44,204 nt of DNA from Acidobacteriaceae bacterium. GTDB lineage: Bacteria; Acidobacteriota; Terriglobia; Terriglobales; Acidobacteriaceae. The stretch is taken from positions 1 to 44,204 of the forward strand of contig JARLFY010000040.1 in assembly GCA_031296325.1 (NCBI GenBank), written 5' to 3'. The notes beneath the pieces are model-generated. The model was not told where the DNA came from. It saw only the letters and a program-made list of their open reading frames with translations, and made no database searches. Below, piece after piece: positions 1 through 44,204 of this stretch. The translations under genes and the position numbers were made by a program. Positions within the stretch are counted from its first letter, which is position 1. Each line of letters starts with the position of its first letter.

Positions 1-1616
1 CGCTCGACGTAGGCCTCCAGAATTGGGTCGAGAATCTCGTAGGGAGGCAGCGAGTCGGTGTCTTTTTGGTCGGGCCGCAACTCAGCCGAGGGAGGCTTGC
101 TGATCGTGTTCTGCGGAATCACCTCGCGCTCGCGATTGGCGTAACGACTCAGTGCGTAGACGCGAGTCTTCATCACATCTCCCAGCACGGCCAGCGCTCC
201 GACCATGTCTCCATAGAGAGTGCAGTAGCCGGTGGACATCTCGCTCTTGTTGCCCGTGGTCAGCACCAGGGCGCCAAACTTGTTCGATAGCGCCATCAGC
301 AGCCCGCCGCGAATGCGCGATTGTAGGTTCTCTTCGGCTAGTCCGAAGGGAGTTCCAGCAAAGAGCGGCTCCAGACTGCGCTGGTACTGCGTGAAGATGT
401 CGTGAATGGCAATCAACTCGTAGCGAATGCCGAGGTTTACCGCCAGAGAGCGCGCGTCATCGACCGAACCGGCGGACGAAAATTCGCTAGGCATTCCAAC
501 GCCGAGAACGTTCTCCGCGCCCAGCGCCTCGACCGCAATCGCGGCCACCAGCGCAGAGTCGATGCCACCCGAAAGTCCGACCAGCGCCTTCGAGAATCCG
601 CACTTGCGAACGTAGTCGCGAGTTCCAAGAACCAGTGCGGCCCAGGCCTCCGCCGTATCGACGGGATCGGATGAATCTTTGCAGGCGGGAACGCTCGTCG
701 CGCTGCCAAGCGAGTAGGGCGACTCGCCTCGCTCGGATGGAGCGGGTTTCTCTCCAGAGCTAATCTGCGAGGCCACTAATCCGTTTGTAGACGTTGCAGG
801 CGGCGCAGATTGCAAGGCTTCCGTGTCGAAGAAAATAAGGTCTTCGCGGAAGCTGGCGGCCTGCGCAATCGTCTCTCCGTCCGGGCCAAGCACGATCGAC
901 GATCCGTCGAAGAGGAGCGAGTCGTTTCCACCCACCTGATTACACATTGCGACGATGGCCCCGTGGCGGCGAGCCAGCGCGGAGAGCATCTGGCGGCGCA
1001 GCAACGGTTTGCCCCGCCAGAAGGGCGAGGCCGAAAGATTCAGAATCAGGCGCGGACGCACGGCCAGCGGATCAGGCAGAGCGAGCCACTGCTGCATCAA
1101 CTCATCGACTGGATCGACCGGGTAGAGACGGCGCGGCCAGAATCCCTTGTCGTTCCACGCATCCTCGCAGATGGTGATGGCCAGCGGCTGCCCGCCGAAT
1201 ATCGTGAGCAGTTGCTGTTTGGCGGGCTCGAAGTAGCGCTGCTCATCGAAGACATCGTAGTACGGCAGCAACATCTTCTGCTGTAGAAAGTGCGCCTCGC
1301 CGTCCGCCAGAAGCACGGCGACATTGCGTACGTGCTTCCCCTCCGAGGCGAGAGCCGGAGCGGCTGTACCGCAGAGAATCGCCGGCCCGCCGTTGGCAGT
1401 GCTGGCTGCAATCTGGCGCAGAGCCTCTCCCGCGCGGTCGAGGAAGGATCGCTTCTCCAGCAGATCGGCGGGAGGATAGCCGCAGACCGCAAGTTCGGGA
1501 AAGACGACCAGTTCGGCCCCGGCTTCGGCGGCGCGTGCGGCGTAGTCGAGAATGAGGCGCGTGTTTCCGGCAAAGTCGCCGACGGTAGGATTGATCTGGG
1601 CTAGGGCTAGCTTCAC
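1..1616 (-). CDS. nadE: Glutamine-dependent NAD(+) synthetase, 3' end cut by window
   Basis: Makes NAD from deamido-NAD, ATP and glutamine in the cytoplasm. The N-terminal part is a nitrilase-type glutaminase: a Glu in FPELAVCGYPPADLLE, a Lys in QQKMLLPYYDVFDEQR and a Cys in ITICEDAWND fit the Glu-Lys-Cys triad. The C-terminal part is the synthetase, with the PP-loop LSGGIDSALVAA and the NAD-synthetase stretch LTTGNKSEMSTGYCTLYGD. I read about 538 codons from a GTG start at 1616-1614; the stop lies outside the window, so the C terminus is missing. A linker of about 45 residues rich in Ser/Pro sits between the domains. No closely spaced neighbour is seen upstream. Several overlapping reading frames on both strands are shadows of this gene. 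Identity is confident; the start is the first plausible one and has only a weak ribosome site. Confidence 0.93.
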   Translation of the reverse strand, partial: MKLALAQINPTVGDFAGNTRLILDYAARAAEAGAELVVFPELAVCGYPPADLLEKRSFLDRAGEALRQIAASTANGGPAILCGTAAPALASEGKHVRNVAVLLADGEAHFLQQKMLLPYYDVFDEQRYFEPAKQQLLTIFGGQPLAITICEDAWNDKGFWPRRLYPVDPVDELMQQWLALPDPLAVRPRLILNLSASPFWRGKPLLRRQMLSALARRHGAIVAMCNQVGGNDSLLFDGSSIVLGPDGETIAQAASFREDLIFFDTEALQSAPPATSTNGLVASQISSGEKPAPSERGESPYSLGSATSVPACKDSSDPVDTAEAWAALVLGTRDYVRKCGFSKALVGLSGGIDSALVAAIAVEALGAENVLGVGMPSEFSSAGSVDDARSLAVNLGIRYELIAIHDIFTQYQRSLEPLFAGTPFGLAEENLQSRIRGGLLMALSNKFGALVLTTGNKSEMSTGYCTLYGDMVGALAVLGDVMKTRVYALSRYANREREVIPQNTISKPPSAELRPDQKDTDSLPPYEILDPILEAYVE

Positions 1617-1674
1617 AGTTCAAGTTTACAGCGTTTGGAGCAGTTTCATGGCCTCTCTAATGCAGCAAGATCAT

Positions 1675-1738
1675 GTCATTCTTCCCCTCGAATGAAGTGA
1701 AGGAGAAGAATCCCCATATTTTGTTTGCGCTGCTATGG
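1675..1738 (+). repeat. Dispersed GTCATTC element, copy A
   Basis: Starts GTCATTCTTCCCCTCGAATG and ends with the block GAAGAATCCCCATATTTTG followed by TTTGC. The block is nearly identical to copies at 28501 and 35236. It fills most of the gap between nadE and the sugar transferase gene, both on the minus strand, so it lies at the 3' end of the sugar transferase gene and upstream of nadE relative to neither start codon directly (the nadE start is at 1616). Confidence 0.65.
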
Positions 1739-1742
1739 CCTT

Positions 1743-3329
1743 CTATGATCCGGTTCCGCTGAAGACGACGCCAACGGTGCGAGCCAGAATCTTGAGGTCG
1801 AGCCAGAGGGTCCAGTTCTCGACGTAGGCGGTGTCGAGCGAGATGTAACTGTCGAAGGAGGGATCCTGGCGCGCCTCGACCTGCCAGAGACCGGTCATTC
1901 CGGGCAACACATCGAGCCGACGAAGGTGGGAGAGATCGTACTGTTCGACCTCGCTGGCTATCGGAGGGCGTGGGCCAACCATACTCATGTCGCCAAGCAG
2001 AACGTTGTAAAACTGCGGTAGTTCGTCGATCGAGTACTTGCGCAGGAAGCGCCCAACGCGAGTGACGCGAGGATCGTCGGTGATCTTGAAGAGGATGCCA
2101 TTGCGCTCATTCTTTTCGGAGAGACTCTGCTTCAGTTGGTCTGCGTCGGCGCACATGGTGCGGAATTTGAAGCACTTGAAGGTGCGTCCCTTGTGTCCGA
2201 TCCGGTTCGCACTATAGAAGGCCGGGCCTTTGGAATCGAGCTTGATCGCAGCAATAATCAGAAACACCAGAGGCCAGCCCAACAGGACGGCAAAGCTTGC
2301 GCCGAAGATGTCCATAGAGCGCTTGAGCAGATAAGTTCCGAGGGGCAAGTCGCGGCGATGCAGCGGGATGGTGGGAAACTGACCGATGTACTCGACCGGC
2401 GCGTTCCATGCCAGACCGTCGTAGAGATCCGGCACGACGCGCACGTCAATGCCCATGCCGCGCGCCTCTTCAACGATGCCAACGACCAGCTCTTTATCTG
2501 CTGGAACCGAGAAGAAAATTTCGTCAACGAACAGGGAGCGAGCCAGCGAGAGACAGTTGCGCACGTCTCCGATGACATCGGCATCCCCCAATTCGGCCTC
2601 GTGCTCGGTGAGCGCGACAAAGCCCTTGAAGCGGAAGCCTAAATGACGCAGGCTCAACAGATGGTTGCGCAGTGCGTGAGCGACGCGGCCTGCGCCGACG
2701 ATCATCACGTTACGCGTCTCCAGCCCTTTGCGATAGCGACTGTAGACCACCTTGCGCCAGATCGCTCGCCGTATGCATACAAGAATCGCGGTGAAGCATA
2801 CCATCAACACCACAACGATACGCGAGACCATTTCGGCGCGCGTCAGGTACATTGTGCCGCAGAGCAGAAGGCCGGAGGTCAGCACGGATTGCACCGCCAT
2901 GCGCTGTTCGTGCAGACCGCTTCGGTTGTGAACAAAGCCGTATAGACCGTGGGAGCGCGCAATCAGAATCAGCAACAGAGCAAACCATGCGACATAGGCC
3001 AGCAGAATCGGCGGAGTGGCGTGAAAGGTAAAGCGGAGTAGCGATGTTCCGCGTAGGTTACCGGGCTGCATGACTCGAAAACACATAGCCATCATCGCGG
3101 CAACCGCCACCGTCAAAAGATCAATCGTAGCCATAATGAGGCTAGCAACTGAGGGGCGGTGAAAGAGGCCAACACGCACCGAGGATGCCTTGCCCGTCAT
3201 AAATTGGTCTCGGCTTGTCGCAACCACAGATTCCTGATAATCCAGTAGGGCCATAGGGAGTAGTTTTCTCGATTCAATCTGCGCATCTTTGTGCGCTCGA
3301 TAATATCCCTGTCTAAAGTATCCAGTCAC
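1743..3329 (-). CDS. Exopolysaccharide polyprenyl glycosylphosphotransferase (WcaJ/CpsE-like)
   Basis: Transfers a sugar phosphate from a nucleotide sugar to undecaprenyl phosphate in the inner membrane, the first step of exopolysaccharide assembly. Four hydrophobic segments lie at about residues 58-85, 103-130, 146-161 and 167-185, followed by a nucleotide-binding-like middle domain (RNVMIVGAGRVAHALRNH, about 205) and the bacterial sugar transferase domain at 336-528, which starts KRSMDIFGASFAVLL and contains FKFRTM, the SIDELPQFYNVLLGDMSMVG stretch and GPRPP, hallmarks of the family. Length 528 residues is usual for WcaJ-like proteins. The start taken is GTG at 3329; an ATG at 3254 (MALLDYQES) is equally possible and would leave a longer leader. 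No other polysaccharide genes adjoin, so it stands alone. The sugar used cannot be told from the sequence. Confidence 0.9.
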   Translation of the reverse strand: MTGYFRQGYYRAHKDAQIESRKLLPMALLDYQESVVATSRDQFMTGKASSVRVGLFHRPSVASLIMATIDLLTVAVAAMMAMCFRVMQPGNLRGTSLLRFTFHATPPILLAYVAWFALLLILIARSHGLYGFVHNRSGLHEQRMAVQSVLTSGLLLCGTMYLTRAEMVSRIVVVLMVCFTAILVCIRRAIWRKVVYSRYRKGLETRNVMIVGAGRVAHALRNHLLSLRHLGFRFKGFVALTEHEAELGDADVIGDVRNCLSLARSLFVDEIFFSVPADKELVVGIVEEARGMGIDVRVVPDLYDGLAWNAPVEYIGQFPTIPLHRRDLPLGTYLLKRSMDIFGASFAVLLGWPLVFLIIAAIKLDSKGPAFYSANRIGHKGRTFKCFKFRTMCADADQLKQSLSEKNERNGILFKITDDPRVTRVGRFLRKYSIDELPQFYNVLLGDMSMVGPRPPIASEVEQYDLSHLRRLDVLPGMTGLWQVEARQDPSFDSYISLDTAYVENWTLWLDLKILARTVGVVFSGTGS

Positions 3330-3349
3330 GCTGAGTGAGAATGTTTCTC

Positions 3350-3355
3350 ATTATA
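3350..3355 (-). promoter_or_regulatory. Possible -10 box of the sugar transferase gene
   Basis: On the minus strand this reads TATAAT, a perfect sigma-70 -10 box, 21 bases before the GTG start and about 96 before the ATG alternative. No good TTGACA-like box sits 16-18 bases upstream, so support is moderate at best. If real, the GTG start would have a leader of only about 14 bases, which slightly favours the ATG at 3254. Confidence 0.35.
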
Positions 3356-3413
3356 GATAATTAAAAAACAGTGGCTAGACTGTAGCAATCTGAAACAGAG
3401 CACAGACTACACC

Positions 3414-3447
3414 ATTGCGTCTACAACTATATAGTTGTAGACGCAAT
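3414..3447. promoter_or_regulatory. 34-bp perfect palindrome
   Basis: Two 17-base arms (ATTGCGTCTACAACTAT and its exact reverse complement) meet with no spacer. It lies between the end of cysH and the start of the sugar transferase gene. There is no U-tract on either side, so it is not a standard terminator. It is AT-rich in the centre (TATATA), unlike the GC-rich neighbourhood. An operator for a dimeric regulator, or a cruciform or hairpin acting on the downstream gene, would fit. Function is unproven. Confidence 0.75.
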
Positions 3448-3530
3448 TTAATGCAATAAAGCCTGCCGCCAACTCCCTGCGGGTTTCAGATGGCGAGAAG
3501 ATTTGCCTCAAATAGCTGTTTCTTTAGATT

Positions 3531-4229
3531 TTACTTGATTTTTTCGGAAAAGGTGTGAATTCCGCACTCCAGCTTCTTGCCGCCCCAGCGTCCTGCGCGC
3601 GGATTCGCCGGATCGTCGGGAATCGCCGTACAGGGTTCGCAGCCGATACTGGTGTACCCACGTGCATACAACTCCAGTCTGGGAATCGCGTGAGCCTCGG
3701 CGTACACATCAACCTGCGCCATCGTCCAGTCGGCCAACACGCTGATCTTCTTCATCTGCTTGCCGGTCGGGGTCTTGTGATCTTCAACCTTCTTGAGTCC
3801 TGCGCGGGTCGGAGACTGCTCCCGTCGCAGCCCGGTGAACCACCAATCAAACGGCTCCAGCGAGCGCATCAGCGGCTCAACCTTGCGAATCTTGCAGCAC
3901 TCAGTCGGCTGAACGATATACAGCAACCCAAAGTTTGCCTCATGCTCTTTGACCGTCGTCAGCGGCAGCGCGTTGATCAGATTCAAATTCCACGCCTTCG
4001 CCATCTGGTCGCGATAGGCCAGCAACTCCTTGAAATGATAGCCCGTCTCCAGAAAAATCACGGGAACATTGGGCAGATGCTGGCGCAGCATGTGCAGCAC
4101 CACCATGTCCTCGGTCTGAAAGCTGCTGGTCAGGCAGACGGGCGCTCCCGCCGCCTCACGCACCACCTGAGCGACCACCCCCTCCGCCGTCATCGCCTCG
4201 TAATCTGTTTCTGCATTTGTCGCACTCAT
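3531..4229 (-). CDS. cysH: Thioredoxin-dependent adenylylsulfate (APS) reductase
   Basis: Reduces activated sulfate to sulfite in assimilatory sulfate reduction. The 232-residue protein has the PP-loop-like start (VCLTSSFQTEDMVVLHML, about 31-48), the core FTGLRREQSPTR (131-142) and the C-terminal ECGIHTF with catalytic Cys222. It also has Cys111-Cys112 (TECCKIRKVEPL) and Cys197/Cys200 (GCEPC). In this family those four cysteines bind a [4Fe-4S] cluster and mark APS reductases as opposed to the cluster-free PAPS reductases. APS is therefore the likely substrate, and no APS kinase should be needed. The start ATG overlaps the cysN stop by four bases (ATGA), which suggests translational coupling; the order on the minus strand is cysD, cysN, cysH. 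Confidence 0.93.
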   Translation of the reverse strand: MSATNAETDYEAMTAEGVVAQVVREAAGAPVCLTSSFQTEDMVVLHMLRQHLPNVPVIFLETGYHFKELLAYRDQMAKAWNLNLINALPLTTVKEHEANFGLLYIVQPTECCKIRKVEPLMRSLEPFDWWFTGLRREQSPTRAGLKKVEDHKTPTGKQMKKISVLADWTMAQVDVYAEAHAIPRLELYARGYTSIGCEPCTAIPDDPANPRAGRWGGKKLECGIHTFSEKIK

Positions 4230-5887
4230 CGTTGCTCCGTCAGACTGTTTAGAATCGCCTCATCGTCCGTCCCATCTTCCACGCGCACGGCTCTTGGCGC
4301 AAAACTCTCAATCGCAGCAAGAGCCTCCGCCGTCAGCTTGCGCGACGAGATTGCAATGACTCCCGCCAGATCCAGCGCGCGAACCACCGCCGTCACAGCC
4401 GAGTCGGGAATCAGAGCGTCGTCGATGACCACAGCCCGTTCGCCGCACGATCCCAGCGCATCCTGCACCCGCTCGGCCAGATCGGCCCGTCCCGGCAGCA
4501 GAACCAACGCAGGCCGCCGCGTCTCGCCCGTCGAGGTATCCGCAATTGGCGCAACGATCATCGCCGCGCCCACCGTCGCGTTGCTCAGTGCGTCGATCAG
4601 AATCAGCGAACCCGTCCAGCGGCAGGCCTTGTAGCTATCGAAGAAGAGCGGAAGATTGGTCTCAAACTCCACCTCGGCGATCTCGTTCATTGCAATCGCA
4701 TCGGATGGACCATGCTCCAGCGAGTTCACGTCCACGCGATAGTCGATCTTGCGCACCGTCGCCCGCACCGTGCGCGTCGTGTGCTTGGCGATGTACGTCC
4801 GCCCGACGACCAGCGGTTCCTCGTGCATCCATACCACCATGGCGCGAAAGCGATTGCTCACGTCGGGCAGCGCGGCTGCGTCGGAGTTCGCCTCCACCAG
4901 CATCTCGCCGCGGCTCAGGTCGATCTCGTCGGCCAACTCCACTGTAACGCTCTGCGGATAAGACGCCGCAGCAAGGTCGCCGTCATACGTCACAATCCGC
5001 CGCACCGTCGACTCGCGCCGCGAGGGCAGAGCCATCACGCGGTCGCCTGCGCGCAGCGTTCCCCGCGCCACCTGTCCGGCAAATCCGCGAAAGTTGGCAT
5101 CGGGCCGCAGCACAAGCTGCACCGGAAAGCGCATTGGCCCAGCCGTCTCGGCCCGCGCCAACGGCACCGTCTCCAGATACTCCAGCAGCGTTGGCCCGGA
5201 GTACCACGGCATCCGCGCGCTCGGGGTCACGACGTTGTCGCCCTCCAGCGCACTGACCGGAATCATCTCCACGCCCTCCAGCCCAAGCTGCGCGCACAGC
5301 GCCTCGAACTCACGTCGAATCGCGGTGAAGGACGCCTCGGAGTAGTCAACGATGTCCATCTTGTTGACCGCCGCAACCACATGCGGAATCCCCAACAGCG
5401 ATGCGATGTAGGTGTGCCGACGCGACTGCGGCAGCAGACCACCCGCTTTGGCAAAGGCCTTGGCGTCGATCAGAATAATCGCGACGTCGGCGGTCGAGGC
5501 TCCGGTCGCCATGTTGCGCGTGTACTGCTCGTGGCCCGGCGTGTCGGCGATGATGAACTTGCGCCGCGCAGTGGAGAAGTAACGATAGGCCACGTCGATC
5601 GTGATTCCCTGCTCGCGCTCGGCCTTCAGGCCATCGGTCAGCAGCGAGAAGTCCACATGCCCATTGGCCGCGCGATTCACGCGACTCTTCTGCACCGCCG
5701 CAAGCTGATCCTCGTAGACGCTCTTGGTGTCGTGCAGTAGCCGCCCGATCAGCGTCGATTTGCCGTCGTCCACGCTTCCTGCCGTGGTGAAGCGCAGCAT
5801 CTCCTGCTCCAGATGCGCCTCCAGAAACGCCTCAAACGTTCGCGTCACGCCACTCTCTTCCGTCGCCGTTGTAACCGATGTGCTCAC
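4226..5887 (-). CDS. cysN: Sulfate adenylyltransferase large (GTPase) subunit with extra C-terminal domain
   Basis: GTP-hydrolysing subunit of ATP sulfurylase, which with CysD makes APS from sulfate and ATP. The G-domain motifs are all present: GSVDDGKST (37-45), ADTPGHEQYTRNM (114-126) and NKMD (175-178), followed by two EF-Tu-like beta-barrel domains to about residue 445. The protein is 553 residues, longer than plain CysN (about 475). The extra 108 residues (446-553) are not a working APS kinase: where CysNC fusions carry GLSGAGKS-type P-loop this protein has VLLPGRADLAER. Alternating strand and helix patterns (RAVVIDDALIPDSA, LDLAGVIAISS) could be a decayed APS-kinase fold, which is my inference. 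This fits the APS-type CysH next to it. The start at 5887 is an in-frame GTG/ATG-type start with upstream GG-rich bases; it is not certain. Confidence 0.93.
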   Translation of the reverse strand: MSTSVTTATEESGVTRTFEAFLEAHLEQEMLRFTTAGSVDDGKSTLIGRLLHDTKSVYEDQLAAVQKSRVNRAANGHVDFSLLTDGLKAEREQGITIDVAYRYFSTARRKFIIADTPGHEQYTRNMATGASTADVAIILIDAKAFAKAGGLLPQSRRHTYIASLLGIPHVVAAVNKMDIVDYSEASFTAIRREFEALCAQLGLEGVEMIPVSALEGDNVVTPSARMPWYSGPTLLEYLETVPLARAETAGPMRFPVQLVLRPDANFRGFAGQVARGTLRAGDRVMALPSRRESTVRRIVTYDGDLAAASYPQSVTVELADEIDLSRGEMLVEANSDAAALPDVSNRFRAMVVWMHEEPLVVGRTYIAKHTTRTVRATVRKIDYRVDVNSLEHGPSDAIAMNEIAEVEFETNLPLFFDSYKACRWTGSLILIDALSNATVGAAMIVAPIADTSTGETRRPALVLLPGRADLAERVQDALGSCGERAVVIDDALIPDSAVTAVVRALDLAGVIAISSRKLTAEALAAIESFAPRAVRVEDGTDDEAILNSLTEQR

Positions 5888-5913
5888 TGGAAAACCTCTG
5901 CCATCTCAAAAGT

Positions 5914-5974
5914 TGTCATTCTGAATGAAGGGAACAAAATACTCTCCGTATCCTGCTCATTATGGAATGACAAA
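5914..5974. repeat. Dispersed GTCATTC element, copy B (inverted ends)
   Basis: Begins TTGTCATTCTGAATGAAGGG and ends GGAATGACAA, so the family head occurs at both ends in opposite orientation. It sits in the 217-bp gap between cysD and cysN, which are otherwise co-directional, so the element may separate or link their transcripts. Confidence 0.55.
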
Positions 5975-6014
5975 TTTGCTCTAGTGCAATTAATAAATAG
6001 ATCCACCTTTAGTC

Positions 6015-6056
6015 TTATCCGCGTTTATCGGTGCTTCTATCCGCGTCATCCGTGTT
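6015..6056 (+). repeat. ATCCGCGT-type degenerate direct repeat
   Basis: The stretch contains TATCCGCGTTTATCGGTG followed by TATCCGCGTCATCCGTGTT, two or three imperfect copies of an ATCCGYGTYNATCSGTG unit. Similar units are scattered between genes in several environmental phyla, as far as I recall. It has no reading frame and lies next to copy B in the cysD-cysN gap. Confidence 0.45.
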
Positions 6057-6104
6057 AAGCCGTGTGCTCTCCCAAGGCGCCCCCGCTAATTCAGGGATGC
6101 CTTC

Positions 6105-7049
6105 CTAGAAGTATCCCTCTCGCTTCTTCACCTCCATCGAACCCTCTTCATCGTGGTCGATGGCGCGGTTTTCTCGCTCGCTGCGACGAAACGTAATCAA
6201 CTCTTCGATAATCTTCGGCAGCGTGTCTGCCTCACTGCGCATGGCTCCGGTGCAGGGCAGGCAGCCCAGCGAACGCATCCGCACCTTGATCTGCTCGACC
6301 TTCTCGCCGGGGAAAAGCTGCATCCCCTCATGCACCAGCGTCATTGCTCCGCCACGCATTACGATGGGACGCGTCTTGGCGAAGTACAGCGGTACAATCG
6401 GAATCTTCTCGGCGTAGAGGTAGAGCCACACGTCCAGTTCCGTCCAGTTCGACAGCGGAAAGACGCGGATGCTCTCGCCCTTGCGCAGACGCGAGTTATA
6501 CAGGCTCCACAGCTCCGGCCGCTGATTCTTCGGATCCCACTGCCCTGCCGCGTCGCGGAAGGAGTACACGCGCTCCTTGGCACGACTCTTCTCCTCGTCG
6601 CGGCGCGCTCCGCCGAAGGCCGCGTCGAAGCCGCCCTCTTCCAGCGCATCCAGCAGACTGCGCGTCTTCAGCAGCCCGCAGCAGTTCTGCGTTCCCAGTT
6701 TGTACGGACTCGCGCCCGCCGCAATCGCCTCTTCGTTGCGATGCACCAGCAACTTCGCGCCAATCTCGCGCGTGTACTCGTCGCGAAATGTAATCATCTC
6801 GGGAAATTTGTAGCTCGTATCCACATGCAGCAGAGGAAACGGAATCTTCCCTGGATAGAACGCCTTCTGCGCCAGACGCAGCATCACCGACGAGTCCTTG
6901 CCGATCGAGTACAGCATGACTGGCCGCGCGAACTCCGCCACCGCCTCGCGCAGGATCGTGATGCTCTCGGCCTCCAGCGCCTGTAAGTGGTTCAGCCGCG
7001 CTGCATGAATCTCGTTAATATCGGGTTCTGTCGCTGTCAGCGTCGTCAT
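6105..7049 (-). CDS. cysD: Sulfate adenylyltransferase small subunit
   Basis: Catalytic ATP-sulfurylase subunit that forms APS together with CysN. The 314 residues match the usual CysD length (about 300). The PP-loop is [13 protein letters not shown] (47-59), with [32 protein letters not shown] split across 20-residue-plus conserved stretch near 150-170, the arginine-rich segment [20 protein letters not shown] and the C-terminal CLPCTGA. It is the first gene of the cys set on the minus strand; cysN begins 217 bases downstream, and the gap holds repeats. A GGAGA box lies 11 bases before the ATG. The putative promoter region is 7050-7140, where I found no convincing -35/-10 pair. Confidence 0.94.
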
Positions 7050-7372
7050 CGAGGTAGGTTCTCCATTGCATCCACGTCATCGCGTACTACAGATACAGAT
7101 GCAGGCCGCAATCGTCAGGAATCAAAAGTTTAAATTGTAGGGGGGAGTTAGAAGAGCGAGTCTGCTAGCGCCGACAGCGGTTGCCGGAGGTCATCCGACA
7201 ATAATTCACGCGCATTCGACAGAGACTCGTCATGGCTCAATTATATCCACTGCTATAGCGCACTGCAACGCGCACACAACACCGAATCTCTGCTAAACTA
7301 CTCAAGTTGGCACAACAGACCAGCGCGCCTCGCGGTTCGCAGGTTGTACCGATACCCACTCAGTATCACGTT
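7050..7372. other. Intergenic region between divergent cysD and tRNA-Pro
   Basis: No reading frame of note. It must hold the cysD promoter (minus) and the tRNA promoter (plus). A TGC-TAAACT sequence at 7291-7299 resembles an extended -10 box for the tRNA, 74 bases before its first base, with no good -35. I saw no riboswitch-like structure for the cys genes. Confidence 0.4.
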
Positions 7373-7449
<77 letters not shown>

Positions 7450-7507
7450 TTTATTCTGAGTGCAGAGTACGGCATCCTCCCCCGGATGCTGGAGCATTTC
7501 CTCTATA

Positions 7508-8041
7508 TCAGGATAGATTCTCTAGCGGTTTCAGCCCGAGCATGGTCTTCGGAGCCGCTCGCAAACCTAGAACCTGAAAGTCCTTCAGCTTATTCTTCAA
7601 CACATAGATCAGCCAGTTGTTCCCCTCGGGATCGGTCGGCGACATATAGAATCCTGAGTTGACGACATAGCTCTGGGTATTGTGAATCAGTCCCTCGATC
7701 ACCTCGCCATCCGCAAACGTCGCGCGCACCCACAGACACTCCTGCGTTGGCAGATGGTCGTGAAAGCGCAGGTCGTCATGCCACTTTCCATCGAACGACT
7801 TCACAAAGAAGATCGCCTTGACGCCCTCAAGCGAGACCTCTTCGGCGTGATCCGTTCCCAGCGGTCGAATCACCGTCGTCGCAAGCCCTGTGCCGAGTCC
7901 CTCAACGGCGAGCCATTGTCCTCTCTCGGCGTGGCCTTTTATCGTGCGCCCACCGAACTGGAGCACCACCATGACCAGATCCGCGTCCCCATTGCCTGCG
8001 GCAACATCCCGATAGCCCACTACGGCATTGCTATTGCTCAT
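7508..8041 (-). CDS. Conserved hypothetical protein, overlaps sigma-54 activator
   Basis: 177 residues, no signal peptide or membrane segment. It has two similar-looking halves: [16 protein letters not shown] (about 29-44) leading to [17 protein letters not shown], and [16 protein letters not shown] leading to [19 protein letters not shown] and a final [10 protein letters not shown]. The pattern of short DGR/DGE..[IL].G strands followed by KA[IV]FFV.[SD]F.G is shared by small acidobacterial proteins often annotated as DUF6982-like; I am only moderately sure of that name. Its ATG overlaps the end of the upstream activator gene by 11 bases, so the two are very likely translated together and may act together. 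Function unknown. Confidence 0.8.
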
Positions 8042-9473
8042 GGCTGCACTCGCGTCGATCCGGACTCAGATCGTACTGTTTGATCTTGTACAGCAGAGCC
8101 TTGTAGCTGATCTGTAGATCGTTTGCGGCGGCCTTGCGATTCCATCCCGTCTCCTCCAACACTCCTGCGATCACCGAGGATTCAGTTTCACCCTTCAAGC
8201 CCCGAACCAACTTCTTCAGACCTCCGGCCTCCACATAATCCTGCGCCTTCTCAGCCGATGCGGGTACGCCGCACGCCTGAGCCAGCTCGTCGATCACCGT
8301 CTGCTCATCCTGCAAGATCAAGTAACGATTGATGATATTCTCCAACTCGCGCAGATTTCCCGGCCATGGATACTTCATCAGGGATTCCAGCAGCGCAGGA
8401 GAGATCGGTTGCGGTTCCAACTCATATTTCTGGGCACCCTTGCGCATGAAGTGGGCCGCCATCGCGGGAATCTCATCCAGCCGGTCGCGCAACGGAGGCA
8501 GAGACAGAGTCAGCCCATTCAGCCGATAGTAGAGGTCTTCGCGAAAGGTCTTCGCGGCCATCGCCTCTTTCATATTGATGTTGGTCGCGGCCATAATGCG
8601 CACGTCCACTCGGGTCGGCCCTCGTCCGCCCAACCGAGAGAAGGTTCCATCCTGTAGCACATGCAGTAGCTTGGCCTGTAGTGACGCTGGCATCTCGCCA
8701 ATCTCGTCCAGAAAGATCGTTCCGCCGTCGCAGATCTCGAACTTTCCCGGCTTGCCCTTGGTCGCTCCAGTGAACGCTCCCTGCTCGTAGCCGAAGAGTT
8801 CGCTCTCCAGCAGATCCGCCGGCATCGCCGCACAATTAACCTTCAGAAACATCTTGCCAGAGCGTCGCGACATCTGGTGGGTATACATCGCGAGAATCTC
8901 TTTTCCCGTTCCACTCTCGCCCAGAATCAGTACCGGAATATCGGAGCGAGCGACCAACTTCGCCTGCGCCTCGATCTCGCGCATCCGCTTACTGGAGCGC
9001 ACAAAGGAGTTGCCCCCCTCCAACGGAATCTCGATCGCCTCGCCAACCTCGCCAGACTCTTCCTTGTGAGCCAGCAGGTGTTTGGCAATGGCAACCTCAA
9101 GCGAGTCATCAGCAAACGGCTTCAGGACCACGCCGCCCACCCCTAGACGCGTAAAGACCTCATAATCGGCGACCTCCACATTGGTCGCCATAATGAGCAC
9201 TGGAAGCTCTGGGCGAATGACGCGCACTCGCGAGAACAGATCCATCGACAAATCAACGCCGTCCCACGCCAACAGAACCAAGCTGGGCCGCGACGACATC
9301 GCCTCCAGATCGCGCAGAAACTCCAACTTTTCCGAGAAGAGCCGAAGGTCGTACAGCTCTGAAAAAGTCCGCTTCAGATAGTTCAGAACCAGTAGATTTG
9401 GCTCAAACACGAAGAGACACGGACGGACGGGGCGGCTCTTCTGTTCTGTAAATTTGGATGAATTAGCCATCAT
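8031..9473 (-). CDS. Sigma-54 activator (NtrC family) with degenerate receiver
   Basis: Bacterial enhancer-binding protein that opens sigma-54 promoters with ATP. Of 480 residues, 18-130 form a receiver-like domain, 160-395 the AAA+ domain (Walker A GESGTGKE 185-192, GAFTGA loop 232-237, Walker B IFLDEIGE 253-260) and 435-475 a Fis-type helix-turn-helix (WNRKAAANDLQISYKALLYK). The receiver looks unable to accept phosphate: the acidic pair is FEP (23-25) and the site in VLLAWDGVD has Ala where Asp is expected, although KPF (118-120) is kept. Thus it is probably controlled by something other than a histidine kinase. It is transcribed away from a second activator at 9972 and overlaps the small gene at 7508. 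Target genes are unknown. Confidence 0.92.
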   Translation of the reverse strand: MMANSSKFTEQKSRPVRPCLFVFEPNLLVLNYLKRTFSELYDLRLFSEKLEFLRDLEAMSSRPSLVLLAWDGVDLSMDLFSRVRVIRPELPVLIMATNVEVADYEVFTRLGVGGVVLKPFADDSLEVAIAKHLLAHKEESGEVGEAIEIPLEGGNSFVRSSKRMREIEAQAKLVARSDIPVLILGESGTGKEILAMYTHQMSRRSGKMFLKVNCAAMPADLLESELFGYEQGAFTGATKGKPGKFEICDGGTIFLDEIGEMPASLQAKLLHVLQDGTFSRLGGRGPTRVDVRIMAATNINMKEAMAAKTFREDLYYRLNGLTLSLPPLRDRLDEIPAMAAHFMRKGAQKYELEPQPISPALLESLMKYPWPGNLRELENIINRYLILQDEQTVIDELAQACGVPASAEKAQDYVEAGGLKKLVRGLKGETESSVIAGVLEETGWNRKAAANDLQISYKALLYKIKQYDLSPDRRECSHEQ

Positions 9474-9971
9474 TAAACTCCATTGCGTCGACGCCGATCA
9501 GCTTGGCGTCTGCTGTTGTTTTCCCAGATGACTCACCCTAAAACCAATCATTCAATTCAAAATAGACTTTTCATCTCTGGAAGATCCCTGTAAAACCTGA
9601 ACCCTGCAACGATCTCCATCCCACTGAAACGCCAAACCATAGCGCTCGAAAAAGCGAGCCGAAGGATCAAATACCGCTTCACAAAACCACGTGACGCTAC
9701 ATTACACCAAACAGGAGAAACTTTGCGACAAAAGTGGAAATAATATTCCTAGTTCTGTGCAGAAATCTTACCTCACCCCGAAGAAAAAGGCATGAGTTGA
9801 TTTAATGGTTTCCAAAATAATAGGACAAAAGTCTAAATTGCTTATAGTCATTGGCGTAATATTTTCGATTATTCATCTTTGGCTCTCAACGTGCTGTTCA
9901 CTCAACTACACGGACTGTAGGGCCAATGATTCAGCCTCTACCCCGTAGTCTGTATCCAGGTCGAAAACGCT
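9474..9971. other. Regulatory region between two divergent sigma-54 activator genes
   Basis: About 500 bases with no credible gene, AT-richer than the flanking coding sequence. It holds a sigma-54 promoter candidate for the plus-strand activator at 9879-9895 (listed separately). The short hairpin GCTCG-AAAAAG-CGAGC around 9644-9660 is the only other local structure I noticed. Such a long shared gap suggests binding sites for one or both activators. Confidence 0.5.
9879..9895 (+). promoter_or_regulatory. Candidate sigma-54 (-24/-12) promoter
   Basis: Reads TTGGCTCTCAACGTGCT, with the invariant GG and GC exactly ten bases apart and a good match to TTGGC at -24 and TGCT at -12. Transcription would begin near 9906, leaving a leader of about 66 bases before the activator ATG at 9972. 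This would make an activator gene itself sigma-54 controlled. Confidence 0.5.
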
Positions 9972-11057
9972 ATGACTACCGCACACTTTTCGAACCAGGA
10001 AACCCAATTCGACCTTCCTCCCATTGAGGTCTTCTTCGGCCACACTAAGGAGATGCTGGCTATCCGCCAAAAGTTGGAAATGGTCGCCAGAACCAACGTT
10101 CCGGTCCTGATTCAGGGCGAGAGTGGCACGGGCAAGGAGATCTTCGCGCGTCTGATTCACAACACATCAGAGCGCGCCTCTGGCGAACTGGTCAAAGTGT
10201 GCTGTCCAGCCATTCCGCAAGGACTCATCGAAACCGAACTCTTCGGCTACGAGAAGGGAGCCTTCACCGGAGCCAACTCCACCAAGCGCGGTCGTCTGGA
10301 GCAGGCCAACAACGGAACCCTCCTCCTGGACGAGGTCGGCAGCCTCGATATCGGAGTCCAATCCAAGCTACTGCAAGTCCTACAGGACGGCACCTATATG
10401 CGGGTCGGCGGACACCAGACCCGCACGATTCAGACCCGTATTCTCTCGGTCGCCAACCGCGATCTCCGCGAGCAGGTCGCCGAAGGAACCTTCCGTCTCG
10501 ACTTCCTCTACCGCATCAACGCCATCACCTTTAATCTTCCTCCGCTGCGCAAGCGCGCCGAAGACATTCCCCAGATCGCCAACTATCTTATCGCCCAACA
10601 CGCCAGAATCTTCTGCACCCAGCCGCAACCGCTCTCGCTCAGAGTTCTCCGCCTGATGCAGAAGTTCAGTTGGCCGGGAAACATTCGACAGCTCGACAAT
10701 CTCATCCGCAGCTACGTCCTGATGGGCAACGAGGACGCGCTTATCACCGAGTTGCTTGACGAAGAGCGACCCACTCCCCACGACACTGCGGACATCGACG
10801 TAAGTCAGCCTCTTAGCCTCAAACAGATCACCAAACAAGCCACCCATGAACTGGAACACCAGATCATTCTCAGGGTTCTCAAAGCCAATAACTGGAACCG
10901 ACAGAAGACCGCCAAATGGTTGAAGATCAGCTACCGTTCCCTGCTCTACAAGATTAACGAGGTCGAATCCTCCGAGCATTCAGCGCATAGTGCCGTGCAT
11001 GCCAGACCGAACACTGCTCTCGATCCCTCCACCGGCCACTCCAACCTCCTTCAGTAG
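9972..11057 (+). CDS. Receiver-less sigma-54 activator (PspF-like)
   Basis: Enhancer-binding protein of 361 residues consisting of an AAA+ domain and a Fis-type DNA-binding domain only. Walker A is GESGTGKE (49-56), the sigma-54 contact loop GAFTGA (96-101) and Walker B GTLLLDEVG (115-123); NWNRQKTAKWLKISYRSLLY near 300-320 is the helix-turn-helix. The first 20 residues are not a receiver domain, so activity is probably set by a partner protein or by expression level, as for PspF. It faces away from the other activator at 8031. A sigma-54-type promoter lies just upstream. The two activators have different N-terminal halves but closely similar AAA+ cores, suggesting old duplication. Confidence 0.9.
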   Translation: MTTAHFSNQETQFDLPPIEVFFGHTKEMLAIRQKLEMVARTNVPVLIQGESGTGKEIFARLIHNTSERASGELVKVCCPAIPQGLIETELFGYEKGAFTGANSTKRGRLEQANNGTLLLDEVGSLDIGVQSKLLQVLQDGTYMRVGGHQTRTIQTRILSVANRDLREQVAEGTFRLDFLYRINAITFNLPPLRKRAEDIPQIANYLIAQHARIFCTQPQPLSLRVLRLMQKFSWPGNIRQLDNLIRSYVLMGNEDALITELLDEERPTPHDTADIDVSQPLSLKQITKQATHELEHQIILRVLKANNWNRQKTAKWLKISYRSLLYKINEVESSEHSAHSAVHARPNTALDPSTGHSNLLQ

Positions 11058-11156
11058 CCAGAGAAAGCGGTCAAGGGGAGATGAGCTTCCTTCTGCTGGG
11101 GTATTCAGAAGGTCACACGGTTACATGTGCCGCTAACGCCTCCTTTACCCGGTAAT

Positions 11157-11187
11157 TTAATCATGATTGCGGTGCAATCATGATTAA
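11157..11187. terminator. Perfect 14-bp hairpin after the activator gene
   Basis: TTAATCATGATTGC, then GGT, then the exact complement GCAATCATGATTAA. It is AT-rich and lacks a U-tract on either strand, so it is an atypical terminator. It lies 100 bases after the activator stop and 143 before proS, and could also be an operator for proS. The arms also contain the inner palindrome ATCATGAT. Confidence 0.45.
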
Positions 11188-11329
11188 GCACAGTTGTTGA
11201 CAAACGCCATCTGCCACGGCGGTTTAGAATAGCTTTTGGCTCATTGTGTTCGCGTCTCTCTCGCAGAGCGAGTCGTCGAAGCCAGGAGTTCTACAGGCGT
11301 TCGCGCCGGAAAGCGTTCTCTCACTGCAC

Positions 11330-13132
11330 ATGCATCGTTGGTCGCAACTCTTCATTCCTACTCTTCGTGAGGCGCCGACAGACGCCGAGGTCGCCAGCCA
11401 CAAGCTCCTGCTCCGCGCGGGCTACATCCGCCAGTTGGGCGCGGGCCTGTACTCGCAGCTCTTTCTCGGCAATCGCGCCATCAATAAGATCGTCGCCATC
11501 GTGCGCGAGGAGATGGACGCCATCGGCCAGGAGATGCACCTGCCTGCCCTGAATCCGCGCGAGGCATGGGAGGCCAGCGGTCGCTGGTCCGGCATGGGCG
11601 ACAACATGTTTCGCCTGAAGGATCGCAAAGGTGCTGAACTCTGCCTCGCCATGACCCACGAAGAGATCATGACCAAGATCGCCTGCGACGAACTGCGCAG
11701 CTACAAACAGCTTCCGCAGATCTGGTACCAGATCCAGACCAAGTTCCGCGACGAACCGCGTCCCAAGTCCGGCCTGTTGCGCGTGCGCCAGTTTCTGATG
11801 AAGGATGCGTACTCCTTCGACATCGACGAGGCGGGCCTTGACGCCAGCTACGCCAAGCACGAGGCCGTCTACCGGCGCATCTTCACCCGCTGCGGCCTTG
11901 AGTTTGTCGGCGTCGAAGCCGATTCCGGCTCGATGGGCGGCTCGGCCTCGCAGGAGTTCATGGTCTACACCGACGCCGGCGAAGACCTCATCGCCAGCTC
12001 GGCCTCGGGCTATGCAGCGAACGTCGAAAAGGCCACGTCGAAGCTCGCGCCGGTCGCCGACCTCGCCCCCACCGGCGACGGCCTGCCCGAACTCGTCCAC
12101 ACGCCCGAGCAGAAGACCATCGACGAGGTTTCCGCCTTCCTCAACGTCGAGCGAGTTCACCAGATGAAGACCATGGCCTACATCGTCGAGCATCCCGACG
12201 CGGACGAGAAGCAGATCAAGAACGTCGGCAAGACCCGCGCCGTGGTTGCCTTCCTGCGCGGGGATCACCAACTCAACGAGACCAAGCTCTCAGCCATCGC
12301 GGGCGGCGAGTTGCGCCCGATGCAGCCCGACGAGATCGCCGCAACCTTCAACGCGCCTGCCGGATTCCTCGGGCCGATTGGCCTGACGGCAGCGCCGCAT
12401 CCAAAGAAGCCGGGAACGCTGGTCGTCCTTGACGCAGCCCTTGAAGGCCGCAGCAACCTCGTCGCCGGAGCCAACAAGGAGCAGTACCACCTGCGCAACG
12501 TCACGCCCATGCGCGACTTCAAGCCCACGCTGGTCGCCGATGTTCGCAGCGTCAACGAGGGTGAACTTGACCCCATCGGCGGTCAACCGCTGCGCATCGG
12601 CAAAGCGGTCGAGATCGGCCACATCTTCAAGCTCGGCTACAAGTACTCCAAGGCTCTGGGCGCGTCGGTGCTGAACCGCGACGGCAAGGAGACCACGCCG
12701 ATCATGGGCAGCTACGGCATCGGCATCGAGCGCATCCTGACCGCCGCCATCGAGCAGTCCGCCGCGAAGTTTGCCGCTGCAAACGCAGGAGATCCCAAGG
12801 CGACCGAGACCTACGCCCTGCCGCCCAGCATCGCGCCGTTTCAGGTTGTCGTCACCATCACCAACGTTCGCGAGGCCGAACTGCTGGCCGCTGGCGAGAA
12901 GATCGCCGCCGACCTCACCGCCGCTGGCATCGACGTTCTTCTCGACGACCGCGACGAGCGCGCTGGAGTGAAGTTCAAGGACGCCGAGTTGATCGGAGTT
13001 CCCTTCCGTATCGCCATCGGCAAAAAGCTCGCCGAGGGCAAGGTCGAGTTGCTCAATCGCCTCACCAACCAGACCATCGACGTTTCCACCGACGAAGTCG
13101 TTCAACATCTCACCGCAGCACTCGCTGACTAG
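11330..13132 (+). CDS. proS: Prolyl-tRNA synthetase
   Basis: Charges tRNA-Pro. The 600-residue form with N-terminal [16 protein letters not shown] is the bacterial class II type that has an editing (INS) domain between motifs 2 and 3. Motif 2 is seen in [15 protein letters not shown] and MKDAYSFD, motif 3 in [11 protein letters not shown], and the C-terminal anticodon-binding domain in the last 150 residues ([34 protein letters not shown]). An earlier in-frame GTG at 11246 adds 28 residues with no family resemblance, so I start at the ATG at 11330. The penicillin-binding protein gene begins 18 bases after the stop. Confidence 0.94.
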
Positions 13133-13150
13133 CAGTTGGCACTCTCTCCT

Positions 13151-15571
13151 ATGGCCATCAAATTAAAATTCGGAAACTCAGGACCCGCGAACAGCTTCAA
13201 GAATCGCTTTCTGCGCGGCCTTCTCATTACGGTTCTTGCCATCCTGTTCATCGGTACCTGCGTCTTCGGCATCTGCTACTTTAGGTACCAGTCGATTGTG
13301 GACGACCGCATCGCTGCGGGGCCTCTATTTGCCAACTCCGCGCAGGTATACGCTGCGCCGCGCGAGATTCGCCCGGGCCAGCATCTTACGGTTTCCTTCA
13401 TCGCGCAGGAGCTGCGCAGTGCGGGCTATAACACCAATCCGCAGATGGGCAGCTTCACCCTGAGCGGCAATAGCATCCAGATCAAGCCCGGCCCGCAGAG
13501 CTATCACTCGGCCGACAGCGCCACCATCACCACCGGCCAGTCCAGCGACGGCGACACCAGCACCGGCTACGGCCCGGTCGTCCAGTCGATCACCGCAGCC
13601 AACGGCGCGCCTCTGGCCGCCTACCAGCTTGAACCGCAGCTCATCACCGCTCTCTCTCAGGACAAGGATCGCTCCAAGCGACGTCTGGTCACCTACGACG
13701 AGATCCCGCCCCACATGGTGCAAGCCGTTCTCGCCATCGAGGATCGCCGCTTCTTCGAACACGGCGGCATCAACTACGTCCGCATCGCCAAGTGCGCGGT
13801 TGAGGACACGCTCAGCCACCATAAAGAGTGCGGCGGCTCGACCCTGACCATGCAACTCGCTCGCGGCTTCTTCCTCTCGCCGGAGAAGAAGTTCACCCGC
13901 AAGGTTGCCGAGATCATGATTACCCTGCAACTCGAAGCGCGCTTCAACAAGAAGCAGATCTTCGAGATGTACGCCAACCAGATCAACATCGGCCAACGCG
14001 GCAGCTTCGGCATCAACGGCTTTGGCGAGGCGGCGCAGGCCTACTTCGGCAAGGATATTCATCAGCTCGACCTGGCCGAATCCGCGCTAATAGCTGGAAT
14101 GATTCAGCGCCCGAACTATTTCAATCCGTATCACCATCCCGACCGCGCCATGGAACGGCGCAACCTCGTTCTCGACTCAATGGTCGAGACCGACGCCATC
14201 ACGGCCTCCGAGGCCGAGCGCGCCAAGGCCGAGCCAATCAAACTTTCCACGCCCAACATCGACGCATCCGAGGCTCCCTACTTCGTCGACCTCGTCCACG
14301 ACCAACTCACACAGCGCGTTGGAGATCAGGAGTTGGGCCACGACGCCCTGCGCATCTACACCTCGCTCGATCCCGAACTGCAACGCGCCGCCTCCGAGGC
14401 CGTCGACGTGGGCATGAAGAACATCGACGACATGGTCAACAAGCAGCACAAGAAGGGCGACACCAACATCACCTACCCGCAGGTTGCCCTCGTCGCTTTG
14501 AACCCGCATACCGGGCAGATTCTGGCTCTGGTTGGCGGACGCAACTACGGCAACTCGCAGTTGAACCACGCCACCTCCAAGCGACCCACCGGATCGATCT
14601 TCAAGCCCTTCGTCTACGCCGCAGCCTTCAATACCAGCCTGAACGGAAACAGCCTCGGCGGCAACGGAACCTTCACCGCGCTTACTCGGCTCAACGACGT
14701 CGAAACCACATTCAGCTTCGATGGCAAGGAATACACTCCAGGCAACTATAAGGATGAGTACCACGGCTCGGTGACGGCCATCTACGCGCTGGCTCACTCG
14801 CTGAACAACGCGACCATCTCGCTGGCCCAGCAGGTTGGCTTTGAGAACGTAGCCGCGCTCGGTCGCGCCTCGGGCATCACCGACGCGCGCGGCACTCCGT
14901 CGGTCGCCATCGGAACCTACAGCGCCACGCCCATCGACATGGCGGGAGCCTACACCGTCTTCGCCAACAACGGAGTCCATCTCAAGCCCTGGATTCTGGC
15001 CAGTGTGCGCAACGCCAACGGAGACGTCGTCGCCGACTTCGCCCCCGAGGCCAAGCAGGTGATGGATCCGCGCTCGGCCTACCTCACGCAGAGCCTGCTC
15101 GAAGGCGTCATGAACTTCGGCTACGGCGTCACTGCGCGCCAACACGGCTTCACCGCTCCTGCTGCCGGCAAGACCGGAACCAGCCACGACGCATGGTTCG
15201 CCGGCTACTCGTCGAACCTCATCTGCATCGTCTGGGTGGGTAACGACGACTACACCGACGTCAAACTCTCCGGCGCTCTGGCTGCCGCGCCCATCTGGAC
15301 CGAGTTCATGAACCGCGCCATCAAGCTGCCGCAGTACTCCGACATGCACTCCTTCAGCCCGCCCGAGGGAGTTCATACGGTCCGCGTCGACAAGAGCACC
15401 TGGCTACCCGCCGACGACTCCTGCACAGACGACTACACCATCGCCTTCCTCGATGGCACCGTTCCCGGCAGCACATGTAGCCACATGGGCAACGACGCTC
15501 CGCAGACCCTTATCCAGAAGATTCTCGGCATCGGAGAACACAAGTCCCAGCCCGACCAACCTACTCAGTAG
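13151..15571 (+). CDS. Class A penicillin-binding protein, PBP1b-like
   Basis: Bifunctional peptidoglycan glycosyltransferase and transpeptidase at the inner membrane. A single N-terminal membrane anchor (22-43) is followed by a UB2H-like region ([16 protein letters not shown], 62-77), the glycosyltransferase domain with catalytic Glu197 in [12 protein letters not shown], and [18 protein letters not shown]. The transpeptidase has SxxK at Ser482-Lys485 (TGSIFKPF), SLN at 550-552 and KTGT at 674-677. All catalytic residues are present. Length 806 residues fits PBP1b. A TTG at 13136 could add five residues. It follows proS by 18 bases, so the two may share a transcript. A CCAGA-AGT-TCTGG hairpin follows the stop near 15583, without a U-tract. 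Confidence 0.93.
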
Positions 15572-15834
15572 AACAAACTCCGCCAGAAGTTCTGGAGGGA
15601 TACAACTGATACTCATCGTCCGTGCAATTGGCCCGCATTAATTGGTCGTCAAGGCCTTGCTAGTGGTAACATCGTTATGCAGAGGTATTTCGACGCGGCA
15701 AGGTTTGGGTTCACCCTCCACTCGCGTCAGAACCCCTTCCCCCTCGGAATGGTTCAATGCCGGGACGCCAGATTTTATCGACCGTCCCGATGTGCCGAGT
15801 GAAGGTCTCTGCAATTCAAGATTGGAGTTTCACC

Positions 15835-16023
15835 ATGGCAGCCAAATGTGATCTCTGCGGCAAGGGCCCGCAGTTCGGAAACAACGTCTCTCACGCCAAC
15901 AACACCACGCGTCGCCGTTGGAACGTCAACCTGCGACCGGTGAGGGCCAAGGTTGCCGGATCCAGCAAGCGCATTCGCGTCTGCACCGGATGCATCAAGA
16001 CCGGCAAAGTCGTCAAAGGCTAA
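15835..16023 (+). CDS. rpmB: 50S ribosomal protein L28
   Basis: 62-residue ribosomal protein, [20 protein letters not shown] with the downstream CTGC pair. The two CxxC motifs (CDLC and CTGC) indicate the zinc-binding form. A GGAG box sits nine bases before the ATG; an upstream in-frame ATG at 15757 gives an unrelated N-terminal extension and was rejected. A clear hairpin terminator follows, so the gene is probably monocistronic. The 263 bases before it hold no other gene. Confidence 0.96.
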
Positions 16024-16045
16024 GCCCACAGATTTCAGCTTCACA

Positions 16046-16082
16046 AAGATCCCCAGGCGACGACCTCGCGACTGGGGATCTT
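16046..16082 (+). terminator. Rho-independent terminator of rpmB
   Basis: AAGATCCCCAG and CTGGGGATCTT form an 11-bp stem with an inner GCGA/TCGC stem, followed by CGTGTTTGT. It begins 22 bases after the rpmB stop. The U-rich tail is short, but the stem is strong and well placed. Confidence 0.7.
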
Positions 16083-16228
16083 CGTGTTTGTCTCAGAACA
16101 TTTCAAATCTCACCGAAATCCAGAATAATCTCCCCCTGTAACAGAAACCCAAGCGCAAGCCTTGTGGATTGTGCGCGTCATAGCCCACAATGGTCTGTGT
16201 ACGAAGCTCTGTGTACGGAGGACTCGGT

Positions 16229-16603
16229 TTGCAGAAATATCTCTGGATCGCGATCGGCGGAGCGCTTGGCTCCATCGCCCGCTACTGGGTCGGATCGACG
16301 ATCGCCAGCCGTCTGGGTACGAAGTTTCCCTTTGGAACCTTCGTCATCAACCTGACGGCCTGCCTGATCATCGGCTTCTCGCTCACCCTGCTGGCGCGGC
16401 GCACGACGATCAATCCGGCGTGGCGTTTTCTCGTCCCCATCGGCTTTGTCGGAGCCTACAGCACCTTCTCCACCTACGAGTGGGAGACGCTCTCGATCCT
16501 GCGCGGCGGAGCGTTTCTGGAGGCTTCGCTCTACGCCTTCGCCAGCCTCTTTCTCGGCCTCGTCGCAACCTGGCTGGGCGTTCTGCTCGCCGAGGCTGTT
16601 TAA
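16229..16603 (+). CDS. crcB: Fluoride channel Fluc/CrcB
   Basis: Small membrane protein that exports fluoride. 124 residues with four helices; signature stretches GGALGSIARYWVG (about 9-21), GTFVINLTACLIIGF and GFVGAYSTFSTYEWE (about 81-95) are the conserved channel motifs. I start at the TTG at 16229 because GGAGG lies eight bases before it and the protein then begins LQKYLWIAIGG as family members do; an upstream start at 16190 adds 13 unrelated residues. Two DUF190 genes follow, a pairing seen often in bacteria. I looked for a fluoride riboswitch in 16083-16228 and did not recognise one. Confidence 0.93.
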   Translation: MQKYLWIAIGGALGSIARYWVGSTIASRLGTKFPFGTFVINLTACLIIGFSLTLLARRTTINPAWRFLVPIGFVGAYSTFSTYEWETLSILRGGAFLEASLYAFASLFLGLVATWLGVLLAEAV

Positions 16604-16673
16604 TGCATCTCAGACAGCCAGAGCTTGCAGCGCAAGCCCCATCTACGCGGAACCGATCCTTGAAGGAGGACGT

Positions 16674-17417
16674 ATGTTGAGCGCAGGAAAGGCAGTAAAG
16701 GTCTCCATCTACCTGAGCGAGGGATCGACCCATCACGGGGTTCCGACCTACTCCAGCATTCTCGACTTTCTCTTCTATCGCGGCGTCTCCGGCGCAACGG
16801 TTCTGAAGGGCGTGGCAGGCTTTGGCGCGGATCACCACATGCATTCGGCTAGCTTCGTCGAGATCTCCGACCAGCTTCCGCTGAAGGTCGAGTTCATCGA
16901 GAGCCGCGAGATGGTCGACGAACTGCTCGGCAAGCTGGAAGAGCTGGCCGGAACCGGCATGATCGAGCTGCAAGAGACGACCGTGGCCAAGCCCGCACAG
17001 ATCTCCAAACCCGCGCCGCAGCCGCTGCCAGCCCATCTGAAGATCGAGGGCAAGGCCCAGCTCATGCGCATCTACGTCGGTGAGAGCGACCGCTGGCGGG
17101 GTAAGCCGCTGCACGAGGCTCTGGTAGAGGCTATGCGCGCCAACGACATCGCCGGAGTAACGGTCTATCGCGGCATCCTTGGCTACGGAGCGCACCGCCG
17201 CGCCCATCAGGAGAAGCCGCAGGCGCTCTCCCGCGACGCCTCCATCCTGCTCTCGGTCGTCGATACCGCCGAGAAACTACAGGCCTTTCTGCCGCTGGTC
17301 GAGCAGATGGTCGAAGAGGGGCTGGTCGTCCTCTCCGAGGTGGACATCATCAAGTACTCCCACCGCGCGCTGGATGTTGACAAGACTTCCAGCAACTCAG
17401 CCAGCGCCTCGGCGTAG
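16674..17417 (+). CDS. DUF190 protein with two DUF190 domains
   Basis: 247-residue soluble protein with two tandem DUF190 (COG1993) domains, at about 7-95 and 122-230. Each has the family core: a strand such as KVSIYLSEG or LMRIYVGESDRWRGKPL, a VYRGILGYGA type turn, and a C-terminal VEFIES / LVVLSEVDIIKY part. They are joined by a Pro/Ala-rich linker (KPAQISKPAPQPLPAH). DUF190 proteins resemble the PII signalling fold; their ligand is unknown, and their link to CrcB suggests a regulatory role. A GAAGGAGGA site precedes the ATG. A GCTTGC-AGC-GCAAGC hairpin lies between the crcB stop and this gene (16623-16637). The double-domain form is less common than the single form. Confidence 0.9.
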   Translation: MLSAGKAVKVSIYLSEGSTHHGVPTYSSILDFLFYRGVSGATVLKGVAGFGADHHMHSASFVEISDQLPLKVEFIESREMVDELLGKLEELAGTGMIELQETTVAKPAQISKPAPQPLPAHLKIEGKAQLMRIYVGESDRWRGKPLHEALVEAMRANDIAGVTVYRGILGYGAHRRAHQEKPQALSRDASILLSVVDTAEKLQAFLPLVEQMVEEGLVVLSEVDIIKYSHRALDVDKTSSNSASASA

Positions 17418-17430
17418 ACGGAGATCTCTC

Positions 17431-17775
17431 ATGAAAGAACAATTTTCTGCTCGCATGATCCGCATCCACTTCGGCGAAGACGATCGCTGGCAGGGCAAGC
17501 CACTGCACGAGGCAATTCTGGCCAAGGCGCAGGAGTTGGGGTTGGCCGAGGCGCTGGTCTTTCGAGGTATCGAGGGCTTCGGCTCCAGCACCCGTATCCG
17601 CCATTCCAGCCACTGGACCTTCTCCAGCGACGCGCCGATCATGGTGAGCCTGATCGACAGCGAAGCCCAGATCGCCCGCCTGATTCCCCACCTCGACGCC
17701 ATGGTCGAAGAGGGGCTGATCGCCATCTCCAACGTCGAGGTCATCCGCTACTCGCGCAATCCCGGCTCGGCGTAG
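17431..17775 (+). CDS. Single-domain DUF190 protein
   Basis: 114-residue protein that starts MKEQFSARMIRIHFGEDDR and matches the second domain of the upstream protein, including WQGKPLHEAIL and VFRGIEGFGSS. It begins 13 bases after the previous stop with a GGAG site eight bases before the ATG, so it is cotranscribed with the preceding gene and probably crcB. In place of the second-domain GYGA turn it has GFGSSTR. Probably a duplicated subunit that forms mixed or homotrimeric PII-like assemblies; that is inference. Confidence 0.9.
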   Translation: MKEQFSARMIRIHFGEDDRWQGKPLHEAILAKAQELGLAEALVFRGIEGFGSSTRIRHSSHWTFSSDAPIMVSLIDSEAQIARLIPHLDAMVEEGLIAISNVEVIRYSRNPGSA

Positions 17776-17867
17776 TCGAAATGAATTAATATGTAAGAGG
17801 CCGCCGCAACCTGCATCCACTGACTGCGCCGCCTACACTTCAACCCACTGCACTCCCAAAGGGCCCC

Positions 17868-18365
17868 ATGAAGAACGCCATCGAAGCCATGCAGAGCCGC
17901 CGCAGCATTCGCACCTATAACACCGGGCTGACGGTCGAGCGCAGCACCATTGAAGAGATCGTCGACTGCGCGCGTCTGGCTCCCACGGCGATGAACGATC
18001 AACCCTGGGAGTTCGTCGTCGTCACCGAAAGGTCGTCGCTTGCCAAGATCCCGACGTTGCTGGGCCACGCCGAGTTCATCGCCAACGCAGCCTTCTGTGT
18101 TCTCGTCTTCTCGCGCGAGAGCGGTTGCGCCTTGGAGGATTGTTGCGCCGCCACCGAGAATCTGCTGATTGCCGCCGAGGCGCATGGACTGGGAGCCTGC
18201 TGGGTCGCCGGAACAGGCCAGCCCTACGCTCCCGCCGTCGCACAGGCCTTCGGCGCGCCAGCCAGCCACCAACTCATCAGCCTCGTCAGCGTCGGCCACC
18301 CCGCCGAGCAGCCCACAATAGAAAAACGCCCCTTGATGGAAGTGCTTCACTGGGAGCGATTCTAA
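17868..18365 (+). CDS. Small nitroreductase-family flavoprotein
   Basis: 165-residue FMN-binding oxidoreductase. The N-terminal AMQSRRSIRTYN (about 8-19) and the later LAPTAMNDQPWEFVVV are FMN-contact stretches of the nitroreductase family, and ALEDCCAATENLLIAAEAHG followed by GACWVAG is the dimer/FMN region. It lacks the longer C-terminal region of NfsB-type enzymes, so it is the short type found in many anaerobes and acidobacteria. Substrate unknown. It stands 92 bases after the DUF190 gene and its 3' end is followed by a dispersed repeat. Confidence 0.88.
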   Translation: MKNAIEAMQSRRSIRTYNTGLTVERSTIEEIVDCARLAPTAMNDQPWEFVVVTERSSLAKIPTLLGHAEFIANAAFCVLVFSRESGCALEDCCAATENLLIAAEAHGLGACWVAGTGQPYAPAVAQAFGAPASHQLISLVSVGHPAEQPTIEKRPLMEVLHWERF

Positions 18366-18390
18366 ACATTTTCGGTAATGGTATTGACCG

Positions 18391-18463
18391 TCGTGGAATG
18401 AGCAAAGCAAATTCCTCCGCTTTGCTGCGGAATGACAAACAAATTGGCTACAGTAATTCGAGA
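18391..18463 (-). repeat. Dispersed GTCATTC element, copy C
   Basis: Minus-orientation copy: contains CCGCTTTGCTGCGGAATGAC and continues to CTACAGTAATTCGAG. It has an internal inverted pair, GCAAAGC ... GCTTTGC. It closely matches copies D (19791) and I (38934), including the outer CAGTAATTCGAG tail in I. It fills the gap between the nitroreductase and the TIGR03435 gene. Confidence 0.7.
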
Positions 18464-18470
18464 CAGCCGT

Positions 18471-19289
18471 CTAAGACGGGCGGACGGTTAGGACGAGAAC
18501 CTTGCGCTGGGTCGGAACGACGACCAGACCAAGCTCGTCGCGCAACCGCTGGAAAAGTTCTTCTTGATTGCGGTAGGTTCCTACGCGGAAGTCGAAGCTG
18601 CCCGCCATCCGTGTGTCGTTGACCAGCAGGCGATCCAGATCCGGCTCCAGCGTTCGACTGAACTCCGAGATGCTTGCCGCCCGCGCCGAGATCCCTCCCG
18701 AAGCAACACCCGAACACTCTCTGCCTGCGAAGCTGATCTCCTGCGCGTCGTTGGACGAGTCGGAAAGATCGAGCGAAGCCTGCTTGTAGAGTGAGTTACC
18801 GCGCGCTGTAGAGCCATGCCGATGCAGCGCCGGCCCCATCCCATTGGGCGCAGTCAGGGCATAAACATCCATCGAACGGCTCTCCGGCGTAATGGCCAGT
18901 TTAAATCTCTTCTGAAGCGCATCGCGCAGACGTTGCTGCGTTGCCTCGGCGCTCTCTTCTCTGGGGAGCGACAGGGTCACGTCGTAGCGCGCGGTGGTAT
19001 CGACATCGCCGGAGAGATCGACTCGGCGAACGTCCACGTCGTAGACCTGTGCGATCAGCGACTTCAGGTCGTAGCCGAGCGCATTCCAGCGATCTGAACC
19101 GACCTCGATCGACGTGCTTCCCGCCTCCATCCGGCTAGGTACGATCTGAACCTCAACCGGAGCGCGCGCCGCGTGGGGACGAGAACTCGTGCGCGCTGAC
19201 GTGGCGGTCTGTCCCTGCGCCAGCATAGCCACAGCCACGCCAAAGACCAGTCCGATTTTTAGTGCCACGCCAAAAGTTGACCGCTTCAT
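18471..19289 (-). CDS. TIGR03435-family secreted protein
   Basis: 272-residue exported protein of the family first noted as expanded in Solibacter usitatus. The N terminus MKRSTFGVALKIGLVFGVAVA is a signal peptide, followed by a Ser/Thr-rich region and the conserved core with LGYDLKSLIAQVYDV, RYDVTLSLPREES, TQQRLRDALQKRFKL and MDVYALTAPNG. The C-terminal part DRLLVNDTRMAGSFDFRVG and QRLRDELGLVVVPTQRKVLV closes the domain. Family function is unknown. I start at the ATG at 19289 because GGTGA lies upstream; 19310 is an alternative. No operon partner is adjacent. Copy C of the dispersed repeat follows the stop. Confidence 0.88.
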   Translation of the reverse strand: MKRSTFGVALKIGLVFGVAVAMLAQGQTATSARTSSRPHAARAPVEVQIVPSRMEAGSTSIEVGSDRWNALGYDLKSLIAQVYDVDVRRVDLSGDVDTTARYDVTLSLPREESAEATQQRLRDALQKRFKLAITPESRSMDVYALTAPNGMGPALHRHGSTARGNSLYKQASLDLSDSSNDAQEISFAGRECSGVASGGISARAASISEFSRTLEPDLDRLLVNDTRMAGSFDFRVGTYRNQEELFQRLRDELGLVVVPTQRKVLVLTVRPS

Positions 19290-19369
19290 GAGTTCACCCG
19301 CAAAAAACATTTCCTCATGCGCAGCACACGGTGGCTATACCACTTAAGCATCATTCGACAGAAATATGG

Positions 19370-19696
19370 CTAAGAATCCTCGCGACTAGCCTCAGCGGCA
19401 GAGGCGAGTCGCTTGGATTTGCGGTAGACGCTTGCGACCGCCAACGTCCAGAATGGAACCAGATCCACTCCCGGAATGAGCTTGGCGGCAAACGAGGGGA
19501 GAAACTCCCAGTGCCAGCCAAGCAGTCGAACCAGTGCGATCGCAATGCAGAGATCAAGAGCGTCGTCCGCAGGAGACTCCGCACCCTCGACAAAGAGCGG
19601 GAAGATAACAACCTGTAGTAAATCCGCAAGGATCGCCAGCAACAATGCGGCTCGGAAGCGCGGCCCCGGAGAAAATGTGATGGCGTCTTGAGTCAA
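19370..19696 (-). CDS. Small membrane protein, hypothetical
   Basis: 108 residues from a TTG start at 19696. Three hydrophobic stretches are visible: AALLLAILADLLQVVIFPLF (about 16-35), a short one around LCIAIALVRLLGW, and LIPGVDLVPFWTLAVASVY (about 73-91). I do not recognise the family with certainty; the DLVPFWTLAV sequence is reminiscent of small DUF-type membrane proteins in acidobacteria. It lies 80 bases upstream of the TIGR03435 gene on the same strand. Start uncertain, function unknown. Confidence 0.6.
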   Translation of the reverse strand: MTQDAITFSPGPRFRAALLLAILADLLQVVIFPLFVEGAESPADDALDLCIAIALVRLLGWHWEFLPSFAAKLIPGVDLVPFWTLAVASVYRKSKRLASAAEASREDS

Positions 19697-19790
19697 TATC
19701 CGGCACTTTCCTCTTGTGGAGATGAAAACAAGAGTAATCGCAAATCATCGGTAATGCTACTGATTAGGAATAGAGCATTTTGGTAGTGGG

Positions 19791-19850
19791 GTAGACCATC
19801 GTGGAGCGAGCAAAAGCAGATTCCTTCGCTTTGCACGGAATGACAAACAA
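19791..19850 (-). repeat. Dispersed GTCATTC element, copy D
   Basis: Contains GTGGAGCGAGCAAAAGCAGA and TTGCACGGAATGACAAACAAA, aligning with copy C base by base apart from a few differences. It lies directly downstream of tRNA-Glu (the two are 15 bases apart), a common site for such elements. Confidence 0.65.
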
Positions 19851-19865
19851 AACGAGAAGAATATT

Positions 19866-19942
19866 TGGTAGCGTTACCGGGGCTCGAACCCGGACTCTCT
19901 GCCTTGAGAGGGCAGCGTGTTAACCAGTTACACCATAACGCC
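19866..19942 (-). tRNA. tRNA-Glu, anticodon CTC
   Basis: On the minus strand the acceptor GGCGTTA pairs with TAACGCT, including a G-U first pair. The anticodon stem is CTGCC/GGCAG with loop CTCTCAA, giving anticodon CTC (codon GAG). The T arm contains GGGTTCGAGCCCC and CCA is encoded. Anticodon and arms are unambiguous; the G-U pair at the first position is unusual but tolerable. Confidence 0.95.
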
Positions 19943-19982
19943 ATGATCGCTACAGGAGGGTGTTCCCTCCAGCGCAGATTCG

Positions 19983-19991
19983 AGTATAACA
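19983..19991 (-). promoter_or_regulatory. Extended -10 promoter of tRNA-Glu
   Basis: On the minus strand this reads TGTTATACT, an extended -10 box (TGnTATAAT type). The start site would be near 19976, 34 bases before the tRNA. The leader has the hairpin GGAGGG-AACA-CCCTCC at 19955-19970, which could help 5' processing. The -35 region is weak. Confidence 0.5.
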
Positions 19992-20023
19992 GCCTATGCC
20001 TTGCAAGACCAGCCTGTAGCTCG

Positions 20024-20065
20024 AAAAACAGGTCGGGGCAAGCAAAAAAACTGACCTGCCCCGAC
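20024..20065 (-). terminator. Rho-independent terminator of the DUF507 pair
   Basis: On the minus strand a GTCGGGGCA stem pairs with TGCCCCGAC around a T-rich loop and is followed by CTGTTTTT. It lies 67 bases after the DUF507 operon stop at 20132. Confidence 0.7.
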
Positions 20066-20131
20066 ATCTTCACTTGAGTGATACGAATTTCACGCGGGAC
20101 GATCGCCACGTCAGCTATTGGTCGTAGGTAT

Positions 20132-20407
20132 CTACAGGCCGAGCTTCTTGACTTCGTCGTTGTAATACTTGCGATAGAGGATGTCCCACTCCTGCGAACC
20201 CTCGGGAATGACCTTGCGCTGCGAGGCAATCTTCTGCCGCGCGTTGGCGTCCAGCTTGGTCTCCTCGGTCAGCAGCTTCTCCAAGGCTTTGCGAGCCTCC
20301 TGGCGGATGGTGTTGCGATCCTCCAGAAAGTCGCACTCGTCGATCTCAGCCAGAGCGTCGGCCACCGTGTGCGCCAGTTTGTTTACCTTGTCGCTCGATA
20401 TTCTCAC
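20132..20407 (-). CDS. DUF507 protein (second of two)
   Basis: 91-residue soluble, charged, mostly helical protein of the DUF507 family: MRISSDKVNKLAHTVADAL at the N terminus, a middle segment DRNTIRQEARKALEKLLTEE, and a C-terminal EWDILYRKYYNDEVKKLGL. Starts at GTG 20407, overlapping the end of the upstream DUF507 gene by four bases (GTGA), so the two are coupled. Two short DUF507 proteins side by side suggest a heteromeric unit. Function unknown; family members are found mainly in deep-branching and environmental phyla. A strong terminator follows. Confidence 0.9.
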   Translation of the reverse strand: MRISSDKVNKLAHTVADALAEIDECDFLEDRNTIRQEARKALEKLLTEETKLDANARQKIASQRKVIPEGSQEWDILYRKYYNDEVKKLGL

Positions 20408-20691
20408 AGCACCGCCTTATACTTGCGCGCCAACTCGTTCTTCACTTTTTTGAACATCTCCTGATAGTTCGCGCCAGACCGCAGCATGTCGTCCTGAAAA
20501 GCTTCGAGAATCACGCGGACTTCGTCGTTGATTCGATCTTCGAGCGCCAGCTCTTCGATCATCGCCGCCGTTATCCGCTCGTGCAAGACAGCAGGTTTCG
20601 CCGTCCCGATCACCTTGGCGTCCACCAGATGTTTCACTGTCTGGCGCGCCAGATACCCAACATAATCTTTAGAGAAAATCATCGCTTTCAT
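20404..20691 (-). CDS. DUF507 protein (first of two)
   Basis: 95-residue homologue of the downstream gene: MIFSKDYVGYLARQTVKHLV, HERITAAMIEELALEDRIND, EVRVILEAFQDDMLRSGANY and a basic C terminus KVKNELARKYKAVL. The start is ATG 20691 (MKAMIFSK) or 20682 (MIFSK); a much longer frame beginning at 20889 runs back over the thioredoxin gene start and was rejected. It faces away from the thioredoxin gene at 20804, which leaves 112 bases for both promoters. Confidence 0.88.
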   Translation of the reverse strand: MKAMIFSKDYVGYLARQTVKHLVDAKVIGTAKPAVLHERITAAMIEELALEDRINDEVRVILEAFQDDMLRSGANYQEMFKKVKNELARKYKAVL

Positions 20692-20803
20692 CAGGATACA
20701 CCAGCGCGCGGTCGCTTTGCAGCAAGCTCGGTTTTGCATCGCGTAAGATGGTCGTGCATGATGGAAGAGCCACTCTAAACTCCGCTCTTCAAAGGCCATA
20801 CCA

Positions 20804-21358
20804 ATGTCTCGCAACCCAAACTCAAAGCCCGCTACGCCCCAACCCGACAAGGCCGGCAAGCCCTCCGTCATGGGCCTTGCCGTCATCACCCTTCTGGCCT
20901 TTGCTGGAGCCTACCTCTGGACCAGCCACCAGACCAAGACTCCGGCTGCCACGCAGACGGTTCATCTGGCCAAGATCTATTCGGAGACAGCGCACCCGAC
21001 CGTCGACATTCCCGCCGCGCTCGATCAGGCGCAGAGTGAGCATAAGCGCGTCCTGCTGGACTTCGGCGCAGACTGGTGTGGCGACTGCCAGGTGCTGGAC
21101 TACAGCTTCCACCAACCCGCCAACGCCGCGCTACTGGCCAGCAACTACATTCTGGTTCACGTCTGGGTCGGCCAGATGGACGCCAACCTCGGAGTCGCCG
21201 AGAAGTACGGCGTCCCCATCCACAAGGGGATTCCCGCGCTGGCCGTCCTTTCGCCCGATGGCAAGGTCATCTACGCGCAGGCCACCGGCGAGTTCAAGGA
21301 TTTGCGTAATATGGATCCAGCCTCAGTAACCGAGTTTCTGGAGAAATGGAAAAGCTGA
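20804..21358 (+). CDS. Membrane-anchored thioredoxin-like protein
   Basis: 184-residue protein with a membrane anchor (GLAVITLLAFAGAYLW, about 24-39) and a thioredoxin fold behind it. The active site is DFGADWCGDCQVLDYSF, with CGDC in place of CGPC, and the cis-proline region is KGIPALAVLSPDGKVIYAQA. The fold probably faces the periplasm and shuttles thiol-disulfide electrons, for example for cytochrome maturation, which is inference. Its last 13 bases overlap the start of the YihY gene, so the two are cotranscribed. Confidence 0.88.
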   Translation: MSRNPNSKPATPQPDKAGKPSVMGLAVITLLAFAGAYLWTSHQTKTPAATQTVHLAKIYSETAHPTVDIPAALDQAQSEHKRVLLDFGADWCGDCQVLDYSFHQPANAALLASNYILVHVWVGQMDANLGVAEKYGVPIHKGIPALAVLSPDGKVIYAQATGEFKDLRNMDPASVTEFLEKWKS

Positions 21359-22374
21359 GAACGCCACTTCAAGTCCGCGTCCGGCAGGCGAGTACCGCAC
21401 GGTTACGACTGCATCGCACACGCATACGGCGGATTCTGCGCTGGTACGCGGTTTTTTCGCGCGCGCTGCACCGAATGGTTCTCAGCGTGGGAGATCACGA
21501 CTGCCTGAACGTGGCGCAATCGACCGCCTACTCGGCCATCGTCGCTCTCTTTCCTGCGCTGATCGTGGCTGCGGCGGTGATTGGACTGCTGCCGGACACG
21601 GCTCCGGTGCGCTTCCAACTCGCCGACTTCTTTGATCGCGTTCTGCCGCCCAGCGTCAGCGCACTGCTGGATGCGACCTTTGAAAATGCGCCGAAACACA
21701 CCCACTCGCTGCGCGCGTTGATCGGCGCCGGAGTGGTCAGCTTTGCCGGTGCCTCGAACGTGATCTCCACGCTGATGGAGGGTCTGCGTCGCGCCTACCG
21801 GCTGCCGGACGACTGCTGGAGCTTCTGGCAACGGCGCATCCGCTCGATCGAACTGGTTCCGTTGTCTCTGGTGCCGCTGACCATCGCCAGCCTGCTGGTC
21901 GTCTTCGGCCACGCGCTGACGGGGTGGCTAGTCTCCAGCATCGGCCCGCAGGTGCGAGAGCCAATCTATGTGGCGACGCTGCTTCTGCGCTGGGGAATCG
22001 CGCTGGGATCCAGCGTCGTGCTGATCGCTCTGCTCTATCATCTGGGAGTTCCCGACATGAGCCGTAGAGAGCTGGACGGCGAAGCTACGCGAATGAAACT
22101 GGCTACTCCCCCCAAGAACTGGCGCTGGACGATCTTGCCGGGAGCACTGCTGGCCACTGCGCTGTGGTTTCCGGCGACGCTGATCTTCGGCTGGTACGTC
22201 ACCCGATTCACCAACTACAGCGAGGTCTACGGCCCGCTGGGCACAGGAATCGCCCTGCTCTTCTGGCTCTACATCATCTCCCTGAGCGTCCTCTGCGGAG
22301 CGGAGTTCAACGTCCACTTCAACGCACAGATCGAGGCTCACTTCGGCGGCGATCAGAGAAATCGTCGAAGATGA
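21346..22374 (+). CDS. YihY/BrkB-family inner membrane protein
   Basis: 342-residue integral membrane protein with about six helices. Recognisable family stretches are LNVAQSTAYSAIVALFPALI, VVSFAGASNVISTLMEGLRR and NYSEVYGPLGTGIALLFWLY near the C terminus. Family role is debated; members were once called ribonuclease BN by mistake. Residues 1-40 are basic. The ATG at 21346 overlaps the thioredoxin stop by 13 bases. The C terminus is charged (GGDQRNRRR). Identity is confident, function is not. Confidence 0.9.
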   Translation: MEKLRTPLQVRVRQASTARLRLHRTRIRRILRWYAVFSRALHRMVLSVGDHDCLNVAQSTAYSAIVALFPALIVAAAVIGLLPDTAPVRFQLADFFDRVLPPSVSALLDATFENAPKHTHSLRALIGAGVVSFAGASNVISTLMEGLRRAYRLPDDCWSFWQRRIRSIELVPLSLVPLTIASLLVVFGHALTGWLVSSIGPQVREPIYVATLLLRWGIALGSSVVLIALLYHLGVPDMSRRELDGEATRMKLATPPKNWRWTILPGALLATALWFPATLIFGWYVTRFTNYSEVYGPLGTGIALLFWLYIISLSVLCGAEFNVHFNAQIEAHFGGDQRNRRR

Positions 22375-22459
22375 GCCTCGTGGTAGAGCTTTAGGAATGA
22401 AACTGCTTCGTTGCCCGCTGGATCGCACTCACAATATCTGCGGACGGGGATTGACTGAA

Positions 22460-22666
22460 TCAGTCCTGCTGCTTCTTGCGTGTGCCAAAGAAGAACATGA
22501 TCGCGCCAAAGACGAACATGATTCCGCCCCAGTCGAGGTTGATGTTCATGCCGAGCGACTTCGCGTAGAGCGCGGTGTCCGCGTGCGTGAAGATGCCGAA
22601 GATGCCCATGATGCCGCCAATGATCAGAAAAACGAGGCCAAGTGGTACGCGGATGTCGAGTCCCAT
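22460..22666 (-). CDS. Small two-helix membrane protein
   Basis: 68 residues with two membrane segments: VPLGLVFLIIGGIMGIFGIF (about 7-26) and GGIMFVFGAIMFFFGTRKK (about 47-65). It lies 109 bases downstream of the symporter on the same strand, with a GGAG site five bases before the ATG. Its size and position suggest an accessory subunit of the transporter or an unrelated small membrane protein. I do not recognise a named family. Confidence 0.72.
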   Translation of the reverse strand: MGLDIRVPLGLVFLIIGGIMGIFGIFTHADTALYAKSLGMNINLDWGGIMFVFGAIMFFFGTRKKQQD

Positions 22667-22725
22667 AAATACTCCAGTCGTAAGGTGTTAGATGCCAAGG
22701 GGCGAGGGTTCGGGAACGTGGAGTC

Positions 22726-22756
22726 GGGAACGGGAAATTTCGCTTCTCCCGTTCCC
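22726..22756. terminator. Hairpin between symporter and small membrane gene
   Basis: GGGAACGGGA pairs perfectly with TCCCGTTCCC around an 11-base loop. Further partial copies of GGGAAC lie nearby (CGGGAACGTGG, CTGTTCCCCGTTCC), so it may be a small dispersed repeat as well as a transcript barrier that lowers expression of the downstream gene. Confidence 0.5.
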
Positions 22757-22774
22757 TGCCCCTGTTCCCCGTTC

Positions 22775-24601
22775 CTACGCGAAGATAATGTTGAGGACGA
22801 CGGCCAAGGCCAGCACCACGACGGCCCAGACCGACGGCTTCTGGTACCACTCCTTGTTGACCTCGACGGGCTTGGGAGTCAGCGAGTAGACCAGTCCAAC
22901 CAGATCCGCTTCAGGACGCGGAGCCGACATGCGCGAGACCACTACCGTAACAACCCAGTTGATTGCGAAGGCGAAGATCGCAGTCCAGAAGTTCTGCGCC
23001 ATATCGCTGGGATAGCGGTGGAGAATGTGGATCCAGCCACCGTGGAGGCCAGCCATATCTCCTACCGGAAGGGTGAGTCCGTGGTGGATGAGCGCGCCGG
23101 TGGTACCAGCGAGCAGTCCGGAGAAGGCTCCATGACCCGTGGTGCGCTTGCTGAACATTCCCAGCAGGAAGGTGGCGAACAGTGGCGCATTGACCATGGC
23201 GAAGACCAATTGCAGCGCGTCCATGATGTTATTGAAGCTGGTAACGGCGTAAGCCGCGCCAATGGAGAGCAGGACGCCCCCGACCGTAGACATTCTGCCC
23301 ATCCACAGGTAGTGCTCGTCAGTTCCCTTCTTGTGGATGTAGGCCTGATAGATGTCATAGGTCCAGACGGTGTTGAAGGCGGTGACGTTGCCCGCCATTC
23401 CCGACATGAAGCTGGCCAACAGCGCAGTGAGGCCGAGGCCGAGGACTCCGGTGGGGAAGAAGGTCAGCAACATGACGGGAACCGTCTTGTCGTAGTCATA
23501 GACCTTTTCACCGTTGGAATCGACGATGTCCTTGCCGGTGATGGGATCGGTTTTGACCGGGACGATGCCGTGGGGATGAACCGCATCGATGGGCAGGGGG
23601 TTGCCCTGCGCGTCGAGCGTGGCGTAGGCGGCGGTGCCTGCTCCCGCAGCGGTTGCCTTGCCACCCACGTTGAGCATGGAGACGGCGATGAGGCCGGGCA
23701 GGATGACCAGAAAGGGAAGGAACATCTTGGGCAAGGCGGCGATCAGCGGAACCTTGCGCGCGGAGTCCTCGGAGTCTGCGGCCATGGCGCGCTGGATGAC
23801 CAGGAAGTTGGTGCACCAGTAGCCGAAGGAGAGAACGAAGCCGAGACCCATGACCAGCCCCATCCACTCAACGCCCAGTGAATTGGTGTTGGCGTGAGCC
23901 ATCCCCTGCCAGGAGTGAGTCATATTGGCGGGCAGCGTGTGCTTGATGCCCTGCCATCCGCCGACGTTCTTCAGGCCGATCCAGACCAGAGGAAGCAGGC
24001 CAGCCACGATCAGGAAGAACTGCAACACCTCGTTGTAGATCGCACTGGTCAGTCCGCCGAGGAAGATGTATCCCAACACAATCAGCGCCGACAGAATGAT
24101 CGAGACGTTGAAGATGTACGAGTCGGGCATGATGCCGTGAAAGAGACCGAGTTCCTGAATCAACATCGCCATGGCGTACATGGAGATGCCGGAGGAGATG
24201 ATGGTCATGAAGGCGAAGGAGAACGCATTGAGTGCGCGCGTCTTCTCGTCGAAGCGCATGCGCAGAAACTCTGGCACAGAACGCGCCTTGGAGCCGTAGT
24301 AGAAGGGCATCATGAAGATGCCGACAAAGCACATCGCCGGAATCGCGCCGACCCAGTAGAAATGGCTGGTGACAATACCGTACTTGGCGCCCGAAGCGCC
24401 CATGCCGATGACTTCCTGCGCTCCCAGATTGGTGGAGATGAAGGCCAACCCGCAGACCCACGCGGGAATGGCGCGTCCGGCGAGGAAGAAGTCGGTGGAG
24501 GTTTTCATGTAACGCTTGAGGGCAAATCCGATGCCCAGAACGAAGGTAAAGTAGACCAGCATGATGAGCCAGTCAATGTAGGTAAGGTGCGTAAAATTCA
24601 C
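22775..24601 (-). CDS. Sodium/solute symporter (SSS family)
   Basis: 608-residue integral membrane transporter with about 13-14 helices. The N terminus INWLIMLVYFTFVLGIGFAL-type segment (about 9-28), FFLAGRAIPAWVCGLAFIST, and GAQEVIGMGASGAKYG are typical of the SSS/SGLT family, which couples sodium entry to solute uptake. A loop of about 60 residues (near 320-375) rich in Gly, Pro and Asp (TLDAQGNPLPIDAVHPHG) is larger than usual. GTG is the start, with AAGGA nine bases before it. The solute cannot be told from sequence; related acidobacterial proteins are often labelled sugar transporters. A small two-helix gene follows. Confidence 0.9.
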   Translation of the reverse strand: MNFTHLTYIDWLIMLVYFTFVLGIGFALKRYMKTSTDFFLAGRAIPAWVCGLAFISTNLGAQEVIGMGASGAKYGIVTSHFYWVGAIPAMCFVGIFMMPFYYGSKARSVPEFLRMRFDEKTRALNAFSFAFMTIISSGISMYAMAMLIQELGLFHGIMPDSYIFNVSIILSALIVLGYIFLGGLTSAIYNEVLQFFLIVAGLLPLVWIGLKNVGGWQGIKHTLPANMTHSWQGMAHANTNSLGVEWMGLVMGLGFVLSFGYWCTNFLVIQRAMAADSEDSARKVPLIAALPKMFLPFLVILPGLIAVSMLNVGGKATAAGAGTAAYATLDAQGNPLPIDAVHPHGIVPVKTDPITGKDIVDSNGEKVYDYDKTVPVMLLTFFPTGVLGLGLTALLASFMSGMAGNVTAFNTVWTYDIYQAYIHKKGTDEHYLWMGRMSTVGGVLLSIGAAYAVTSFNNIMDALQLVFAMVNAPLFATFLLGMFSKRTTGHGAFSGLLAGTTGALIHHGLTLPVGDMAGLHGGWIHILHRYPSDMAQNFWTAIFAFAINWVVTVVVSRMSAPRPEADLVGLVYSLTPKPVEVNKEWYQKPSVWAVVVLALAVVLNIIFA

Positions 24602-24907
24602 TGTGGGCTATCCTTGTCGGCGTCAATTTCGTTGGGGATGTTGAATCGGGAGATAAAAGTTCCATCGCAACTGTATATGTTTGATCCAGAGTAGTCCAGT
24701 ACAAAGATTAGATAAAGCGCCGGATTCTCGACGCATTACTCCCTGCATCCGGGGTGCAGGCAACCTCAAAGGCCGATCTTTACATCTATTTTGTTTGTAG
24801 TCAGAGTGCATCAAAGCAGACGAGAAGGCAGATTGCGCAAATCGGAGCGCGGCCGAGCGGAAACGCATCCTTAGACAAATATCAACATGAAGTGGGTGGA
24901 AAATCCG
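24602..24907. other. Intergenic region between symporter and response regulator
   Basis: Contains promoters of the two divergent genes. A small hairpin CCTGCA ... TGCAGG lies at 24742-24760. No credible gene; a start at 24887 for the response regulator was set aside for one with a better ribosome site. Confidence 0.4.
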
Positions 24908-25333
24908 ATGACAGAGAGAGACAAGATCCAGATCAAGACTGCGGAGAAGACGATGGAGGTCGTCCTTTTGATCGACGACAACGCGATTCAGGCCGCGACT
25001 CGACAGACAATCCTCAAACGAGCCGGATACTTCGTTATCGCCGTGCTCAATCCGGCGCGCGCGCTGGAGCAGTTCAAAAACGACGATTTCCCCTTCCCCA
25101 TCAGCATTGTCATTACCGACCACATCATGCCGGGGATGAGCGGCGCGGAGTTTGTTCGCGAGTTGCGCAAAACCCAGCCCGATCTGCCAATTCTGGTCAT
25201 CAGCGGCCTGGACGACGCCGAGTGCGAATATGCCGGAATGAACGTTCGCTTCCTGACAAAGCCCCTCTCACCCGACCTGATGCTGGCCAACCTCCACGAA
25301 CTGCTTCAGACCGAGGAATTGGGCGTCGCCTAA
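24908..25333 (+). CDS. Single-domain response regulator (CheY-like)
   Basis: 141-residue receiver with no output domain. The active site is complete: VLLIDDN (acidic pair), the phosphoacceptor Asp in IVITDHIMPGMSG, Ser in LVISG and Lys in FLTKPLS. It therefore can be phosphorylated. Start at ATG 24908 (GGTGG eight bases upstream); 24887 and 24956 are alternatives. It lies in front of ccmF without a clear shared transcript, and no histidine kinase is near. Confidence 0.88.
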   Translation: MTERDKIQIKTAEKTMEVVLLIDDNAIQAATRQTILKRAGYFVIAVLNPARALEQFKNDDFPFPISIVITDHIMPGMSGAEFVRELRKTQPDLPILVISGLDDAECEYAGMNVRFLTKPLSPDLMLANLHELLQTEELGVA

Positions 25334-25436
25334 CCTGTTCCGTATCATCGCGTTTGCCTTGCGCAGACGCTCGGCGTGACGCCCGTCACAAACTAAACTA
25401 CATTCTTGGCTAAATTTCTGAGACAATGGCTGGGCG

Positions 25437-27563
25437 ATGAACCTTCACCCCATGCCGGAGTTTGGAAGCTACAGCCTGATGCTGGCGCTGATGCTGACCG
25501 CCTGCAACTTTCTCGGCGGAGCCTTTGCCCTGTGGGGAGCGACTCCCGCCGGAGTGCGCATCACCGGCATCCCCGAAGCGCGCTGGAATCGGCTGGGCGA
25601 GGCGGCTCGCCGCGCCGGAATCGCCAGCTTTGTCGCCCTCTGCTGCGCTGCCTTTGCGCTGGTCTGGGCGGCCTTCACCAACGACTTCTCCGTCGAGTAC
25701 ATCCGCTCGCACAGCAACATCACGCTGAACCCGGCGTACAAGTTCGCCGCATTGTGGAGCGGGCAGGAGGGTTCGCTGTTGCTCTGGGCGTGGCTGTTGG
25801 GAGCCTACGGATTCGTCGTCCGTATGCGCTACCGCATCGACGTGCGACTGAGCGCGTTCGCCTCGGTGATTTTGGCCGCAATCCAACTCTTCTTTGTGCT
25901 TCTGCTGGTTGTTGCAGCGCCGCCATTTTCCATCGCGCCGGGGCCAGTCGCCGCCGATGGCGCGGGCCTCAACGTTCTTCTGCAATATCCCGAGATGGTA
26001 ATTCATCCGCCGATGCTGTATCTCGGCTACGTCGGATTCGCCGTCCCGTTTGCCTTCGCTCTCGGCGCGCTGATGATGCGCTACCCCGGCGAAAAGTGGA
26101 TCCACATCACTCGGCGCTGGACGATGGTTACCTGGCTCTTCCTCACCTGCGGAATTTTTCTTGGCGCTCACTGGGCCTACTCTGTGCTGGGCTGGGGCGG
26201 CTACTGGGGCTGGGATCCGGTAGAGAACGCATCGCTGATGCCGTGGCTCACCGGCACGGCGTTTCTGCACTCCGTCATGATGCAGGAAAAACGCGGCATG
26301 ATGAAGAACTGGAACGTTTGGCTGATCTTCACTACCTTCCTGCTGACGATTCTCGGTACGCTGCTCACCCGCTCGGGAATCATCAGCAGCGTTCACGCCT
26401 TCGCCGAGTCGCCCATCGGAGCGTGGTTCTATGCCTTCATCATCATCGCGTTTCTGGTCTGCCTTATCACTTTCCTGCTGCGCCGCGACCATCTGAAGTC
26501 GGAGAACAAGCTGGAGTCTTTGGTCAGTCGCGAATCCAGCTTTCTGTTCAACAACATGATCCTGCTGGCCGCCTGCGCCACGGTGATTACCGGAACCTTC
26601 TTCCCGCTGCTCTCCGAGTGGTGGACCGGCTCGAAGGTGACGATGGGCGCGGCCTACTACAATCGCGTCAACATTCCCATAGGGCTGACTCTGCTCTTTC
26701 TCACTGGCATCGGTCCGTTGCTGGCGTGGCGTGCAACCTCGCTGCGATCGATCCGGCGCAACTTTATTCTGCCCTCGATTGCAATGGCGGTAACGGCCGT
26801 TGTGCTGATGATCGCCGGCATTCGCCCCTGGAACGATGGCGATGATATGGAGTCGACCTTCTTTTCGCTGATCGCCTTCGCTCTCTCGGCGGGAGTCATC
26901 ACGGCCATCGTCGAGGAGTTCACCCGCGGAGCCAGCGTTGTGCGCACCCAGACGGGCAAGAATCTGCTCTCCTCGATGGTCTTGCTGGTGCGTCGCAACA
27001 CGCGTCGTTACGGCGGATACATCATCCACTTTGGCGTTGTGGTCATGTTCATTGGCATCGCCGGAGGAGCCTTCAACCGCGCCGTCGAGCAGGAGATGAG
27101 CTACGGCGATACGATCTCCATCGGCCCGTATCGGCTGGTCTGCATGAGTATCACGCAGGATTCCACCGCGAACTACGACACCAACTACGCGCTGCTCGAC
27201 GTCTATCGCGGCGGCAAGAAGATTACCCAACTCTCGCCGGAGAAGCGCGTCTACTTCGCGGGGACGGAACACGAGCAGGCCTCGACCATCGTCGCCCTGC
27301 ACTCGACCGCCGAGTCCGATCTCTACACCGTCTTCGAGGGAACCAATCCAGACAACGGACAGCCCATCCTGAAGGTCTTTCTCAATCCGCTGATCGCATG
27401 GATCTGGATCGGAATCATCATCGTCGTCCTCGGAACCTTTATCGCGCTGGTTCCGAACCTCGTTCGCATTCCCGCGCGAGTGCGACAGGAAGACTCGGTT
27501 GAGGCAACGCCCGCAGCAGCGCTTGGAGCGTCGTCCCTTCTGGCAGAGGCTCCCCATGTTTAG
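25437..27563 (+). CDS. ccmF: Cytochrome c maturation heme lyase CcmF
   Basis: 708-residue membrane protein that attaches heme to apocytochrome c with CcmH. The tryptophan-rich heme-binding WWD stretch WGGYWGWDPVENASLMPW lies near residue 250, and other family segments such as FAALWSGQEGSLLLWAWLLG are present. Histidine-rich helices carry the heme ligands. The C terminus (ILKVFLNPLIAWIWIGI, VVLGTFIALVP) is a final helix pair. ATG at 25437 has only a weak ribosome site. It is followed with overlap by ccmH. Other ccm genes are outside the window. It serves the cytochromes made further right. Confidence 0.94.
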   Translation: MNLHPMPEFGSYSLMLALMLTACNFLGGAFALWGATPAGVRITGIPEARWNRLGEAARRAGIASFVALCCAAFALVWAAFTNDFSVEYIRSHSNITLNPAYKFAALWSGQEGSLLLWAWLLGAYGFVVRMRYRIDVRLSAFASVILAAIQLFFVLLLVVAAPPFSIAPGPVAADGAGLNVLLQYPEMVIHPPMLYLGYVGFAVPFAFALGALMMRYPGEKWIHITRRWTMVTWLFLTCGIFLGAHWAYSVLGWGGYWGWDPVENASLMPWLTGTAFLHSVMMQEKRGMMKNWNVWLIFTTFLLTILGTLLTRSGIISSVHAFAESPIGAWFYAFIIIAFLVCLITFLLRRDHLKSENKLESLVSRESSFLFNNMILLAACATVITGTFFPLLSEWWTGSKVTMGAAYYNRVNIPIGLTLLFLTGIGPLLAWRATSLRSIRRNFILPSIAMAVTAVVLMIAGIRPWNDGDDMESTFFSLIAFALSAGVITAIVEEFTRGASVVRTQTGKNLLSSMVLLVRRNTRRYGGYIIHFGVVVMFIGIAGGAFNRAVEQEMSYGDTISIGPYRLVCMSITQDSTANYDTNYALLDVYRGGKKITQLSPEKRVYFAGTEHEQASTIVALHSTAESDLYTVFEGTNPDNGQPILKVFLNPLIAWIWIGIIIVVLGTFIALVPNLVRIPARVRQEDSVEATPAAALGASSLLAEAPHV

Positions 27564-28110
27564 GCGCGCACAACTCCGGCTCCCCCACCTCAACGGCCCG
27601 ATCTTCTGGGCTCGCGCGGTACAGCTTGCCCTGCTCTGCGTGGTTACGGTTGCAATGCTGGGCGCGGGACAGTCGCGCTTCGACCGCTTGGGCCATGAGC
27701 TGATGTGCTCCTGCGGATGCAGTCAGGTTCTGCTGGAGTGCAACCACGTCGGCTGCCCGGACTCCTCGCGCATGATCGGCGAGCTACACGCGCAGATCAA
27801 CAGCGGAGCCAGCGACACCGCCGTCCTCAACTGGTTCGTTGCCAAGTACGGCGCGACGATTCTGACCGCGCCGATCCGTGGCGGCTTCGACAATGTTGCA
27901 TGGATCATTCCCGTCGCAATCTTTCTGCTGGCCACCATCGGCACCTTCGCCACGGTCTGGCTGTGGAAGCGCCGCGCGCTGCAACTGGCCGGCGCATCGA
28001 ATCTGGGCGAAGGCAGTGACCTCCCTGCTCCCACCGGATCCAATCCCGATGCATCCAACCCTCAGGACGCGGCCCTGCGCGAGCGCATCCGCCGCGAGAC
28101 GGAGTACTGA
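27556..28110 (+). CDS. ccmH: CcmH-like cytochrome c maturation protein, variant motif
   Basis: 184-residue protein with a signal-anchor helix (about 20-37) and a second helix near 115-139, as for CcmH N-terminal domains. In place of the standard LRCxxCQ reductant motif it has LMCSCGCSQ with Cys51, Cys53, Cys55, then Cys62 (LECNH) and Cys67 (VGCPD), so the disulfide chemistry of apocytochrome reduction may use other pairs. The ATG at 27556 overlaps the ccmF stop by eight bases; an in-frame start at 27499 was rejected since it would overlap further. It is coupled to the CcmI-like gene by a one-base TGATG overlap. Confidence 0.88.
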   Translation: MFRRAQLRLPHLNGPIFWARAVQLALLCVVTVAMLGAGQSRFDRLGHELMCSCGCSQVLLECNHVGCPDSSRMIGELHAQINSGASDTAVLNWFVAKYGATILTAPIRGGFDNVAWIIPVAIFLLATIGTFATVWLWKRRALQLAGASNLGEGSDLPAPTGSNPDASNPQDAALRERIRRETEY

Positions 28111-28430
28111 TGAATCTGATCGACTTTCTGACGACTCCCAGCTTTGTGGCGGGCTTTGTTCTGACCGTCTCTCTCTTCGCCTACATTTTCTGGCCGGAGC
28201 GCAATCCCTTCGTGCAGGCCGACAAGACGCGCGTCGACTACCTGAACGAACGCAAGGACGCGATCTACGAGAATCTGCGCGACCTGAACTTCGAGTTTCA
28301 GGCTGGCAAGTACCCCGAGGCCGATTACAACCAGCAGCGCGCGGCGCTCGAAGACGAGGCCGCCCGAACCATCGCCGAGATGGCTCTCCTTACCGCTCGC
28401 GGCATGAAGAGTACTCGCACCCGAGCGTAG
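28110..28430 (+). CDS. CcmI-like short cytochrome maturation protein
   Basis: 106 residues with one N-terminal helix (SFVAGFVLTVSLFAYIFWP, 11-29) and a charged, helical tail containing LRDLNFEFQAGKYPEADY (56-73). This is like the membrane-anchored first part of CcmI, without its TPR part. The start codon overlaps the ccmH stop, so ccmF, ccmH and this gene are one operon. Probably helps hold apocytochromes for CcmF/H; this is inference from position. Confidence 0.8.
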   Translation: MNLIDFLTTPSFVAGFVLTVSLFAYIFWPERNPFVQADKTRVDYLNERKDAIYENLRDLNFEFQAGKYPEADYNQQRAALEDEAARTIAEMALLTARGMKSTRTRA

Positions 28431-28481
28431 AGTGTATCTATCATTACTGTAATGTCGGCGTTACTGTAATACCGAAAGGCG

Positions 28482-28576
28482 TTGTCATTCTGAGCATCTA
28501 TTGTCATTCTGAGTGAAACGAAGAATCCCCGCATTTTGTTTGCAGCGCGACACTCTACACTATTGGCAAAAATGCT
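28482..28576 (+). repeat. Dispersed GTCATTC element, copy E (doubled head)
   Basis: The head TTGTCATTCTGAG occurs twice, 19 bases apart, before AAGAATCCCCGCATTTTG and TTGCAGCGCGACACTCTACA. It overlaps the first few bases of the gene at 28572. Upstream (28443-28470) stand two copies of TTACTGTAAT, which also occur at the outer end of copy C in inverted form, so the element probably extends to about 28443. Confidence 0.7.
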
Positions 28577-29996
28577 CACTGTACTCGACGGCAACACGAT
28601 CCCCAATCTAGCGATTGAGAACTGGACACTGACCTTGACTCCTTCGACACTCCGCACACCCCGCGCACTTCTCTCGCTTGCCTGCCTTTTGCTCGCCTCC
28701 GCGACGGCGTTTGCCAGTCCGCTGAGCGGCGTCGTCACCGACCGCACCACGGGCAAGCCCTCTGCGGGAGACACCATCGAGGTCATCAACATGGCGCAGG
28801 GCATGGATCCGGTCGCCAAGACGACCTCGGACTCCGCCGGACGCTTTCACGTCAACGCACCCGACGGCGGCAAGACTCTGCTGCGCGTTACCCATCGCGG
28901 CTCGGACTACTACAAGAGCGTAGACCCTGCCAGCAACAGCGTGGCCATCGACATCTACGATTCGGCGGCGAAGATTGACGGCATCACCTCAATCGCCCTC
29001 GTCCTGCGCGCCGAGACCGACAACACCGGCAAGACGATCAATGTAGCCGAGACCATTGGCATACAGAACTCCTCCGCTCCGGCGCGCACCGAGTTTGGTG
29101 GCAACACCTTCGACTTCTATCTGCCCAAGGGCGCGGAGATCCAGCAGACGCTGGCCAGTTCTCCCGGCGGCCTGCCCACCAACAGCGACGTCAAGACGCT
29201 GGACGCGGCCAGCGGACACTACGCCTTTACCTTCCCCATCCGCCCCGGCGAGACACGCTTCCAAGTCGCCTACACCCTGCCCTACAACGGCAAACAGGAC
29301 TTCGCGCTGCGTCTCTCGGTGCCCACCGGAGACGTCGCCGTAATGCTTCCGAAGTCAATGCACTTTCAAGGCTCGGCGCAGTTCCAGCCATTGAACGTTG
29401 ACCCCAACGCGCAGAGCTTCGCCGCGCATGAACCCGTCCTCACCCAGCCAGTTGCGTTCAGCGTCAGCGGCACAGGCCAGTTGCCCGACGAGTCGCAGTC
29501 CTCGACTCAGGGCGGGGCGCAAGCGATGGGTTCCGACGGCGGAGCGCAGGTATCGACCAGCGGCATGCGTCCCGGCGGAGGCCTCGGCGCACCGGGCGAT
29601 CCCGAGGGCCAGAACGATCCCTGGGCGCGCTACAAGTGGTGGATCCTCAGCCTGCTCGGAGTCGCTCTGATCGTCGGAGCCTGGGCGATGCTGAAGGCTG
29701 GCCAGACCGCGCCAACTCCGGGCGAGGCGTCGCTGCCCGCAGCCGCGTCCTTCGCAACAATCCCAACGCCAACCGCAGCGAGCGCTGCTTCACCCGCTGC
29801 AAGTGCAGCCTCCGCGCCGGAGACTCTGCTGCAAGCCCTGCGCGATGAGCTTTTTGCGCTGGAAACCGATCGCCTCGCCGGTCGCCTCAGTGAGTCGCAG
29901 TATGCCGAGCAAAAGACCGCATTCGACACCGTCCTGCGCCGAGCCATGGCGCGCAGCGAATCCACTCCCGCCGCGTCTAATGAGAAAATAGGCTAG
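28572..29996 (+). CDS. Secreted carboxypeptidase-regulatory-like domain protein
   Basis: 474 residues with a long signal (RALLSLACLLLASATAFAS, about 30-48), a CarboxypepD_reg-like beta domain (PLSGVVTDRTTGKPSAGD, SAGRFHVNAP), a second beta-rich part (FRLSVPTG), a transmembrane helix near 356-374 (WWILSLLGVALIVGAWAML) and a short cytoplasmic tail with LRDELFALETDRLAGRL. The tail motif is closely similar to the CcmI-like small protein two genes upstream. Start uncertain: ATG 28572 has no clear ribosome site and sits in a repeat copy; a later in-frame TTG near 28632 just ahead of the signal peptide is possible. Probably envelope-exposed. The htpX gene follows by 38 bases. Confidence 0.75.
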   Translation: MLTVLDGNTIPNLAIENWTLTLTPSTLRTPRALLSLACLLLASATAFASPLSGVVTDRTTGKPSAGDTIEVINMAQGMDPVAKTTSDSAGRFHVNAPDGGKTLLRVTHRGSDYYKSVDPASNSVAIDIYDSAAKIDGITSIALVLRAETDNTGKTINVAETIGIQNSSAPARTEFGGNTFDFYLPKGAEIQQTLASSPGGLPTNSDVKTLDAASGHYAFTFPIRPGETRFQVAYTLPYNGKQDFALRLSVPTGDVAVMLPKSMHFQGSAQFQPLNVDPNAQSFAAHEPVLTQPVAFSVSGTGQLPDESQSSTQGGAQAMGSDGGAQVSTSGMRPGGGLGAPGDPEGQNDPWARYKWWILSLLGVALIVGAWAMLKAGQTAPTPGEASLPAAASFATIPTPTAASAASPAASAASAPETLLQALRDELFALETDRLAGRLSESQYAEQKTAFDTVLRRAMARSESTPAASNEKIG

Positions 29997-30034
29997 ATAG
30001 GCTGCCTTCAGCGGCCGCTCCTCCAGAGGACTTC

Positions 30035-30883
30035 ATGAACACCTTCAAATCGACGCTGCTACTTGTTGGCCTGATGCTTTTGCTGGTCTTCGCCGGCGAC
30101 CGCATCGGCGGCCAGAACGGAATGCTGCTGGCCTTCGTTCTCTCGGTCGCGATGAACTTCACTGCATACTTCTACTCCGACAAGATCGCGTTGAAGATGT
30201 ATCGCGCGCAGCCGGTCACGCGCGACGAACTTCCCCGCGCCTACGAGGTCGTCGAGCGGCTGACCGCAAAGCAAAATCTTCCCATGCCGAAGATCTACGT
30301 TCTGCCCACCGAGTCTCCCAACGCCTTCGCCACCGGGCGCAATCCACAACACGCCTCGGTCGCTGTGACCCACGGAATCCTCGGTCTGCTCACCGACGAG
30401 GAGTTGGCGGGCGTTCTGGCCCATGAACTGGCCCACGTCAAGAACCGCGACATCCTGACCAGTTCGATTGCCGCGACCCTCGCCGGAGCCATCACCATGA
30501 TCGCGCGCATGGGCTACTGGGCCTCGCTCTTTGGCGGTTACGGCGGAGGCGGACGACGCGAGCGTGGCGGAGGCATCGGAGGACTGCTGATGCTGATCGT
30601 CGCGCCGATTGCGGCCAGCCTGATCCAGCTCGCCATCTCCCGTTCGCGCGAGTTTGAGGCCGATGCCACCGGCGCGGCAACCACCGGCAATCCCTACGCA
30701 CTGGCCAGCGCACTGCAAAAGCTGGAGAACTACTCCAAGCGGTTGCCTCTTGAGGCCACGCCATCGACGGCTCACATGTTTATCATCGCTCCACTGCTGG
30801 GCGGAGGCTTCGGCAACCTCTTCTCGACCCATCCTCCGACCAAGGAGCGCATCCACCGCCTCATCGGTCGCGATCTGGTCTGA
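30035..30883 (+). CDS. htpX: Membrane zinc metalloprotease HtpX
   Basis: 282-residue M48-family protease that degrades damaged membrane proteins in stress. Two N-terminal helices (about 5-45), the zinc motif HELAH at 130-134 with Glu131 as base, and the third ligand Glu208 in SREFEADATGA. A glycine-rich loop (YGGGGRRERGGGIGG, near 168-183) separates two further hydrophobic segments. AGAGGA lies eight bases before the ATG. It sits between the carboxypeptidase-regulatory-like gene and the GT-C-type gene, possibly in one transcript. The active-site residues are all in place. Confidence 0.94.
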   Translation: MNTFKSTLLLVGLMLLLVFAGDRIGGQNGMLLAFVLSVAMNFTAYFYSDKIALKMYRAQPVTRDELPRAYEVVERLTAKQNLPMPKIYVLPTESPNAFATGRNPQHASVAVTHGILGLLTDEELAGVLAHELAHVKNRDILTSSIAATLAGAITMIARMGYWASLFGGYGGGGRRERGGGIGGLLMLIVAPIAASLIQLAISRSREFEADATGAATTGNPYALASALQKLENYSKRLPLEATPSTAHMFIIAPLLGGGFGNLFSTHPPTKERIHRLIGRDLV

Positions 30884-30924
30884 TTGCACAGAGTGACAAA
30901 TACTTACCACCGATTGCACGGATA

Positions 30925-32445
30925 ATGATGAATCATGCAATGTCCAAAATACTAACCGAGGCATCCTTGAACTCACCTGTGAATCTGCCGCAGTCAACGA
31001 CATCCAAGACCGACAACAGCAAGGCCGAGCAGTTTGCGCAGACGCTTGTGCTCGCCCTGCTCTTTGCAATTCCGGCGCTGATCTGCCTTCATGCAGCCTG
31101 CGTGGGAGACGCGGACATCTGGTGGCATCTGCGCACCGGCGAGTGGATTCTGCAACACCACGCGATTCCGCGCGTCGATCCCTATTCCGCTCCCTTGGTG
31201 GGAAAGACCTGGTTGGCCTACAGTTGGCTCTTCGAGCTGATCGTAATCAAACTGTTTTACCGCTTTGGATTGGCTGGCATCATAACCTACACCGGCGCGA
31301 TGGTTTTGGCAATCACGGTGGCCTTGTTTCACATGGTTCGGCGGCTACAGCGTGATTTCTCCCTTGTCATGCTACTAACCTTCACCATCATGTACAGCAT
31401 CTCGCGCCTCTATACGCCGCGCCCCTGGCTGTTCACCATTCTCTTTTTCGTTCTGGAACTGGACATTCTGATGCAGGCGCGCAAGACCGGGCGGGTGCGC
31501 GAACTGGCTTGGCTTCCGCTGATCTTTGCTCTGTGGGCGAACGTCCATATTCAGTTTGTCAACGGCCTGTTTGTGCTGGGACTTGCTCTGGTGGAAGCCG
31601 TTGCCGCACGCTGGCTCACGGACTCTGCGACGCGCATCCGGCCTGGCTGGATGGGTCTCTCGCTGCTTGGCTGTGGATTGGCGACGCTGGCAAATCCGTT
31701 TGGTTGGCACATCTACGGAGTGGCGTACGATCTGGCAACACAGGGCGGCGCACTGAACAAGGTCTCCGAACTACAGGCTATTCCCTTCCGCACACTGTCG
31801 GACTATCTGATTCTGCTACTGGCCATGGCCAGCACGGCGGTGTTGGCGTGGAAGCGGCGATTCCTGTTCTTTGAGACGGCTCTGCTGGCGTTTGCGGTGA
31901 TTCTGTCTTTCCGATCAAGTCGCGATCTCTGGGTCGTGGCCATAGTTGCTGCAATGGTTCTGGCTTCGTCCCTCTCAGGCAGCGAGAAGGCACCGATTTA
32001 CTTGACCCGATCCAATACAGCGATCGCGGTTGTCCTCGCTGTTTTTGTGGTCTTAGTCGGCTTCCGCGTGATGCCCCTGAGCAATGCGCAACTTGAAACT
32101 CAAATGGCTAAGGATCTTCCCGTAAAAGCTGTACAAGAGATTCGCGCCAAGGGCTATGCTGGGCCGTTGTATAACGACTATAGCTGGGGAGGCTACCTGA
32201 TCTGGGCTTTGCGCACTCCCGTCAGCATCGACGGACGCCAGAATCTCTATGGAGATCCGCGTCTTGATCGATCAGCCGCGACATGGAATGCACAGCCCGA
32301 CTGGGCCAGCGATGCGCAGTTGACCTCGGCTGGAACGGTGATCGGATCGGTCAAGTCTCCGCTGACCCAACTGCTGCGCATGGATCCGAAGTTTCAACTC
32401 GTCTATGAGGACGATCTGGCCGCCGTCTTTATCGCGCGCCGGTGA
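30925..32445 (+). CDS. GT-C-type integral membrane protein, hypothetical
   Basis: 506 residues with about 11 membrane segments, starting near residue 42 (TLVLALLFAIPALICLHAA). The first loop has DADIWWHLRTGEWI, a pattern of acidic residues typical of lipid-linked-sugar glycosyltransferases of the GT-C fold, followed by HVDPYSAPLVGKTWLAYSWL-like residues. The C-terminal 100 residues (FLNDYSWGGYLIWALRTPVS type, DGRQNLYGDPRLD) form a soluble region. It may transfer a sugar from a polyprenyl donor, which is inference; no sugar genes adjoin. The start at 30925 is a tandem ATGATG with weak site, so 5-20 residues are uncertain. Confidence 0.75.
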   Translation: MMNHAMSKILTEASLNSPVNLPQSTTSKTDNSKAEQFAQTLVLALLFAIPALICLHAACVGDADIWWHLRTGEWILQHHAIPRVDPYSAPLVGKTWLAYSWLFELIVIKLFYRFGLAGIITYTGAMVLAITVALFHMVRRLQRDFSLVMLLTFTIMYSISRLYTPRPWLFTILFFVLELDILMQARKTGRVRELAWLPLIFALWANVHIQFVNGLFVLGLALVEAVAARWLTDSATRIRPGWMGLSLLGCGLATLANPFGWHIYGVAYDLATQGGALNKVSELQAIPFRTLSDYLILLLAMASTAVLAWKRRFLFFETALLAFAVILSFRSSRDLWVVAIVAAMVLASSLSGSEKAPIYLTRSNTAIAVVLAVFVVLVGFRVMPLSNAQLETQMAKDLPVKAVQEIRAKGYAGPLYNDYSWGGYLIWALRTPVSIDGRQNLYGDPRLDRSAATWNAQPDWASDAQLTSAGTVIGSVKSPLTQLLRMDPKFQLVYEDDLAAVFIARR

Positions 32446-32459
32446 TATGAATTCTAAAC

Positions 32460-33185
32460 TTACGAAGCCGCATCGTAGTCGTCGGCGCTGATGATCTGAA
32501 GTCCGGGTGTGGTGGGAGGTTGCTGGTCGATGAGCAGGATGGTGCGCACCGAACCGCTTGCATAAAAGGCCTGACTCCCGGTATAGATCGGCGCCGTCGC
32601 ATTGGTCGGAACCATTCCCGCACGCACAACTACGATGGAGTAGGTGCCGCTGGGCGCGTCGATGTATCCCGTATTGCGGCCAAAACTCACACCACTCACG
32701 GTCGGCGTAGCTCCCGCAAGCGTAGACCCGGGAGCAAGCAGATAGATGTCAACCGCTCCCGAACGAGTCGCCTGATCGAGAAAGCGCAGAGCCACCTGAC
32801 CGGAGGGAGCCGGATTGGACTGATCCTTGAGTACCGTCAACTGAAGGTTTGCGGCCACATTGCCCGCAAGCACAGTGTACTGGTTTCCGGCGACGAAGCT
32901 GCCGTGAACCGAGGCCAGTTGCTGCTGCGTTCCCGCCGTGTAAACAGCGTGGGTATACGTCCCCGCGGCAACCGGAATGTACGAACTGACGGTACCGAAG
33001 CCGACACTATATAGTCCTGCGGCGGAGTTCTGGTAGAGGTCGAGCGCGGGAGCATCCGGCGAGGCGTCGATGACGCGAACCTGCGAGACCGGCTGAATTC
33101 CCGCAATGCTCTGGCAGCCAGCCAGACCGGCGACAAGAACCGCCAGCGTCAACAGTCGAGCGAGTTGGGGAGAATGGAATCGCAT
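32460..33185 (-). CDS. DUF4397 lipoprotein
   Basis: 241-residue secreted lipoprotein. The N terminus ends in LAVLVAGLAGCQS, a good lipobox with Cys near residue 24. The two repeats of beta-rich sequence, RVIDASPDAPALDLYQN and LYLLAPGSTLAGATPTVSG type, fit the DUF4397 family. It converges with the GT-C gene and is 265 bases from the polyferredoxin gene, which points the other way. Function unknown; a cell-envelope structural role is usual for the family. Confidence 0.88.
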   Translation of the reverse strand: MRFHSPQLARLLTLAVLVAGLAGCQSIAGIQPVSQVRVIDASPDAPALDLYQNSAAGLYSVGFGTVSSYIPVAAGTYTHAVYTAGTQQQLASVHGSFVAGNQYTVLAGNVAANLQLTVLKDQSNPAPSGQVALRFLDQATRSGAVDIYLLAPGSTLAGATPTVSGVSFGRNTGYIDAPSGTYSIVVVRAGMVPTNATAPIYTGSQAFYASGSVRTILLIDQQPPTTPGLQIISADDYDAAS

Positions 33186-33450
33186 GATTACGGCAGTGGT
33201 TCAGATGCGCGTCAATCTTTAAACGACGACCGACAGAGACATTCTAAGCCATCCCGGCCAGATCTGGCCATGCGCGAGCAGTGCCACCCAGACGATCAAC
33301 GGAGGGTGATGGTCGTCACTGCCCATCGCATAAAGCTGAGCCGACAATCTCTCCTAGCTTTACTCGCGCTATCAGCGGTCGCCGTGTCTGTCCTGCGGCA
33401 AGGATATGGCGCTACAGTGTTCTGCTGAAAAGAGGCCTTTGGTTCGAGCC

Positions 33451-35175
33451 ATGTTCTTTCGATTCTTCACCAAGCTCCGCGCCGCAGCCTTGCGACTCGC
33501 CACGCTGCGACTCCTCTCGCAGGTCTTCTTTCTTGCACTCTTCGTCTTCCTTCTGCTGCGCACGGAGTTTCGCGGCACAGTCGGCTCGGGCGGCGACGTA
33601 CGAATGCAGTGGCCGGTGGGACTCTTCTTCAAGATCGATCCGCTGGTCGCGCTTTCGAATGCGCTGGCGACTCATGCGCTCTATCGCGGCCTGCTGGCGA
33701 GCCTTCTGATCCTGCTCCCGGTCATGTTTCTGGGCCGCTTCTTCTGCGGATGGATCTGCCCGATGGGAACGATTCACCACTTCTTCGGCAACCTGAAGTC
33801 GGAGGCAAAGCGCGGCAAGCAAGGCATCGACGCCAATCGCTACAAGCCCTGGCAGCGCACGAAGTACGTCATCCTGCTGGCAGTGCTTGTGGCCGCACTG
33901 TTCGGCACGGGTCTGGTCGGGTGGTTCGATCCCTTCAGCCTGCTGGTGCGCTCGGTCGGGCTGTCGATCCTGCCCGGAGCGAACTACGCCGCCAACGCGC
34001 TGATAAACGCGATGGAACACAGCAACCTTGGCGCGGTGCAGTCGGCTGGAACATCGCTCCACGCGGCTCTGGCGGCGACCGTGCTGAGCTTCAAACAGCC
34101 GCACTTCCGTCAGGGAATTCTGCTGGGCCTGATCTTCCTCGTTCTGCTGGCGACCAACCTGCGCGTTACGCGATTCTGGTGCCGCGCGCTCTGTCCGCTG
34201 GGAGCGCTGCTGGGAGTCGCCTCGCGCTGGTCGATCCTCGGCCTGCACAAGGACGCGGCAACCTGCAACAAATGCAATCGCTGCCTGATGCACTGTCAGG
34301 GCGGCGACGACCCCATCGGCGGCGCGCCCTGGCACAAGGCCGAGTGTCTGATGTGCATGAACTGCGTGGACTCCTGCCCGCACCACAGCCTGCAATTCAA
34401 AGTCTTTCGCGCCGAGCCGGAGATTGTCGGCACGAACCTGCCGCGACGCAAGATGCTCACAGGGCTGGCGCTTGGTGCTGCTGCGGTACCTCTGCTGCGC
34501 GCCAACACAGCCCTCGGCAAGAGCCGCGACGAACACATGATCCGCCCGCCGGGAGCGCTCGACGAGACCGACTTTCTCTCGCGCTGCATTCGCTGCGGCG
34601 AGTGCATGAAGGTCTGCCCGACCAATGCGCTGCAACCGGCCTTCACCGAGGCAGGACTCGAAGGCATCTGGTCGCCCGTGTTGACGCCGCGCATCGGCTA
34701 CTGCGAACCAAGCTGCGTCCTGTGCAGCGAGGTCTGCCCTACCGGAGCGATCTGGAAGCTCACTCCGCGTAAAAAGGGCTGGGTCGTCGGCATAGGCGAG
34801 GCCAACGCGAGCGCGAGCGATGGCAATGCAAACGAGGCCGAAGCCAAGTCTGTGCGCCTTGGCACAGCCTTCTACGACCGAGGCCGCTGCCTGCCCTGGG
34901 CCATGGCCACCGATTGCATCGTCTGCGAGGAGTGGTGTCCGGTCTCGCCCAAGGCGATCTACCTGCAAGAGGTTCAGGTCGTTGATGCCGACGGAAATTT
35001 GAAACTTTTAAAGCAGCCGCACGTCGATCCTAGTAGATGCGTCGGTTGCGGAGCCTGCGAGTACGCCTGCCCGTTGCAGGAGCATCCCGCCGTCTATGTG
35101 ACTAGTATTGGAGAGAGCCGCTCGGTAGAGAGTCAAATTCTATTGAGCCGACGAAAGGCCAAGGCGCAGTCGTGA
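33451..35175 (+). CDS. NapH-NapG-like fused membrane polyferredoxin
   Basis: 574 residues. The first half is NapH-like: two helices (about 21-37, 75-95), CGWICP (99-104), more helices, CRALCP (244-249) and two ferredoxin clusters with Cys272/275/278/282 and 299/302/305/309. Then comes PRRKMLTGLALGAAAVPLLR (331-350), a twin-arginine-like signal or membrane stretch, and a NapG/MauM-like half with four more cysteine sets: 379/382/385/389, 418/422/425/429, 480/489/492/496, 530/533/536/540. So six [4Fe-4S] clusters are possible. NapH and NapG are usually separate proteins that take electrons from quinol to the periplasm. Start ATG 33451 is weakly supported; 33406 is an alternative. It probably supplies electrons to the DUF6599/DUF362 genes after it. 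Confidence 0.85.
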   Translation: MFFRFFTKLRAAALRLATLRLLSQVFFLALFVFLLLRTEFRGTVGSGGDVRMQWPVGLFFKIDPLVALSNALATHALYRGLLASLLILLPVMFLGRFFCGWICPMGTIHHFFGNLKSEAKRGKQGIDANRYKPWQRTKYVILLAVLVAALFGTGLVGWFDPFSLLVRSVGLSILPGANYAANALINAMEHSNLGAVQSAGTSLHAALAATVLSFKQPHFRQGILLGLIFLVLLATNLRVTRFWCRALCPLGALLGVASRWSILGLHKDAATCNKCNRCLMHCQGGDDPIGGAPWHKAECLMCMNCVDSCPHHSLQFKVFRAEPEIVGTNLPRRKMLTGLALGAAAVPLLRANTALGKSRDEHMIRPPGALDETDFLSRCIRCGECMKVCPTNALQPAFTEAGLEGIWSPVLTPRIGYCEPSCVLCSEVCPTGAIWKLTPRKKGWVVGIGEANASASDGNANEAEAKSVRLGTAFYDRGRCLPWAMATDCIVCEEWCPVSPKAIYLQEVQVVDADGNLKLLKQPHVDPSRCVGCGACEYACPLQEHPAVYVTSIGESRSVESQILLSRRKAKAQS

Positions 35176-35191
35176 TTGAACGCAACTGGAG

Positions 35192-35215
35192 CTTATTCAC
35201 TCCTGAGTGAATAAG
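35192..35215. terminator. Hairpin after the polyferredoxin gene
   Basis: CTTATTCACT, CCTG loop, AGTGAATAAG: a perfect 10-bp stem 16 bases after the stop. It is AT-rich with only TATTGT behind it, so it is a weak terminator or a regulatory site. A dispersed repeat follows at 35236. Confidence 0.45.
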
Positions 35216-35235
35216 TATTGTCCTTCAACTAATGA

Positions 35236-35323
35236 TTGTCATTCTGACACTGCACGAAGTACAGGGGAAGAATCCCCGCATTTTGTTCGCAGTGCGATAC
35301 TTTATACCATCGGAAACGATGCT
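35236..35323 (+). repeat. Dispersed GTCATTC element, copy F
   Basis: TTGTCATTCTGACACTGCAC followed by GGGGAAGAATCCCCGCATT and TTGTTCGCAGTGCGATACTT. The GGGG..CCCC sequence forms a short hairpin (GGGGAAGAATCCCC). It ends about 26 bases before the DUF6599 start, so it forms part of that gene's upstream region; copy E does the same at 28572. Confidence 0.7.
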
Positions 35324-35348
35324 TCTAAACGAGAAAAGGACAGACGGA

Positions 35349-35849
35349 ATGAGAAATATCATGCGATTTAAATTCGTCGCCATCGCAGCCCTGCTATCGC
35401 TGGTTGTGTTCGCGGGCGTGGGCTGCAAGAAGAAGATCGCCGATCCCTTCCCGGCGACCGGCGCTGTTACTGGCTGGGAGAAGGGCGACAAGACGCAGAC
35501 CTACGACGCAGCCAATCTCTTTCAGTACATCGACGGCGGTTCGGAGCAGTACATTAATGCGGGAGTCGTCGGCGTGGCCACCTCGGACTACAAATTTCAG
35601 GGCAACATCGAGGCGACTGTCGACGTCTACACCATGAAGTCCTCCGACGGCGCGAAGACGATCTTCGACTCCGACCCGCCCACCACCGACAGCAAGAGTG
35701 TTCCGTTAGGAGACGCCGGCCGCGCCTACGCGCAGAGCGTGGTCTTCCGCAAGGGAGCGCATCTGGTACGCATCACCGCCTTCGAGGCCGCCCCCGGCGA
35801 AGATGATGCTCTGCTGACCCTGGCCCACGCCATCGAGGGCAAGTTATAG
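35349..35849 (+). CDS. DUF6599 protein, probably a lipoprotein
   Basis: 166-residue exported protein. The N terminus MRNIMRFKFVAIAALLSLVV is a signal, followed by FAGVGCKKK where Cys is a possible lipid site; the residues before it are not a perfect lipobox. The conserved core AANLFQYIDGGSEQYINAGV is the family mark, followed by DVYTMKSSDGAKTIFDSD and later FRKGAHLVRITAFEA. Start taken at ATG 35349 because AAAGGA lies nine bases upstream. Function unknown. It is 52 bases before the first DUF362 gene and after the polyferredoxin, in the same order as in related acidobacteria as far as I know. Confidence 0.82.
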   Translation: MRNIMRFKFVAIAALLSLVVFAGVGCKKKIADPFPATGAVTGWEKGDKTQTYDAANLFQYIDGGSEQYINAGVVGVATSDYKFQGNIEATVDVYTMKSSDGAKTIFDSDPPTTDSKSVPLGDAGRAYAQSVVFRKGAHLVRITAFEAAPGEDDALLTLAHAIEGKL

Positions 35850-35900
35850 GAAGGTTGCTGAACAGGCAGCAAACAGAACTGGCATCACGGAGGATCGACA

Positions 35901-36896
35901 ATGCAGAACCGGCGTGAGTTCGTAAAAGAGGTTGTGGCAGGGGCCGCAGTTCTGGGCGCGAGTTCCCCGCTATCCCTTGCCGCAGCCAAGCCAGCGGCGG
36001 AGAAGTCGAAGGTCGTCATCGTGCGCGACGCCAAGCTGCGCACGACGGGCACGACGCCCGATCCAGTGCGCGTTGCCGCGCTGCTGGACCATGCGATGCA
36101 AAGTTACTTCGGCACGAAGAACCCGATCGATCCGTGGCGGCTCATTGTGCGCCCGGGCCAGACCGTCGGCCTCAAGGTGAACTGTCTGGGCCGCGCCCTC
36201 TCGCCCAACGTGGCGCTGGTGGCGGCCATCTGCGAGCGGCTACAGCAGGCTGGCATCAAGCCCGGCGACATCACGGTGTGGGATCGCAGCAGCCGCGACA
36301 TGCAGGCGGCGGGATTCAAGCTCTCGTCCACGCCGGGGGCTGTGCGCTACATCGCCTCGGACGCGCCCGGAGTGGGCTACGAGGATTCGCCCACCGTCTA
36401 CGGAACGGTCACCACGCACCTCGCTAAACTCCTCACCGGCAGCGACGTGATGATCAACCTGCCGGTGCTGAAGAATCACAATCTGGCCGGCGTCACCATG
36501 TCAATGAAGAACATGTACGGCGTCATCAACAATCCCAACGCGCTGCACGGCTCGGCCTGCAATCCCTACATCGCAGACCTCAACATGATTCCGCACATCC
36601 GTCAGAAGATGAAGTTCATCATCGGCGACATGATGACGGCGGTCTATGAGGGCGGGCCAACCTACAATCCGTCCTATGCATGGAACGAGAACGGCCTGAT
36701 CGTCGGCGAGGATCGCGTCGCCATCGACCACACCTGCGCGGGAATCGTCGAACGCAAGCGCGCCGAGAAGGGTCTGCCCACGCTCGCACAGAAGGGTACG
36801 CCGACCCATTACATCGAGACCGCCGCCGACACCAATCACCAGCTAGGCACCAACGATCCCGCGCGCATCTCTCTGATGGAACACAGCATAGCGTAG
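35901..36896 (+). CDS. Tat-exported DUF362 protein (first)
   Basis: 331 residues. The N terminus has NRREFVKEVVAGAAVLG, which fits a twin-arginine signal (RRxFxK), so the protein is folded before export. The DUF362 core has RPGQTVGLKVNCLGRALSPN, ITVWDRSSRDMQAAGF, NLPVLKNHNLAGVTMSMKNM with YGVINNPNALHG and the later DRVAIDHTCAGIVERKRAE. It has only scattered cysteines and no ferredoxin-type set, unlike some DUF362 members. A GGAGG site lies seven bases before the ATG. The gene is nine bases from a second DUF362 gene; they form one operon. Function unknown. Confidence 0.85.
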   Translation: MQNRREFVKEVVAGAAVLGASSPLSLAAAKPAAEKSKVVIVRDAKLRTTGTTPDPVRVAALLDHAMQSYFGTKNPIDPWRLIVRPGQTVGLKVNCLGRALSPNVALVAAICERLQQAGIKPGDITVWDRSSRDMQAAGFKLSSTPGAVRYIASDAPGVGYEDSPTVYGTVTTHLAKLLTGSDVMINLPVLKNHNLAGVTMSMKNMYGVINNPNALHGSACNPYIADLNMIPHIRQKMKFIIGDMMTAVYEGGPTYNPSYAWNENGLIVGEDRVAIDHTCAGIVERKRAEKGLPTLAQKGTPTHYIETAADTNHQLGTNDPARISLMEHSIA

Positions 36897-36905
36897 GAGG
36901 CGACG

Positions 36906-37958
36906 ATGAATCCCGAAGATCCGGCGACTGACAATTCGGCTCATGCAAACGCTGCAACCTCCACGTCTTCAGCGCCGACCGCACTGGACTGCATGACCCG
37001 GCGCGATGCGATGCTACAGTTGCTGCGCGTGACTGGCGCAGGAATGGCGACAGCGGCGGCGGCGCTCTGGCTCTCGCAAAACAGCGCCCGACCCGCCTCC
37101 ACCACGGCGGCCAACGTGCGTCGCGACCACACCGTCGAACCCAACGCCGCTCTACCGGAGATGGTCGTCGTGCAGGGCAACGATCCCCGCGCCATGGTTG
37201 CGCGCGCCTTCGCCGATCTGGGCGGAGTCAGCCGCTTCATCGCGCACGGAGACCATGTCGTTCTCAAGCCCAACATCGCCTGGGATCGCACCCCGGAGCA
37301 GGCCGCCAACACCAATCCCGACGTGGTCGCCGAGGTGGTCAAGCAGTGCTGGCAGGCCGGAGCCAAGCGCGTCATCGTCACCGACGTCAGTTGCAACGAC
37401 GCCGAGCGCTGCTTCCACCGCTCGGGCATCGCCGCCGCCGCGCGCGCTGAGGGAGCCGAAGTCATTCTGCCCGATCTCGCTCGCTTCCGCGAGGTCAATC
37501 TTGGCGGCGAGATCCTACAAAGCTGGCCCGTCTTCGAGCCATTCCTCGGCGCCGACAAGGTCATCAATCTGCCTATCGCCAAACATCACGGCCTCACCGG
37601 AGCCACCCTCGGCTTCAAGAACTGGTACGGCATTCTGGGCGGGGAACGCAACCGCCTGCACCAGCAGATTCACCAGAGCCTCGTCGATCTAGCCGCGTTC
37701 ATGCTGCCCACGCTCACCCTGATCGACTGCTACCGCGTCCTGCTGCGCAACGGCCCCACTGGAGGCAATCTGGAAGACGTCGCCCTGCACAAGACGCTGG
37801 TCGCAGGAACCGACCCGGTCGCGCTGGACGCCTACGTTGCCAAGGCTTACTGGAATATCGAGGCCTCCGCCCTGCCCTACCTGCAACTGGCCGAGCGTCG
37901 CGGTCTGGGACGCGCAGACTTCGAACACCTCCGCACCAAATTCAGCCAATCTGCATGA
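36906..37958 (+). CDS. Tat-exported DUF362 protein (second)
   Basis: 350 residues, distantly similar to the gene before it. After 29 mostly polar residues comes DCMTRRDAMLQLLRVTGAG with hydrophobic TAAAALWLS behind it, consistent with a twin-arginine signal. The core shows GDHVVLKPNIAWDRTPEQAA, TNPDVVAEVVKQCW, NLPIAKHHGLTGATLGFKNW, YGILGGERNRLHQ and DPVALDAYVAKAYW. The LPxxKxHxLTGxTLGFKN block is shared with the first protein. No ferredoxin cysteines. TAGGAGGCG site before the ATG, nine bases after the first stop. The pair may form a heteromer that takes electrons from the polyferredoxin; this is inference. Confidence 0.83.
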   Translation: MNPEDPATDNSAHANAATSTSSAPTALDCMTRRDAMLQLLRVTGAGMATAAAALWLSQNSARPASTTAANVRRDHTVEPNAALPEMVVVQGNDPRAMVARAFADLGGVSRFIAHGDHVVLKPNIAWDRTPEQAANTNPDVVAEVVKQCWQAGAKRVIVTDVSCNDAERCFHRSGIAAAARAEGAEVILPDLARFREVNLGGEILQSWPVFEPFLGADKVINLPIAKHHGLTGATLGFKNWYGILGGERNRLHQQIHQSLVDLAAFMLPTLTLIDCYRVLLRNGPTGGNLEDVALHKTLVAGTDPVALDAYVAKAYWNIEASALPYLQLAERRGLGRADFEHLRTKFSQSA

Positions 37959-38078
37959 TATTCATAGCGAATAGGTTGCTGCTGGAATATTGGTAATGAA
38001 GTGTTTATCGAGAAACGTGGGCTAGGCGGTATCGACATATAGTTCTTTTGTGATTGCAGTTGTCCTTGCTTGTTTTTG

Positions 38079-38175
38079 TTTGTCATTCCGCAGCCTTTTG
38101 TTTGTCATTCCGCAGCGCAGCGGAGGAATCTGGTTTGTTGTTCGCGCCACGGGGATCTATCCCCATGGTAAAAAT
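38079..38175 (+). repeat. Dispersed GTCATTC element, copy G (doubled head)
   Basis: Head TTTGTCATTCCGCAG occurs twice, 22 bases apart, then CGCAGCGGAGGAATCTGG and TTGTTGTTCGCGCCACGG. It ends near GTAAAAATGCT, which matches the end of copy E. Confidence 0.65.
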
Positions 38176-38180
38176 GCTAT

Positions 38181-38252
38181 AAAGACAACCGAAACTGAAA
38201 AGACAACCGCAACGGAAAAGACAACCGCAAGGGAAAAGACAACCGCAACGGC
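38181..38252 (+). repeat. 18-bp tandem repeat, four units
   Basis: Four consecutive units starting AAAGACAACCGCAACGGA, with changes: the first has GAAACTGA, the third GCAAGGGA, the last ends in C. It lies exactly between inverted copies G and H of the dispersed element. No promoter or gene relation is evident. Confidence 0.75.
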
Positions 38253-38261
38253 AAAAGCAGA

Positions 38262-38335
38262 TGCCGCCGCGGCGCTGCGGAATGACAAAAAAAGACGCTA
38301 CGGGATGGCAAACAAATGGCTGCGGAATGACAAAA
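38262..38335 (-). repeat. Dispersed GTCATTC element, copy H (tripled head)
   Basis: Read on the minus strand it has TTTGTCATTCCGCAGCCATT at one end and another TTTGTCATTCCGCAGC nearer the array, with a third diverged one between. Head and mirror image of copy G across the tandem array. Confidence 0.6.
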
Positions 38336-38460
38336 GAGAGGCAACAGCAGCGTCGCAAAGCAACGTGTATATGTCGATACGACCTCGGAGGCGCTCACTC
38401 CAGATGACAATCTAACGTCTCGATCACAAGAGTGAAAACGCTTAAATAACCTCCTGTCTC

Positions 38461-38736
38461 CTAATTTTCCTTTTCCGGAACAGAAGTTGAAACAGGAGGC
38501 GGCTCTGTGGCAGGCTTCCCGGCGGCATCCTTGACGCGGACGACTTGATCGGCCTGCGGGCCTTTGCTGCCCTCGATGATGTCGAACTCCACCTCTTCCC
38601 CCTCCTTCAGGCTCTTGTAGCCTTCGGATTGAATAGAGCTGTAGTGAACGAAGACATCAGCTCCGCCCTCGTATCCGAGAAAGCCGAAGCCCTTGGCGTT
38701 GTTGAACCACTTTACCGTGCCTTTGTATTGTGCCAT
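38461..38736 (-). CDS. cspA: Cold shock domain protein
   Basis: 91-residue nucleic-acid-binding protein with the cold shock domain [23 protein letters not shown]1 (KGFGFL) and RNP2 (VFVHYSSI), followed by a 25-residue Pro/Glu-rich tail. Start is ATG 38736 because AAGGAG lies seven bases before it; an upstream start at 38784 adds an unrelated peptide. The leader holds an exact hairpin CGGCAA-GA-TTGCCG (38779-38792). It probably acts as an RNA chaperone during cold or growth changes. Confidence 0.93.
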
Positions 38737-39200
38737 TTCGCACACTCCTTGCGTGGGCCGAGTTGGTTGGTTAGCTGGCGGCAAGATTGCCGTCAGCGGT
38801 TGTGCTGGCCAACTGGCCGAACCTGAGTTATTCGACGCGATGCACGGGCAAAATGGTTATCTGCACATCGCCAGATTCATGGGCGATGAGATACCGTATC
38901 AGATTTATCCAGAGCCCTTCTCGGAATGGAGGGTACCGTCGTCGAAGGATAAAAACAGATTCCTCCGCTGCACTACGGAATGACAAAGAATTCGGGCTAG
39001 AGTAATTCGAGGAACACTGCAAATTTACAGAAATGCTGCAAATAACGCCGCAGCAATATTTTCCGGCCATCGATAAATTAAATGATCTATCAGGCGCTTG
39101 TTGTCTGAACCGGAGTGTACACTTTCTGCATCTAAACTCAACTGATCGAACGCGGTGCGAATCTGCGGCTCGACTGGGAAGCTAATCTTTGGAGACATCT
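38737..39200. other. Divergent intergenic region of cspA and coxB
   Basis: About 460 bases with no gene. Near cspA lies its leader with a hairpin at 38779-38792 and the near-palindrome GGCCAACTGGCC. Repeat copy I (38934-39013) is in the middle. The rest, up to coxB, is AT-rich and must contain the oxidase promoter, of which I saw no clear box. Confidence 0.5.
38934..39013 (-). repeat. Dispersed GTCATTC element, copy I
   Basis: Minus orientation: CAGATTCCTCCGCTGCACTA, CGGAATGACAAAG and, further on, AGAGTAATTCGAGG. It aligns to copy C along most of its length (ATTCCTCCGCT, CGGAATGACAAA, AGTAATTCGAG). Confidence 0.68.
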
Positions 39201-40217
39201 TTGGCGCGTACCGTCTGGCCCGACCTCGCAGCCCAAATCCCGACCGGTTTCAGTCACGGCTCTACGAGCATCTTCGCTCCGGCTGGCACTCCCGCTCATT
39301 CCATCTTCGGCCTTTCGATGCTGGTGCTGGGGATTACGCTGGCAATCTTTCTGGTCGTCGCGGGACTCTTTCTCTACGCCGTGGTGCGTTACCGGCATCG
39401 CGCGGAGGATGCCAACGCCTCTCGCGAACCCTCGCAGATCTTTGGCAGCAACCAGATCGAGCTTTCGTGGACGGTGATTCCGATCCTGATCGTGGTTCTT
39501 CTCTTTCTTGCCACGACGCGCGTCATCTTTATGACGCAGAGCATTCCCAAGCCCGCCTCCTCGCTGGACATCAACGTCGTAGGCCATCAGTTCTGGTGGG
39601 AGTACAGCTATCCCAAGCTGGGCGTCGTCACCGCCAACGAGTTGCACATTCCGGTGAGCGACCCAAAGAAGCCCACGCCAAGCTACCTCACCATGACCTC
39701 GGCCGACACCGACCACAGCTTCTGGGTGCCGCGTCTGGCGGGCAAGATGGATCTGATTCCGAACCAGATCAACACCATGTGGATGGATCCGCAGCAGGCT
39801 GGACTCTACCTTGGGCAGTGCGCGCAGTACTGCGGCGTACAGCACGCCAAGATGCTGATCCGCGTCTATGCCGACAGCCCAGCCGACTTCGCCGCATGGG
39901 TGGCGCACCAGAAGCAGCCAGCCGTCGAGAGCGCCGATCCGCAGGCCGCTGCGGGCCGCGCTATCTTCCAACACAACTCCTGCATCAGTTGCCACACCAT
40001 TGCAGGGACGGTCGCCACCGGGCGATTCGGCCCCGACCTGACCCACGTCGCCAGCCGCGAGACGATTGGCTCGGGAGCGATTCCCAACAACCCCGCCAAC
40101 CTGCGCGCCTTCGTCGACAACCCAGAGCATTTCAAGCCCGGCGTGTTGATGCCGGCCATGCACATGAACGACAAAGACCTCGACGCAATCACCGCATATC
40201 TAGCATCGCTGAAGTAA
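39201..40217 (+). CDS. coxB: Cytochrome c oxidase subunit II fused to cytochrome c (caa3)
   Basis: 338-residue subunit with two helices (about 36-60, 85-105) and a periplasmic CuA domain. The CuA ligands are in FWWEYSYP and GQCAQYCGVQHAKM (Cys-x3-Cys, His, Met). The C-terminal quarter is a cytochrome c domain with heme site CISCH and distal Met in VLMPAMHM. This makes it a caa3-type oxidase subunit, which can receive electrons from a soluble or membrane cytochrome. I start at TTG 39201 since GGAGA lies five bases before; TTG 39189 is the alternative. The coxA gene starts 18 bases on. First gene of the oxidase operon. Confidence 0.94.
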   Translation: MARTVWPDLAAQIPTGFSHGSTSIFAPAGTPAHSIFGLSMLVLGITLAIFLVVAGLFLYAVVRYRHRAEDANASREPSQIFGSNQIELSWTVIPILIVVLLFLATTRVIFMTQSIPKPASSLDINVVGHQFWWEYSYPKLGVVTANELHIPVSDPKKPTPSYLTMTSADTDHSFWVPRLAGKMDLIPNQINTMWMDPQQAGLYLGQCAQYCGVQHAKMLIRVYADSPADFAAWVAHQKQPAVESADPQAAAGRAIFQHNSCISCHTIAGTVATGRFGPDLTHVASRETIGSGAIPNNPANLRAFVDNPEHFKPGVLMPAMHMNDKDLDAITAYLASLK

Positions 40218-40235
40218 CCGCTGAAAGGAGAGACG

Positions 40236-41930
40236 ATGGCCGCTGACGCACCCGTTCCCGCCGAGACGGCACAAACCGCGACGACGCACAGCGCACCGCG
40301 CCGCCTCGTGCTCGACATACTGAACGACTGGGTGACGACGGTCGATCACAAGAAGATCGGCCTGATGTACATCGGCTACGCGCTGGTCTTTCTGGTGGTC
40401 GCAGGCATACAGGCGCTGCTAATGCGCATCCAGTTGAGCCTGCCCAACAACGACTTCGTCTCTCCGCAGGCCTTCAATAGTCTCTTCACCATGCACGGAA
40501 CCACGATGGTCTTCTTCGTGGGAATGCCGATTCTGTTTGGCTTCGGCAATTATCTGGTTCCGCTGATGATTGGCGCGAGAGACATGGCCTTTCCGCGGCT
40601 GAACGCGTTTAGTTTCTGGATCTCGGCCTTCGGCGGCATTCTGCTCTACTTCAGCTACTTTGGCGCAAGCGGCTTGTACGGCGCAGGCAGTGCGCCCGAC
40701 GTGGGCTGGTTCGCCTACGCCCCGCTGACGGCGCGGGTCTTCTCGCCCGGACACAGCACGGATTACTGGACGCTGGCGATTCTGCTCAGCGGTATCGGAA
40801 GCATCGGCACGGCGCTGAATATCGTCGCCACCACGATCTGCATGCGCTGCCCCGGCATGAAGCTCAGCCGGATGCCGCTGCTGGTCTGGCTGTATCTGGT
40901 CACGTCGAGTCTGGTTTTTGTCGCCGTCAGTCCGCTGACCGCCGCGCAGATCATGCTGATGCTGGATCGCTACATCGGCTCGCACTTCTTCGACACACAG
41001 GCCGGCGGCTCAGCGGTGCTGTGGATGCACTTCTTCTGGATCTTCGGTCACCCAGAGGTCTACATCCTGATTCTGCCTGCATTTGCCTTTGCCAACGAGA
41101 TCATCCCGGTCTTCTCGCGCAAGGCGATCTTCGGCTACGCGGCGATGGTTGCGGCCTCGGTCGGCATCGGCTTCATCAGCCTCAGCGTCTGGGCGCACCA
41201 CATGTTCACTGTGGGCCTGGGGGCGGGCGCCAATACTTTTTTCGTACTGGCGACGATGATTATCTCCGTGCCCACTGGCATCAAGCTCTTCAACTGGCTG
41301 GCGACGCTGTGGGGCGGCAAGATCCACTTCACCGCGTCGATGATGTTCGCCATCGGCTTTCTCTTTCAGTTCCTCATCGCGGGATTGACCGGAGTCATGC
41401 TGTCGATTGCGCCATTCGATTGGCAACTTGGCAACTCGTACTTTGTGGTCGCGCACTTCCACTATGTGCTGGTCGGCGGAATCCTGTTTATGATCTTCTC
41501 GGCCTTCTATTATTGGTTTCCCAAGATGAGCGGGAAGATGTTGAGCGAGAAGCTGGGCAAGTGGCATTTCTGGATCTTTCTGATCGGATTCCATTTAACC
41601 TTCGACTTCATGCACGTCCCCGGAATGCTGGGAATGCCGCGCCGCATCTACACCTACGAGGCCGATCGCGGCTGGATGATCTGGAACATGATCATCTCCA
41701 GCGGAGCGATCTTTCAGGCTGCGGGAACCCTGCTCTTCGTCTACAACATGATCTGGTCGTACTTCAAAGGGCCGGTCGCTGGCCCCGATCCGTGGGACGC
41801 GTGGACGCTGGAGTGGTCGACGCCCTCGCCCCCGCCCGCGTATAACTTTGCCGAGATTCCTAGCGTCGCAAGCCGCCGTCCGCTGTGGGATCTGAAGCAT
41901 CCCGAAGACCCAGACAGCAATTATGAGTAG
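40236..41930 (+). CDS. coxA: Cytochrome c oxidase subunit I
   Basis: 564-residue core subunit that reduces oxygen and pumps protons. The key histidines are visible: low-spin heme ligand in MHGTTMVFF, CuB histidines in HHMFTVG, the His-Tyr pair in GHPEVYILILP and the heme ligands in AHFHYVLVGG. The Glu in GHPEVY marks an A1-type heme-copper oxidase with a D-channel. Twelve membrane helices are expected. GAAAGGAGA before the ATG is a good site. It fits caa3 with the neighbouring subunits. Confidence 0.96.
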   Translation: MAADAPVPAETAQTATTHSAPRRLVLDILNDWVTTVDHKKIGLMYIGYALVFLVVAGIQALLMRIQLSLPNNDFVSPQAFNSLFTMHGTTMVFFVGMPILFGFGNYLVPLMIGARDMAFPRLNAFSFWISAFGGILLYFSYFGASGLYGAGSAPDVGWFAYAPLTARVFSPGHSTDYWTLAILLSGIGSIGTALNIVATTICMRCPGMKLSRMPLLVWLYLVTSSLVFVAVSPLTAAQIMLMLDRYIGSHFFDTQAGGSAVLWMHFFWIFGHPEVYILILPAFAFANEIIPVFSRKAIFGYAAMVAASVGIGFISLSVWAHHMFTVGLGAGANTFFVLATMIISVPTGIKLFNWLATLWGGKIHFTASMMFAIGFLFQFLIAGLTGVMLSIAPFDWQLGNSYFVVAHFHYVLVGGILFMIFSAFYYWFPKMSGKMLSEKLGKWHFWIFLIGFHLTFDFMHVPGMLGMPRRIYTYEADRGWMIWNMIISSGAIFQAAGTLLFVYNMIWSYFKGPVAGPDPWDAWTLEWSTPSPPPAYNFAEIPSVASRRPLWDLKHPEDPDSNYE

Positions 41931-41945
41931 AGAGGAGCCGACCGT

Positions 41946-42542
41946 TTGAGCGAAGCCGCCGTCATTCCGAACGTCACCACGCCTGAGTGGGAACTGCCCT
42001 CGCGCGGCGTGGTGGGCATGGTCTGCCTGATCGTCGCCGAGGCCGCGATCTTCACCATCTTTGTAGTAGCGTATCTCTACTACGTGGGCAAGGATCGCTC
42101 CGGGCCGACTCCGCGCGAGGTTCTCGACCTGCCGATCTTCACCTCCGTCTGCCTGCTGTCGAGCAGCCTCACGGTTCACTTCGCCGTTGCCGCGCTGCAC
42201 CAAGCCAGACGCGGACTCTGCTCGCTGTGGCTGGCTGCGACCGTGTTGCTGGGAGGAATCTTCCTCGGCGGAACGGCGCACGAGTGGTACAAGCTGATCG
42301 TTCACGATGGGTTGACGATTCAGACCAACCTCTTCGGCACGACCTTTTACTCGCTGGTTGGACTACACGCGAGCCACGTCATCATTGGCCTGATCATGCT
42401 CTCGCTGGCGCTGATCTTTTCGCTCAACGGCTCCATGACCGCTAAACACACGGGACGCCTCGAAGTTCTCTCGCTCTACTGGCACTTCGTTGATGCGGTC
42501 TGGGTCGTCGTCTTCACCGTTGTTTATATTCTGGGCCGATAA
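41946..42542 (+). CDS. coxC: Cytochrome c oxidase subunit III
   Basis: 198-residue membrane subunit with about five helices, which matches the short form of subunit III in caa3 enzymes. Family stretches: LIVAEAAIFTIFVVAYLYYV, FLGGTAHEWYKL, HASHVIIGLIMLSLAL, and SLYWHFVDAVWVVVFTVVYI at the C terminus. It starts at TTG with GAGGAG upstream, 15 bases after coxA. It stabilises the core and helps proton uptake in the family. Confidence 0.93.
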   Translation: MSEAAVIPNVTTPEWELPSRGVVGMVCLIVAEAAIFTIFVVAYLYYVGKDRSGPTPREVLDLPIFTSVCLLSSSLTVHFAVAALHQARRGLCSLWLAATVLLGGIFLGGTAHEWYKLIVHDGLTIQTNLFGTTFYSLVGLHASHVIIGLIMLSLALIFSLNGSMTAKHTGRLEVLSLYWHFVDAVWVVVFTVVYILGR

Positions 42543-42567
42543 GCCAACCTCAAAGAAAGGAGTCACG

Positions 42568-43413
42568 ATGCACACCGATCCCGACCACCTCGATCCCAAT
42601 GTGATCCAGCTTCCCCGCCCTACCGCGTGGCCGATGATTCTTGCGCTCGGCGTCTCGCTGATTCTGGCGGGAATGGTGACCAGCGTTGCAGTCGCAATCC
42701 TCGGTCTGGGGTTGTGCCTCGCAAGCATCATCGGCTGGTTTCGTCAGGTGTTGCCGCACGAGGCGCACGAGCCTGTCCCGCTGGAGGACGCGGCGATTGC
42801 TCCAACCAGTGCGCGAACCCTGTTACCGCAGACGAAAGAGCCTGCCGCGCCGCATAGGGTCGAGACCTTCCAGTTGGCTACGGGCATCCGAGGCGGTCTT
42901 GCCGGTGGACTGGCGATGATCGTGCCGGCGACGATCTTCAGCCTGCTGAAGTTTCACAGCCTTTGGTATGCAACCAACCTGCTGGCCGCCGGTGGCTTCG
43001 TCAGTTGGGGCGGGGCGAGCGACGCCTTCCTCTGCCAGTTTCATCTGCAAGGATTGCTCGCCGCGATCTTCATTCATGGGCTCACGGCGCTGCTGGTTGG
43101 ACTGCTCTACGGCGCAGTGTTGCCGATGTTTCCGCGCTACCCGATCCTGAGTGCAGGCGTCATCGCTCCGCTGTTGTTGACCGGAATCCTGCACTCGGTG
43201 CTGAACGTCCTGAGTCCGCTGCTGAACCAGCGCATCGACTGGTTCTGGTTTATCCTCTCGCAGATTGCCTTCGGCCTGGTCTGCGGCTACGTCGTCAACC
43301 TACAGACCAGACTGCGCAGCGCCGAATTTCAGGCGTTGCCCTTCGCCGTGCGCGCCGGACTGCACGGCAACCACGGACCTAACTCCATCGACAAGAAAGA
43401 CAGCTCCCGATGA
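42568..43413 (+). CDS. Cox-operon membrane protein: subunit-IV-like N terminus fused to unknown domain
   Basis: 281 residues. Residues 1-65 have two helices and a MHTDPDHLDPNVIQLPRPTA start, resembling small subunit IV proteins of bacterial aa3/caa3 oxidases. After a Pro/Thr/Ala-rich linker (about 66-100) comes a second membrane part with about four or five helices (GIRGGLAGGLAMIVPATIF, GLTALLVGLLYGAVLPMF, WFILSQIAFGLVCGYVV). I do not recognise that half. AAAGGAGT before the ATG; its stop overlaps the next start by four bases. It must be made with the oxidase. Function unknown. Confidence 0.75.
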   Translation: MHTDPDHLDPNVIQLPRPTAWPMILALGVSLILAGMVTSVAVAILGLGLCLASIIGWFRQVLPHEAHEPVPLEDAAIAPTSARTLLPQTKEPAAPHRVETFQLATGIRGGLAGGLAMIVPATIFSLLKFHSLWYATNLLAAGGFVSWGGASDAFLCQFHLQGLLAAIFIHGLTALLVGLLYGAVLPMFPRYPILSAGVIAPLLLTGILHSVLNVLSPLLNQRIDWFWFILSQIAFGLVCGYVVNLQTRLRSAEFQALPFAVRAGLHGNHGPNSIDKKDSSR

Positions 43414-44153
43414 AGACTCGCTCCCTCATTCTGTGCGCACTTGCCTGCGCGGCGACGCTGGCCACGGCGGGATGTAAGAACCCTCCCGGCAAGTCCGGAA
43501 CGCAGCAGGAGACTCCGCGTCCCGAGCAGGTTGTGGACTTCCCCACGCTCTACGCCGAGAACTGCGCCTCCTGCCACGGCGTCAACGGGCAAAACGGCGC
43601 GGCGATCTCGCTGGCCAACCCGGTCTATATTGCTGCGGCGGGAGTCTCGAATATTCAGCACATCACGGCCGTCGGCGTACCCCATACCGCAATGCCAGCC
43701 TTTGCTAAATCCTCTGGCGGCATGTTGACCGACCAGCAGATCGCCATCATTGCGCAAGGCATTGCGGCGACATGGGGCAAGCCAGCCGCACTCGCTGGGG
43801 CAACGCTTCCGTCCTACGTCAGCACGACCACTGGCGAGCCAACACGCGGCAAACAGGCCTTCACAAATCTCTGCGCACGCTGCCACGGAGCGGACGCGAC
43901 CGGAGGCAAGGCCGAGAATGGAGCCATCACCGGCTCGCTGATCGACCCCGCGTATCTTGCGCTCATCAGCGATCAAGGACTACGCAGCATCGTCATCAGC
44001 GGCCAGCCCGAACAGGGAATGCCCGACTGGCGGCATCACCTGACCGGCTCCGCAGCGCGACCCATGACCGAGCAGGAGATCGCCGACGTCGTCAGTTGGC
44101 TCACCTCGCATCGCATCGCAACGCCCGGCCAGCCCTATCAACAGCACCAATAG
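43410..44153 (+). CDS. Diheme cytochrome c lipoprotein
   Basis: 247-residue exported cytochrome. The signal ends in TLATAGCKN, a fair lipobox, so the protein may be anchored to the membrane. Two heme sites CASCH and CARCH, each with a distal Met (TAMPAF, QGMPDW), make it a c4- or diheme-class I type. It probably carries electrons to the oxidase. It begins four bases before the previous stop (ATGA), so it is in the operon, and another gene follows 15 bases after the stop. Confidence 0.9.
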   Translation: MKTRSLILCALACAATLATAGCKNPPGKSGTQQETPRPEQVVDFPTLYAENCASCHGVNGQNGAAISLANPVYIAAAGVSNIQHITAVGVPHTAMPAFAKSSGGMLTDQQIAIIAQGIAATWGKPAALAGATLPSYVSTTTGEPTRGKQAFTNLCARCHGADATGGKAENGAITGSLIDPAYLALISDQGLRSIVISGQPEQGMPDWRHHLTGSAARPMTEQEIADVVSWLTSHRIATPGQPYQQHQ

Positions 44154-44168
44154 CAAGCGGAGAGACGT

Positions 44169-44204
44169 ATGAGCGAAGACCAAACCAATCCGACCCCGCC
44201 CAGC
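44169..44204 (+). CDS. Start of a further gene, cut by window
   Basis: ATG GAGCGAAGAC type start after a GGAG site seven bases upstream, with the first twelve residues MSEDQTNPTPPS. Too short for identification. In such operons a Rieske or cytochrome b subunit of a bc complex often follows, so this could be one; that is a guess from position. Confidence 0.45.
   Translation, partial: MSEDQTNPTPPS

Follow-up and report, generated by a model that had tools for sequence, protein, structure and literature searches.

A conserved gene cluster of a fused polyferredoxin, a DUF6599 lipoprotein, and two twin-arginine DUF362 proteins, a candidate extracytoplasmic redox module with LarA-like components

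The window analysed here is a 44,204-nucleotide stretch of Acidobacteriaceae DNA (contig JARLFY010000040.1, assembly GCA_031296325.1). It contains a tight cluster of four genes on the forward strand, which encode a fused NapH/NapG-like membrane polyferredoxin (33451..35175, 574 aa), a DUF6599 lipoprotein (35349..35849), and two DUF362 proteins that bear twin-arginine signals, here called DUF362-A (35901..36896) and DUF362-B (36906..37958). The intergenic gaps are 173, 51, and 9 bp. Both DUF362 proteins matched PF04015 above the Pfam gathering score of 24 bits (DUF362-A: 3.4e-22, 79.9 bits; DUF362-B: 1e-49, 169.8 bits), and the window's genome bin has no DUF362 genes other than these two. The best NCBIfam match of DUF362-B was the Npun_F2552 family (NF052623, 9.6e-19), a DUF362 subfamily judging by its match, at 67.9 bits where the cut-off is 500. 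Profile matches and conservation bore out the gene content and coordinates given in an earlier sequence-only reading of this DNA. The Pfam scan gave no ferredoxin match in either DUF362 protein, in agreement with the claim of that reading that they lack ferredoxin cysteines.

The polyferredoxin matched the NCBIfam NapH/NapG models NF007013 (2.4e-27) and NF007012 (9.6e-28), in both cases below the curated cut-off (97 of 269 bits and 95.8 of 234 bits). It has two CX3CP and six [4Fe-4S] motifs, and all 28 of their cysteines were invariant in 20 aligned orthologues. The CX3CP motifs, the membrane part, the [4Fe-4S] motifs, and the profile matches are shared with the quinol-type ferredoxins NapG/NapH and MauM/MauN. 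Unlike these proteins, the polyferredoxin combines the NapH-like and NapG-like parts in one chain, has a DUF362 partner, and stays under the curated cut-offs. Arg332-Arg333 (34444..34449), invariant in the 20 rows, precede a moderately hydrophobic stretch, and the NapG-like part probably enters the periplasm by a Tat-type route.

For the DUF6599 protein (PF20244, 3.4e-14), a start at 35349, preceded by AAAAGGA, is likelier than one at 35232 and yields a protein of 166 aa with a lipobox-like stretch (AGVGC). Its AlphaFold model (pLDDT 91.5) resembled the extracellular domain of PknH (Z 12.2, rmsd 2.8, 126 residues) and also other envelope proteins. The best Foldseek E value was 1.2e-3, and we draw no function from this likeness. 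A sequence search among solved structures found nothing up to E 1, and the open-access literature searched did not mention DUF6599.

Twin-arginine signals were well conserved in both DUF362 proteins. R4 and R5 of DUF362-A (14 alignment rows) and R32 and R33 of DUF362-B (35 rows) were at least 90% conserved. A scan for twin arginines followed by a hydrophobic stretch was positive in 67 of 75 DUF362-B and 31 of 45 DUF362-A sequences, against about 4% of shuffled sequences, and most of the DUF362-A sequences that it missed have an RR on inspection by eye. The claim rests on this conservation and on the custom scan, since the NCBIfam Tat model gave 13.1 bits for DUF362-A, below its cut-off of 16.7, and DUF362-B was absent from its matches.

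Among 80 named loci, which come from many phyla, 67 had a relative of DUF362-B near the polyferredoxin gene, on the same strand in all cases counted within 2.5 kb. The full four-gene order was present at 12 of the 80 loci, exclusively in Acidobacteriota, and DUF362-A occurred at 23. The widespread core is DUF362-B with the polyferredoxin, so the members of the set differ in standing. We rejected DUF6599 as part of this core: it was present at 34 of the 80 loci, and DUF6599 matches occurred in 52 of 61 relatives, while few genomes of the host's class (25 of 299) carry the polyferredoxin. The sequence-only reading had proposed a module with a quinol-type polyferredoxin and twin-arginine DUF362 proteins, and this much of it stands: its own refuting condition, that the genes seldom occur together elsewhere, did not come true. 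Its argument for a respiratory link from nearby ccm and caa3 genes does not stand: among 105 fetched polyferredoxin stretches (about 4 to 22 kb each, four pairs being identical DNA), tblastn at E 1e-10 found homologues of the window's ccm or cox genes in one, a cox gene in L102. Clustering of neighbours gave no other convincing conserved one outside Acidobacteriota. The biggest neighbour cluster, from 12 loci, had no fixed position and by inspection resembled a multi-domain sensor; most of the remaining clusters seemed to be antisense.

The AlphaFold model of DUF362-B (pLDDT 89.8) was compared with solved structures. The closest entry was the LarA-family structure 7s91 (Z 17.7, rmsd 2.8, 204 residues); 12 LarA-family rows scored Z 15.2-17.7, and the next other fold Z 5.5. 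As modelled, DUF362-B has the fold of the cofactor-holding N-terminal domain of the lactate/malate racemase LarA. A sequence search of DUF362-B among solved structures gave one chance-level match (E 0.69). Profile comparison with LarA gave E 2.8e-5 over 207 columns for DUF362-A and E 8.7e-4 over 164 columns for DUF362-A and -B combined, while controls (five other families and a reversed profile) aligned over 15-38 columns only. The profile of DUF362-B alone (E 0.0048) was no better than an aldo/keto reductase control (E 0.0055), the two differing solely in aligned length (239 vs 34 columns). LarA (PF09861) and DUF362 belong to the same Pfam clan, CL0471 (PMC11770544). The passages considered in PMC11770544, PMC10892978, and PMC5742341 assign no function to DUF362, and PMC12611868 does not mention it.

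Cofactor residues of LarA, which carries the nickel-pincer nucleotide (NPN), have conserved counterparts. The equivalents of LarA H174 (H193 of DUF362-A, 36477..36479; H228 of DUF362-B, 37587..37589) and of the NPN tether K184 (K203 of DUF362-A, 36507..36509; K238 of DUF362-B, 37617..37619) were conserved in all 134 DUF362 rows. The equivalent of LarA R75 (R128 of DUF362-B, 37287..37289) was arginine in 88 of 88 DUF362-B rows. The K184 equivalence was obtained by hhalign with DUF362-A and with DUF362-B and in four of five MAFFT runs, for which 51 of the 134 rows were used; the K184 and R75 alignments each failed in the MAFFT run with DUF362-B only. H252 of DUF362-B (37659..37661; H216 in DUF362-A) was conserved in 133 of 133 rows and may correspond to the nickel ligand H200 of LarA, depending on the aligner: hhalign with DUF362-B and one of the five MAFFT runs paired them, and the other four runs and hhalign with DUF362-A did not. 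Neither hhalign nor MAFFT placed a conserved histidine in the column of His108, the second catalytic histidine of LarA. The match ended near residue 265 of about 400 in the LarA family, with about 30 residues of DUF362-B beyond it, so that the C-terminal domain is absent. DUF362 shares with LarA and other nickel-dependent 2-hydroxyacid racemases the N-domain fold, the K184, R75, and H174 equivalents, and, in relatives, larBCE neighbours. It differs from them by the missing Lar_N Pfam match, H108, and C-terminal domain, and by its Tat signal and polyferredoxin partner.

The products of larE, larC, and larB make NPN. At 12 fetched loci (11 distinct), all from Acidobacteriota, larE-larC-larB lay directly upstream of the cluster on the same strand with no larA nearby, and the proteins of the two such loci checked passed the LarE, LarC, and LarB cut-offs. 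LarA was found neither in the 105 polyferredoxin stretches nor in genomes G239 and G245, both of which have a larECB operon. It was present elsewhere in the genome of 24 of 44 carriers searched, and in these NPN could serve LarA. Of the 50 carriers to which named loci led, 42 had LarC, as did G017 and G034, the two carriers from the window's genus. In the bin that holds the window, 88.8% complete, no LarC or LarE scored over the cut-off. Genome-level co-occurrence with LarC says little and was rejected as proof, because most genomes of the class have LarC in any case (258 of 299): the odds ratio for DUF362 and LarC was 3.8, 13 of 178 DUF362 genomes were without LarC, and 64 of 122 genomes with LarC and no LarA were without DUF362. 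Outside Acidobacteriota, one Hydrogenedentes locus (L235) had LarB and LarC on the opposite strand, at a distance of 1.4 kb.

In many relatives, the cluster is accompanied by an AmmeMemoRadiSam system (TIGR04335, TIGR04336, TIGR04337) with a Tat signal on its radical SAM enzyme, and some single loci unite both sets of genes. The copies checked met the model cut-offs. In contrast to the canonical system, the radical SAM enzyme bears the Tat signal, and a MEMO-AMMECR1 fusion has a signal-like N-terminus; by the custom scan, none of 14 canonical radical SAM copies had a Tat signal. The distinct, mostly Tat-bearing radical SAM type was present in 20 of 25 polyferredoxin carriers, compared with 4 of the 274 genomes that lack the polyferredoxin (Fisher p 7.5e-23, not corrected for lineage). 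This set was chosen by score range and neighbourhoods; it includes the copy of G000 despite an unclear Tat signal and leaves out G277 (a canonical-like fragment) and G226 (fragments). Divergent copies in G058, G067, and G075 were counted apart, and their inclusion would change the table to 21, 4, 6, and 268. The open-access literature searched did not mention a periplasmic or exported radical SAM enzyme. The sequence-only reading had missed these partners, as it had the larECB operons and the likeness in fold to LarA.

Taken at roughly even odds, our favoured explanation is an extracytoplasmic redox module of NPN-dependent, Tat-exported, LarA-like DUF362 proteins wired to quinones. DUF362-A and -B would take up NPN, or a close relative, on the conserved lysine in the cytoplasm and would then leave through Tat in folded form. 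Once in the periplasm, the cofactor would exchange hydride with a substrate. Because the LarA lid domain is missing, the site would be open, and electrons could move in either direction between it and the polyferredoxin and, through the latter, the quinone pool. DUF6599 would be a periplasmic lipoprotein helper, perhaps in substrate binding. The fold, the conserved cofactor residues, and the larECB linkage in relatives speak for this explanation; the lack of LarC and LarE in the window's bin, the missing H108 and C-terminal domain, and the doubtful nickel-ligand match speak against it.

A different reading, which we consider unlikely, makes the module the electron source and partner of an exported AmmeMemoRadiSam system. 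The polyferredoxin would pass electrons to a radical SAM enzyme exported by Tat, and DUF362, free of NPN, would act as substrate, carrier, or assembly factor. The association of polyferredoxin and distinct radical SAM type speaks for it, as do TIGR04337 matches (46 of the 50 carriers to which named loci led vs 170 of 299 genomes of the class), the single-locus arrangements, and the adjacency of DUF362-A and a Tat-bearing radical SAM gene in sequence records that span several phyla. However, in many carriers outside Acidobacteriota the fetched stretch shows DUF362-B and the polyferredoxin alone, and of 24 non-canonical radical SAM copies from outside that phylum, 10 have no Tat signal by the custom scan. 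Moreover, TIGR04337 found no match at E 1e-20 in G147, G242, and G245, which carry the cluster; the window's own copy of the radical SAM enzyme lacks a clear Tat signal; and such an enzyme would need a supply of S-adenosylmethionine beyond the cytoplasm.

We find it slightly less plausible still that DUF362 uses the LarA fold for another ligand or metal, as part of an ordinary NapGH-type periplasmic oxidoreductase. The missing H108, C-terminal domain, and certain nickel ligand would fit, and so would the failure to find larC and larE in the window's bin, but the conserved equivalents of the NPN-tether lysine and phosphate arginine and the larECB operons without larA would then be coincidence. 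That unrelated exported proteins became neighbours by chance in a single metagenome bin might be suspected from the minority of the class that carries the polyferredoxin, but is refuted by the conservation of the pairing (67 of 80) and of the full order (12 of 80), and we regard it as extremely improbable.

Genomes with larBEC and no larA make up about 15% of those surveyed in PMC11796402 (2024), including many cyanobacteria, and in the parts of that work considered here the NPN user of LarA-less cyanobacteria is "yet to be identified" and expected to have a fold distinct from LarA. NPN users in the portions of the literature examined were LarA-type racemases and epimerases only. We tentatively suggest, as something possible rather than probable, that DUF362 is the missing NPN user in NPN-making genomes without LarA, and that the module is the first extracytoplasmic net-redox NPN system, wired to quinones and partly beside the first exported radical SAM system. 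A widespread family that has a LarA-like fold, keeps equivalents of cofactor residues, and shares operons with larECB now makes the question of the NPN user directly testable. If electrons do leave NPN for the polyferredoxin, the cofactor would have a part in respiration. A radical SAM enzyme with a Tat signal would be a further surprise.

The bin hosting the window (2.6 Mb, 94 contigs, 88.8% complete) carries the four genes on contig C68, and their content was as the sequence-only reading had described it: a polyferredoxin, a DUF6599 protein and two DUF362 proteins (DUF362-A and DUF362-B), separated by small gaps of 173, 51 and 9 bp. Shine-Dalgarno-like stretches were seen by eye ahead of the DUF6599 gene and both DUF362 genes. 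The polyferredoxin is a NapH-like membrane part fused to a NapG-like part. All 28 motif cysteines were invariant in 20 orthologues, as was an Arg-Arg pair (332-333) between the two parts, and we infer that the NapG-like part is taken outward via a Tat-type step.

A scan with the polyferredoxin alignment found at least 568 relatives, of which the best 80 were kept as named loci. A DUF362-B relative was present in 67 of these best 80, at most 300 bp from the polyferredoxin in 48 and at most 1.5 kb in 51. Within 2.5 kb it was always on the polyferredoxin's strand (42 upstream, 22 downstream). Four of the 13 named loci without DUF362-B carried DUF362-A instead, three (L174, L175, L181) had neither despite wide flanks, and others were cut off by contig ends. 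Going by record titles, the pair of polyferredoxin and DUF362-B was found in Acidobacteria, Calditrichaeota, Zixibacteria, Bacteroidetes, Ignavibacteria, Nitrospinae, Nitrospirae, Deltaproteobacteria, Polyangiaceae, Krumholzibacteriia, Aminicenantes, Hydrogenedentes, FCPU426 and Phycisphaerae. The exact order polyferredoxin-DUF6599-DUF362-A-DUF362-B was present in 12 of the best 80 loci (L157-L164, L166, L167, L169, L177), all titled as Acidobacteriota. Among the other stretches fetched, L089-L093, L123 and L124 showed it too; of these, L091 and L124 are the same DNA as L157 and L177, respectively. In the class sample, 25 of 299 genomes had the polyferredoxin (E 1e-40), and all 25 had DUF362, versus 178 of 299 overall. 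The recurrence of these neighbourhoods goes beyond chance; the module is real and widespread.

An AlphaFold model of DUF362-B, built from a 35-row alignment (pLDDT 89.8, pTM 0.82), was used for a Foldseek search, and all 19 hits at E <0.001 belonged to the LarA/malate racemase family. Structural re-comparison gave Z of 17.7 to 15.2 for 12 LarA-family entries and 5.5 for the next. The matched part was the N-terminal, cofactor-holding domain (about 34-265 of 7s91).

R73, H108, H174, K184 and H200 were invariant in a LarA reference alignment of 8 rows from related genomes, with R73 taken, by alignment, as the likely counterpart of LarA1 R75. PMC11770544 describes K184, R75 and H200 as holding the nickel-pincer nucleotide (NPN), and H108 and H174 as catalytic bases, with NPN accepting the hydride. 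In a profile comparison, R128, H228, K238 and H252 of DUF362-B fell on LarA R73, H174, K184 and H200; H193 and K203 of DUF362-A fell on H174 and K184, and its H216 was not aligned to H200. Across 134 DUF362 rows, the H174 position was always His and the K184 position always Lys. The R75 position was Arg in 88/88 DUF362-B rows; in DUF362-A, 41 of 46 rows had a basic residue there (30 Arg, 11 Lys). Five MAFFT runs agreed on H174 in 5, K184 in 4, R75 in 4, H200 in 1 and H108 in none. A K-x-H...KN...H motif occurred in 36 of 38 DUF362 open frames from further loci of the class, a set that includes copies of this cluster. Profile scores against LarA were modest (E 2.8e-5 for DUF362-A, 8.7e-4 for both combined, 0.0048 for DUF362-B); the best control, an aldo/keto reductase, reached E 0.0055 over 34 columns. 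Of the three residues that hold NPN, two are therefore supported by these comparisons and one is uncertain; of the two catalytic bases, one is supported and one is absent. That DUF362 proteins bind NPN is a prediction with support, still short of proof.

Twelve of the fetched loci (11 distinct, 9 among the 80 named) carry the NPN synthesis genes larE, larC and larB upstream of the polyferredoxin, on its strand and 114-1485 bp away. Proteins of L091 and L093 score above the LarE, LarC and LarB cut-offs; the other loci were recognised from tblastn matches sharing 67-100% identity with L091. A tblastn search of the polyferredoxin stretches with 8 LarA queries (E 1e-8) found no LarA. In genomes G239 and G245 LarC adjoins the cluster and no LarA match was found genome-wide; G222 has both. 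A Hydrogenedentes locus (L235) has LarC and LarB 1.4 kb downstream on the opposite strand. LarC was present in 42 of 50 carriers reached via named loci, 2/2 same-genus carriers and 23/25 class carriers, against a class-wide rate already at 258/299. Among 14 control genomes, five had DUF362, four of them with LarC and one (Bacteroides ihuae) without; two further controls had LarC without DUF362. Two controls, Synechococcus elongatus and Haloferax volcanii, had DUF362 and LarC without LarA; a Haloferax survey (PMC8305020) similarly describes larBCE and raises an unknown nickel-pincer enzyme as a possibility.

The main gap is that larC and larE were not found in the window's own bin. Its incompleteness could explain this, since all 28 other same-genus genomes of the class sample had LarC. 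Window 396-593 (-) matches LarE weakly (44.5 bits against a cut-off of 150) within a 539-codon open frame, presumably encoding another ATP-pyrophosphatase-type protein. Separately, 64 of the 299 class genomes had LarC and no match to LarA or DUF362, so there may be another NPN user or role. A LarA homologue in L280 (G098:C228) has an N-terminal twin-arginine stretch (NRRQFLGQASRLG...), and export of LarA-like proteins may therefore extend beyond DUF362.

NPN is synthesized in the cytoplasm. Proteins pass through Tat already folded and loaded with their cofactors, which would account for a LarA-like protein taking this route. The absence of the LarA lid domain could leave the cofactor exposed to a redox partner; for DUF362-B the obvious one would be the polyferredoxin, linking to quinones, to which NapGH connects.

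DUF362-A is most likely tied more to a radical SAM set. Many relatives combine the cluster, within one locus or at another genomic site, with genes for a radical SAM enzyme (TIGR04337), a MEMO-AMMECR1 fusion (TIGR04336 + TIGR04335) and a spermidine-synthase-like membrane protein. A twin-arginine signal was found in 30 of 33 scored radical SAM sequences of the cluster-linked type (mostly Acidobacteriota; shuffles 2.9%), in 14 of 24 further copies from other carriers and in none of 14 canonical copies. CX3CX2C was retained in 36 of 37 copies, the single miss being truncated, and all 32 MEMO-AMMECR1 fusions had a hydrophobic signal-like N-terminus. Counted by genome with no correction for relatedness, the polyferredoxin and the cluster-linked radical SAM type were both present in 20 and both absent in 270, with 5 and 4 exceptions. 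Of the 30 loci fetched as L237-L266, 11 have DUF362-A next to the radical SAM gene with the Tat signal (L244, L245, L250, L251, L255, L256, L259, L260, L263, L265, L266). The window's bin has its radical SAM and MEMO-AMMECR1 genes on a different contig (C2:2203-4942); the former had no clear Tat signal, and neither DUF362 nor a spermidine-synthase-like gene was found beside them.

In L141-L144 (G095, G124, G286, G187), exported-type radical SAM, MEMO-AMMECR1 and spermidine-synthase-like genes stand together, with no DUF362-A alongside and no polyferredoxin match in those genomes; the set can therefore exist alone. In L246, L248, L249, L252, L253, L254 and L264, a MEMO-AMMECR1 gene with a signal-like N-terminus adjoins a radical SAM gene without one, and the compartments of the two products would be mismatched.

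The bin contains one more DUF6599 frame, longer than the first at 405 codons, at G000:C43:12520-13032. DUF6599 matches in most same-genus genomes searched cover a profile part similar to that of this frame. Similar repetitive sequence, by eye GCAGCGGAGGAATCTG plus purine-rich units, occurs at window 38050-38420 and at G000:C2:1-200 (L137), and looks like a dispersed repeat.
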